Shown here: positions 1 through 35,016 of the stretch, in pieces
Position numbering within the stretch: position 1 is the stretch's first letter
Layout of the letters: each line of letters opens with the position of its first letter
Source of the DNA: a virus
Strand: one strand, 5' to 3'
IMG/VR virus record: IMGVR_UViG_3300024258_000063
Coordinates: 1-35,016 of that record
Length of the DNA: 35,016 nt
The notes under the pieces: generated by a model
Databases searched by the model: none
What the model saw: the letters and a program-made list of their open reading frames with translations, nothing else
What the model was told of the DNA's origin: nothing
Made by a program: the position numbers and the translations under genes

Positions 1-156
1 CACCGGCATACCACTCTCCTTAGCATCCTTGAATATGCTCTGTAACTCCTGAATACACGCCTGTTCACTATGGAACGTCTTAACTATCTCGGCATGTTCA
101 ACCCCAACATCGGGTGGGGTAATGCTCATGTGTATCATAAATAACAACCAGATCAT
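1..156 (-). CDS. Unknown small protein, partial at the left edge
   Basis: This reading frame starts at 156 and is still open at base 1, giving 52 codons in the window. Its ATG overlaps the stop of the upstream gene as ATGA, the same coupling used throughout this phage. The N-terminus (MIWLLFMIHMS) is short and hydrophobic, so a signal or membrane anchor is possible, and the rest is polar. I do not recognise the family. The start is supported mainly by the overlap. Confidence 0.5.
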   Translation of the reverse strand, partial: MIWLLFMIHMSITPPDVGVEHAEIVKTFHSEQACIQELQSIFKDAKESGMPV

Positions 157-320
157 TTCTTCTCCTCATGGTATTGCTTCCAGATGTCGGACTGCGGGTT
201 GTGTAAAAGGTCTTCTATGTCCCCGGCAATCTTGTCAGCGTAGTATTCAGGGGCATCTAAATCATGGCAATACCTCAACCGCTCATAAACAACAGCCTCA
301 ATCTTCTCACGCCTGTTCAT
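153..320 (-). CDS. Unknown 55-aa protein
   Basis: A charged 55-residue protein beginning MNRREKIEAVVYERL and ending HEEKK. Both ends use ATGA overlaps: its start at 320 lies on the stop of the 42-aa gene upstream, and its stop lies on the start of the partial gene downstream. The overlap pattern makes it a credible gene despite its size. The sequence looks mostly alpha-helical and carries no motif I recognise. Confidence 0.6.
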   Translation of the reverse strand: MNRREKIEAVVYERLRYCHDLDAPEYYADKIAGDIEDLLHNPQSDIWKQYHEEKK

Positions 321-445
321 TCCGACTCCTTCCAGTTGATTTGGATATTCCCTTTATGGTCGTAACCTCTCTGTAATACCATAGTCTCTACCATAGTACC
401 CCAGGTACTTGGCACACCTGTCTCCTCATCAAAAGGATCAGTCAT
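317..445 (-). CDS. Unknown 42-aa protein
   Basis: A 42-residue acidic protein beginning MTDPFDEETG. The frame is open further upstream to 526, but the start at 445 is chosen because its ATG shares a base with the stop of the 170-aa gene (TAATG), which implies translational coupling. No domain is recognised. Confidence 0.55.
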   Translation of the reverse strand: MTDPFDEETGVPSTWGTMVETMVLQRGYDHKGNIQINWKESE

Positions 446-957
446 TAAGGCTTCTCCTGCGCTATAGACTCGTTCCTTCTTTTTGTGTTGCGTCTTTTCA
501 CGTACAATCTGTAACTGTCTTCCCATTCCTCATCCGTTAGTTCAACACTTGCCAAAGATTCTAACATACCGCAGATACGCCTTCCGATTTGCTCGTAATT
601 TTTTAAATTTTTTGGGGGATTTTCTGGGGGGTCAATATACGCTATCTCACCCTTGCTCGTAAAATATGGGATTTTTTCGGGAGAATTTGAGTGTGGTAGA
701 CACCCATTCTCACCAACCCGGCCGCCTTCAGCCTCCCCCCCCACCCCCGCAATTTTCGCAATATCCACAATTAATATTGAACTAGCAACGGCCCGGACGA
801 CAGCACGTTTCATTCCTTCCTGTTTAGTGTTTAGATAGGCGTGGAGCAGGCTGTCTTCTATTAACAGGCTTAATTCTTCATAGGTTGTGGCGTAGAGGTG
901 AGCATCCAATGGTTCGTTAGTCTGTATGTTGCACTTCTTCTTCTCCTGCTTACCCAT
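445..957 (-). CDS. Unknown 170-aa protein
   Basis: First gene of the leftward cluster, divergent from the plus-strand block. An AAGG-type ribosome site lies about 8 nt before the ATG. The N-terminal half (residues 10-70) looks helical. The middle (about 70-85) is Gly/Glu-rich, followed by a Pro-rich stretch (IDPPENPPKN) and a basic C-terminus (VKRRNTKRRN). Homopolymer runs (C6, C5, A6) encode the Pro-rich segment. I recognise no family. Confidence 0.65.
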   Translation of the reverse strand: MGKQEKKKCNIQTNEPLDAHLYATTYEELSLLIEDSLLHAYLNTKQEGMKRAVVRAVASSILIVDIAKIAGVGGEAEGGRVGENGCLPHSNSPEKIPYFTSKGEIAYIDPPENPPKNLKNYEQIGRRICGMLESLASVELTDEEWEDSYRLYVKRRNTKRRNESIAQEKP

Positions 958-1095
958 GTCTTTTCCCTTATCAATTAATATTCCCCATCAAACTACCAGT
1001 TAAACGATTGTAACGCAACGATTATCTGACACGTTGGGCTAGCCAGGTTTGTCTCATTTATCAGCAACTATTTTCAGTTTATTTTGCTTTGCCTA
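958..1095. other. Divergent intergenic region with repeated ACGATT motifs
   Basis: This non-coding stretch separates the leftward 170-aa gene from the rightward block. AACGATT occurs at 1003-1009 and again at 1017-1023, 14 bp apart, and ACGATT recurs at 1139-1144 just past the rightward -10. The spacing suits a repressor or activator binding array, but that is inference. No convincing promoter was found for the leftward gene. Confidence 0.4.
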
Positions 1096-1124
1096 TTGAC
1101 AGCAGCATTATGATGATTTATATT
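1096..1124 (+). promoter_or_regulatory. Strong sigma70-type promoter of the rightward block
   Basis: A perfect -35 hexamer TTGACA (1096-1101), a 17-bp spacer and a -10 hexamer TATATT (1119-1124) lie 43 bp before the first ATG of the plus-strand block. Transcription should start near 1131. This match to the bacterial housekeeping consensus suggests early transcription by host RNA polymerase. Confidence 0.85.
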
Positions 1125-1142
1125 GTTAATAGTTAAAGACGA

Positions 1143-1160
1143 TTAATCATACAAGGAGAC
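1143..1160 (+). repeat. Repeated translation-start leader, copy 1
   Basis: The 18-nt sequence TTAATCATACAAGGAGAC contains the ribosome site of the gene at 1168. It recurs with one mismatch at 1386-1403 ahead of the gene at 1407. Confidence 0.75.
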
Positions 1161-1167
1161 TAAACAA

Positions 1168-1389
1168 ATGAGACGATTCCACGAAATAGAAAGCATAAAA
1201 CATAATAAAGCAAATTATTACTATATTAAGATTGATGGTAAATGGGAACATGGTTTGTTACGCAGAATATTAGGCCGAGATTACCTATCATTCCATCCGG
1301 ATTACCAATCCACCAATCACGGTTGTATTGATATTCCTTTACCTTTTAGAACTAACCGTGTTCCATCATATTCTATATTGGATTATTAA
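1168..1389 (+). CDS. Unknown 73-aa protein, first gene of the rightward block
   Basis: A 73-residue protein beginning MRRFHEIESI, rich in Tyr, His and Asn, ending SILDY. It is the first gene after the strong promoter and has an AAGGAG ribosome site 9 nt upstream, so it is likely among the first phage proteins made. I do not recognise it. Promoter-proximal position fits a small host-takeover protein, but nothing in the sequence shows that role. Confidence 0.7.
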   Translation: MRRFHEIESIKHNKANYYYIKIDGKWEHGLLRRILGRDYLSFHPDYQSTNHGCIDIPLPFRTNRVPSYSILDY

Positions 1390-1403
1390 TCATACAGGGA
1401 GAC
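1386..1403 (+). repeat. Repeated translation-start leader, copy 2
   Basis: TTAATCATACAGGGAGAC differs at one position from the copy at 1143-1160. It includes the stop codon of the 73-aa gene and the ribosome site for the ATG at 1407, so the initiation region appears duplicated. Confidence 0.75.
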
Positions 1404-1406
1404 AAA

Positions 1407-1568
1407 ATGAATAACTACAAAGCATTTTATAGAAACAAAACAGTAGAAGTACAGGCGGAAACAAGTTATAAAGCGCAACAAATTGCTAGCAAACTATTAA
1501 AGGCAAAAAAAACCTATGATGTTACGGTTTTGTTATTAGATACAATCCATAATCCCGCTATCTTATAA
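1407..1568 (+). CDS. Conserved 53-aa phage protein of unknown function
   Basis: A 53-residue protein beginning MNNYKAFYRNKTVEVQAE and containing YKAQQIASKLLKAKKTYDV. The order is two short beta strands, a helix rich in Ala/Gln/Lys, then a final strand. It resembles a small conserved family seen in many environmental phages with the pattern YxAFYRGK...VQAxTSYxAQQxA; I recall the pattern and could not search. The function of that family is unknown to me. The GGGAG ribosome site and packed spacing support expression. Confidence 0.75.
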   Translation: MNNYKAFYRNKTVEVQAETSYKAQQIASKLLKAKKTYDVTVLLLDTIHNPAIL

Positions 1569-1579
1569 GGAATACAATA

Positions 1580-2497
1580 ATGAAAACTGTATTTAATAAT
1601 GACATGGTATGCCATGTTTGGGCGCAACAAACACAGGATAATGGCCGGAATGCTAAAAGTTCAATATTCTTTGAAGGCGACACAATCTATTCTTATGGTA
1701 AGCATTTCTGGATAGGTTATTTCGCTGAAAGAGATGCAGTTCTATTGAATAGTTCTAAATACTCAGTAACCACAAGCTCGCATCAATGGGCTGTAGAATC
1801 GGCAGTCGATCATCTTAAAACCTTTACCGTACCATATCGGGATAATCACGCTGGAAATATGAGGCATTATATTGATATGATTGAATCAGCTATGAATACT
1901 GCTAGTAGATCAAAACGATCAAGTTATCTAAACTCCTATGATTCGGCTATGTTTCATATTAAAAGAGCTGGCGATCATTTTCAGGAGTTGTTGTCCTATT
2001 CTAAAACATTTAATGTTTATACCGAGTATCAATTCCCAACACAGCAAAGCGAAACAATATTAACTAAGAAAAAGGCTAACGATGCGAAATGGGATAATCC
2101 CAAAGAAGTTGCGAAACGTGAGAAGGCTAAGCTGGCTAAGGAACGGGCAGAACGTAAAAAGAATATTAATGATATTCGAGATAGGGTATTCCGTTTCCGT
2201 AACGGTAACAATTTTGTAGGTTATGGAATGAGTTTCCCTGTCTTACTGCGCTTGGATAATGAAACGGTTAAAACATCTCAAAACGCAGAGATGCCTGTCA
2301 AGTTTGCCAAAGCTATCTGGCAGATGGTCGCTAAGTGCAAATCATCGAAAACAGTATTTAAGCCAAATGGTAAGACTATACACGCGGGTCATTTTCAGGT
2401 TTCAAAGATTGACGACCATGGCAACTTAACAGCCGGTTGTCATTACATCAAATATGGCGTTATTAAGAATATGGCACGCCAGCTCAATTTAATCTAA
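1580..2497 (+). CDS. DUF8033-like phage protein
   Basis: A 305-residue protein with an AAGGA ribosome site before the ATG. The first 80 residues (MKTVFNNDMVCHVWAQQTQ, then SIFFEGDTIYSYGKHFWIG and SKYSVTTSSHQW) match my memory of a phage family in which a polar motif is followed by an FxGDTIYSYGxHF block (DUF8033). A lysine-rich coiled region spans about residues 160-200. The C-terminal 100 residues hold a further unrecognised domain. Biochemical function is unknown. It is the largest protein of the rightward early block. Confidence 0.7.
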   Translation: MKTVFNNDMVCHVWAQQTQDNGRNAKSSIFFEGDTIYSYGKHFWIGYFAERDAVLLNSSKYSVTTSSHQWAVESAVDHLKTFTVPYRDNHAGNMRHYIDMIESAMNTASRSKRSSYLNSYDSAMFHIKRAGDHFQELLSYSKTFNVYTEYQFPTQQSETILTKKKANDAKWDNPKEVAKREKAKLAKERAERKKNINDIRDRVFRFRNGNNFVGYGMSFPVLLRLDNETVKTSQNAEMPVKFAKAIWQMVAKCKSSKTVFKPNGKTIHAGHFQVSKIDDHGNLTAGCHYIKYGVIKNMARQLNLI

Positions 2498-2509
2498 TAC
2501 TAACCTATA

Positions 2510-2535
2510 GCCTGGTCCGGAATAATGGACTAGGC
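2510..2535 (+). other. Intercistronic hairpin
   Basis: GCCTGGTCC (2510-2518) pairs with GGACTAGGC (2527-2535), giving nine base pairs including one G-U, with an 8-nt loop. No T-run follows, so it is probably not a terminator. It may be an mRNA processing or stability element between two early genes. Confidence 0.55.
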
Positions 2536-2554
2536 GACAACTCACAGGGTCAAA

Positions 2555-2734
2555 ATGAAGTACATTAAGTCAAATACCACAATACACCTTACTGACTACA
2601 GTAGTGGTAGAACATTATGCGGTAAAATACCAGACTATATTAATGGATGGGTGAGAATAACTGGTGAAGGTTTGACTTCCTGTAAAGCTTGTATTAAAAA
2701 GAGCCAACACTTAAAACCATTCCAAAAAGGATAA
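2555..2734 (+). CDS. Putative small zinc-binding protein
   Basis: A 59-residue protein (MKYIKSNTTIHLTDYSSGRT...) with His11, Cys22 and a Cys43-x2-Cys46 pair (TSCKACIKK). The H-x10-C-x20-C-x2-C arrangement fits a small zinc site like those of short phage and actinobacterial proteins that begin with a His-Leu-Thr stretch. The AGGG ribosome site is suitably spaced. Target and function are unknown; with four ligands it could be a small DNA- or protein-binding finger. Confidence 0.6.
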   Translation: MKYIKSNTTIHLTDYSSGRTLCGKIPDYINGWVRITGEGLTSCKACIKKSQHLKPFQKG

Positions 2735-2738
2735 TATT

Positions 2739-2966
2739 ATGGCATCTATAAGAAAACAGCTTGAAAACGTAAAAACAGAGAAAAAGACCAGACTGGTCCA
2801 GTTCCATTTAAGCACTATGCAAGACCGCATACTTAATCTAGTGGTTTCGTACTGGGGCATTGAGTCAAAGAGCGAGTTGATCAGGCGAAGCCTAGCTCAC
2901 ACTCTCTCGAAGATCAAGGACCCTGAACTTTTAAAAATGATAAGGGACATAAAAAATGAAAGCTAA
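2739..2966 (+). CDS. Ribbon-helix-helix-like DNA-binding protein
   Basis: A 75-residue protein with the ribbon-helix-helix pattern: a basic N-terminal arm, a strand (TRLVQFHLS), helix A (MQDRILNLVVSYWG) and helix B opening with SKSELIRRSLAHTL. Such proteins act as dimers, placing the strand in the DNA major groove, and usually repress promoters. Here it could regulate phage or host early transcription; the ACGATT repeats near 1003-1144 are candidate sites, but that link is inference. It overlaps the next gene by 11 nt. Confidence 0.7.
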   Translation: MASIRKQLENVKTEKKTRLVQFHLSTMQDRILNLVVSYWGIESKSELIRRSLAHTLSKIKDPELLKMIRDIKNES

Positions 2967-3084
2967 AACATTCTGGTTCATAACTGGTTCATTATGGGGC
3001 TTGACAATCATTCTGACAGTCTATACCGTGGTTGTCGCAGTCCAGAATCTATTTCTTAATCTTTTAATAAAGGGGATACAATGA
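2956..3084 (+). CDS. Small single-pass membrane protein
   Basis: A 42-residue protein (MKAKTFWFITGSLWGLTI...) consisting almost entirely of one hydrophobic segment of about 25 residues with a short basic N-terminus. Its start lies inside the end of the ribbon-helix-helix gene and its stop overlaps the next ATG as ATGA. It should insert in the inner membrane. It could be a small inhibitor or superinfection-type protein, but the sequence does not say which. Confidence 0.6.
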   Translation: MKAKTFWFITGSLWGLTIILTVYTVVVAVQNLFLNLLIKGIQ

Positions 3085-3317
3085 ACGATGCCGAATATAA
3101 CCACAAAGAAGAAGCACGGGTAAAAATGTTAATGCTTTACCCTACCCTTAGTCTGTACGATAAAGAATATCTATTGCATGTATTACTGGCAAACGATACC
3201 ATGCTGGTATACGATTCTGACGATAAAAGCAGGCGATTAATAGATTATTTCAGTATGAATGAAGATTGGGACGTAAGTGAGGATGGACTACAATTAACCT
3301 TAACAATGGCGGTATAA
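3081..3317 (+). CDS. Unknown acidic 78-aa protein
   Basis: A 78-residue acidic protein beginning MNDAEYNHKEEARVKM and containing YDSDDKSRRLIDYFSMNEDW. It is coupled to the upstream membrane protein by an ATGA overlap and followed 2 nt later by the next gene. No recognised domain. Confidence 0.65.
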   Translation: MNDAEYNHKEEARVKMLMLYPTLSLYDKEYLLHVLLANDTMLVYDSDDKSRRLIDYFSMNEDWDVSEDGLQLTLTMAV

Positions 3318-3319
3318 AA

Positions 3320-3856
3320 ATGAAAACACTCTCAACCATCAAATCAATAGGCGAATGCGATAAAGTACTAGGTGAGTTACAGGTTCAACTGGCAGAACAG
3401 GCCCAAGCACTTACCGACCCTGTTAAAGTGGCTAGGAATGCTAAGGATAGGGCTAAATCATTAGAACGACACGGTAAGCCCAGAAAATCCATGCATTACA
3501 AAACTCAAGAGTATATCGACCAAGTACAAGCCATTAAAGCGAAGTACATAGCGGGAATTAATCGTTCTGGAATGTGTGAAGTTGAGTTTGCCGATCTGCC
3601 AATGGGAACATTCTTTAAATGTCGCCTGCAAATGACCAAGTCCTGTTCTATTGATATGTACACCTTAATCAAATCATGCGGGTTAAGTGCTGTGATAGTG
3701 GGTAAATGCTTTGATCAGGGTAGTATGGTGAACCTTGCTATGGATAGGATGGTATTAACGCAAAGACCTAAAAAGCCTTTATTGTCGGATGTACCTAACC
3801 CGCCAGGCTCTAAGCGAAACAGGAAAGAAGTTGACGTTGACGACTGGGAATTTTAA
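3320..3856 (+). CDS. Unknown 178-aa protein
   Basis: A 178-residue protein starting MKTLSTIKSIGECDKVLGE. Residues 1-75 look helical and charged. Residues 80-150 mix strands and helices and contain four cysteines (near GMCEVEF, KCRLQ, KSCSID, KSCGLS). The tail is basic and then acidic, ending DVDDWEF. I do not recognise the family. The stop codon lies in a stem-loop (3853-3871). Confidence 0.65.
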   Translation: MKTLSTIKSIGECDKVLGELQVQLAEQAQALTDPVKVARNAKDRAKSLERHGKPRKSMHYKTQEYIDQVQAIKAKYIAGINRSGMCEVEFADLPMGTFFKCRLQMTKSCSIDMYTLIKSCGLSAVIVGKCFDQGSMVNLAMDRMVLTQRPKKPLLSDVPNPPGSKRNRKEVDVDDWEF

Positions 3857-3889
3857 AAACGCAGTTTTTAAGAAACCAATTTTAATTGG
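3853..3889 (+). promoter_or_regulatory. Tandem hairpins upstream of the HNH gene
   Basis: TTAAAAAC (3853-3860) pairs with GTTTTTAA (3864-3871) around a 3-nt loop. Immediately after, CCAATT (3876-3881) pairs with AATTGG (3884-3889). The second 3' arm contains the first bases of the GGAG ribosome site for the ATG at 3899, so folding could restrict translation of the nuclease. Neither hairpin has a terminator T-run. Confidence 0.5.
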
Positions 3890-3898
3890 AGTTTTAAT

Positions 3899-4177
3899 AT
3901 GACTTCCCAACAAAGAAGAAAAAAGAGAAGGTTGCGACTATTTAAAAACAATCCCTTCTGTCACTGGTGTAATTGTAAGCTGGTCTGGATTGATTATGGC
4001 AGGGGTGAGAAGTTTAAACAGCCGAATAATATTGCAACCATCGACCATTTTTACCATAAAGGCGACCCACGCAGGGTCAACAATACTATCCCTTCTGTGT
4101 TAGCCTGTGGTCAATGTAACAAGGCCAGGGGTACACAGCACAATAAGGAGATGCAATTAAAGGAGAAACAGCTATGA
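3899..4177 (+). CDS. HNH endonuclease
   Basis: A 92-residue protein with a compact HNH/zinc fold: Cys21-x2-Cys24 (CHWC), the Asp-His pair in [10 protein letters not shown], an Asn in the following loop ([18 protein letters not shown]) and a second Cys-x2-Cys pair. These metal and catalytic residues of the beta-beta-alpha-metal nuclease are all present. The basic N-terminus (RRKKRRLRL) suits DNA binding. Small phage HNH proteins act in homing, packaging or nicking of host DNA; far from the terminase region, a homing or host-DNA role is more likely. The GGAG ribosome site sits partly in a hairpin. Confidence 0.85.
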
Positions 4178-4539
4178 AAGAAGATTTTTTAATTATTAAA
4201 AATGCCATTATAAAAAGCGCAACAATAACAACCGATGATCACGGTTCCCTTGGTTCGTGGGTGGCTTTGGATTATGGTGATAATTCTGGGCAGTGTTTTG
4301 GTGGTTACGCCCTATATTTGCCAAAATCCTTTAAACACCACAGCATGAAAACTGGTGCAGCAGGACATTGGATTTGGCGTGTTATGGAAATAGCGGGGGT
4401 CACGGCATGGTGTGATTTAAAAGGTAAAACCATTCGTGTTAAGGTTAAAGATAGCCAATCAACAATTACAGCTATAGGGCATATCGTGTCTGATAATTGG
4501 TTTGACCCTGAAGAAGAATTTAAAGATTTGGAGGATTAA
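4174..4539 (+). CDS. Conserved phage protein of unknown function
   Basis: A 121-residue protein with the blocks [22 protein letters not shown] and [23 protein letters not shown] remember this pattern from many phages, where it is annotated only as hypothetical. It looks like a compact beta-rich fold with one amphipathic helix ([11 protein letters not shown]). Its start overlaps the HNH stop as ATGA, with AAGGAG upstream. The family function is unknown to me. Confidence 0.75.
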
Positions 4540-4541
4540 CC

Positions 4542-4592
4542 ATGATTTACTTTATAATTATCTATCTGGTATTATCCATGTGGTCTGACTAA
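4542..4592 (+). CDS. Possible 16-aa hydrophobic micropeptide
   Basis: A tiny reading frame encoding MIYFIIIYLVLSMWSD sits 2 nt after the previous stop and has a good GGAGG ribosome site 7 nt before its ATG. The product would be a membrane-inserted peptide of one short helix. The ribosome site and spacing argue for translation, but 16 codons is too short for certainty. Confidence 0.35.
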   Translation: MIYFIIIYLVLSMWSD

Positions 4593-4634
4593 CAGGAAGA
4601 CTTGAGAAAAACGAAGTTTTGAACTGGTCTGACT
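4581..4634 (+). repeat. Direct repeat TGGTCTGACT with a central mini-hairpin
   Basis: TGGTCTGACT occurs at 4581-4590 and 4625-4634. Between them AAAAC (4608-4612) can pair with GTTTT (4616-4620). The repeats flank the gap between two tiny genes. Confidence 0.5.
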
Positions 4635-4647
4635 GAAAGGAACTAAA

Positions 4648-4809
4648 ATGTGTCGATGGGTATATTACAGGTGGAAGTTAAGAATGTTTTGGTCTGGTAG
4701 GATTAAAGAACCACCGGAAGAACCTTTTTTGTGTCCCAGTATGATAGATTCAGTACCGGATTGTTTGGTATTTTCTATAAACTGGGGTTTGGTAGTGTGG
4801 TTAGTTTAG
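4648..4809 (+). CDS. Unknown 53-aa Trp-rich protein
   Basis: A 53-residue protein (MCRWVYYRWKLRMFWSGRI...) with an AAGGA ribosome site before the ATG. The basic, aromatic N-terminus and hydrophobic C-terminus (VFSINWGLVVWLV) suggest membrane association. It is the last gene of the rightward block and overlaps the end of the convergent minus-strand gene by 9 nt. No family is recognised. Confidence 0.45.
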   Translation: MCRWVYYRWKLRMFWSGRIKEPPEEPFLCPSMIDSVPDCLVFSINWGLVVWLV

Positions 4810-5187
4810 ACTGATTTCATCGGGGAGGTAGCGTTGGTCCGGATACGGGTCACCTGCTTCCCTTTGATGTTTCAGGTATTCAAGAGCAATATCCCTAGCC
4901 GCTTCCCAGTCATTGGTTGGCACGGTAAAATATCCATCCTCTGCCATACCTTCCATCACCTTATCCACATTCTTTGGTAGTTTGTGGTCACAGATCATCA
5001 GAAAGCCACAAGGGAAAGCACCATCTCCGGATGGAAATGCTAGGCATACGTTAGGAAAGTTTTTCTGCTCAATCCTGCAGACGTTGTTTAGGGTAGGTTC
5101 TTCCATGCTATACATCTTAGCCCAGGCCATAAACTTATCCACATTAGAGGTGACTTGGTCAGGGCTATCTTCATCATCTCTAATCAT
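4801..5187 (-). CDS. Unknown 128-aa protein
   Basis: A 128-residue acidic protein starting MIRDDEDSPDQ with an AAGGA ribosome site. It contains four scattered cysteines (NNVCRIEQ, NVCLAF, PCGFLMICDHK) and ends in a helical region (DWEAARDIALEYLKHQREAG). Its start overlaps the stop of the upstream resolvase-like nuclease gene by 8 nt, so the two are probably co-translated. No family is recognised. Confidence 0.65.
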   Translation of the reverse strand: MIRDDEDSPDQVTSNVDKFMAWAKMYSMEEPTLNNVCRIEQKNFPNVCLAFPSGDGAFPCGFLMICDHKLPKNVDKVMEGMAEDGYFTVPTNDWEAARDIALEYLKHQREAGDPYPDQRYLPDEISLN

Positions 5188-5551
5188 TCCTGATCCTTGA
5201 AACCAACAGTTTCATATCACCATGCACATAATACAGGCTAGGGTTTTCCTCTAAACTATACGGCATCAGGCATTCCCATTCTTCACGGTCAGCCCTGTAA
5301 AGCAAAACGGGATGTTTACCAAGTGTCTTGGCCTGCTGACATGCCTGATCCCACCACTTCATTACGTCACCTTGGGTATATTTGATGCGCCTTTTAACCT
5401 CTATGGCCCACAACTCCCAGACTATATCAGCACCACCATCGCGAGTCTGGTCCAAAGTGCGGGAAAGGTCAACGCCTAAAAGGTCACCTAGTAACTGGCA
5501 TACCTCACGTTCACCCCTTTGTCCTTTGTCTCTGGATGCTTTACCACCCAT
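5180..5551 (-). CDS. PD-(D/E)XK nuclease, Holliday-junction-resolvase-like
   Basis: A 123-residue protein with the archaeal-Hjc-like nuclease layout: basic GxKGxRGEREV start with Glu14, then RTLDQTRDGGADIV carrying Asp38/Asp42, then AIEVKRR with Glu51-x-Lys53, followed by a helix (WWDQACQQAKTLG) and a strand (HPVLLYRAD). These residues form the two-metal catalytic centre of PD-(D/E)XK enzymes. It probably cuts branched replication or recombination intermediates before packaging, complementing the Erf/YqaJ system upstream. It could instead be another structure-specific nuclease of the same fold. Its ATG overlaps the HNH/AP2 stop as TAATG. Confidence 0.75.
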   Translation of the reverse strand: MGGKASRDKGQRGEREVCQLLGDLLGVDLSRTLDQTRDGGADIVWELWAIEVKRRIKYTQGDVMKWWDQACQQAKTLGKHPVLLYRADREEWECLMPYSLEENPSLYYVHGDMKLLVSRIRND

Positions 5552-6018
5552 TAGAAATTAGTCCTTGCAAACTCACCATAGTATTCCTTAGCCGCAACAT
5601 CGTAGGCTTTAGCGGCATCTACGTTATTTTCAAACCGACCTAAACACTTGTTTTTACCGTTGACCCTGATATTCGCCACCCACTTTGAAGTCATTGACGG
5701 ACTACTCACGCCCTTGAATTTTGAAGTCCCACCGATTTTCCCTCTACGGTTCATGCCATTCTGTGAAACGGTACAAATACGCAGATTGGATTTTCTGTTG
5801 TCCAGGCCATCCCTACTAATATGGTCTACACATTCCCCAAGTTGGGCATTCATAATTTCCCGGTGCATAGAAACCTTTTTCCCTTTTTCCGTTCTTGTAG
5901 CATACCGCCTGTCGGATGTTTTTTTGCCACTAACGCACCAATTAAATTGATTCAGATATTTATAATCCGAATCGTCAACAACCGCAAACAACCCCTGTGT
6001 CAATTCTATCTTACGCAT
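5551..6018 (-). CDS. HNH homing endonuclease with AP2 DNA-binding domain
   Basis: A 155-residue two-domain protein. The N-terminal domain has the HNH pattern: SMHREIMNAQ, then CVDHISRDGLDNRKSNLRI, with the catalytic DH pair and downstream Asn residues. The C-terminal half (GGTSKFKGVSSPSMTSKWVAN... to CLGRFENNVDAAKAYDVAA) is an AP2/ERF-type DNA-binding domain, as in phage homing endonucleases of the HNH-AP2 class. The start at 6018 is preferred over the ATG at 6030 because only the former has a GGAG site 7 nt upstream. Such genes are mobile: they cut a matching site and are copied in by repair. Its upstream side is a long gap with hairpins. Confidence 0.9.
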   Translation of the reverse strand: MRKIELTQGLFAVVDDSDYKYLNQFNWCVSGKKTSDRRYATRTEKGKKVSMHREIMNAQLGECVDHISRDGLDNRKSNLRICTVSQNGMNRRGKIGGTSKFKGVSSPSMTSKWVANIRVNGKNKCLGRFENNVDAAKAYDVAAKEYYGEFARTNF

Positions 6019-6358
6019 ACAACTCTCCATTAAAATCTAAACCAGTCAAAACATCTAAATCTCATTCACCTAACTCAAAACCAGTTAGGTGTAGCCTCTT
6101 TTAGGGGATTTGTCCTTTAGCGATAAACTTAAATTTCTGGACATCTCTTTTACATAGTATCACAGAAATGGGAACCTTGCGAAGAAAGTTTTAAGGGCTT
6201 TTGTTTTCATGGGTTTATAGGGTGTTTCTGGTTTGACAGTGTTTGGTGATTTCTTCATTTTAGGAGTAAAAAGACTAAGCTGGTGTGTACCCTTTTCACT
6301 GTTCATCGGACTTGCAACCCACACATTGGGTTGTACGGTCAGGGCCAGCCTATAAATT
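6019..6358. other. Non-coding gap with two hairpins
   Basis: No convincing gene was found in this 340-bp stretch. Two clear stems are present: CACCTAACT/AGTTAGGTG (9 bp, 7-nt loop, about 6067-6091) and CAACCCA/TGGGTTG (7 bp, 5-nt loop, 6315-6333). Neither is followed by a T-run on either strand. A 32-codon minus-strand frame near 6165-6260 has no ribosome site. The gap separates the HNH/AP2 gene from the Tat-signal gene. Confidence 0.6.
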
Positions 6359-6754
6359 CTACTTTTTAGTGTTAAAATGGGTTATCATATCCTCACGCAT
6401 TTTCCTACCCGCGATAGCTATTTGCCTGGATAAGCTATCCTTCTCAAACTGCGACAACCGATCAGCATTGGTTGATATGCTGTCAGTCTGCCATTCATAA
6501 TTACGTGTCATCGGTGTTTCTATGGGGCTGATATTGTAGATAACGTCTGTTAAATCTTCTTTTTTACTCCTGAATACGGTTGACATGTATCCTTTCTCAA
6601 CACGCCCAGGATCAACCCCTATAATAGTTTCATAACAACCAGCACCCGTTTTAGCCTCTACAGCCTTTAAAGGATTCAAGCCAGCAGATACAGCCGCGAC
6701 ACCAGCCGTTCCTATACCCAACTTCTTTAGAAAACTACGCCTGTTAAGTTCCAT
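6359..6754 (-). CDS. Tat-signal protein carrying a shortened SU10-like capsid motif
   Basis: A 131-residue protein with a strong AAGGAG ribosome site 8 nt before its ATG. Residues 1-34 are a textbook twin-arginine export signal: NRRSFLKKLG, a hydrophobic Ala/Gly helix, and a VEA-type cleavage site. Residues about 57-95 (YMSTVFRSKKEDLTDVIYN, ISPIETPM, YEWQTDSIST) resemble the N-terminal arm of SU10-type major capsid proteins, where EDLxDVIYNISPTETPF is followed about 15 residues later by xEWQTDxL. Here the linker between TPM and YEWQTD is cut to about three residues. Residues 96-131 are helical and unrecognised. Both parts are in one frame with no sign of disruption. It lies alone between two structured gaps. 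Confidence 0.65.
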   Translation of the reverse strand: MELNRRSFLKKLGIGTAGVAAVSAGLNPLKAVEAKTGAGCYETIIGVDPGRVEKGYMSTVFRSKKEDLTDVIYNISPIETPMTRNYEWQTDSISTNADRLSQFEKDSLSRQIAIAGRKMREDMITHFNTKK

Positions 6755-6780
6755 TTGATTATCTCCTTAATTTGAAAGTA

Positions 6781-7042
6781 GGCCACGGGGAGTGTGTTAG
6801 CTCCCCGATAGACATGGCCCTTTTGGGCTAGTGCATCCGACCCTGCTGCCCCAGGTTATTAGCAAACCACCGGATGCTGTGGTATTTGAATTTAAGGCAA
6901 GGGGGCTGTGCCAACTCCCATCATCAGCTATAAGCACATTCAGCATCATAGCCTAGTACCTGACTCTCGCCCACCGATTCAGGGCCAACCCCCCTACCAA
7001 CCGTTTGTTCCCTCTTGCTTAATGCTGAAAGTCTACAAACGG
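6781..7042 (-). ncRNA. Candidate structured RNA upstream of the Tat-signal gene
   Basis: The minus-strand transcript of this gene-free stretch can form many stems, given here in plus coordinates: 7001-7008 with 7035-7042 (8 bp); 6989-6998 with 6896-6905 (10 bp including wobbles) closing a domain of about 100 nt; 6833-6839 with 6871-6877 (7 bp) enclosing two 4-bp arms; 6817-6820 with 6825-6828; and 6786-6792 with 6801-6807 (7 bp), itself flanked by GGCCA/TGGCC. This resembles a regulatory or processed RNA, or a long structured 5' leader. It is not a recognised tRNA or named RNA family. Confidence 0.45.
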
Positions 7043-7443
7043 CTTTTGAGCTTGTAATTTGCTATATCTAATTTGCGCCTATCATCTTCAAGTTCACACG
7101 TTAGCTGTTTGAGTTTTTCGTTTTCTTCTTCAAGCTCATCCCTTCGCATTGGCATAGAAACAAAAGCTCCCATGTCTTGATTTGCCTGTTCCTTCAAACT
7201 CTCAACTTCTCTTTCAAATTCTTTATACTTTTCAAAGCAATACCGCCCCCTTAGTAGGTCGTTGCTAAATTTATAAGAAGATGCAGATTGTTTTTCTAAT
7301 AGGACTTCTTCCTTCAAACTCTCAATAGTGGCGATTAGGCTGTCAAACTCTTTTCTTTTAAGCACCACCTGTTTCACATACTTAGCAAGGTCTGTTTTCA
7401 GTCCTGCAAACTCCTCATCCGTCAGCACAAGTTTTTCATTCAT
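7033..7443 (-). CDS. Coiled-coil protein of unknown function
   Basis: A 136-residue protein that is almost wholly predicted helix with heptad patterning. One coiled coil spans about residues 10-60 (LKTDLAKYVKQVVLKRKEF, then IESLKEEVLLEK) and another about 70-135 (FEREVESLKEQANQ, then RDELEEENEKLKQL). A GAGG ribosome site precedes the ATG, which overlaps the upstream stop as ATGA. No enzymatic motif is visible. It is the last gene of the long leftward replication operon. Confidence 0.7.
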   Translation of the reverse strand: MNEKLVLTDEEFAGLKTDLAKYVKQVVLKRKEFDSLIATIESLKEEVLLEKQSASSYKFSNDLLRGRYCFEKYKEFEREVESLKEQANQDMGAFVSMPMRRDELEEENEKLKQLTCELEDDRRKLDIANYKLKSRL

Positions 7444-7835
7444 TTCTTTTCCTCAAGTTGATATTTGAAGTGCCATTTATCACGCCATATAGTTTTGGTT
7501 TCTGTCAATGAAAGAATAGTGCCTACTTCTTCGGGTGTCTGTCTCTCAATCACCTCAATCCCAATTACCGTGTAAACTTTTGCCCGCTCCTCCCCTCTAA
7601 ACAACTCATCACCGAGTTTGAATTTTGGCGGAACAAGCCTGTATGCACCAGTCTTTCCCTTATACGGGAAGTCGTGGACATAAAGCGTAAAATGGCCTTC
7701 CGTTGCCTTAGCAATATATTTTTCTTTATTGTTAAATTTTGGTGATACTTTGAGGTACGCAGGCCCCACCTTCTCAAAATGATAAGGCTTGCCACCTTCC
7801 CAAACTGGCTCAAAGTTTTCTATATGAACTTTCAT
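7440..7835 (-). CDS. Unknown 131-aa protein
   Basis: A 131-residue protein (MKVHIENFEPVWEGGKPYHF...) rich in Lys, Tyr and aromatic beta-type segments, ending WHFKYQLEEKK. The ATG at 7835 shares a base with the upstream stop (TGATG). A GTG one codon earlier is the alternative start. No family is recognised; composition suggests a soluble beta-rich fold. Confidence 0.65.
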   Translation of the reverse strand: MKVHIENFEPVWEGGKPYHFEKVGPAYLKVSPKFNNKEKYIAKATEGHFTLYVHDFPYKGKTGAYRLVPPKFKLGDELFRGEERAKVYTVIGIEVIERQTPEEVGTILSLTETKTIWRDKWHFKYQLEEKK

Positions 7836-8188
7836 CACTCACCGCCTTCCATACTCATAAAAACAGCTTCATAAAATGCTTCTTCTAAGTCTTTATGCTT
7901 AACAGCAAAGGGCGTGTTAGAGTCAATCATAATATCGACAGTAACTCCGTAAACATCTCCAAGCTCCCCATGCCTGAACCAGTGAATACTAAATTCTAAA
8001 TTTCTCTTTACAACTTCATTTTTAACCGCCATAAATCCTGCGGGGGAATTGAAGAAGTCTGTTAGCTCATCAACACACATTGGCTGACCATAAGGATTTT
8101 TCCATGCGGTATGTAATAACTCAAACCCACAGAAACCAGCCAACCATTCTGCTTGCTCTTGCTCTGACATTTGTTTCCAGTTATTCAT
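7835..8188 (-). CDS. Unknown 117-aa protein, possibly ABA-sandwich type
   Basis: A 117-residue protein starting MNNWKQMSEQEQAEWLAGF. The middle (GFMAVKNEVVKRNLEFSIHWF), a central strand pair (VYGVTVDIMIDS) and a final helix (LEEAFYEAVFMSMEGGE) resemble the helix-strand-helix layout of small phage ABA-sandwich proteins, whose function is unknown. The match is by layout only. It shares ATGA overlaps with neighbours and an AGGA ribosome site. Confidence 0.6.
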   Translation of the reverse strand: MNNWKQMSEQEQAEWLAGFCGFELLHTAWKNPYGQPMCVDELTDFFNSPAGFMAVKNEVVKRNLEFSIHWFRHGELGDVYGVTVDIMIDSNTPFAVKHKDLEEAFYEAVFMSMEGGE

Positions 8189-8472
8189 TTGTTGCCATCC
8201 TTTTCTGTTAGTTCAGGGAAGCAGTCAGGGCAACCGTTTTTGTAACATTCGGTGTCTTTATCTTCTATTTTTGGAGGCTCCGGTAAAGGTTGCCAGTGGG
8301 TGGGTAGTAGAAAATCTTGGCCTTGTGAATTAAATCTGCTCCATCCATAGGTGGTTTTAGCAAGGCTATGTTCACCCCATGATGCTTGCCAGCTTATTCT
8401 CCATGTCGATTTTCCAACAATTACATAACTTCCATCCTTTGGTGCTGTCTCAATCGGTTGCCAATTATTCAT
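8185..8472 (-). CDS. DUF551-like protein
   Basis: A 95-residue protein with the DUF551 pattern: WQPIETAPKDGSYVIVG at residues 4-20, aromatic strands in the middle, then THWQPLPEPPK at about 58-68. A C-terminal extension holds cysteines (ECYKNGCPDCFPEL) that could bind zinc. DUF551 proteins are widespread in phages and prophages; their function is unknown. GGAG ribosome site 7 nt upstream and ATGA overlaps at both ends. Confidence 0.8.
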   Translation of the reverse strand: MNNWQPIETAPKDGSYVIVGKSTWRISWQASWGEHSLAKTTYGWSRFNSQGQDFLLPTHWQPLPEPPKIEDKDTECYKNGCPDCFPELTEKDGNK

Positions 8473-8810
8473 CTGGTATCTCCATCGTTCAGGTTTCCTG
8501 AAGGAGCCAAATCAGGGATTTGGAGGTATGCCAAGGCACAGGCTTTGATGTGACCGTGTTGCACCGAGTGATAAACCTCTGTGTGTCCGATTCCTGCAAT
8601 TTCGTCAAACTGAAATCGTCCATAGTTCCAAGTTGGCAACCACCCTCTCCGTTCAGCATCTTCAACCATCAGACCGAATGTGGGCCAATCGTAGAAACTA
8701 TTAGCTCCTTCAATAAAACCGTCTTTTGAGAAGTGTAACTCATCACCACACTCAACAAATTCACCGCCTAACTTCTTAGCAACCTTTTCAGCAAGTTCTT
8801 TGTCATTCAT
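8469..8810 (-). CDS. Unknown 113-aa protein, possibly ABA-sandwich type
   Basis: A 113-residue protein beginning MNDKELAEKVAKKLGGEF, with DWPTFGLMVEDAERRGWLP in the middle and HIKACALAYLQI near the end. The N-terminal ELAEKVAKKLG helix, mid-protein WPTFG element and C-terminal Ala-rich helix are typical of small phage proteins of the ABA-sandwich kind. That assignment is inference from layout. GAGG ribosome site and 8-nt overlap with the upstream gene. Confidence 0.6.
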   Translation of the reverse strand: MNDKELAEKVAKKLGGEFVECGDELHFSKDGFIEGANSFYDWPTFGLMVEDAERRGWLPTWNYGRFQFDEIAGIGHTEVYHSVQHGHIKACALAYLQIPDLAPSGNLNDGDTR

Positions 8811-9180
8811 CAGTCACCTCAATCCCCAAAGCCTTTAATCCCGCTGTGAGTTGGACTATGGCTTTTGTTTGAGATAAATTCCCATACATTATTTTAGCTT
8901 TTCGACTTTCACCACCAACCATCGTACACATTCTGCAAATGATATTTTTATTGCCAACCTCATATACAAAGTGGGCGTAGTCTATCCCTTTCTTCCACAA
9001 CTCAGGCCACAGCCATTCCTCTTGAAGATCAAGGGATTTGCGGAGGGGAGGTAATTCTCTTTGATATTCCATATTTTCATCATGCCAGCCCTTGAATGAT
9101 TGCCCTAAATCAGCAATATGACACCATTTCCACCCCTTAACCTTAGTAAAGAATAATTCATCTAGTTTTTCAGGATTCAT
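8803..9180 (-). CDS. Unknown 125-aa protein, possibly ABA-sandwich type
   Basis: A 125-residue protein beginning MNPEKLDELFFTKVKGWKW, reminiscent of the LDxLVAEKVMGW opening of BC1872/ABA-sandwich phage proteins. It ends with a helix TKAIVQLTAGLKALGIEVTDE like the final helix of that fold. The middle contains a C-x2-C pair (IICRMCTMV). AAGGAG ribosome site. Function unknown. Confidence 0.65.
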   Translation of the reverse strand: MNPEKLDELFFTKVKGWKWCHIADLGQSFKGWHDENMEYQRELPPLRKSLDLQEEWLWPELWKKGIDYAHFVYEVGNKNIICRMCTMVGGESRKAKIMYGNLSQTKAIVQLTAGLKALGIEVTDE

Positions 9181-9353
9181 TTTGTCTCCTTGTAGTCTGG
9201 TAGTCTACGCCTCATACAGCCTGCCCGTTCCAGTTGAGGATAATCCAGATGAGCTTGAAGCATTGCAGTCTTGCAGTCCGGCATGGTTCTATGCTTAGAG
9301 GTTATTGTAGACCCATCAATCATAACGAGCCAAAGTATTACAAGAAATTCCAT
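9177..9353 (-). CDS. Small protein with hydrophobic N-terminus
   Basis: A 58-residue protein (MEFLVILWLVMIDGS...) with a hydrophobic N-terminal segment suggesting a signal or membrane anchor, then a polar part with two cysteines (MPDCKTAML, AGCMRRRL). A TTG at 9362 overlapping the upstream stop is an alternative start; neither has a clear ribosome site. The ATGA overlap at the 3' end supports its reality. Family unknown. Confidence 0.55.
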   Translation of the reverse strand: MEFLVILWLVMIDGSTITSKHRTMPDCKTAMLQAHLDYPQLERAGCMRRRLPDYKETK

Positions 9354-9358
9354 TTCAG

Positions 9359-9586
9359 TCAATGATTAATTGATTCGTCCATATCACCTGGCTGTACGCG
9401 GCAGATATGTAAAGCCATATCAAACCCGTTGTCAGCTTCACTAATATAGGCATGACCAGCCTTTTCCGCAAGGCCAAAAGAGATATAAGTTACAACTTCA
9501 CCCAGACCGTTCATAATAGGGCGTTTGTCGTAAGCACCAGCTTGAGATATTACCGGCACGTACAGGTCAAATTCAAGTTCATTCAT
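9359..9586 (-). CDS. Unknown 75-aa protein
   Basis: A 75-residue protein beginning MNELEFDLYVPVISQAGAYD. The start at 9586 is chosen because an AGGAGG ribosome site lies exactly 6 nt before it; the frame is open two codons further to a TTG. It overlaps the upstream gene by 8 nt. No family is recognised. Confidence 0.6.
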   Translation of the reverse strand: MNELEFDLYVPVISQAGAYDKRPIMNGLGEVVTYISFGLAEKAGHAYISEADNGFDMALHICRVQPGDMDESINH

Positions 9587-9911
9587 TGTCAACCTCCTGT
9601 TTAATTTTTAATGCGTAGCAGGGGGCGGTTGGGTCTTTTCGTCTAGTTTTTAATTCCTCGAACCCCAGCACTAGAGCCTTATTAAGATCATCAAAGTGTA
9701 TTGAAATAAATCCATTTTGGGGCATATATGGGTCTGGGTTACCATGTTGGCAACAACAACCATATGTTCTAACTCCCCCCAGCCACAGTTGTTTAATTTG
9801 TGGAACAAGACATTTATCAATTTTGACTTCCTTGGGATTTGGGGTCGTATCTTTGACAATCCAGGTCGCGTATGGGACACTAAGAATTTCATACTCGCCC
9901 CGCTTACACAT
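9579..9911 (-). CDS. Conserved phage protein with Cys-rich motif
   Basis: A 110-residue protein starting MCKRGEYEILSVPY. The frame is open back to an ATG at 9938, but only the ATG at 9911 has a GGAGG site at usable distance. That start also matches the MCxRGxT opening I remember for this phage family. A central block (IDKCLVPQIKQLWLGGVRT, then YGCCCQHGNPDPY) corresponds to the IDxCIAPLVxAL...GSCCGHG signature of the family. The cysteines and histidine suggest metal binding, but the function is not known to me. It overlaps its upstream neighbour by 8 nt. Confidence 0.75.
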   Translation of the reverse strand: MCKRGEYEILSVPYATWIVKDTTPNPKEVKIDKCLVPQIKQLWLGGVRTYGCCCQHGNPDPYMPQNGFISIHFDDLNKALVLGFEELKTRRKDPTAPCYALKIKQEVDNE

Positions 9912-10083
9912 CCTGCATATCCTCCATTTCTGTTTCATCCATTAATTTTGAACCGCCACCTGTCATCATATCCATTGACTCAACAACTTCAATCCACCTG
10001 TTTAATAATTGAGTGTGTTGATCTTCGGTAATACTTGTTCCGTCATTATTAAAAACAAAGTGATCAAATTTAATTCCCTTCAT
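9904..10083 (-). CDS. Unknown 59-aa acidic protein
   Basis: A 59-residue protein (MKGIKFDHFVFNNDGTSIT...) ending in an acidic Met-rich tail (METEMEDM region). It overlaps both neighbours (14 nt upstream, 8 nt downstream) and fills what would otherwise be a gap in a tightly packed operon. No motif is recognised. Confidence 0.5.
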   Translation of the reverse strand: MKGIKFDHFVFNNDGTSITEDQHTQLLNRWIEVVESMDMMTGGGSKLMDETEMEDMQDV

Positions 10084-10402
10084 TTTTCATTTTCTCCACT
10101 TTACGCTCAAGTTCAATCATCTGTGCCTGTAGCATACCCACCGTGTTCAATAACTGTTTGAGAATGACATCCAGATGCAACCTAACAGGCCATTGTTGCC
10201 AGTCTGGTTGGTTAGCCTCTATAATCCTTTGCATGGACATATCGCCCTGTGTGTGGATATAGTCTGCGGATTTGCCCAACACATACTGCATATCAACCTG
10301 TGCTGGTACTTCTCCCAGCCGCTTGTCCGTTAAACCATCCTCTATTGCCTTAATGTCTTCCGGTGAAGGGTCAGGTTCAAGTTTGTAAATATCATCGTTC
10401 AT
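10070..10402 (-). CDS. Unknown 110-aa protein with C-terminal coiled coil
   Basis: A 110-residue protein with an acidic N-terminus (MNDDIYKLEPDPSPEDIKAI) and a helical C-terminal half ending in a heptad-patterned region (LLNTVGMLQAQMIELERKVE). AGGAG ribosome site, ATGA overlap with the GIY-YIG gene. It probably oligomerises; its role is unknown. Confidence 0.6.
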   Translation of the reverse strand: MNDDIYKLEPDPSPEDIKAIEDGLTDKRLGEVPAQVDMQYVLGKSADYIHTQGDMSMQRIIEANQPDWQQWPVRLHLDVILKQLLNTVGMLQAQMIELERKVEKMKNEGN

Positions 10403-10794
10403 TTATTTTCTCCTGATGTGTTACCGTTGTATTTTGGGTTGAACTTTTTAATATAGTAATTCTCTAACTCTATCAGGGATTTGTGTGTACCGGCATACCG
10501 TAACAATGTAACCCTGTCAAATATTTTGAATACTCTTTTCTTAGGGCGTTTGTGGTCTACCCAAGTTTGTCCTTTTTTCCGACCCTTCTGCCCAGGTAGT
10601 ACAAGTTTTCCATCAAGCCCTATATGTCTAGGAATCCCATACTTGTGGGTTGTTACACGGTTGACCATGTGGATTGACTTCCCAACATAAACACACACAC
10701 CATCATCCCAAAAAAAATATATCCCCTGACCGTCCACCTCGTCTACTGTAATTGACAAATCAAATAATTCTTTGTGACTTTTGTGTGGTGTCAT
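10399..10794 (-). CDS. GIY-YIG endonuclease
   Basis: A 131-residue protein carrying the GIY-YIG nuclease motif: Gly24-Ile25-Tyr26, Tyr36-Val37-Gly38 with KS, Arg46, and a downstream Glu in KSLIELENYYIKKFNPKYN. These are the catalytic tyrosine, arginine and metal-binding glutamate positions of the family. The domain fills almost the whole protein; the basic middle (GQKGRKKGQTW, HKRPKKRVFK) may bind DNA. Its start overlaps the helicase stop as ATGA. A stand-alone phage GIY-YIG protein could be a homing or host-DNA-degrading nuclease, or a branch-cutting helper of replication. Confidence 0.85.
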   Translation of the reverse strand: MTPHKSHKELFDLSITVDEVDGQGIYFFWDDGVCVYVGKSIHMVNRVTTHKYGIPRHIGLDGKLVLPGQKGRKKGQTWVDHKRPKKRVFKIFDRVTLLRYAGTHKSLIELENYYIKKFNPKYNGNTSGENK

Positions 10795-12050
10795 AGCTCA
10801 GTAATTCGCTGGGTTTTTCGGTTAAAATTCATTGGGATAGGCTGTACTATTGCTCCACCCCTGTTCTTAAATATCTTAAGATGCGTAGTCCCAGCTTTAC
10901 TCTCGTACAAACCACAGGCAACGTGCGCCTTGTGGACAAGCTGCATTGAATCAGCAACAGTTTGCATACTTGGTGGTCCATCGTAACCATCTCTATTAAG
11001 TTGCGCAAGGATGACGGATTTAATGTCAAGTCTGCTACACGCTCCTTTAATTCGTTGAACCCAGTTCCCGTATAACGCATAAGTGTTGAGTGTGTGTTCG
11101 TCATCTTTCTTAGACACCTCTCCTATATAGTCAATAAATACGCACTTAATACCATGTTGAGCATGATACTGGTGAATAAGATTAATCGTGTTGTCAATAG
11201 TTTTTTCTTCACAGCCAGTAACGTGTAGTTTGCTGTCCGAAAGTGCGGCACTAGCGTTGGAAACATTATTATGTTCGTCTTCACTTGTTTCACCTAGTTG
11301 AATGTTATCAAGTAATGTGTCCGATCCAGATGCCAGCATCCTCTCAAGTAACTCATCCTCACCCATCTCAAAGTTTATGTACAGGCAAGGGATACGTTGC
11401 TTTACACCTATGTTCCAAGCCCATTGTAACCCCAGTGCGGTCTTGCCAAATCCAGACGGGGCAGTTATGAGATTAACAATCTTCAAGCCTTTCACCACAT
11501 TGTCAAAGATCGGGAACAGCGTTCTAATTCCATGTATTCCAGGGTTGTTCCTTTTGTCCTGTATGGTGTTACAGATTTCCCCGATGTCGGTGGGGCTGTA
11601 TGTATCGTCACTTCCCATATTGAACTTTTCCAGTACCGCATCTGTTCTGGATCGTAGGAATGAATCTGCCTCTTGAAAATCCTCAAGTTGAGCCGCATGT
11701 TGAGAAAAGGCAACGCCAAGCTGATAGATTTCCCTGGCATACGCGTGTTCGCGAACTTTTTTAGCCCAGTGCGGGGCTGTGGTTCCTGTGATTGCATTGT
11801 CAAACAACCTCATCAATAAGATTTTACGGTCTTCACTCTCACCATCAGAGAATGTTACTTCTTCTATTTTCTCACCAGCCTGGGCCTTCTGCAACAGCTT
11901 GGTATATACCGCCCTGAAATCTTCGTTGAAGAAATAGGACGGGTCAACCTCTGAAGCTACACGGAAAATATAGTCTGGCCCAGCCATCAGGCTACAGACT
12001 AATTCCCGTTCCGCTTCCCGGTGATATGGTACACCGTCTAACTCTTTCAT
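10791..12050 (-). CDS. dnaB: DnaB-type replicative helicase
   Basis: A 419-residue hexameric-helicase protein. Residues 8-100 match the DnaB N-terminal helical domain (REAERELVCSLM, then DPSYFFNEDFRAVYTKLL). Residues 175-419 form the RecA-like motor with Walker A APSGFGKT (197-204), the ENFEMG-like INFEMGEDELLERM (225-238), Walker B VFIDYIG (304-310) and the LAQLNR glutamine motif (348-353). It would unwind the phage replication fork 5' to 3'. Length is close to the usual 400-470. It follows the loader-like gene with an ATGA overlap, as in many phage replication modules. Confidence 0.92.
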   Translation of the reverse strand: MKELDGVPYHREAERELVCSLMAGPDYIFRVASEVDPSYFFNEDFRAVYTKLLQKAQAGEKIEEVTFSDGESEDRKILLMRLFDNAITGTTAPHWAKKVREHAYAREIYQLGVAFSQHAAQLEDFQEADSFLRSRTDAVLEKFNMGSDDTYSPTDIGEICNTIQDKRNNPGIHGIRTLFPIFDNVVKGLKIVNLITAPSGFGKTALGLQWAWNIGVKQRIPCLYINFEMGEDELLERMLASGSDTLLDNIQLGETSEDEHNNVSNASAALSDSKLHVTGCEEKTIDNTINLIHQYHAQHGIKCVFIDYIGEVSKKDDEHTLNTYALYGNWVQRIKGACSRLDIKSVILAQLNRDGYDGPPSMQTVADSMQLVHKAHVACGLYESKAGTTHLKIFKNRGGAIVQPIPMNFNRKTQRITEL

Positions 12051-12523
12051 CGTTTACGCCTGTAGTTTTCTAGTGATTCCCCCTGCTTTTTGGTTTCCTG
12101 TTTCCGCATGTTATGGAAACGGTCAAAGTGTTTACGCAACTTCTTCGGGCTTTGGCAGTTAATGGTCCAGAACGGGTCTTGGTGAGCGTAGATAATAGCG
12201 TCACGTATGCTAACATGGCTCCGCTTATCAATCTCCCGCATCAGACGAACTTCCTTAGCCCACATATCCATATTAGGTTCAACAATATCATTTGTTGCCC
12301 GTATCGTGTCCAGTATGAACTTGGCTGTTTGCAAATCTTGGTCCGAGTATTTCGGCTTCGGTTTGGATTTTGGGACCACTGGGTTTTCCGTATTGTGGGC
12401 TTCCTTCTGTCCATTCTTCAGGTGTGCAATTTCCGTCCGGATCGCAACCATCTCCTGCAAAAGTTGGACTTGCATCTGGCTTATCATGTTTAATCGCTCG
12501 TCTCCCAAGTTCTTGCACGGCAT
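12047..12523 (-). CDS. Helicase-loader / replication-initiation-like protein
   Basis: A 158-residue protein. Residues about 68-150 (DLQTAKFILDTIRATND, then EVRLMREIDKRSHVSI, then FWTINCQSPKKLRKHFDRF) match the C-terminal region of phage O/DnaT-like proteins, where an MxxID-R segment is followed by a DPFWxxNIxSPxKLRxxF motif that contacts DNA or helicase. Immediate position before the DnaB-type helicase supports a loading role. The start at 12523 is chosen for its AGGAG site 7 nt upstream. This places the first 79 codons inside the previous gene in another frame. The N-terminus is linker-like (NTENPVVPKSKPKPK). Confidence 0.7.
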   Translation of the reverse strand: MPCKNLGDERLNMISQMQVQLLQEMVAIRTEIAHLKNGQKEAHNTENPVVPKSKPKPKYSDQDLQTAKFILDTIRATNDIVEPNMDMWAKEVRLMREIDKRSHVSIRDAIIYAHQDPFWTINCQSPKKLRKHFDRFHNMRKQETKKQGESLENYRRKR

Positions 12524-12818
12524 CCATTTTCTCCTTTTCTCTGTCAATAATCAACACAGCCATCATAGAATAGATAGCGTTGTCGAGGTACGCATCGCGC
12601 ACCGGCTCGTTAAGTAGTTTCTTGTTCCGGAAGAAGTTTTCAATCCTCTCCCACTTGTCCTGCATCCGGATAGTAACGCCAGCCAAAGGGGGAAGGTGTA
12701 ACCTTACACAACCCATAATGTTGGCTAGTGGGTCTTCCTTGGTGGCGTAGTCCGTGTTTTTCTTATCATGCATCTGCTGTATTTCTTTTAGTAGTTCATT
12801 GAATTTAACATTCCTCAT
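12288..12818 (-). CDS. DUF1599/DUF6378-like nucleotide-metabolism-type protein
   Basis: A 176-residue protein. Residues 1-90 contain the family pattern: KFNELLKEIQQMHDKKNTDYATKEDPLAN, RMQDKWERIENFF, and AYLDNAIYSMMAVLIIDRE. This all-helical fold is related to MazG-type nucleotide pyrophosphohydrolases and to a nucleotide-modification-associated domain. Conserved Glu/Asp positions that could bind metal are present, but activity is unproven. Residues about 95-176 are a low-complexity tail rich in Gly, Pro and Asp that overlaps the loader gene. The start at 12818 is chosen for its ATGA overlap; the frame is open to 12839. Confidence 0.75.
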   Translation of the reverse strand: MRNVKFNELLKEIQQMHDKKNTDYATKEDPLANIMGCVRLHLPPLAGVTIRMQDKWERIENFFRNKKLLNEPVRDAYLDNAIYSMMAVLIIDREKEKMDAVQELGRRAIKHDKPDASPTFAGDGCDPDGNCTPEEWTEGSPQYGKPSGPKIQTEAEILGPRFANSQVHTGHDTGNK

Positions 12819-13573
12819 ATTCCACATACTCCATCGCATTCATCGTTAAACATATTGGTCTGTCCTATATCATCATCGGTGAAAACAGCCTCCTCTAATG
12901 GTATGGCATTCCTGTGTAAGTAGCTAGTAAAATCTTTAGACATATTTCTCACCTCGTTGTCCCATTTAATCGCTTCTTTGAAATCTTTGGGCTGGTTCTG
13001 TTTCATATCCTTCCAGCGCATATTGTCTGTGTAGGGACAGAAGATACACGCTGACTTTGCCGGTTCTGGGTAGTTGTTTTTCTCCATCCAGTTCAAGCAA
13101 TCCTGGCGGTTCATGCCTGCATCAATGAGGGGATGGCGTTTCAAACTCCACTTGTTAGTAGAGTCTTTCATCCTCTGAACTTCGTCAATAGATATGCCAA
13201 CCCACACCGTAGCGATTGGACCCTTTGTTCGCTGCCTCGGCTCAAGCCCTAACAGTTCCCTGATCTTTTTCTCTACAGGCATGGTTTTATAATACTTGGT
13301 GCAACGCCTCTGTCCCATACCCTTCACGCCATCCTTCATGATATAGAACGGAACCATATCCATATCATCCGACAGGTTGCCATATTTTGTGCGGTATATA
13401 GGGAAGGACACCTGTGTTTCAAGCCAGTTCAGGTGAGTATAGACATGGGCGGGTTCATGTCCAGTGTCAGCAAATACTGCAAAGTCTACCCTGGGGGTTA
13501 TCTCGCCCTTCTGGGCTAGTAATGCCATAGTTGTTGACTGAACGCCTGCCCCCAATGAAATTATATGTTTCAT
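12815..13573 (-). CDS. PAPS-reductase-like PP-loop protein
   Basis: A 252-residue protein of the adenine nucleotide alpha-hydrolase (PP-loop) family. Near the N-terminus SLGAGVQSTTMAL supplies the pyrophosphate-binding loop, followed by FADTGHEP, typical of phosphoadenosine phosphosulfate reductase domains. A basic GQRRCTKYYK segment and a C-x2-C pair (SACIFCPYTD) follow, and the protein ends ECDGVCGI, a signature I associate with phage members. Phage versions are thought to act in sulfur or nucleic-acid modification rather than sulfate assimilation; the substrate is unknown. It sits between a zinc-ribbon protein and a MazG-like protein, joined by ATGA overlaps. Confidence 0.85.
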   Translation of the reverse strand: MKHIISLGAGVQSTTMALLAQKGEITPRVDFAVFADTGHEPAHVYTHLNWLETQVSFPIYRTKYGNLSDDMDMVPFYIMKDGVKGMGQRRCTKYYKTMPVEKKIRELLGLEPRQRTKGPIATVWVGISIDEVQRMKDSTNKWSLKRHPLIDAGMNRQDCLNWMEKNNYPEPAKSACIFCPYTDNMRWKDMKQNQPKDFKEAIKWDNEVRNMSKDFTSYLHRNAIPLEEAVFTDDDIGQTNMFNDECDGVCGI

Positions 13574-13773
13574 TCTTCCTCACTTTGAATTTTGACTCTT
13601 CTCATAACTGATTTAGAAATTTGTTTAGCTGGTCCCATACACCCGACATTTCCAACGATGTAAATTCTCTTCTTACACTTCGGGCATTTCCAGGCATCCT
13701 CACCCTCATGTTTGTAATGCTCTGGCGCATCCATTCTCCTGTGGCACCAGTTACATAATAATGTATCACTCAT
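13570..13773 (-). CDS. Small zinc-ribbon protein
   Basis: A 67-residue protein with two Cys-x2-Cys knuckles: Cys7-Cys10 (LLCNWCHRR) and Cys29-Cys32 (WKCPKCKKRIYIVG). That is a classic zinc ribbon. The C-terminus is basic. The GAGG ribosome site is 7 nt before the ATG. It overlaps both neighbours and could partner the adjacent PP-loop enzyme; that is inference. Confidence 0.75.
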   Translation of the reverse strand: MSDTLLCNWCHRRMDAPEHYKHEGEDAWKCPKCKKRIYIVGNVGCMGPAKQISKSVMRRVKIQSEEE

Positions 13774-13987
13774 CGCAAAACCTCAAGTCATGTATCCGTT
13801 TAATATAAATACCCAGTATTCCAAAATCTAAAAGTATAATCCCCTGCTGTGCCGTTACGATCCATAGTGTTATCCAAAAAAACTGTAGTAGTATACCCAA
13901 AGATATGCCTGGAAGCAAGTGTCCATAACAAACAAGCCAAATGCTGTACAGGGTGACGGTTGACATTGCCAGTTCAATCCACAGCAT
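13766..13987 (-). CDS. Small inner-membrane protein
   Basis: A 73-residue protein with three hydrophobic stretches, about residues 1-20 (LWIELAMSTVTLYSIWLV), 24-45 (LLPGISLGILLQFFWITLWI) and 50-62 (GIILLDFGILGIY). It should span the membrane two or three times. The pattern resembles small phage membrane proteins of unknown role. GAGGTG ribosome site, 14-nt overlap with the upstream gene. Confidence 0.65.
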   Translation of the reverse strand: MLWIELAMSTVTLYSIWLVCYGHLLPGISLGILLQFFWITLWIVTAQQGIILLDFGILGIYIKRIHDLRFCDE

Positions 13988-14267
13988 TCTTCACCTCAAG
14001 TTTGAAGATACCCTTAATAGCTGACAGGGGTATATCATCCCTGCCTGTACCCATGCCGTTAGAGGGGTCGTAGTTAGAGTAGGTACGCAGTAGTGACTTG
14101 TTGTGGATCGAATAGAATCCCACCGTCCTGGCTACTACAACCCGTGTGCCGATGGGCGCGGTAATATCCTGCCAACCAGAAGACTCCTGCTCGGCATCTA
14201 TCCACTCCACCATAACCATGTCGAGATGTTTAAGGCTCTTTAAAATTGCACGGGTTTCTTTATTCAT
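13974..14267 (-). CDS. Unknown 97-aa protein
   Basis: A 97-residue protein. The segment MVMVEWIDAEQESSGWQDI followed by TRVVVARTVGFYSIHNK and DIPLSAIKGIFKLEV is a beta-rich pattern I have seen in small phage hypothetical proteins (VxWxDA...W...VGY...IPxxxI). No function is known to me. It is coupled to both neighbours by overlaps. Confidence 0.65.
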   Translation of the reverse strand: MNKETRAILKSLKHLDMVMVEWIDAEQESSGWQDITAPIGTRVVVARTVGFYSIHNKSLLRTYSNYDPSNGMGTGRDDIPLSAIKGIFKLEVKNAVD

Positions 14268-14419
14268 TTGTCTGTCACCTCAAAAGACCCGTCAGGTAAG
14301 GGTGTAACACGGATCGTAATGTTTGCATCTGGCGGGTAAGGCTTGTGATACATAGTCCAACCAGTGAATATAATTATCGAAGTTACACCTACAGCGATTA
14401 TCCAATCGAGATAACTCAT
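14264..14419 (-). CDS. Small single-pass membrane protein
   Basis: A 51-residue protein: one N-terminal transmembrane helix (residues 5-22, DWIIAVGVTSIIIFTGWT) followed by a short polar tail (PDANITIRVTPLPDGSFEV). ATGA overlaps on both sides support it. Function unknown. Confidence 0.6.
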   Translation of the reverse strand: MSYLDWIIAVGVTSIIIFTGWTMYHKPYPPDANITIRVTPLPDGSFEVTDK

Positions 14420-14580
14420 GCGGCACCTCCAAACATTCCATAGGGTTTGTATTTAGGTGCTTTCGCCTCTTTAAATCTCTTTAGCAAAACATCCTTGTGC
14501 GGGATGGTGTACTTCAACTTCATGTCTTTATCGTACACACGTACTTCGTAACAACATCCTTCAAAGTTCTGTGGTTTCAT
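14416..14580 (-). CDS. Unknown basic 54-aa protein
   Basis: A 54-residue protein (MKPQNFEGCCYEVRVYDKDM...) with an AAGGGGAG ribosome site. It begins with strand-like residues including a CC pair, continues as a basic helix (HKDVLLKRFKEAKAPKYKP) and ends GMFGGAA. Overlaps both neighbours as ATGA. Unrecognised. Confidence 0.55.
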   Translation of the reverse strand: MKPQNFEGCCYEVRVYDKDMKLKYTIPHKDVLLKRFKEAKAPKYKPYGMFGGAA

Positions 14581-14888
14581 TGTCTCCCCTTATATGTTTT
14601 ATAGGTTGCAGGAAACCAGTGGTCAACCGTGTACCGCACCAACACTGGTCTGCTAATGTCCGTCAAATAACAAACTTCCTGGCCCATGGATTCTGTGTGA
14701 TAAACAATAAAGCCTTCCTTGGTTGGGCGGGTATGACACGGCACCATCGTAGCTGAATATGATGCCTCTAACCCATGCTCAAAGGAAACCTGTACCTGAT
14801 TGTGTACGGCTCCCACGTTCCAGCCTGTTACCTTGTCAGAATTAACTGCTGGCACCAACAGCAGAATTGTTATGATAAGTTCGTTCAT
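14577..14888 (-). CDS. Putative exported 103-aa protein
   Basis: A 103-residue protein beginning MNELIITILLLVPAVNSDKV, a good signal-peptide-like N-terminus with a possible cleavage after NS. The mature part is beta-rich with two cysteines (ATMVPCHTRP, GQEVCYLTD) that could form a disulfide in the periplasm. The start at 14888 is chosen because it overlaps the upstream stop as ATGA; the open frame continues to 14933. Role unknown. Confidence 0.65.
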   Translation of the reverse strand: MNELIITILLLVPAVNSDKVTGWNVGAVHNQVQVSFEHGLEASYSATMVPCHTRPTKEGFIVYHTESMGQEVCYLTDISRPVLVRYTVDHWFPATYKTYKGRQ

Positions 14889-15355
14889 CGTAGAAATGTC
14901 TCCATAGGGTTTAGGTCGGCTTGTTTTACCCACCAGGACCAGTCACCGTTATCGTAGGGTTTCTTAAAGCACACCGTCCAGTAGTCACGATCCGCTATCC
15001 AGCCACGGAAATGGTATTCTGGGAATACACCCGTGATAAGCACGAACCTGTCACAGCGACCCTTACGGGCTGTCTTCTTTAGTTCAAGGTGGTTGTTATG
15101 GCCTTTGGATGTTTTGACATCTACCCTGTACCCGTCAACTATAAAATCATAGTCTCCAGGTACCATGGTGAAGTCAGGGTATTTATTGAAGTGTTTGGCG
15201 AACGCCATTTCTCCCAGCGATCCACGTTCATCACAATCGTAGGAGTCTTCAGGTTTGATTACATCTTTCCTGCCCTTTGCTCGATCCTCTTTCCTTCGCA
15301 TCTTTGTTGTGTGTATTGCTATTGCTTTTTCATGCTCATTCAGCGTTACTTTCAT
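14885..15355 (-). CDS. PD-(D/E)XK nuclease-like protein
   Basis: A 156-residue protein with a likely PD-(D/E)XK core: Glu49 in RGSLGEMAFAKHF, Asp70 in GDYDFIVDGY and Asp79-x-Lys81 in RVDVKTSK, then a basic helix and a strand (RFVLITGVFP). This is the usual E...D...(D/E)xK order. The start at 15355 has a GGAG site 7 nt upstream. Phage proteins of this type may degrade or trim DNA; here it is separated from ssb by a structured intergenic region. A second PD-(D/E)XK protein lies at 5180. Confidence 0.7.
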   Translation of the reverse strand: MKVTLNEHEKAIAIHTTKMRRKEDRAKGRKDVIKPEDSYDCDERGSLGEMAFAKHFNKYPDFTMVPGDYDFIVDGYRVDVKTSKGHNNHLELKKTARKGRCDRFVLITGVFPEYHFRGWIADRDYWTVCFKKPYDNGDWSWWVKQADLNPMETFLR

Positions 15356-15387
15356 TTGTTGTCTCCGTATCCGTGTTAAAGAAATAC

Positions 15388-15407
15388 GGGGGTGCGCTAA
15401 CACCCCC
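15388..15407 (-). terminator. Candidate intrinsic terminator or attenuator after ssb
   Basis: GGGGGTG (15388-15394) pairs with CACCCCC (15401-15407) around a 6-nt loop. On the minus strand the stem is followed by GTATTTCTTT, a moderately T-rich tract. It lies downstream of ssb and upstream of the nuclease gene, so termination there may be partial. Confidence 0.55.
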
Positions 15408-15410
15408 ATA

Positions 15411-15476
15411 CCATCTACAAACAATGCTATGTGACCAACCCCCTAGCAAGGGTTACGAGGTATAGCAGATGGTCAC
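15411..15476 (-). promoter_or_regulatory. Competing stem structures upstream of the 15388 hairpin
   Basis: Two sets of complementary segments overlap. GTGACCA (15431-15437) pairs with TGGTCAC (15470-15476), enclosing AACCC/GGGTT. Alternatively TGCTAT (15425-15430) pairs with ATAGCA (15462-15467) and CCATC (15411-15415) with GATGG (15468-15472). The sets cross, so they would form alternative folds or a pseudoknot. Confidence 0.45.
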
Positions 15477-15489
15477 TTCCGCTGATTGA

Positions 15490-15873
15490 TCAGAAGGGAA
15501 TATCTTCCGTTTCCTTTGGTGGCGGTTGGAACAGTCTTTCGTTGTTCCCAGCCGATACAGTCTCACCCTTCGCTGAAAGGTACTGGATACCACGCACGTT
15601 CAGGTCAGTAGAAGACTTTGGATTGCCTTCCTTGTCGTTCCATTCGTTCATCACCAGTTCACCGGTAACATAAATGGGTTGACCTTTATTCAGGTTGGGA
15701 CCGACATTCTCTGCCAGTTTGCCCCAGGCCGTACAATTCATAAAAAGAACAGAGTCTTTGTAACCGTTGATGGCGATACCAAAATTAGCTCTGGCGCGTT
15801 CACCGGTTGTGTTGACTTCTGCGTCACGGGTCAGATAACCCGCGAAATTACACTGATTAATTGCAATACTCAT
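15490..15873 (-). CDS. ssb: Single-stranded DNA-binding protein
   Basis: A 127-residue SSB. Residues 1-105 form the OB-fold with recognisable blocks: NQCNFAGYLTRDAEVNTTG, ANFGIAINGYKD, FMNCTAWGKLAENV and GQPIYVTGELVMNEW. The C-terminal tail is short and acidic with the terminal DIPF-type tip that docks partner proteins. It would coat single-stranded DNA at the phage fork and during Erf-mediated annealing. AAGGAG ribosome site and ATGA overlap with the Erf gene. It is slightly shorter than bacterial SSBs because the linker is reduced. Confidence 0.92.
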   Translation of the reverse strand: MSIAINQCNFAGYLTRDAEVNTTGERARANFGIAINGYKDSVLFMNCTAWGKLAENVGPNLNKGQPIYVTGELVMNEWNDKEGNPKSSTDLNVRGIQYLSAKGETVSAGNNERLFQPPPKETEDIPF

Positions 15874-16538
15874 TGCATACTCCTTGCGATCTTAGCCCAT
15901 TCATCGTCAGTAACCTTGTCTGGGCTGTCCACAGGGTTACCGCCTACTGCAAGTAGGTTTTGGTTAAGTGCCGCCAGCCTGTTTTCCTTATCTTTGAGGG
16001 TAGCACTTGGAAATTCCTTTAGAATCTTCTTTTGTACGATGTCTTTAGGTGGCATAACGTAGGTGGATATAGACCCATCACCTTTAGCCTGATCTACCAT
16101 TTCTGGTTCGTCACCCGTATACATGTGGAAGGTTTTTAAATACCATACCCGCATAGCACTTGTCTGTGCGCCTAACAGGTTATTATTTCCACAGTTTCCA
16201 GCCGTGCGTACTTCGTAAGGCCAAACTGCGCCAGTAATGTGAGAGATTTTGACATCCATTACACACTCAACATTCCCACGGCTATCTGTTTGATGAGATA
16301 CATAAGAAGGCATAACTACCAACCCTGTGTCTACACACGCTTGACGTAAGGATTTGATAACGTCATTTTCGCTGGCATAGTCGTACTTGGTTTTACCATA
16401 GTTCACCTTACCCGTCATCTTCACAGACTTGACATTATTCTTAATCTGGTTGATAGCTGTGGCAATTACACGCTCATGTGTTACTACTGTAGGTTCTTTT
16501 GGCTCCACTTCGGGAGTTGTTTCTTTCTTTTTAGGCAT
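15870..16538 (-). CDS. Erf-type single-strand annealing protein
   Basis: A 222-residue recombinase of the ERF superfamily. The core spans about residues 20-150: VNYGKTKYDYASENDVIKSL, then ACVDTGLVVMPSYV, MDVKISHITG, and GAQTSAMRVWYLKTFHMYTG, matching the YxYAxxxxVxxxxxxxLxxxGL and Ala-Lys-R-like blocks of Erf proteins. The charged N-terminus (KKKETTPEVEPKEPT) and C-terminal helical region are flanking. It anneals complementary single strands made by the partner exonuclease (next gene upstream) and is coupled to ssb by ATGA. Confidence 0.85.
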   Translation of the reverse strand: MPKKKETTPEVEPKEPTVVTHERVIATAINQIKNNVKSVKMTGKVNYGKTKYDYASENDVIKSLRQACVDTGLVVMPSYVSHQTDSRGNVECVMDVKISHITGAVWPYEVRTAGNCGNNNLLGAQTSAMRVWYLKTFHMYTGDEPEMVDQAKGDGSISTYVMPPKDIVQKKILKEFPSATLKDKENRLAALNQNLLAVGGNPVDSPDKVTDDEWAKIARSMQ

Positions 16539-16545
16539 CTTAAGT

Positions 16546-17502
16546 TTAGTCCTTTATTTTGCACAGGAATGTGCGGTTACCTTTTTTGGTTGTTGTGTTT
16601 CTTTCCATTGAAGCCACATAATCATCAGAGGCTATATTATATTGGTCACACAAATCAACGGTCATATTTTCCCAATCCGTGACAGTCTTATCCTTGCCTT
16701 GTTTCCAGGTGAACAGGGTTTCTTCATCGTCACCTAGAAGGCTAGTACGTGTACCCATGTATTCCTTTAGATAAAATTCCAACTCTTTCATTTCATCAGC
16801 ATTTTCTTTGCTCACCTTATTTACATATTTAAGAGAGGCTAATCTTTGGGCCATCAGCCTGAATTGTTTGGTAGCTTGCACACTGTCATCATTATCCTCA
16901 ACCTCATAATACTTATCAAGGTTAGGAAGGTCAGCCTGTTCGTGTGGTGGTTCTTCATCACGATCCAGATAGCCCAGAAAGTCCATCAACCCATCGAATA
17001 GCTTGGCATGGTCTTCCTTTGTAAAGGTAAGCTCATATACCCGCAGTTCGGACCCCCCAAAGTAAGCAACGACATCCACTTGCATGATACCCGTTACCAT
17101 AGACTGCCCGCAGGCTTGTATCCAGGTGTAGTCAGGTACGCCATCGTCCCACGCACTGTGCATCCTTGGCCCTACGTTCTTTATTTCAATTAAACGGCTC
17201 TTATCGGCTATGATGCCGTCACAATGACAGATAATACGTGGTTCATCAGGGTGAATCTGTGTCTCGGGGAATTCCACCCCCTGCCTGCCCGTTTGCTTTG
17301 AATATTCGGACAGAATGAAGGCTTCCATGAAGTTACCCACACGCATAGCCATGGTTTCCTTCACAGGAGGCATATTCCCCTTCATCTGGTGAAACAGTTC
17401 GGCCCTAGTTTTCGAACCATACCCTCGACCCAAGGCTTGACCGTAGCTGCTTGCACCAAGTTTCCCTTTGCGGAATTTGAGTTGTTCTGGTGTGATCGTC
17501 AT
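16546..17502 (-). CDS. YqaJ-type (lambda-exonuclease-like) recombination exonuclease
   Basis: A 318-residue viral recombinase of the YqaJ family. KLGASSYGQALGRG near the N-terminus, Glu60 in VGNFMEAF, Asp95 in CHCDGIIAD and Glu106-x-Lys108 in LIEIKNVG form the PD-(D/E)XK active site. QACGQSMVTG continues the fold, and a C-terminal helical region (residues 210-318) follows. It would resect double-stranded ends 5' to 3' to load the Erf protein. The start at 17502 overlaps the stop of the short leader gene as ATGA, with the frame open slightly further. It is the first enzyme gene after the leftward promoter. Confidence 0.88.
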   Translation of the reverse strand: MTITPEQLKFRKGKLGASSYGQALGRGYGSKTRAELFHQMKGNMPPVKETMAMRVGNFMEAFILSEYSKQTGRQGVEFPETQIHPDEPRIICHCDGIIADKSRLIEIKNVGPRMHSAWDDGVPDYTWIQACGQSMVTGIMQVDVVAYFGGSELRVYELTFTKEDHAKLFDGLMDFLGYLDRDEEPPHEQADLPNLDKYYEVEDNDDSVQATKQFRLMAQRLASLKYVNKVSKENADEMKELEFYLKEYMGTRTSLLGDDEETLFTWKQGKDKTVTDWENMTVDLCDQYNIASDDYVASMERNTTTKKGNRTFLCKIKD

Positions 17503-17597
17503 CCTAAATAAACTCCCGCAACTTCCTGCAACCAAGGCAGATTTTCCAATACATACTGGTAACTACCGGATACCTCGTTTAACCATGCGAATTTCAT
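17499..17597 (-). CDS. 32-aa leader peptide gene coupled to the exonuclease
   Basis: A 32-residue frame (MKFAWLNEVSGSYQYVLENL..., ending GVYLG) with a GGAG ribosome site 6 nt before its ATG. Its stop overlaps the exonuclease start as ATGA, so translation of the leader likely delivers ribosomes to the exonuclease gene. It begins just after the intrinsic terminator of the leader. It could be a functional small protein or only a coupling ORF. Confidence 0.55.
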   Translation of the reverse strand: MKFAWLNEVSGSYQYVLENLPWLQEVAGVYLG

Positions 17598-17610
17598 AAC
17601 TGTCTCCGAA

Positions 17611-17655
17611 TAAAAAAGGGGAAACACCGTCTGCCATGACACGGTGAATCCCCTT
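17611..17655 (-). terminator. Intrinsic terminator inside the leader of the replication operon
   Basis: On the minus strand AAGGGG (17655-17650), a 3x3 internal loop, CACCGT, a 10-nt loop, ACGGTG, and CCCCTT are followed by TTTTTTATT. This is a strong rho-independent terminator. It lies about 60 nt downstream of the predicted start of the 17.7 kb promoter and before the first gene. The loop (17631-17638) is complementary to leader sequence at 17692-17699. Confidence 0.8.
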
Positions 17656-17662
17656 AGTTAAT

Positions 17663-17682
17663 GCTTTAGCTGTGACTAAAGC
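17663..17682 (-). other. Leader hairpin between start site and terminator
   Basis: GCTTTAG (17663-17669) pairs with CTAAAGC (17676-17682) around a 6-nt loop. It lies between the two complementary segments 17692-17699 and 17631-17638 and would bring them close together. Confidence 0.6.
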
Positions 17683-17691
17683 CTATCTGTC

Positions 17692-17699
17692 CATGGCAG
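17692..17699 (-). promoter_or_regulatory. Candidate anti-terminator segment
   Basis: The plus-strand CATGGCAG here is the exact reverse complement of CTGCCATG at 17631-17638, the loop of the terminator. In the minus-strand RNA these 8 nt can pair, either as a kissing contact or by competing with the terminator stem. Confidence 0.45.
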
Positions 17700-17703
17700 G
17701 ACT

Positions 17704-17724
17704 ACTTCTCAATAACTGAGAGTA
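17704..17724. promoter_or_regulatory. Operator-like dyad at the leftward start site
   Basis: TACTTCTCA and TGAGAGTA form a near-perfect inverted repeat around ATAAC, with one extra base. It overlaps the predicted start site and abuts the -10 element, a usual place for a repressor site. The exact protein is unknown. Confidence 0.45.
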
Positions 17725-17752
17725 AGATACCAAACCATTGGACCGCTGTCAA
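17724..17752 (-). promoter_or_regulatory. Leftward sigma70-type promoter of the replication operon
   Basis: On the minus strand TTGACA (17752-17747), a 17-bp spacer and TATCTT (17729-17724) form a good housekeeping promoter, with transcription starting near 17717. It reads into the leader peptide, exonuclease, Erf, ssb and downstream genes. Confidence 0.82.
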
Positions 17753-17763
17753 GTGTTATTTCA

Positions 17764-17809
17764 AACCACCTTTAACTCCGTTAAATGGTTCGTAGAGGAA
17801 ACCTCTACG
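17764..17809 (-). terminator. Tandem hairpins at the end of the virion operon
   Basis: Two adjacent stems lie at the 3' end of the lysozyme gene: CGTAGAGG/CCTCTACG (17791-17798 with 17802-17809, 8 bp, 3-nt loop, covering the stop codon), and AACCA-TTTAAC with GTTAAA-TGGTT (17764-17790, 11 bp with a 2-nt bulge). No strong T-run follows, so they may be processing or 3'-end-protection elements rather than a simple intrinsic terminator. Confidence 0.55.
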
Positions 17810-18863
17810 TCATAATTCCTCTGGGTCTGTTTTGTAGTGCTTGTGATATTTTTACCATCCTAGCCATCTCATCGTCAGCATACCCACCACCGGCATTCCC
17901 GTATGGGTTGGGTGGTGCAGAAGGTGGTAACTGGGACTGTCGGTAAGCAGCGTCAGGCTTGTGTGCTATTTGTTTCGGTGCCTGTGCCATCTGCATGGTA
18001 GGTTCCATCATGGGCATAGCGGTAGTGCTACCGCCAATATGTTGCATGTTGTTGTTTTGTAAATTAAAATCTAAAGCATAATTATCGCCCGTTGTTTCAC
18101 GGGCATCAGCTTGTCCTGCCTTCCCCATGTTTTCATAATCTTCGGAAAATGATCTTGCCACAGTCCCAGCGTCCCCAGACTTGAAAGCCTCCTTCAATCT
18201 GTTTCTTGCCGTAGGCCCAAGTTCATGTGGCCCCTTGTATTGCCCCTTAGCATTATAGCCGGAAGTGTATATATTTTTGTGAACAAATTTAACCTGAGAA
18301 TCCAAACTATCTTCAATCCCCTCCTTATCCAACCAATCAACATAGTCAGTAAGTTGCCCCCCAGAAAATTGGAATAAACCATACCCCTGCGTTTCTCCCC
18401 GTTCCCAATATCCTCTACGGGGGGACTGAAAAACAGACGGGTCAAAAGCAGACTCATGGAAGGCATTCGCCATAATCCCATTTACCACAGCGTCATCCTT
18501 AAAATACTTCTTAATTGTTTTTCTAGCGTTGGCCCTGTCTCCTATGTCTTGAGATGGCGGGGGTGTATTCAACACCCCCAACGGCAAGTCTGGCAATAAT
18601 GCCCCTGTGTTACTGGGGTTACCAGGAAGGCTATACGGCTTGTCACCTTTTTTAGGTAAAAATTTAAGATCGCTTTGCGGGATGATGCCGTGTGGACTAT
18701 TCTTTCCTATAATACCATCCCATAATCCAAAACTAGGACCACCCCGCCTAAACATTTCATTAACCCTCTCACTTCTCGCTCTGGGGTCTTCAAAACTTTT
18801 GCCTGTTTGTTGACGTATTTTCTCACGCTGCTGTCTTAATATTTCATCACCACGGATTGTCAT
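17805..18863 (-). CDS. Tail-lysozyme virion protein
   Basis: A 352-residue protein whose middle (about 112-265) is a phage tail-lysozyme domain: a KKYFKDDAVVNGIMANAFHE segment with catalytic-type Glu137 in HESAFDP, then GYGLFQFSGGQLTDYVDWL, then the SQVKFVHKNI block. It would cut peptidoglycan locally when the phage injects DNA. The flanks are low-complexity and Pro/Gln-rich (PTMQMAQAPKQIAHKP, LPPSAPPNPYGNAGGG), as in virion-carried muralytic proteins. It is the last gene of the virion operon, directly after the large internal protein with an ATGA overlap. A lysis endolysin is less likely because of the long virion-type flanks. Confidence 0.78.
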   Translation of the reverse strand: MTIRGDEILRQQREKIRQQTGKSFEDPRARSERVNEMFRRGGPSFGLWDGIIGKNSPHGIIPQSDLKFLPKKGDKPYSLPGNPSNTGALLPDLPLGVLNTPPPSQDIGDRANARKTIKKYFKDDAVVNGIMANAFHESAFDPSVFQSPRRGYWERGETQGYGLFQFSGGQLTDYVDWLDKEGIEDSLDSQVKFVHKNIYTSGYNAKGQYKGPHELGPTARNRLKEAFKSGDAGTVARSFSEDYENMGKAGQADARETTGDNYALDFNLQNNNMQHIGGSTTAMPMMEPTMQMAQAPKQIAHKPDAAYRQSQLPPSAPPNPYGNAGGGYADDEMARMVKISQALQNRPRGIMT

Positions 18864-21655
18864 TTCTGTTGCGCCTGTAATTGTTTCACTTCCTCATCAA
18901 ATGACAAGTCAGAAGATACCTGTTGGATTTGTGTCGCAATGAACTGTGCCGCTGATCGGATAGACGCATCACCACCCTGTCTCCACGCCCTACTTTTCCA
19001 ACCCTTAACCATCCAGTTGATAAAGCCAGGTTTCATTAAAAGACTTGCCATTACATTCAACTCTGCTAATCGGCCTAAGTGTGCAACGGGATTTAGTGCA
19101 ATGCTCATAGCTACCAGACCACTGTTGCCGTGGGTCACTGAAAGTGATGCAACCTTGGCAAGTTCTGTTATCTCTTTAAACTTCCCAGGCCCCAACAAAA
19201 TCTTCAGAGCGTTGTCCCCACCCTTACTTGTAAACGCACCCATGTTAGCCAGTGTCTTTTGAAGTGCATCTTCCTTTAAGACGGTAGCAATAGGACTTGA
19301 GTTGTCTACCAGTTTATTGAGTAGTTTCTGCATGGCAATGTTCTGTGCCTGTTGCATCTGTTGTGGCGTGGACATGGCTATCAGTTCTTTGGCATACCCA
19401 GCATCCTTCATAGCCAAGTCAACTACCTTGCCATACTCACTACCACCAACATTCTTGCCCTGCTGGGCGATCTGTGCGAACCTACCTTTAAGGAATTGTT
19501 CTTCCTGTTTGGTCTTCTGTAACAACTTGCCCATCATCTGTGCTACACCACCCTCATCAATAGCCTCGTCAATATCCAACTTGCCATGACCAAACTCATC
19601 CAACTGTTGTGCAAGTTTACGAATCTGTTTGGCTTCCCCGCCATACACACGTTCCAACACCCCAGGTTTCAGGCGTTCAATATTCTTTGAGAGTTGTCCT
19701 GGGTTGATAGTCTTACCAACCAAGGTTTTGTTCCATATAATATCATCAAAGAATTGACCACGTACATGCTTAGCCAGTTTTGGGTTACTGCGTTCCAAGA
19801 TGCCCATTAGTTGTCCGACATTCTCTTTGGGCGCACCAGCCATCGCATCAACAATCATACTAGGCTGTACAGCACCGCGTTCCGTCAAGTCTTTAGAAAC
19901 AGTTTTTACGAGAGTGTCTTTAAAAGGTTGGATGCCTTTGCTGTATTGTTTGTTGGCTTCCCTGAATCCCTTGATTACATCCTTCCAGTCAGACCTGACA
20001 ATCCTGCCCGTCTTAGCATCCCTTGGAACAACTGCGAAATTATCAATCGTGTCATCTATGGCACGCAAGAAATCCATAGCATCGTGGGATGCAACATCTG
20101 AATGTAGGTTGCCCGTGTATGCTGACTTTCCTAAATCTTTGCGTAAGGCTGTCAGTTGTTCAAAGCTAACCGTATCTTCAAGTTCTGAAAACTTCTTTAG
20201 TTTGCTAACCACTTCATTGGTAGCGACAGAAAACTTATCACCAGTCTGGGTTTTCATCATGGTAGAAAGCTTGCCCTTGGCAACCGCCTTGATAGCTTGT
20301 GAGCTAAATATCTTTGCATTGATGCCACCACCTACACGCATGATCGGTTGGGCATAAAGCAATGAGCTAGATTCCATAAAATCATCATGCGCTGTTGAGA
20401 TGGTTTCCCTGATTTTGGTTCCCAACTCTGGGTCAGGCTTAGCCTTATTACCCCTTAGCATCTGACCAACAGAACTAAGTTTCTTCCTGAATGAGTTTTC
20501 CAACATCTTTTTAGATGCTGCAAGTCTCTTGGCTTCGCCAGCAAACTTAGCTCCCAACCCTTCACCAAAAGCCTGTTGGGATACGTTGCCACCTATATCC
20601 TTACCTGTTAATTCCTTGCCCCACTTAGCAATAGCTTTGGCATTTAACACAGCCCGTGGGTCACCAAACACAGTGTCAGACATACGCTGGAAGAATCCCA
20701 GTAATTTATTCCTGCCTGTAGCCTGTGTAACGGGCAGGGCTATGCCCTTCTCCTGTGCAAGTTTGACAGCAGAACGCCTAGACGGTTCAACAATAGACTT
20801 AGCTGTGGGTTGTTTACCAACAGCCTTGAAACCCCTTCTACGGTTTGGCCCCATCAACGCTCGACCTAACGGGCGTAACATTCTACCAAAACCTTCACCA
20901 CCAGCAGCTAACGCGCCTTCAACAGCCATGTCTTTTGCTACCTCACCACCTGATTGCAACTGATACTTGCCACCATCTTGGAGTGATTGTCTTGCTTCAT
21001 CCAGTCCCTTACCAGCAGCACCACCTAAACCAACAGCAGCCATAGCGGGTAAGAATCCCAGTCCACCTGTAGCAGCACCAGCACCAATAGCACCAAGCAT
21101 CGGTAACGCAGCAGAACGTGTGTCACCAAATATATCTGACCGTGTAATACCACGTTCATCAATGGCTATGGGTTTACCCTTCCAAAGATCACCCATTTCT
21201 AAGCGGTCCATACCAGCCTTAGTGGTTATGGTAAAATCCATATCCCCCTGGTTACCAACTCCCCAGTTTTCCGGTCCTATAATATCGTCAAGGAAGTTTG
21301 CCTTCTCTTTGATGCCGGTCATAGAGGAAAGGTCACCACGGAAAGCAATGTGGTTGATTCCTGTGTCCCTATCAACATCGTTGATGATGTTGTTCAACTT
21401 CTCTTGCATAGACGACATAGCATCGCCAGCCTTACCCTTGATCTGTGACACTATAGAAGGACTGGATTTAGGGACACCCTCTAAGTTGTATGTTTTTTGA
21501 AAATCCTCATACACTAGAGCAGGATCATCACCGCCAGCCTCCACCTTTGGAAGTATTATTTTATTAAAATAATCTTCTCTCACTGCCTCACGCTCTGACA
21601 GTGGCGCACTTTTATATTTTTTAGAGTTGAATATCTCTTTAAATGGTTTAGCCAT
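18860..21655 (-). CDS. Large internal virion (ejection) protein
   Basis: A 931-residue protein, the largest in the window. Residues 1-110 are charged and helical. Residues about 182-216 form a Gly/Ala-rich hydrophobic segment (AIGAGAATGGLGFLPAMAAV) that could enter a membrane. The rest is long, helical and Lys/Ala-rich with no enzyme motif I can see. Size, composition and position among virion genes next to a lysozyme domain fit the DNA-ejection or inner-core proteins of short-tailed phages. AAGGGA ribosome site. Confidence 0.7.
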   Translation of the reverse strand: MAKPFKEIFNSKKYKSAPLSEREAVREDYFNKIILPKVEAGGDDPALVYEDFQKTYNLEGVPKSSPSIVSQIKGKAGDAMSSMQEKLNNIINDVDRDTGINHIAFRGDLSSMTGIKEKANFLDDIIGPENWGVGNQGDMDFTITTKAGMDRLEMGDLWKGKPIAIDERGITRSDIFGDTRSAALPMLGAIGAGAATGGLGFLPAMAAVGLGGAAGKGLDEARQSLQDGGKYQLQSGGEVAKDMAVEGALAAGGEGFGRMLRPLGRALMGPNRRRGFKAVGKQPTAKSIVEPSRRSAVKLAQEKGIALPVTQATGRNKLLGFFQRMSDTVFGDPRAVLNAKAIAKWGKELTGKDIGGNVSQQAFGEGLGAKFAGEAKRLAASKKMLENSFRKKLSSVGQMLRGNKAKPDPELGTKIRETISTAHDDFMESSSLLYAQPIMRVGGGINAKIFSSQAIKAVAKGKLSTMMKTQTGDKFSVATNEVVSKLKKFSELEDTVSFEQLTALRKDLGKSAYTGNLHSDVASHDAMDFLRAIDDTIDNFAVVPRDAKTGRIVRSDWKDVIKGFREANKQYSKGIQPFKDTLVKTVSKDLTERGAVQPSMIVDAMAGAPKENVGQLMGILERSNPKLAKHVRGQFFDDIIWNKTLVGKTINPGQLSKNIERLKPGVLERVYGGEAKQIRKLAQQLDEFGHGKLDIDEAIDEGGVAQMMGKLLQKTKQEEQFLKGRFAQIAQQGKNVGGSEYGKVVDLAMKDAGYAKELIAMSTPQQMQQAQNIAMQKLLNKLVDNSSPIATVLKEDALQKTLANMGAFTSKGGDNALKILLGPGKFKEITELAKVASLSVTHGNSGLVAMSIALNPVAHLGRLAELNVMASLLMKPGFINWMVKGWKSRAWRQGGDASIRSAAQFIATQIQQVSSDLSFDEEVKQLQAQQK

Positions 21656-21669
21656 TATATCCCTTAATT

Positions 21670-23025
21670 CTAGTAGTCGTATTTTGAACCCAACGATTGG
21701 TCTGATTCCCTGGCATTATATCCCAGTTCTTTCCTGCGGTGTGCCTGTTGCTTAGTGTATAACCCTTCAATCATCTCCAACTTCTTTATAAGGATAGTTG
21801 GGTCAGTATATTTTGTTGGGTTACCAGCCAGTTCCTTGATGAAATCTTTCTCAGCCTTAGAGTCAAGCAACTTAGAATTAAGTGGAATACCCATGATTGA
21901 TTGCATCATTGGGAAAGCCAGTTCATCCATCATTGTTTTCAACTTCGTGGCTGAAGATGGATCATGTGCTATCTGGGCAAAGGTTAATCCCTTGTCAGTG
22001 AATCGTTTAATTGCGGCACCAAAAGACATATTGGCGGGGGTCACTAATGCTTTAGCTTCCTTAATCTTTTTCAGGGTCAACTCATCGTGTATGTAAGACT
22101 CACGCATTTTAGCCTCATCCTTACCCTTCATACCCTTGTCGGCAAGTTTAGAAGTTGCCTGTGCTTGTGCCTTGCGGTAAGCAACAACTTCCGAATCACC
22201 CTGTTCCATATAGTGACGTTTTAATCTTCCAGCCAGTGATTTGTTCAACGTCATCACTTCACTATTTGTAGAAGCAATGGAAATTTCATCATCGTAAGCC
22301 TTCAACAATTCCGTTGCAGTTTTAGCACCCTTCAACTTACGATCAAGGGTAGCCTCACGCCTGTCCATCACACCTTTATGCCCAGCCTGTGCAGCACCAA
22401 GGCCACGGTTCAGGCCCGTCCAAGCACTACCAAAGCCCTGCTTGTCGTAGTAACTATTAGGGTCCATCATTGACAGGCCACCTTGTAGCATAGCCATACG
22501 GTTAGGGTCGTTAAACAGTTTGCCCATGTAACCGTTCATTCCTTGCCCCATATTTTTCATGTAACCCATCAACCCTTCCGGTCTTCTTTGGCGATCACGC
22601 ATCCCTTGGTTCACCATCTTGTCTGCATCACTAAGTTGCCCCTGCAAACTTTGGTTTTGTGGCATAACAGGTGGTGTGGGTCTGTCGTTTAGGTGTGGGA
22701 AAGAGCCAGCAGAAAACCTATTCTGCACATCAGCCGTTGGGCGCATATTCGCTCTAGCCCCAACTTCATTAATTGCTTGTGGGTAGCTTGGTGTATTACC
22801 CATGCCACCTATTGACGGGCCTTCCATCATCTGTGGTGCCTGTATTGGAACATTAATCGGCACATCTACAGAACCACCTTGCCCCATAGGAGTTGGTCTA
22901 TTGCCAACTCTGCCACCCATTACCTGTTGGGCTTTAACGGGGTCAGTCTTAATTAGTTGCATCAACCAATCTGGCAGTTGTGCCGGTTGTCCTTGTGGCA
23001 CATTTTGTCTGTTATTTAATCCCAT
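21670..23025 (-). CDS. Internal virion-type structural protein
   Basis: A 451-residue protein. The N-terminal 200 residues are Gln/Pro/Met/Gly-rich (for example PQGQPAQLPDWLMQLIKTDP and SVDVPINVPIQAPQMM). From about 200 onward it is helical and charged (DRREATLDRKLKGAKTATEL). No enzyme motif is visible. Its place directly upstream of the large ejection protein suggests a partner in the inner core or ejectosome. AGGTG ribosome site. Function is inferred from position and composition only. Confidence 0.6.
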   Translation of the reverse strand: MGLNNRQNVPQGQPAQLPDWLMQLIKTDPVKAQQVMGGRVGNRPTPMGQGGSVDVPINVPIQAPQMMEGPSIGGMGNTPSYPQAINEVGARANMRPTADVQNRFSAGSFPHLNDRPTPPVMPQNQSLQGQLSDADKMVNQGMRDRQRRPEGLMGYMKNMGQGMNGYMGKLFNDPNRMAMLQGGLSMMDPNSYYDKQGFGSAWTGLNRGLGAAQAGHKGVMDRREATLDRKLKGAKTATELLKAYDDEISIASTNSEVMTLNKSLAGRLKRHYMEQGDSEVVAYRKAQAQATSKLADKGMKGKDEAKMRESYIHDELTLKKIKEAKALVTPANMSFGAAIKRFTDKGLTFAQIAHDPSSATKLKTMMDELAFPMMQSIMGIPLNSKLLDSKAEKDFIKELAGNPTKYTDPTILIKKLEMIEGLYTKQQAHRRKELGYNARESDQSLGSKYDY

Positions 23026-23033
23026 TATGTCAC

Positions 23034-23936
23034 CTAAAATATATCAAAAATTGAATCGGCTGCTGAAGCCGCGAGTAATGCCCAACCAACTGGGTTCCAT
23101 GAATTAGCTAAACCCAGTGCGGTTGTCCCTAACATTATACCAGAACCAATAGCACCTGTTGCGTTACCAAAAGTTACACCCTGGTCAAACATGTCAGCCA
23201 CGTTCATGCCAACACCCAAGCCAGACATGGCAGCACCGAAACCATTAACGCCAGCACCGGCAGCTTTAGGGCCAGTTGAAATACTATTTAAACCAGTTAC
23301 GTTTGAAGTTGGCGGTAACGGTGCGCCAGCTTTTATCAGTCCTGGGTCAACACCTGGCATCCCACCAGAAATTGATGGGTTGATATTAGCCAATTCCGCT
23401 TGGGAGAAGTTCATCCCCTGACCAAGTTCTGCTGTTTTACTACCCAAGCTAAGGCTTCCCTTCCCTAATCCACCACGCAAGCCACCCCCACCCAACGCAT
23501 TTGAAATGACTTCGTTACTTAAAGCCTGCTGTTGAAACGCTGGCAAGTTTGCCTTGCCCATAAAAAAGTTGTTAAGCCCCGTTCCTAAACTATCAAACGA
23601 CTGGCTAAACTGTTGTCCTGTCTTGTCAAAGAACGCATCGGAATCGTTGTTCCACCAGTTCTTTATATTCTTTCCGCCACGGATTGAATCTTGAACAGAA
23701 TCATAACTACCTTTGGCAGCGAGTAGTCCTGTTAATGGGCTATCACTTTGTTCTGTGGCAAACTGATTCCCTGCACCAGTAGTAGTCTTGCTACCACCCA
23801 TGTACCTGTTACCACCCTGTTGTCCCGGTGTTGGCTGACCAAATGTTGGCAGTTGTACGCCTTGGTGAACGGGTGGCCTACCACCTATCCTTGTCATCTG
23901 CCTTGGTCTGCCCCTAGATTGTAACCAATCTATCAT
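23034..23936 (-). CDS. Gly-rich virion protein with hydrophobic C-terminus
   Basis: A 300-residue Gly/Ser/Gln-rich protein. It ends with a long Gly/Ala hydrophobic stretch (GSGIMLGTTALGLANSW, then VGWALLAASAADSIFDIF) that looks membrane-active. AGGAGG ribosome site and ATGA overlap upstream. Composition is typical of small ejection proteins of podoviruses; the role is inferred. Confidence 0.6.
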   Translation of the reverse strand: MIDWLQSRGRPRQMTRIGGRPPVHQGVQLPTFGQPTPGQQGGNRYMGGSKTTTGAGNQFATEQSDSPLTGLLAAKGSYDSVQDSIRGGKNIKNWWNNDSDAFFDKTGQQFSQSFDSLGTGLNNFFMGKANLPAFQQQALSNEVISNALGGGGLRGGLGKGSLSLGSKTAELGQGMNFSQAELANINPSISGGMPGVDPGLIKAGAPLPPTSNVTGLNSISTGPKAAGAGVNGFGAAMSGLGVGMNVADMFDQGVTFGNATGAIGSGIMLGTTALGLANSWNPVGWALLAASAADSIFDIF

Positions 23937-25078
23937 CCGAACAATCCTCCTAGCGCACCAACGGCTCCACCAAGTTGACCCATGCTACCAGCCAACCCTA
24001 ACCCACCACGTTCTGCGGTTGTGGTCTGTGTCCCACCGAAGTTACCCTGAATCAGATTCATGTAATTGGCAAGTTTCTGATCGCCAATGTTCTGGTCAAA
24101 CTGGAAGCGGTTAATATCTTCATCCAACTGTTGCTGACTCAACTCACGCTGTTGCATTCCAACATCACTCAAGTTGCCAGCTACGTCAATCGGCTGTTGC
24201 GATACAGCACCGTAAGCACCAAGGCCAGTACCAAGGTTCTGGTTGATCTGTCCTTCGCCTGCAAGACCTAATCCAAAAGCACCTGTTCCCTGTTGCAAGG
24301 CTTCACCGGCTCTAGCTCCCCGTCCACCTTCAAGTAACTGTGCAGCCTGCATCTGCTGTTGCTGTGCAGAGTTAAAGGCATTCATATAATTTGTGTTGGC
24401 AAAGTCTGTGATGCTACGGCCCACGTTCCCCGCAGCAATACCACTGGCAATGTCACCGCGAGAAGAACCCCCCGGTTGGTAAGCAATCTGACTAGCCCTT
24501 AATGCTGGCATTACCTGTTGCTGGAAGTTACTGACTGCATCAGCAGCCATGGCGTTGTTCGCATTCTGAATGAATGGATTTTGTGCCACACTACCAGACA
24601 ACATCTGTTGCATCAACGGTGATGCACCTGTCTGGTCACCTACAGCAGAATCGGTGAAGTTACTAGCCGCAACCAATGATTCTTGACCGTAAGGGGCCAA
24701 GCCTCTGGTAGCCTGAAGCATCGGGTTATTGCTCGTATTCAACAACTCATTGCCGACTGCATTCTCGGCTCCAGCTTGCAACCCCTGTGGTCTTCCACTC
24801 CCCAAATAATCTACAACACTCTGCTGATATGCAAGTTCATTTTGATTGAACGGTGAGATGGTGTTGCCAGGGAAGAACGATGGACTGTCCGATTGAAACC
24901 TGTCCTGTGCTTCCTGAAAACCGTAGGTAAGAAAAGGCTGTTGACCTTCCCACGGGTCAGCTTTCTCTACCGTGTTGGTAGAACCACCGCTTGACCCACC
25001 GCCACCCTTAAAGAAGGCGGTCTTGAATAGTTTAGAGGATGTTTGCTCGTATTCCTCATTTAGAAAATCACGCTTCAT
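23933..25078 (-). CDS. Virion protein with N-terminal Gly-linker and WEGQQP motif
   Basis: A 381-residue protein. After a basic start comes a GGGGSSGGS linker, then ADPWEGQQPFLTYGFQEAQD. I associate the WEGQQPYL...GFxQAQxLY pattern with structural proteins of many environmental podoviruses. The rest is Gln/Ala/Asn-rich and helical (NAMAADAVSNFQQQVMPALR, QQQQMQAAQLLEGG). It is likely part of the inner core or tail interior; no enzyme motif is seen. Confidence 0.65.
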   Translation of the reverse strand: MKRDFLNEEYEQTSSKLFKTAFFKGGGGSSGGSTNTVEKADPWEGQQPFLTYGFQEAQDRFQSDSPSFFPGNTISPFNQNELAYQQSVVDYLGSGRPQGLQAGAENAVGNELLNTSNNPMLQATRGLAPYGQESLVAASNFTDSAVGDQTGASPLMQQMLSGSVAQNPFIQNANNAMAADAVSNFQQQVMPALRASQIAYQPGGSSRGDIASGIAAGNVGRSITDFANTNYMNAFNSAQQQQMQAAQLLEGGRGARAGEALQQGTGAFGLGLAGEGQINQNLGTGLGAYGAVSQQPIDVAGNLSDVGMQQRELSQQQLDEDINRFQFDQNIGDQKLANYMNLIQGNFGGTQTTTAERGGLGLAGSMGQLGGAVGALGGLFG

Positions 25079-25725
25079 TGTCCACCACCCCCTAGTAATC
25101 CTGTGCCGCCAGATGCGCCACGGTGTAGTCCACCAAAATTAAGTAACCCGCCACCACCTATTGCCCCGCCAAACTGATTGTTTGTTGGTGTACCTGTAAG
25201 TTGTGACGCACCAACATTTCCAACTGATGGCAACGCAGCCATTTGTGCTGCCCTAGCCGCCTGCTGTTGGTCAAATAAATCCTGCTCTGCCTGTGCGTTA
25301 GCAATCCGCTGTGCTTCAAGTTGTGGGTCTTGTGCAACATACGAACTATATTGGTTGTTCAAAGCCACGTTGTTACTAAGGTCAGCCAGATTACCATATC
25401 CCAAAAATCCACCATCCCCTGATTTCATATACGACTGCCCGCCAATCCCACCCAACACATTGGTGTCACCAAACTGGTAATTCGCTTGTGGTATGCCAGC
25501 ATAATTGTTATGGCTTTGGTAGGTCTGTCTAGCACCACTCCTATCATCAAAGACAAGATTCCCCTGGATTGAACCAGATATATCTCTGTCGTATGCGTGT
25601 TGCATCTTGCCCTGAGTAAGACCAGACGCATTGGTGTTTATCTCGCCCCTGCCACCGTACCCAGCTAGGCCACCAGACACGGGGTTGTAGGTAGTCTGTA
25701 ACCAATCGTTAAATGATAGGCTCAT
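25075..25725 (-). CDS. Gly/Gln-rich virion protein
   Basis: A 216-residue protein beginning MSLSFNDWLQTTYNPVSGGL, Gly/Asn/Gln-rich, with a helical Gln/Ala section (EAQRIANAQAEQDLFDQQQA) and a Gly-rich end (LLNFGGLHRGASGGTGLLGG). Coupled to both neighbours by ATGA overlaps, so co-expressed with the inner virion proteins. No known domain. Confidence 0.55.
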   Translation of the reverse strand: MSLSFNDWLQTTYNPVSGGLAGYGGRGEINTNASGLTQGKMQHAYDRDISGSIQGNLVFDDRSGARQTYQSHNNYAGIPQANYQFGDTNVLGGIGGQSYMKSGDGGFLGYGNLADLSNNVALNNQYSSYVAQDPQLEAQRIANAQAEQDLFDQQQAARAAQMAALPSVGNVGASQLTGTPTNNQFGGAIGGGGLLNFGGLHRGASGGTGLLGGGGQ

Positions 25726-26156
25726 ATTTTCTTCCTCATTACGACATAGGTATTACTGTAGCCAATGTCTTCCATTTTTTTAGCCAACCCTCTGCGCCCG
25801 TATGCTTCCATTCGTTCACAACCTTTATTCTTTGCCCACGTTTCAATCTCTTGAATGTAGTTCATCCACTCACCGAGTCTTTCACCGCCCAGCACTACAG
25901 CCCGACAAACTTTCATCTTGGGGTAGTTGACAATCTCTGTCACACCAGCCATTACCACACGGTCTTCTGCATAATCCCATAGCACCCACAACTGCATAGC
26001 GCGTTCAAGTAACAGGCGTAAAATATCACGGGTGTCTAGCTCACCGTCACCGTGTTCAATTCCCTTTTGCAACATCGGCTCAACAGAAACCCACACATCG
26101 TCAATAGATGAATAAGGTACACCGACAAGTTGTATTTCTTTTACAGTTCCGTCCAA
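25722..26156 (-). CDS. GNAT-like acetyltransferase-fold phage protein
   Basis: A 144-residue protein with the layout of phage GNAT-like proteins: a helix and DTRDILRLLLERAMQLWVLW, a strand VVMAGVTEIVNYPKMKVCRAVV, a glycine turn GGERLGEW, a helix IQEIETWAKNKGC, then EAYGRRGLAKKMEDIGYSN. The acetyl-CoA loop is weakly conserved, so catalytic activity is uncertain; such proteins occur in podovirus virion operons without known substrate. The start is TTG at 26156 with GGTGG 6 nt upstream, overlapping the previous gene by 16 nt. Confidence 0.7.
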   Translation of the reverse strand: MDGTVKEIQLVGVPYSSIDDVWVSVEPMLQKGIEHGDGELDTRDILRLLLERAMQLWVLWDYAEDRVVMAGVTEIVNYPKMKVCRAVVLGGERLGEWMNYIQEIETWAKNKGCERMEAYGRRGLAKKMEDIGYSNTYVVMRKKI

Positions 26157-27397
26157 TTCATACCACCTTGAATATTAGCGTTAGCTGATAATGGTCTTAC
26201 ACCAAAAACAACCGTGTCAGCAGTTCCGTCTATCGCAGCACCAAGAGACAGGGAACTGTGAAGTTGTATACTCCCCCCGCCACCCTCTGCCCTAGAAAAA
26301 CCACCAATGATTTTATGCCCATCAGTTATTGTAGCGGTACTGCCTCTGGCTACTTGCATAGATGAGTTTGTCTTATCTGCGTAAGCAAACGTGCCTGTGA
26401 CCGTTGGACTATGGAACAGGGCAAATTCAAAGTCGTCTGCTGTTTCAGCAATAATTGAACCACCATTAATTTCTAGTGACCCAGAACCAGATAGTATTGC
26501 CGCAGCCTTTAATTGCAAACCAACAACAGCGTACCAAGTATCCGCTGTGTTAGCAGAAACTTCTACGGCAGCCGTATCAGATGCCGCATTTGATTCATAC
26601 TGCGGAATACCCTTTGGGTTAGCACCACCCTCTGAAATAACCGTAGCACAAATATGAGACATACTGCTTTCCACACCCGTACCGTCATTATCTATCCAAT
26701 AGCGTATTGGTAGGTTAGGCGTTGACATATATGCACCATCTAAATACCCAGCATTATTTATCTGTAACGCTGGGACTATTTCACCATCAAGCACCATACA
26801 ATATCTGACAATACCTACAGATAACCACTCAAAATCTATGGCAAGTATAATTGATTTGGAAAAATCAACGGTCTTGGCTGATGGACCACTGCCATCAAGC
26901 GAATCTATAACATGTAATTCTGCACCACTGGAACCGGTAGTTTTACCCTCTGCCGTGCCAACTGGCGTATCCATGTCTACTACAGCACCAGATGTTTTTG
27001 TGCGTAACCGCCAGTTTGGTGTACCCTCTTTGTTTACTAAAAATATCCCGTTATTATCGTCACCGTAACCAAACCCAGTGGTTATCCCCGTGCCACCACC
27101 AGACAAATCTAAATTGCCTGTCATATAAATAAGCTGTCCCTTGCCAGGTTGGTAGTTGAAACGTCTGAATGTCTGCCTCATACGCAACCCAGCAGTAGTA
27201 GCAGATACAGCCAATATTGAATTGGCCTTGTTGACACTGTGTGTGCTTGATGTGCCACTACCACTCACTTCTTGGTCGTCCCATAGAAGCGGAGCATTAT
27301 CAAGTGTCTGCTTACTATCAAAGATAGTTTCAGGATCAGCCGTTCTTAAACGCTGAAAAGAGTCAGTCTGCAATACTTGTTTTGGGATGTAAGTCAC
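26141..27397 (-). CDS. Virion structural protein, fibre or decoration type
   Basis: A 418-residue protein starting with GTG (GAGG site 5 nt upstream). The N-terminal block (SFQRLRTADPETIFDSKQ, DNAPLLWDDQEVSGSGTSST, then TAGLRMRQTFRRFNYQPGK) is a recurrent pattern in environmental phages, which I remember only as structural. The rest is beta-rich, Gly/Thr/Ser-heavy, with repeated strand-turn segments like a lectin-type or beta-sandwich fibre domain. It probably forms a surface-exposed tail or head appendage. Confidence 0.7.
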   Translation of the reverse strand: MTYIPKQVLQTDSFQRLRTADPETIFDSKQTLDNAPLLWDDQEVSGSGTSSTHSVNKANSILAVSATTAGLRMRQTFRRFNYQPGKGQLIYMTGNLDLSGGGTGITTGFGYGDDNNGIFLVNKEGTPNWRLRTKTSGAVVDMDTPVGTAEGKTTGSSGAELHVIDSLDGSGPSAKTVDFSKSIILAIDFEWLSVGIVRYCMVLDGEIVPALQINNAGYLDGAYMSTPNLPIRYWIDNDGTGVESSMSHICATVISEGGANPKGIPQYESNAASDTAAVEVSANTADTWYAVVGLQLKAAAILSGSGSLEINGGSIIAETADDFEFALFHSPTVTGTFAYADKTNSSMQVARGSTATITDGHKIIGGFSRAEGGGGSIQLHSSLSLGAAIDGTADTVVFGVRPLSANANIQGGMNWTEL

Positions 27398-27398
27398 A

Positions 27399-27436
27399 TT
27401 AACCTCTGGTTAATGGTCCATTTAATTTCATTAAAT
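27399..27436 (-). promoter_or_regulatory. Tandem hairpins with an embedded ribosome site
   Basis: TTAACC (27399-27404) pairs with GGTTAA (27408-27413), and ATTTAAT (27420-27426) pairs with ATTAAAT (27430-27436), each with a 3-nt loop. On the minus strand the GAGG of the GTG start at 27397 lies across the first hairpin, so folding could limit translation. Confidence 0.5.
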
Positions 27437-27437
27437 G

Positions 27438-27869
27438 TCATACTATATACCAGTTACTTCCGTCTGAAAATAGTTCAAGGGCAACATATTGTTTGTTGAT
27501 AATACACGTTGTTTCACCATCAATAGTCTGTGTGCCAGCCCCATCAATAGTTATCTGGCCTGTGCCAGTATTCTTAATCGTTATACGCCTGCCAGCGTTC
27601 TGCGCTATGCCATTAGCATCTGTCTGCCCAGCCGCGTCATACAGCGTTACGGTAATATTACCGGAGCATAACAACACATCATCCAGTACCGTTGCCGTAT
27701 AATCCCCAGTTTGAGAAGAAGCATTCTTAGAGGGGTAATACTCTTGGGCAAACTGGTCAATTGCATGTGAGATTTTATTAAATTCATCTATAAAATACTT
27801 TCTGTCATACTCTTCTGGTGGTTCGTATTGGAAGTAATTTATTACTTTGTATTTTGAATAATCTACCAT
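27438..27869 (-). CDS. Small fibre or tip-type beta protein
   Basis: A 143-residue protein. The N-terminal 45 residues are helical (DYSKYKVINYFQYEPPEEYD, FIDEFNKISHAIDQF) and could anchor it to the tail. From about 50 onward (TVLDDVLLCSGNITVTL, GRRITIKNTGTGQITIDG, GTQTIDGETTCIINKQY, LELFSDGSNWYIV) it is a short beta-helix/prism seen at the ends of many phage fibres. It probably trimerises on the virion surface. Confidence 0.75.
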   Translation of the reverse strand: MVDYSKYKVINYFQYEPPEEYDRKYFIDEFNKISHAIDQFAQEYYPSKNASSQTGDYTATVLDDVLLCSGNITVTLYDAAGQTDANGIAQNAGRRITIKNTGTGQITIDGAGTQTIDGETTCIINKQYVALELFSDGSNWYIV

Positions 27870-27872
27870 TCA

Positions 27873-29456
27873 TTAGTTCCGTCCAGCCGGTGCAATCTGC
27901 ATATCATATTCAACCAACTTCCAACTCATGTCAGCCGTGGATTCTACCGCGAAAGCCAGTAGCCTACCGGATACACGGCAATCAATTTTATAATCAGTGG
28001 CTGGGTTAAACGCAAACGGTCCTTCCCAGGTTACAGCCTCATCCGTGGAAAACTGACTGCCAACATAAATGTCAACAGACCCGCTTGCTTCCATCTTAAT
28101 TCTAACGCCCGTACACTGTTTAACCATTGACATATCGCCAAAGGCCAGACCTGTACGTTCTATGCGGGATGTGAATGCTACCGTGTCAAACGTGTTTGAC
28201 TGATCCGCAATAAATATCTTCTGGTTGGTAGGTGAAACCATCAACGGGTAAGCACGGGTTGGATCGTAGGTATTCGTATCATCCCATGAACCAATATTAT
28301 CATCCCAGTCTGTACCACCCGTCCATGATGGTGAATCACCACCTACTGCTACTGTCGGTGCTACACCTTGATGAATAAACGCCACTTCCGGTAAATCCCT
28401 AAACCCAATCGCATTCGTGCGCCAGTTCCATACCAACGCCCTGTTCGCCCAGGTTGAACCATTGGCTGGGTAACATGCCCACATCTCTGACCTGATAAAG
28501 AACGGTGTCACAAAACACTTGGTAAAGTTACCGCCACCCAACTCATCAAATACCTGTCTGCGGTTACGCTGATCCAGTACAGAGGTTAGGTTCTGCCCGT
28601 CATTGATATAACAATCGTTGACTCCAAACACAAAATGTCCGTTTGGAAATTCAGCCATACACCGCCTGTTAATGGCACCTGTTGACTCTGAAATCTTATA
28701 GAAACGGAAGATAAACGGTGGGCCAATAAACTGTGCGCCCCACACAGAATCTTCTTTGTAAATCATAAACGCATCACGCAGTTCCGACCCGTCTACAATC
28801 TTTCCAGGCGTATCTGCTAACTCATACTCACCCGCATCCTGTGTCGCATCCGTTTCATCCCATGAGGAAGGTACGGTATTGAACGCAGCAGAGTTTGACC
28901 ACTTCAGTAGCCGTGGGTAATTCACCCCAGCATTGGTTTCACCGCTTCCCCGTGTATAGTTCATAGCAAACATAAACTGCTTGAATGAACGCAGAGATTG
29001 ACACGTTGCACCAGTAGGCCAGTTACTTAAATCTGAAAACTTTGTTGCTAGTGATGCCGGTGACACCCACTGTTGAGGTGTATCTACTCCGTTATTAGCG
29101 AAGATTACACCACCCATCACTCCACCTGTCCAACCCTTTTCCGTGGTCATGGCATAAAGGTCGTTTGCTCTGGTCAGGTTGGCTTGGTTGGTTCCGTCTG
29201 TGGCAAAAATATGATTTACCCCAGCATAAACCCAATACGCATCCGTGCCTTGAACAATAGAGGTAATCCAGTACGGGTCAACAGAGATACGCCCCACTTC
29301 CTGGTCAGCGAAAGCGTCTATATGCCCCTGAAACTTCTCAATAGAATCTTCATAGGCTCTGACATTTTCACCATCAGAGAAGGCGTTATCCGGAAGGTTG
29401 TATGGCAACACATCCTTGATAACCCCGTACTGTCCTAATTTGCTAATTGCTGGCAT
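27873..29456 (-). CDS. Tail nozzle / stabilisation-type protein
   Basis: A 527-residue beta-rich protein. The start (MPAISKLGQYGVIKDVLPYN, then DGENVRAYEDSIEKF) and repeated strand motifs (ADGTNQANL-like, WVYAGVNHIFATDG, FANNGVDTPQQW, VFGVNDCYINDGQ, RALVWNWRTNAIGFRDL) match the beta-propeller proteins of short-tailed phages such as P22 gp10/T7 gp12-type tail proteins. It would form the lower tail tube and stabilise packaged heads. Its ATG follows directly on the upstream stop. Confidence 0.75.
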   Translation of the reverse strand: MPAISKLGQYGVIKDVLPYNLPDNAFSDGENVRAYEDSIEKFQGHIDAFADQEVGRISVDPYWITSIVQGTDAYWVYAGVNHIFATDGTNQANLTRANDLYAMTTEKGWTGGVMGGVIFANNGVDTPQQWVSPASLATKFSDLSNWPTGATCQSLRSFKQFMFAMNYTRGSGETNAGVNYPRLLKWSNSAAFNTVPSSWDETDATQDAGEYELADTPGKIVDGSELRDAFMIYKEDSVWGAQFIGPPFIFRFYKISESTGAINRRCMAEFPNGHFVFGVNDCYINDGQNLTSVLDQRNRRQVFDELGGGNFTKCFVTPFFIRSEMWACYPANGSTWANRALVWNWRTNAIGFRDLPEVAFIHQGVAPTVAVGGDSPSWTGGTDWDDNIGSWDDTNTYDPTRAYPLMVSPTNQKIFIADQSNTFDTVAFTSRIERTGLAFGDMSMVKQCTGVRIKMEASGSVDIYVGSQFSTDEAVTWEGPFAFNPATDYKIDCRVSGRLLAFAVESTADMSWKLVEYDMQIAPAGRN

Positions 29457-29621
29457 TTAGTCTTTTTTACCCATTTCTTCTTTCACTTTTAATCCTGCCC
29501 GTGCAGCAGCATACAGTCCAGCACCAACCGCACTTAGCGGTTCAACTGGCAGACCAAAAATACTTGCAATCATTGGTATAATCATTGCCCAAAATTCACT
29601 TGTTTTCCATCCTGATTTCAT
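29457..29621 (-). CDS. Small holin-like membrane protein
   Basis: A 54-residue protein beginning MKSGWKTSEFWAMIIPMIAS. A GWKTSEFW opening followed by one or two hydrophobic stretches (IIPMIASIFGLPV, AVGAGLYAAARAG) and a charged end (KVKEEMGKKD) resembles small phage holins or holin-like proteins. The GGAG site lies 7 nt upstream of 29621; the frame is open to 29654. With its neighbours it could form a lysis cassette. Activity is inferred. Confidence 0.6.
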   Translation of the reverse strand: MKSGWKTSEFWAMIIPMIASIFGLPVEPLSAVGAGLYAAARAGLKVKEEMGKKD

Positions 29622-29631
29622 TCTTATTCTC

Positions 29632-29742
29632 CTATCCGCAGACGTAAATCCCAAACAGAATGCCCATACTAAAGCAAACTACCCAGGGTAAGATTTTCCC
29701 GATAATATCCATAAATAAAGCCTCCATTAATGGCCCAATCAT
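29632..29742 (-). CDS. Small transmembrane peptide
   Basis: A 36-residue reading frame (MIGPLMEALFMDIIGK...) with one hydrophobic helix (ILPWVVCFSMGILFGIYV). The ATG at 29742 shares a base with the upstream stop (TAATG). A GGAGG-preceded internal ATG would give a 26-aa version, so dual starts like holin/antiholin pairs are conceivable. Confidence 0.5.
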   Translation of the reverse strand: MIGPLMEALFMDIIGKILPWVVCFSMGILFGIYVCG

Positions 29743-29966
29743 TAGTGCCGTTCTTTTTCTATAGCATCAAGGCGTTTGTCTAGTGCTTTGATGGAATCTT
29801 CTTGTTTTATGTTCCAGTTTCTAAACTGATCCAAGCGTGTAGAGGTGTCCTGCATTTCATCTATCTCTTTAGACAGGTCCATAACAGTTGTGGTTAGGTA
29901 ACCGCCCCAAGCAGTAAAACCCATCAGTATTATAACACCGAATGCTTTCGCTATTGTTTCCCACAT
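29742..29966 (-). CDS. Membrane protein with coiled coil
   Basis: A 74-residue protein: a transmembrane helix at about residues 5-28 (IAKAFGVIILMGFTAWGGYL) followed by a charged helical tail with heptads (KEIDEMQDTSTRLDQF, ALDKRLDAIEKERH). This is the layout of phage Rz-like spanins or XhlA-like lysis helpers. No clear ribosome site. Role is inferred from layout and neighbours. Confidence 0.6.
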   Translation of the reverse strand: MWETIAKAFGVIILMGFTAWGGYLTTTVMDLSKEIDEMQDTSTRLDQFRNWNIKQEDSIKALDKRLDAIEKERH

Positions 29967-29967
29967 A

Positions 29968-30306
29968 CTATTTATGCATAGAATCTTTAACAGCTTCTAT
30001 TTTATTATGCAGAGCCGTTATGTCAGCCTTATATTCATCTCGCTTAATAACGTCAGCCGTTTGGGTTACTAGGGTGTCCATCTTGCTGTCAATCCTGTTT
30101 AGCCAAGGCTTGATTTCTGCCTGCATATAATCATGGGTAACAAAATCGTCATGCATTTTAAGGTCGTCCATGATGTGATCTGACAACGCTTCTGCCGTGT
30201 CATCTACACGCCCAGTAAGCCTCTGCCACATCCAAACAACAACACCAACAAGGGCAACCCAACCCCACTTGGCAGCCTCAAGAACTATGTTTGGTTCACT
30301 GGTCAT
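29968..30306 (-). CDS. Membrane protein with long coiled coil
   Basis: A 112-residue protein: N-terminal hydrophobic helix (LEAAKWGWVALVGVVVWMW) and a long polar helical tail (DDTAEALSDHIMDDLKM, RIDSKMDTLVTQTADVI, HNKIEAVKDSMHK). I recall similar phage proteins near holin genes without known function. ATGA overlap with the upstream gene. Confidence 0.6.
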   Translation of the reverse strand: MTSEPNIVLEAAKWGWVALVGVVVWMWQRLTGRVDDTAEALSDHIMDDLKMHDDFVTHDYMQAEIKPWLNRIDSKMDTLVTQTADVIKRDEYKADITALHNKIEAVKDSMHK

Positions 30307-30623
30307 ATACTTAAGCTAGCCCTTAATGCTCGTTTATCTGCATACCTCTTTAGCGTTTCCGGTGACAATCCTGCTGTCCCGTAAGCAGTTATAATATCCT
30401 CTGCATAGCGAGGGAGTGTTTGGTCAGATCGTGCCATACCTTCTTTCCATTGCTCTAAAGCAGAAGGGCCAACGTAAGGATCAGGAGTATTACCAGCATC
30501 TATCCATTCCTGAACCATCACACGGTGTCTGTTCCCCATATCATCAGGGATAGTGGTACGCTTAGTTGATTTGTTTATAAGAAACGAACCATCCTCTTGA
30601 AATTCACACTCTAAAATATTCAT
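30303..30623 (-). CDS. Possible tail-fibre assembly-type protein
   Basis: A 106-residue protein with AAGGAG ribosome site. It contains VMVQEWIDAGNTPDPYVGP, similar to the WIxxGNTPxP phrase of small proteins that follow tail-fibre genes. The following helices (LPRYAEDIITAYGTAGLS) are unrecognised. Directly downstream of the large fibre gene, it may be a fibre chaperone. That is inference from position and one motif. Confidence 0.5.
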   Translation of the reverse strand: MNILECEFQEDGSFLINKSTKRTTIPDDMGNRHRVMVQEWIDAGNTPDPYVGPSALEQWKEGMARSDQTLPRYAEDIITAYGTAGLSPETLKRYADKRALRASLSI

Positions 30624-30631
30624 AACTCTCC

Positions 30632-32656
30632 TTAATGTCTCGCATCAAATACAACTCTTGTGGTGTCGGTGGTGTCTCTAGTCATAGCGGCCGCATTACC
30701 AGCCGTTCCAGCTCCACCTGATAATCTAAACCTCATGGTATTTTTGCCGATCATTTCTTGAGCGTATGAGGTAGCTACTGTGTTAGTGTTGTCGTACCAA
30801 ATTCTATAAGTGCCAACAGCCGATACCTCAATAACAGTGGGAGTTGCCCTAAACTCTTTCCGAAAATGGACATAATAATAATGAACTCCCCCTGTTGGTG
30901 TCCACCCCATAGTAATAGGCTCGTTGCTTGTGTTTGTGAAGTCAAACTCTTGAACATAATAATCTACTTGATCCCTCACCACGGCAATCGGAGGTGACGT
31001 AAACGTGGGAGCCGTTGGACCGAGGTATAGGCCGACTTGTGCAAACTTACAGAAGTTAGTGGCATTATCCATTCCGGCGACTTGGTTAGAGGTACAATAA
31101 TCCTTTGCTCCTTCCCATGTATCAGCAGTTCCTTGAAATGTCGCACCACCATAAGAACAGAAGCCAACTCGCAAACCAATATCAGCATCAGTCAGAAGCC
31201 ATGTGCCAGATGTGTCCAGCGTTACGGTTTCCGTATGTTTCTCCCATGTATTTGTAGTGCTTTGTGTATACTCATATACATAACTTCTGTCGGAAGCAGA
31301 GTTACTAAAGTATCCACAAAATGTCCCTGTCTTAGTATGCTTATGCCAGAAGGACAACGTAACCTGTTGCTGGTCAAGTTGAGCAAAATCAGAGCCAGTA
31401 ACCTTATACTCTACAACTTGATAATCACCAGCGGCTACCGCAGTTTCAGCAGTTGTTACATCAAGGCTCATAGAATATGTAGATGAGTGTCCTGATTCTG
31501 CAACCGTAGGAGCATCAGAGAGTTGGTCAATGTCCAGAACAAGCTCACCACCAACATGAAAGTTTTCCCACAATGCCGCACCGTAAGCACTATTAGCTAT
31601 AGCAGTTATATTTCCTTGCGGATACTGCGTAAAATCTCCATCAATAATAAAGTTTCTTGCCCCTGAATCTGGAACCCATGAAACACCTTCCGTATCACTG
31701 GAATCAGATACAAGTTTAGTTCCATCAGCACCAACAGGAATTCTTGCTCCAGCAGAACCATAACCCTGAAGATCACCCTTGGTGGTTACATCAGAACCAG
31801 AAGATGTTTCCCATGTTAAGTCTGCCCCTGCACCACCAGATGTTAAGACTTGCCCGTTTGTCCCCGTGCCTAATCTCTGTAGCCCAGAAGCATCTTGGAA
31901 TAGCACATCCCCTTGAGTCGTTAATACCGTAGTTGTAGCTGGGGTAGCCCAAGATAATTGACCCGCCCCATCAGTAGAGAGGAGTTGGTTAACCGACCCA
32001 TCTGCCTGGGGCCATTTCTGTGCGTCCAGCACAATATCACCCGTAGTATCAGGAGTAATATTAATATCCCCAGCCGTATCTGTTGAGATGATTGTGTTAC
32101 CGTTGACGTTGAGATTGTCAACTTGTAAAGCGGTGAGTGTGCCAAGGCTGGTAATGTTTGTTTGTGCCGCGGTAGTAACCGTGCCAGCAGTAGTTGCGGA
32201 AGTTGCGGTGTCAGCGTTGCCAGTAACATCACCAGTAATATCTCCCACAAATACTGTGGAAGTGACTGATGTTGCGCCAGTAACCACACCAGCATCTATG
32301 CTTAAAGTTCCATCAATTAGAACAGCAGAGCCAGCAGCAGGAACTATGTTAACAGCCCCAGTGCCTGCGGTAATGCTATTCCCATTAATGACAAGGTTAT
32401 CCACGTTCCAAACATCTACCTTGGAAGAAGAGTCAACTACTACGCCCTTGGAAGCCGTAACCGTGCCAGCAGTAACACCGTCTAGAACATTAAGTTCTGT
32501 GTGTGTTGCTGTCATAGCCCCACTGATATTAGGTAGGTCAGTGGTCAACGCAAGTTTTATGTTGCGTATATGATCGTCACCCTTAGACCTGGAGTCAGTT
32601 CCTAGGGGGTTAGTGGCATCAAGGTCGTCTATGTGTGCTACAGTTTCTAAACCCAT
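30632..32656 (-). CDS. Tail fibre protein
   Basis: A 674-residue fibre. The first 100 residues share the block found in the fibre at 33065 (GDDHIRNIKLAL, VTAGTVTASK, SSKVDVWNVDNLVINGNSIT). Next come repeats of a beta-helical shaft (GDITGDVTGNADTATSATTA, LQVDNLNVNGNTI), a linker with collagen-like turns, and a C-terminal globular domain from about residue 340 (NFIIDGDFTQYPQGNITAIA, with a jelly-roll-like beta-rich body) that probably binds the host surface. It is the likely receptor-binding fibre. Confidence 0.82.
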   Translation of the reverse strand: MGLETVAHIDDLDATNPLGTDSRSKGDDHIRNIKLALTTDLPNISGAMTATHTELNVLDGVTAGTVTASKGVVVDSSSKVDVWNVDNLVINGNSITAGTGAVNIVPAAGSAVLIDGTLSIDAGVVTGATSVTSTVFVGDITGDVTGNADTATSATTAGTVTTAAQTNITSLGTLTALQVDNLNVNGNTIISTDTAGDINITPDTTGDIVLDAQKWPQADGSVNQLLSTDGAGQLSWATPATTTVLTTQGDVLFQDASGLQRLGTGTNGQVLTSGGAGADLTWETSSGSDVTTKGDLQGYGSAGARIPVGADGTKLVSDSSDTEGVSWVPDSGARNFIIDGDFTQYPQGNITAIANSAYGAALWENFHVGGELVLDIDQLSDAPTVAESGHSSTYSMSLDVTTAETAVAAGDYQVVEYKVTGSDFAQLDQQQVTLSFWHKHTKTGTFCGYFSNSASDRSYVYEYTQSTTNTWEKHTETVTLDTSGTWLLTDADIGLRVGFCSYGGATFQGTADTWEGAKDYCTSNQVAGMDNATNFCKFAQVGLYLGPTAPTFTSPPIAVVRDQVDYYVQEFDFTNTSNEPITMGWTPTGGVHYYYVHFRKEFRATPTVIEVSAVGTYRIWYDNTNTVATSYAQEMIGKNTMRFRLSGGAGTAGNAAAMTRDTTDTTRVVFDARH

Positions 32657-32665
32657 TTTTGCCCC

Positions 32666-33052
32666 TTATTGTAAGCTGTATTCGATTACATACGTTCCGT
32701 TGTCTGCTGCGAAAGCCAACTTTATATCAACCTCAAAAATCCCCTCAACATCCATATAGAACCATCCCGTAGCACCTGAAAGTGCCGCTAGGTTGCCACT
32801 TGCACCCAATAAAGGTCTGCGTGGTGCGGTAAAGTCTGTGCTGGTTGTTGGCCCAGCAATAGTGCCAAACGTGGAATCTGCTACTGGGCTTGCATCAATC
32901 TGAAACTGATCAAAAGCCTGTACAGATGCGGTAACACGCACAAACAAACGCTTGTACATTTCCGCGTGTATGGTTAAAACACTTGTTAAAACTTGGTCCA
33001 GGGTAGCAGAAGTTGTCGAGCTACTATGGAATTGAGATACATTGGGTGGCAT
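32666..33052 (-). CDS. Small beta-rich virion protein
   Basis: A 128-residue Ser/Thr/Ala-rich protein (MPPNVSQFHSSSTTSATL...). Strand-type segments (RLFVRVTASVQAFDQFQI, GWFYMDVEGIFEVDIKLAF, NGTYVIEYSLQ) suggest a small jelly-roll or decoration-like fold. It lies between two fibre genes with an AGGAG site. Family not recognised. Confidence 0.6.
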   Translation of the reverse strand: MPPNVSQFHSSSTTSATLDQVLTSVLTIHAEMYKRLFVRVTASVQAFDQFQIDASPVADSTFGTIAGPTTSTDFTAPRRPLLGASGNLAALSGATGWFYMDVEGIFEVDIKLAFAADNGTYVIEYSLQ

Positions 33053-33064
33053 TTTATTCTCCTA

Positions 33065-34210
33065 TTATGCTACAGCACAGCCTTGGTTACCGACCATGTA
33101 CCACTTCGCAGCAGTAAACAGTAAGTGACAGGAATCCCCATCATCACCAAAAGTTATTGTCGTACCCTGTGCAAAGTTGCTAGGAGTCAAGGTTGCGTCA
33201 CCGCTAGATTGATCCACGCACACGATATATAAATGTTGCCCTTCTACCCCGTCAGCCAACGTTAATGCGTCAGCAGAGTCAGTAGTTATTTCATGGATAG
33301 AACCAGTGATTGCTACTGCACCAGCACCCGTCAATGATGTAGTTTCGGATGTCATAAAAGCACCCTGTACATCCACCTTGCCCGACCCTTTTGGTATCAG
33401 GTTAATGTTGATGTTCGTATCACCACCTGTTGCAGATAGTGAAGGCCCAGCACCCGTTGCAGCATTGTTGGAAGTAAACTCGTTTACCGCAGAAGCAGTA
33501 GCTTCCATGATGAACAACTCTTCCGATTGGTCATTCTCAAAGTCGATACCTGAATCTGCTTCACCCGTTGCCGAAATAACAGGGTTAGCACCAGTAGCCG
33601 CATTGGTGATTGTAATTTCATTCACCGCAGTTGCCACACACTCCATAATCATCAGTTCTTCGGATTGGTCATTTTCAAAGATAATCCCTGAATCTGCCTC
33701 ACCCAAGGCCTTCAGCTTAATATTAACGCCCGTATCTGCTGACTCCACACCCAAGTGGTTTACCGGAGTCGTTGACTCTGTAAACTCAATATACTCATCT
33801 CCACCGGCATCCTTGATGGATTCACCCGTGTCAATCATTATGGAACAAGCATCAAAATCCACATCGCCTGTTCCGTTAGGAGCGACTAACAGATCACCGT
33901 TAGTATCAGTAGTGGTGATAGTGTTTCCGTTCAGCGTGATGTTGTCCACGTTCCATACATCAACCTTGGAACTTGCATCAACAACAACTGATTTAGAGGC
34001 TGTAACTGTTCCCGCTGTTACACTCCCCAATACAGACAATTCAGCCTGTGTAGCAACAACCCCAGTGGTAGATGAAACGAAACTGGGGAAGTCTGTCTTT
34101 AAAACTGTTTTAATTAACCGCAGATGATCGTCACCCTGACTCGCATTGTCGCCAGACGTTGGGTTAGAAGCGGTTAAATCTGATATGTTAGTTCCTGTTT
34201 CTAGTGCCAT
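33065..34210 (-). CDS. Second tail fibre or fibre-adaptor protein
   Basis: A 381-residue fibre-type protein. The first 100 residues are paralogous to those of the fibre at 30632 (QGDDHLRLIKTVLKTDFPSF, VTAGTVTASK, SKVDVWNVDN). Residues 170-261 are two 46-residue repeats (GEADSGIxFENDQSEELxIM...). The C-terminal domain (VEGQHLYIVCVDQSSGDATL, FGDDGDSCHLLFTAAKWYMV) is a beta-rich tip of the kind seen on phage fibres. It probably joins the virion as an adaptor or a shorter fibre. Confidence 0.78.
   Translation of the reverse strand: MALETGTNISDLTASNPTSGDNASQGDDHLRLIKTVLKTDFPSFVSSTTGVVATQAELSVLGSVTAGTVTASKSVVVDASSKVDVWNVDNITLNGNTITTTDTNGDLLVAPNGTGDVDFDACSIMIDTGESIKDAGGDEYIEFTESTTPVNHLGVESADTGVNIKLKALGEADSGIIFENDQSEELMIMECVATAVNEITITNAATGANPVISATGEADSGIDFENDQSEELFIMEATASAVNEFTSNNAATGAGPSLSATGGDTNININLIPKGSGKVDVQGAFMTSETTSLTGAGAVAITGSIHEITTDSADALTLADGVEGQHLYIVCVDQSSGDATLTPSNFAQGTTITFGDDGDSCHLLFTAAKWYMVGNQGCAVA
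33428..33703 (-). repeat. Tandem 138-bp coding repeat in the fibre gene
   Basis: Two back-to-back 138-bp units (33566-33703 and 33428-33565) each encode 46 residues with the pattern GEADSGIxFENDQSEEL and a closing NAATGAxPxxSAT. The units differ at scattered positions, so the duplication is not recent. It adds a repeat to the fibre shaft. Confidence 0.85.
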
Positions 34211-34392
34211 TATAAATTTCCCCAGGTTACATCAATAGTGTTCCAAGTTTCCCTCATATTTTCCCAACTCAATCCTTGCCCCATCGTCCACTCTGTTCTA
34301 AAATCTGCCCACGTATCGGTCTGTTCTGCCCATGTTCCAGACAACAACGACCAAGGCACAACAGAACCAACTTGTGTCCACGTAGTGTCCAT
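34210..34392 (-). CDS. Trp-rich 60-aa virion-associated protein
   Basis: A 60-residue protein with nine or more Trp residues spaced in strands (TTWTQVGSVVPWSLLSGTWA, EQTDTWADFRTEWTMG, TWNTIDVTWGNL). I recall similar Trp-repeat small proteins between adaptor and fibre genes in environmental podoviruses, with no known function. TAATG overlaps on both sides. Confidence 0.65.
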   Translation of the reverse strand: MDTTWTQVGSVVPWSLLSGTWAEQTDTWADFRTEWTMGQGLSWENMRETWNTIDVTWGNL

Positions 34393-35016
34393 TAAATGCC
34401 TCTTTGCTCACCGACAACATGCAAAGCACCACCTGAATGCCTGTCCCTGTCGTCAGCGGTCTGTGAAGCCTCTATAGCCTTGCCGTACAACAATCCCCAT
34501 CCTTGTGCGCCTTCAATGTCGCGCAAGTACGTAGCCGCTTCCAGGAGGGTTGCATAAAGGTAAACATCGGGATAATTCTCAAACACTCTGTTGCTGGTTT
34601 GCGTGGTGCTAAGCGCATCAGGCTTTTTGTAGTAAACAACCTCTATAGTATAAATACCGGCAGGCTTTGCCAGTACCCTCAACTCGTCAGCAACAACTGT
34701 ATAATAACGAGGGATATTGGTTCCACCCGCAAAGCGGTTAGTATTCAACAGGTCCATGGATTCTGGCGTTCTATATTCCATGTCATAATCTAAGGAACCG
34801 GTTATGACCTTTAAAGACCTTGCCTGTAAAAACCCTTGTGGTAATCCGTAATAACCTTGATCTTGTACGGTAGACATTTGTGAGCGTGTTTCCATCTCAC
34901 GTACACGCAAATCACGCCCAATACGCACTTCTGCCAAGGTGATAAAGTCAGGGATTCTTGTGGTTAAATCAGTGCGATCCAGCCAGTTGGCAATAGATGT
35001 TTTGAATGTTGCAAAG
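34392..35016 (-). CDS. Head-tail adaptor-type protein, partial at the right edge
   Basis: At least 207 residues are visible; the frame is open through the right edge, so the N-terminus is missing. Upstream of the TTG at 34937 the translation continues FKTSIANWLDRTDLTTRIPD, then FITLAEVRIGRDLRVREMET. This opening is shared by adaptor proteins of short-tailed phages related to P22 gp4 / T7 gp11-type proteins. The body (YYTVVADELRVLAKP, YTIEVVYYKKPDALS, VYLYATLLEAATYLRD) fits that fold. It should link portal and tail. Head genes are expected next, beyond the window. Confidence 0.75.
   Translation of the reverse strand, partial: FATFKTSIANWLDRTDLTTRIPDFITLAEVRIGRDLRVREMETRSQMSTVQDQGYYGLPQGFLQARSLKVITGSLDYDMEYRTPESMDLLNTNRFAGGTNIPRYYTVVADELRVLAKPAGIYTIEVVYYKKPDALSTTQTSNRVFENYPDVYLYATLLEAATYLRDIEGAQGWGLLYGKAIEASQTADDRDRHSGGALHVVGEQRGI

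Follow-up and report, generated by a model that had tools for sequence, protein, structure and literature searches.

A stable 103-nt domain in an intercistronic gap of an uncultured phage: a possible RNA processing or stabilising element

Does the untranslated stretch that precedes a Tat-capsid-like reading frame in an uncultured phage give rise to an RNA with a function, or is its folding only that of a G+C-rich spacer? The question was raised by an initial annotation, in which positions 6781–7042 were described as a gene-free, densely structured RNA candidate of 260 nt, suggested to be regulatory or processed. The DNA analyzed here (the window) is the entire IMG/VR record IMGVR_UViG_3300024258_000063, of 35,016 bases, in which the part from about 4.8 kb to the right end has its likely genes exclusively on the minus strand. 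The exact untranslated gap sits between a gene of 136 aa and an ORF of 131 aa (Table 1); the flagged interval begins 26 nt inside this gap and extends at its other end 10 nt into the upstream gene.

No convincing coding potential was found in the flagged stretch, where the longest ATG ORF has 50 aa and codon scores are zero or below in all frames. A hidden or decayed gene in the gap was ruled out, as no coding signal was present. The stretch is not entirely gene-free, however, since positions 7042–7035 fall within the final codons of the upstream gene. The claim that this phage wastes almost no space was not borne out: according to the ORF list of this analysis the genome is 91.4% coding and 8.6% non-coding, and five further interior gaps of 240–330 nt each are found in it. 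Separately, the gap at 17536–17804 (minus strand) was observed to have more structure than the flagged gap (z -3.6 to -4.0); it lies between late genes and a recombination-type gene and holds a textbook intrinsic terminator with a U run behind it.

The neighboring minus-strand genes from 9938 down to 7033 mostly overlap in an operon-like manner. No sigma-70-like promoter was detected on the minus strand near the gap, and no intrinsic terminator or attenuator (a G+C-rich hairpin followed by a U run) was found on that strand within 6755–7042. Since the upstream genes overlap and neither signal was detected, read-through is the simplest source of a transcript. A search for tRNA and tmRNA found none.

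Table 1. Coordinates of the gap, its predicted RNA stems, the internal repeat and the flanking genes.
Feature	Position	Strand	Remarks
Untranslated gap	6755–7032	-	278 nt, 50.7% G+C
Hairpin 1, 8-bp stem CCGUUUGU/ACAAACGG	7042–7035 with 7008–7001	-	Mean pair probability 0.99, all contexts
Domain 2, three-way-junction-like, 103 nt	6896–6998	-	Closing helix of 13 bp, 6998–6986/6908–6896
Domain 3, 8-bp stem GCAUCCGG/UCGGAUGC	6877–6870/6840–6833	-	Not robust
Short hairpin GCCC-AAAA-GGGC	6817–6828	-	Depends on context
6-bp hairpin GGGGAG(8)CUCCCC	6787–6806	-	P 1.0 in all contexts
Degenerate direct repeat, copy A, 36 nt	6770–6805
Degenerate direct repeat, copy B, 36 nt	6884–6919		Holds 3' arm of domain 2 closing helix
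Upstream gene, 136 aa	7033–7443	-	Coiled-coil-like; no confident family
Downstream ORF, 131 aa	6359–6754	-	Tat-like signal and major-capsid N-terminal fragment

When the flagged interval was folded on the minus strand, an energy of -100.5 kcal/mol was obtained (z -2.28), with 3 of 200 shuffles as good; its plus strand gave z -1.97. The exact gap, however, reached only z -0.57, and 32 of 100 shuffles did as well. The interval scores better than the gap because it takes in the end of the upstream gene, and with it one arm of hairpin 1, and because it omits the unstructured side next to the start codon. Against dinucleotide-shuffled controls the picture is thus mixed, with lower energies for the interval and for domain 2 (z -3.6) but not for the true gap. 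On the minus strand, 268 sliding 260-nt windows had a mean z of -0.50 (sd 1.24); neither of those lying mainly in the flagged region (z -0.93 and -2.3) was among the 15 lowest. The weak score of the gap and these unexceptional windows favor the explanation that the structure is incidental, the gap being an unconstrained or decaying G+C-rich spacer in a lineage-specific mosaic region, with no RNA function. The same explanation is favored by the fact that fold energy by itself rarely detects non-coding RNAs and is a weak detector (PMC3150283).

All five stems described for the minus strand were found on folding. Nevertheless, the dense structure claimed for the whole 260 nt was reduced to one robust domain of 103 nt and two short robust hairpins, the remainder being unstable. 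The stem that had been described as 10 bp closing about 100 nt exists and spans 103 nt, although its length is 13 bp. It encloses a side hairpin GCCC/GGGC and a long irregular arm, and its pair probability was 1.0 in all four sequence contexts. The 110-nt window about 6889–6999 had the lowest MFE (-47.3) of the 1249 sampled on the minus strand, and was fifth on the same strand when ranked by z (about -4.0). The next six most stable 110-nt windows, starting at 24913, 15385, 20641, 11905, 15361 and 24529, are mostly intragenic. That the most stable sampled window falls within the 8.6% of non-coding DNA, and that three stems show near-certain pairing, argues against a merely incidental structure.

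Only one stem on the minus strand, that of domain 2, combines a length of 13 bp or more with at least 8 G-C pairs and a span of at most 120 nt. As such stems also arise in shuffled genomes (0.175 expected per genome; 7 of 40 contained one), the helix is notable but not beyond chance genome-wide, a result that counts in favor of incidental structure and against a cis-acting element. Domain 2 is the only part of the region that stands out in the genome, and it was picked after the fact.

A highly improbable explanation is that the locus acts as DNA, through protein-binding palindromes or as a replication or recombination site whose inverted repeats mimic RNA stems. The stems are indeed inverted repeats on both strands, and the plus strand of the interval folds as well. 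By contrast, domain 2 gave z -3.6 on the minus strand versus -1.0 on the plus strand and relies on G-U pairs present only in the minus-strand RNA; moreover, no skew switch was found at the gap, and no further copies of the gap sequences were found elsewhere in the window.

Regarding the other stems, the 5' arm and loop of hairpin 1 hold the last codons and the stop codon of the upstream gene, and the region 6999–7044 around it gave z -5.2, for an interval chosen after the fact. The stem of domain 3 had probabilities of 0.95, 0.81, 0.00 and 0.86 across the four contexts, and is thus lost in one longer context. It had been described as a 7-bp stem with two internal arms; the stem is there, but it has 8 bp and encloses a single arm in the MFE fold. 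The 6-bp hairpin precedes the AUG of the downstream ORF by about 32 nt and is not paired with the ribosome-binding site. Since this site is partly accessible, a direct block of the start is not predicted.

The two copies of the internal direct repeat, whose spacing is 114 nt, share 72% identity; 3 of 2000 shuffles scored as high. The repeat may be an old tandem duplication that was the source of part of the hairpins, and a degenerate internal duplication is among the features in line with incidental structure. It also bears on an explanation that we consider unlikely, namely that the region serves the Tat-capsid ORF as a regulatory leader or is a small RNA in its own right, either switch-like or trans-acting. 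The position immediately upstream of that ORF, the direct repetition of a hairpin segment and the three robust stems would fit such a role, and in principle the G-rich 5' arm of domain 2 could pair with either of the C-rich 3' arms. However, the pairing probability of domain 2 is 1.0, about 17 kcal/mol is lost when its 5' arm is blocked, and the ensemble shows no competing fold, for which reason an arm-exchange switch between the repeat copies was rejected. The unsequestered ribosome-binding site and the failure to detect a promoter or terminator also speak against a leader or small RNA, as do the searches described below, in which neither an Rfam match nor homologues beyond a sibling contig identical in this region were found.

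The downstream ORF had been called a Tat-capsid gene. Its Tat-like signal scores above the NCBIfam cut-off for TIGR01409 (21.9 bits versus 16.7), and its residues 61–97 match the N-terminal part of the major capsid proteins of about 335 aa from relatives with 42–54% identity, in an alignment that includes a ten-residue gap. The signal and the homology to SU10-type major capsid proteins were thus confirmed, but the homology covers an N-terminal fragment and not a whole capsid gene. Judged from this homology, the ORF is a capsid-derived fragment, not the capsid gene of this phage, which, from the gene order of relatives, should lie off this contig, between portal and adaptor. The ORF is far from that expected locus and could be a relic, a decoy or a new small protein.

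An HNH/AP2 endonuclease gene was observed at about 5551–6033 (minus strand), directly in front of a PDDEXK gene. The 17-nt sequence TTAATGGAGA(G/A)TTGTAT is found at the start of the HNH/AP2 gene and also just before the PDDEXK start in the related locus L017 (2600–2616), where the HNH gene is missing. This match, not significant alone, suggests that the HNH gene was inserted before the PDDEXK gene. The shortened capsid fragment adjoining the gap speaks for incidental structure, in a mosaic part of the genome to which the nearby endonuclease gene also belongs. An HNH/AP2 gene 0.7 kb downstream, with a capsid-gene fragment between, also recalls a group I or group II intron near an HNH gene. Unlike in that arrangement, the capsid fragment is not in place as a 5' exon and the region is located beyond the capsid ORF, and no catalytic core of a group I or II intron was matched by the Rfam models in the gap or in the second gap at 6031–6358.

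The sole homologue of the region was the sibling contig IMGVR_UViG_3300024302_000061, which is 99.9% identical over 14.7 kb, has zero differences across 6755–7042, and reaches past the left end of the window into a terminase gene, an HNH gene and the start of a portal-like gene. The terminase search retrieved 16 further related contigs with 49–81% amino-acid identity. Two of these, L017 and L018, have the PDDEXK nuclease and its downstream neighbor in common with the window, but the genes upstream of the nuclease differ. Viral contigs were also scanned with the downstream ORF, an upstream gene, the helicase, the terminase, the PDDEXK nuclease and a PAPS-reductase-like gene as queries, and only the one sibling and relatives without the region were obtained. 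No sequence or structural match to the gap was found in the terminase-linked relatives, many of which are fragments ending short of the locus, so that its absence there says little. The lack of the region in any of these relatives weighs on the side of incidental structure and against the cis-element reading.

A covariance model of domain 2 found only domain 2 itself in 305 kb of related loci and eight related records, and DNA similarity searches of phage and plasmid collections returned nothing, or chance matches with E of about 4. An arm-gap-arm pattern had five matches in genome contigs, about as many as we estimate for chance; these were rejected, since no alignment was obtained between their interiors and the covariance model does not match them. 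With Rfam 15, at gathering and permissive thresholds, nothing above threshold was found in the window, the gap or 13 related loci; the best sub-threshold hits reached 17.3 and 13.2 bits, where the gathering scores are 45, and at E up to 5 only weak snoRNA chance matches appeared. Locus L017 was seen to have a structured gap of 206 nt of its own (1090–1295, plus strand; z -2.88), which likewise precedes the PDDEXK gene by two genes. The similarity of the flagged gap to this gap or to the second gap at 6031–6358 was not significant. A match between the second gap and that of L017, equaled by 2 of 1000 shuffles, was discounted, as comparable chance scores were obtained across other loci.

Domain 2 resembles the large phage-associated RNAs GOLLD, ROOL and HEARO in being structured, untranslated RNA of a phage genome, but it is much smaller, has no Rfam match and is found in a single lineage. 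It is considered very unlikely that this domain forms the core of a phage RNA not described so far, restricted to one lineage and with a role of its own, as a regulator of the Tat-capsid ORF or acting in trans, whose diverged relatives have yet to be sequenced. Another likeness is to the RNase III processing sites in the polycistronic early mRNA of coliphage T7, where an irregular hairpin containing a long helical segment likewise lies between cistrons of a phage operon. The likeness is one of position and shape alone, and no sequence similarity is claimed. Processing and end-stabilising elements usually take the form of a stable, irregular hairpin between cistrons.

Taken together, the explanation that we tentatively prefer, as a possible rather than a probable one, is that the gap is an intercistronic cis element in a polycistronic message, with a hairpin for mRNA processing or stabilisation. 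Minus-strand read-through would carry the gap as an untranslated intercistronic region after the small early-type gene at 7033–7443. Domain 2 would then act in cis as mRNA punctuation, as a double-stranded processing site and/or an end-stabilising hairpin, and so separate the upstream from the downstream message; the 6-bp hairpin near the start codon would shield the downstream leader. The double-helical segment of an RNase III-type site is present in the gap (13-bp helix, P 1.0), in a region that is presumably transcribed; any cutting or end stabilisation, and the enzyme involved, are likewise inferred. The gap's z of -0.57 is a statistical point against this cis-element reading. Incidental structure is almost as likely, given that the gap as a whole scores no better than shuffled sequence and that the region is lineage-specific. 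As for the regulatory or processed RNA originally proposed, a stable fold in an untranslated gap leaves a cis-regulatory or processed element possible, but the score of the gap, the failed compactness argument and the lack of an RNA family match stand against it.

From a methodological point of view, structure that appeared dense by eye was reduced to one notable domain once the choice of interval and the genome background were controlled. The finding is an ordinary one unless diverged homologues or transcript data say otherwise, and its importance would grow only with evidence of a fold conserved in diverged relatives. If domain 2 is a processing or stabilising element, it would represent one more case of RNA punctuation in phage operons, in a group of uncultured phages.
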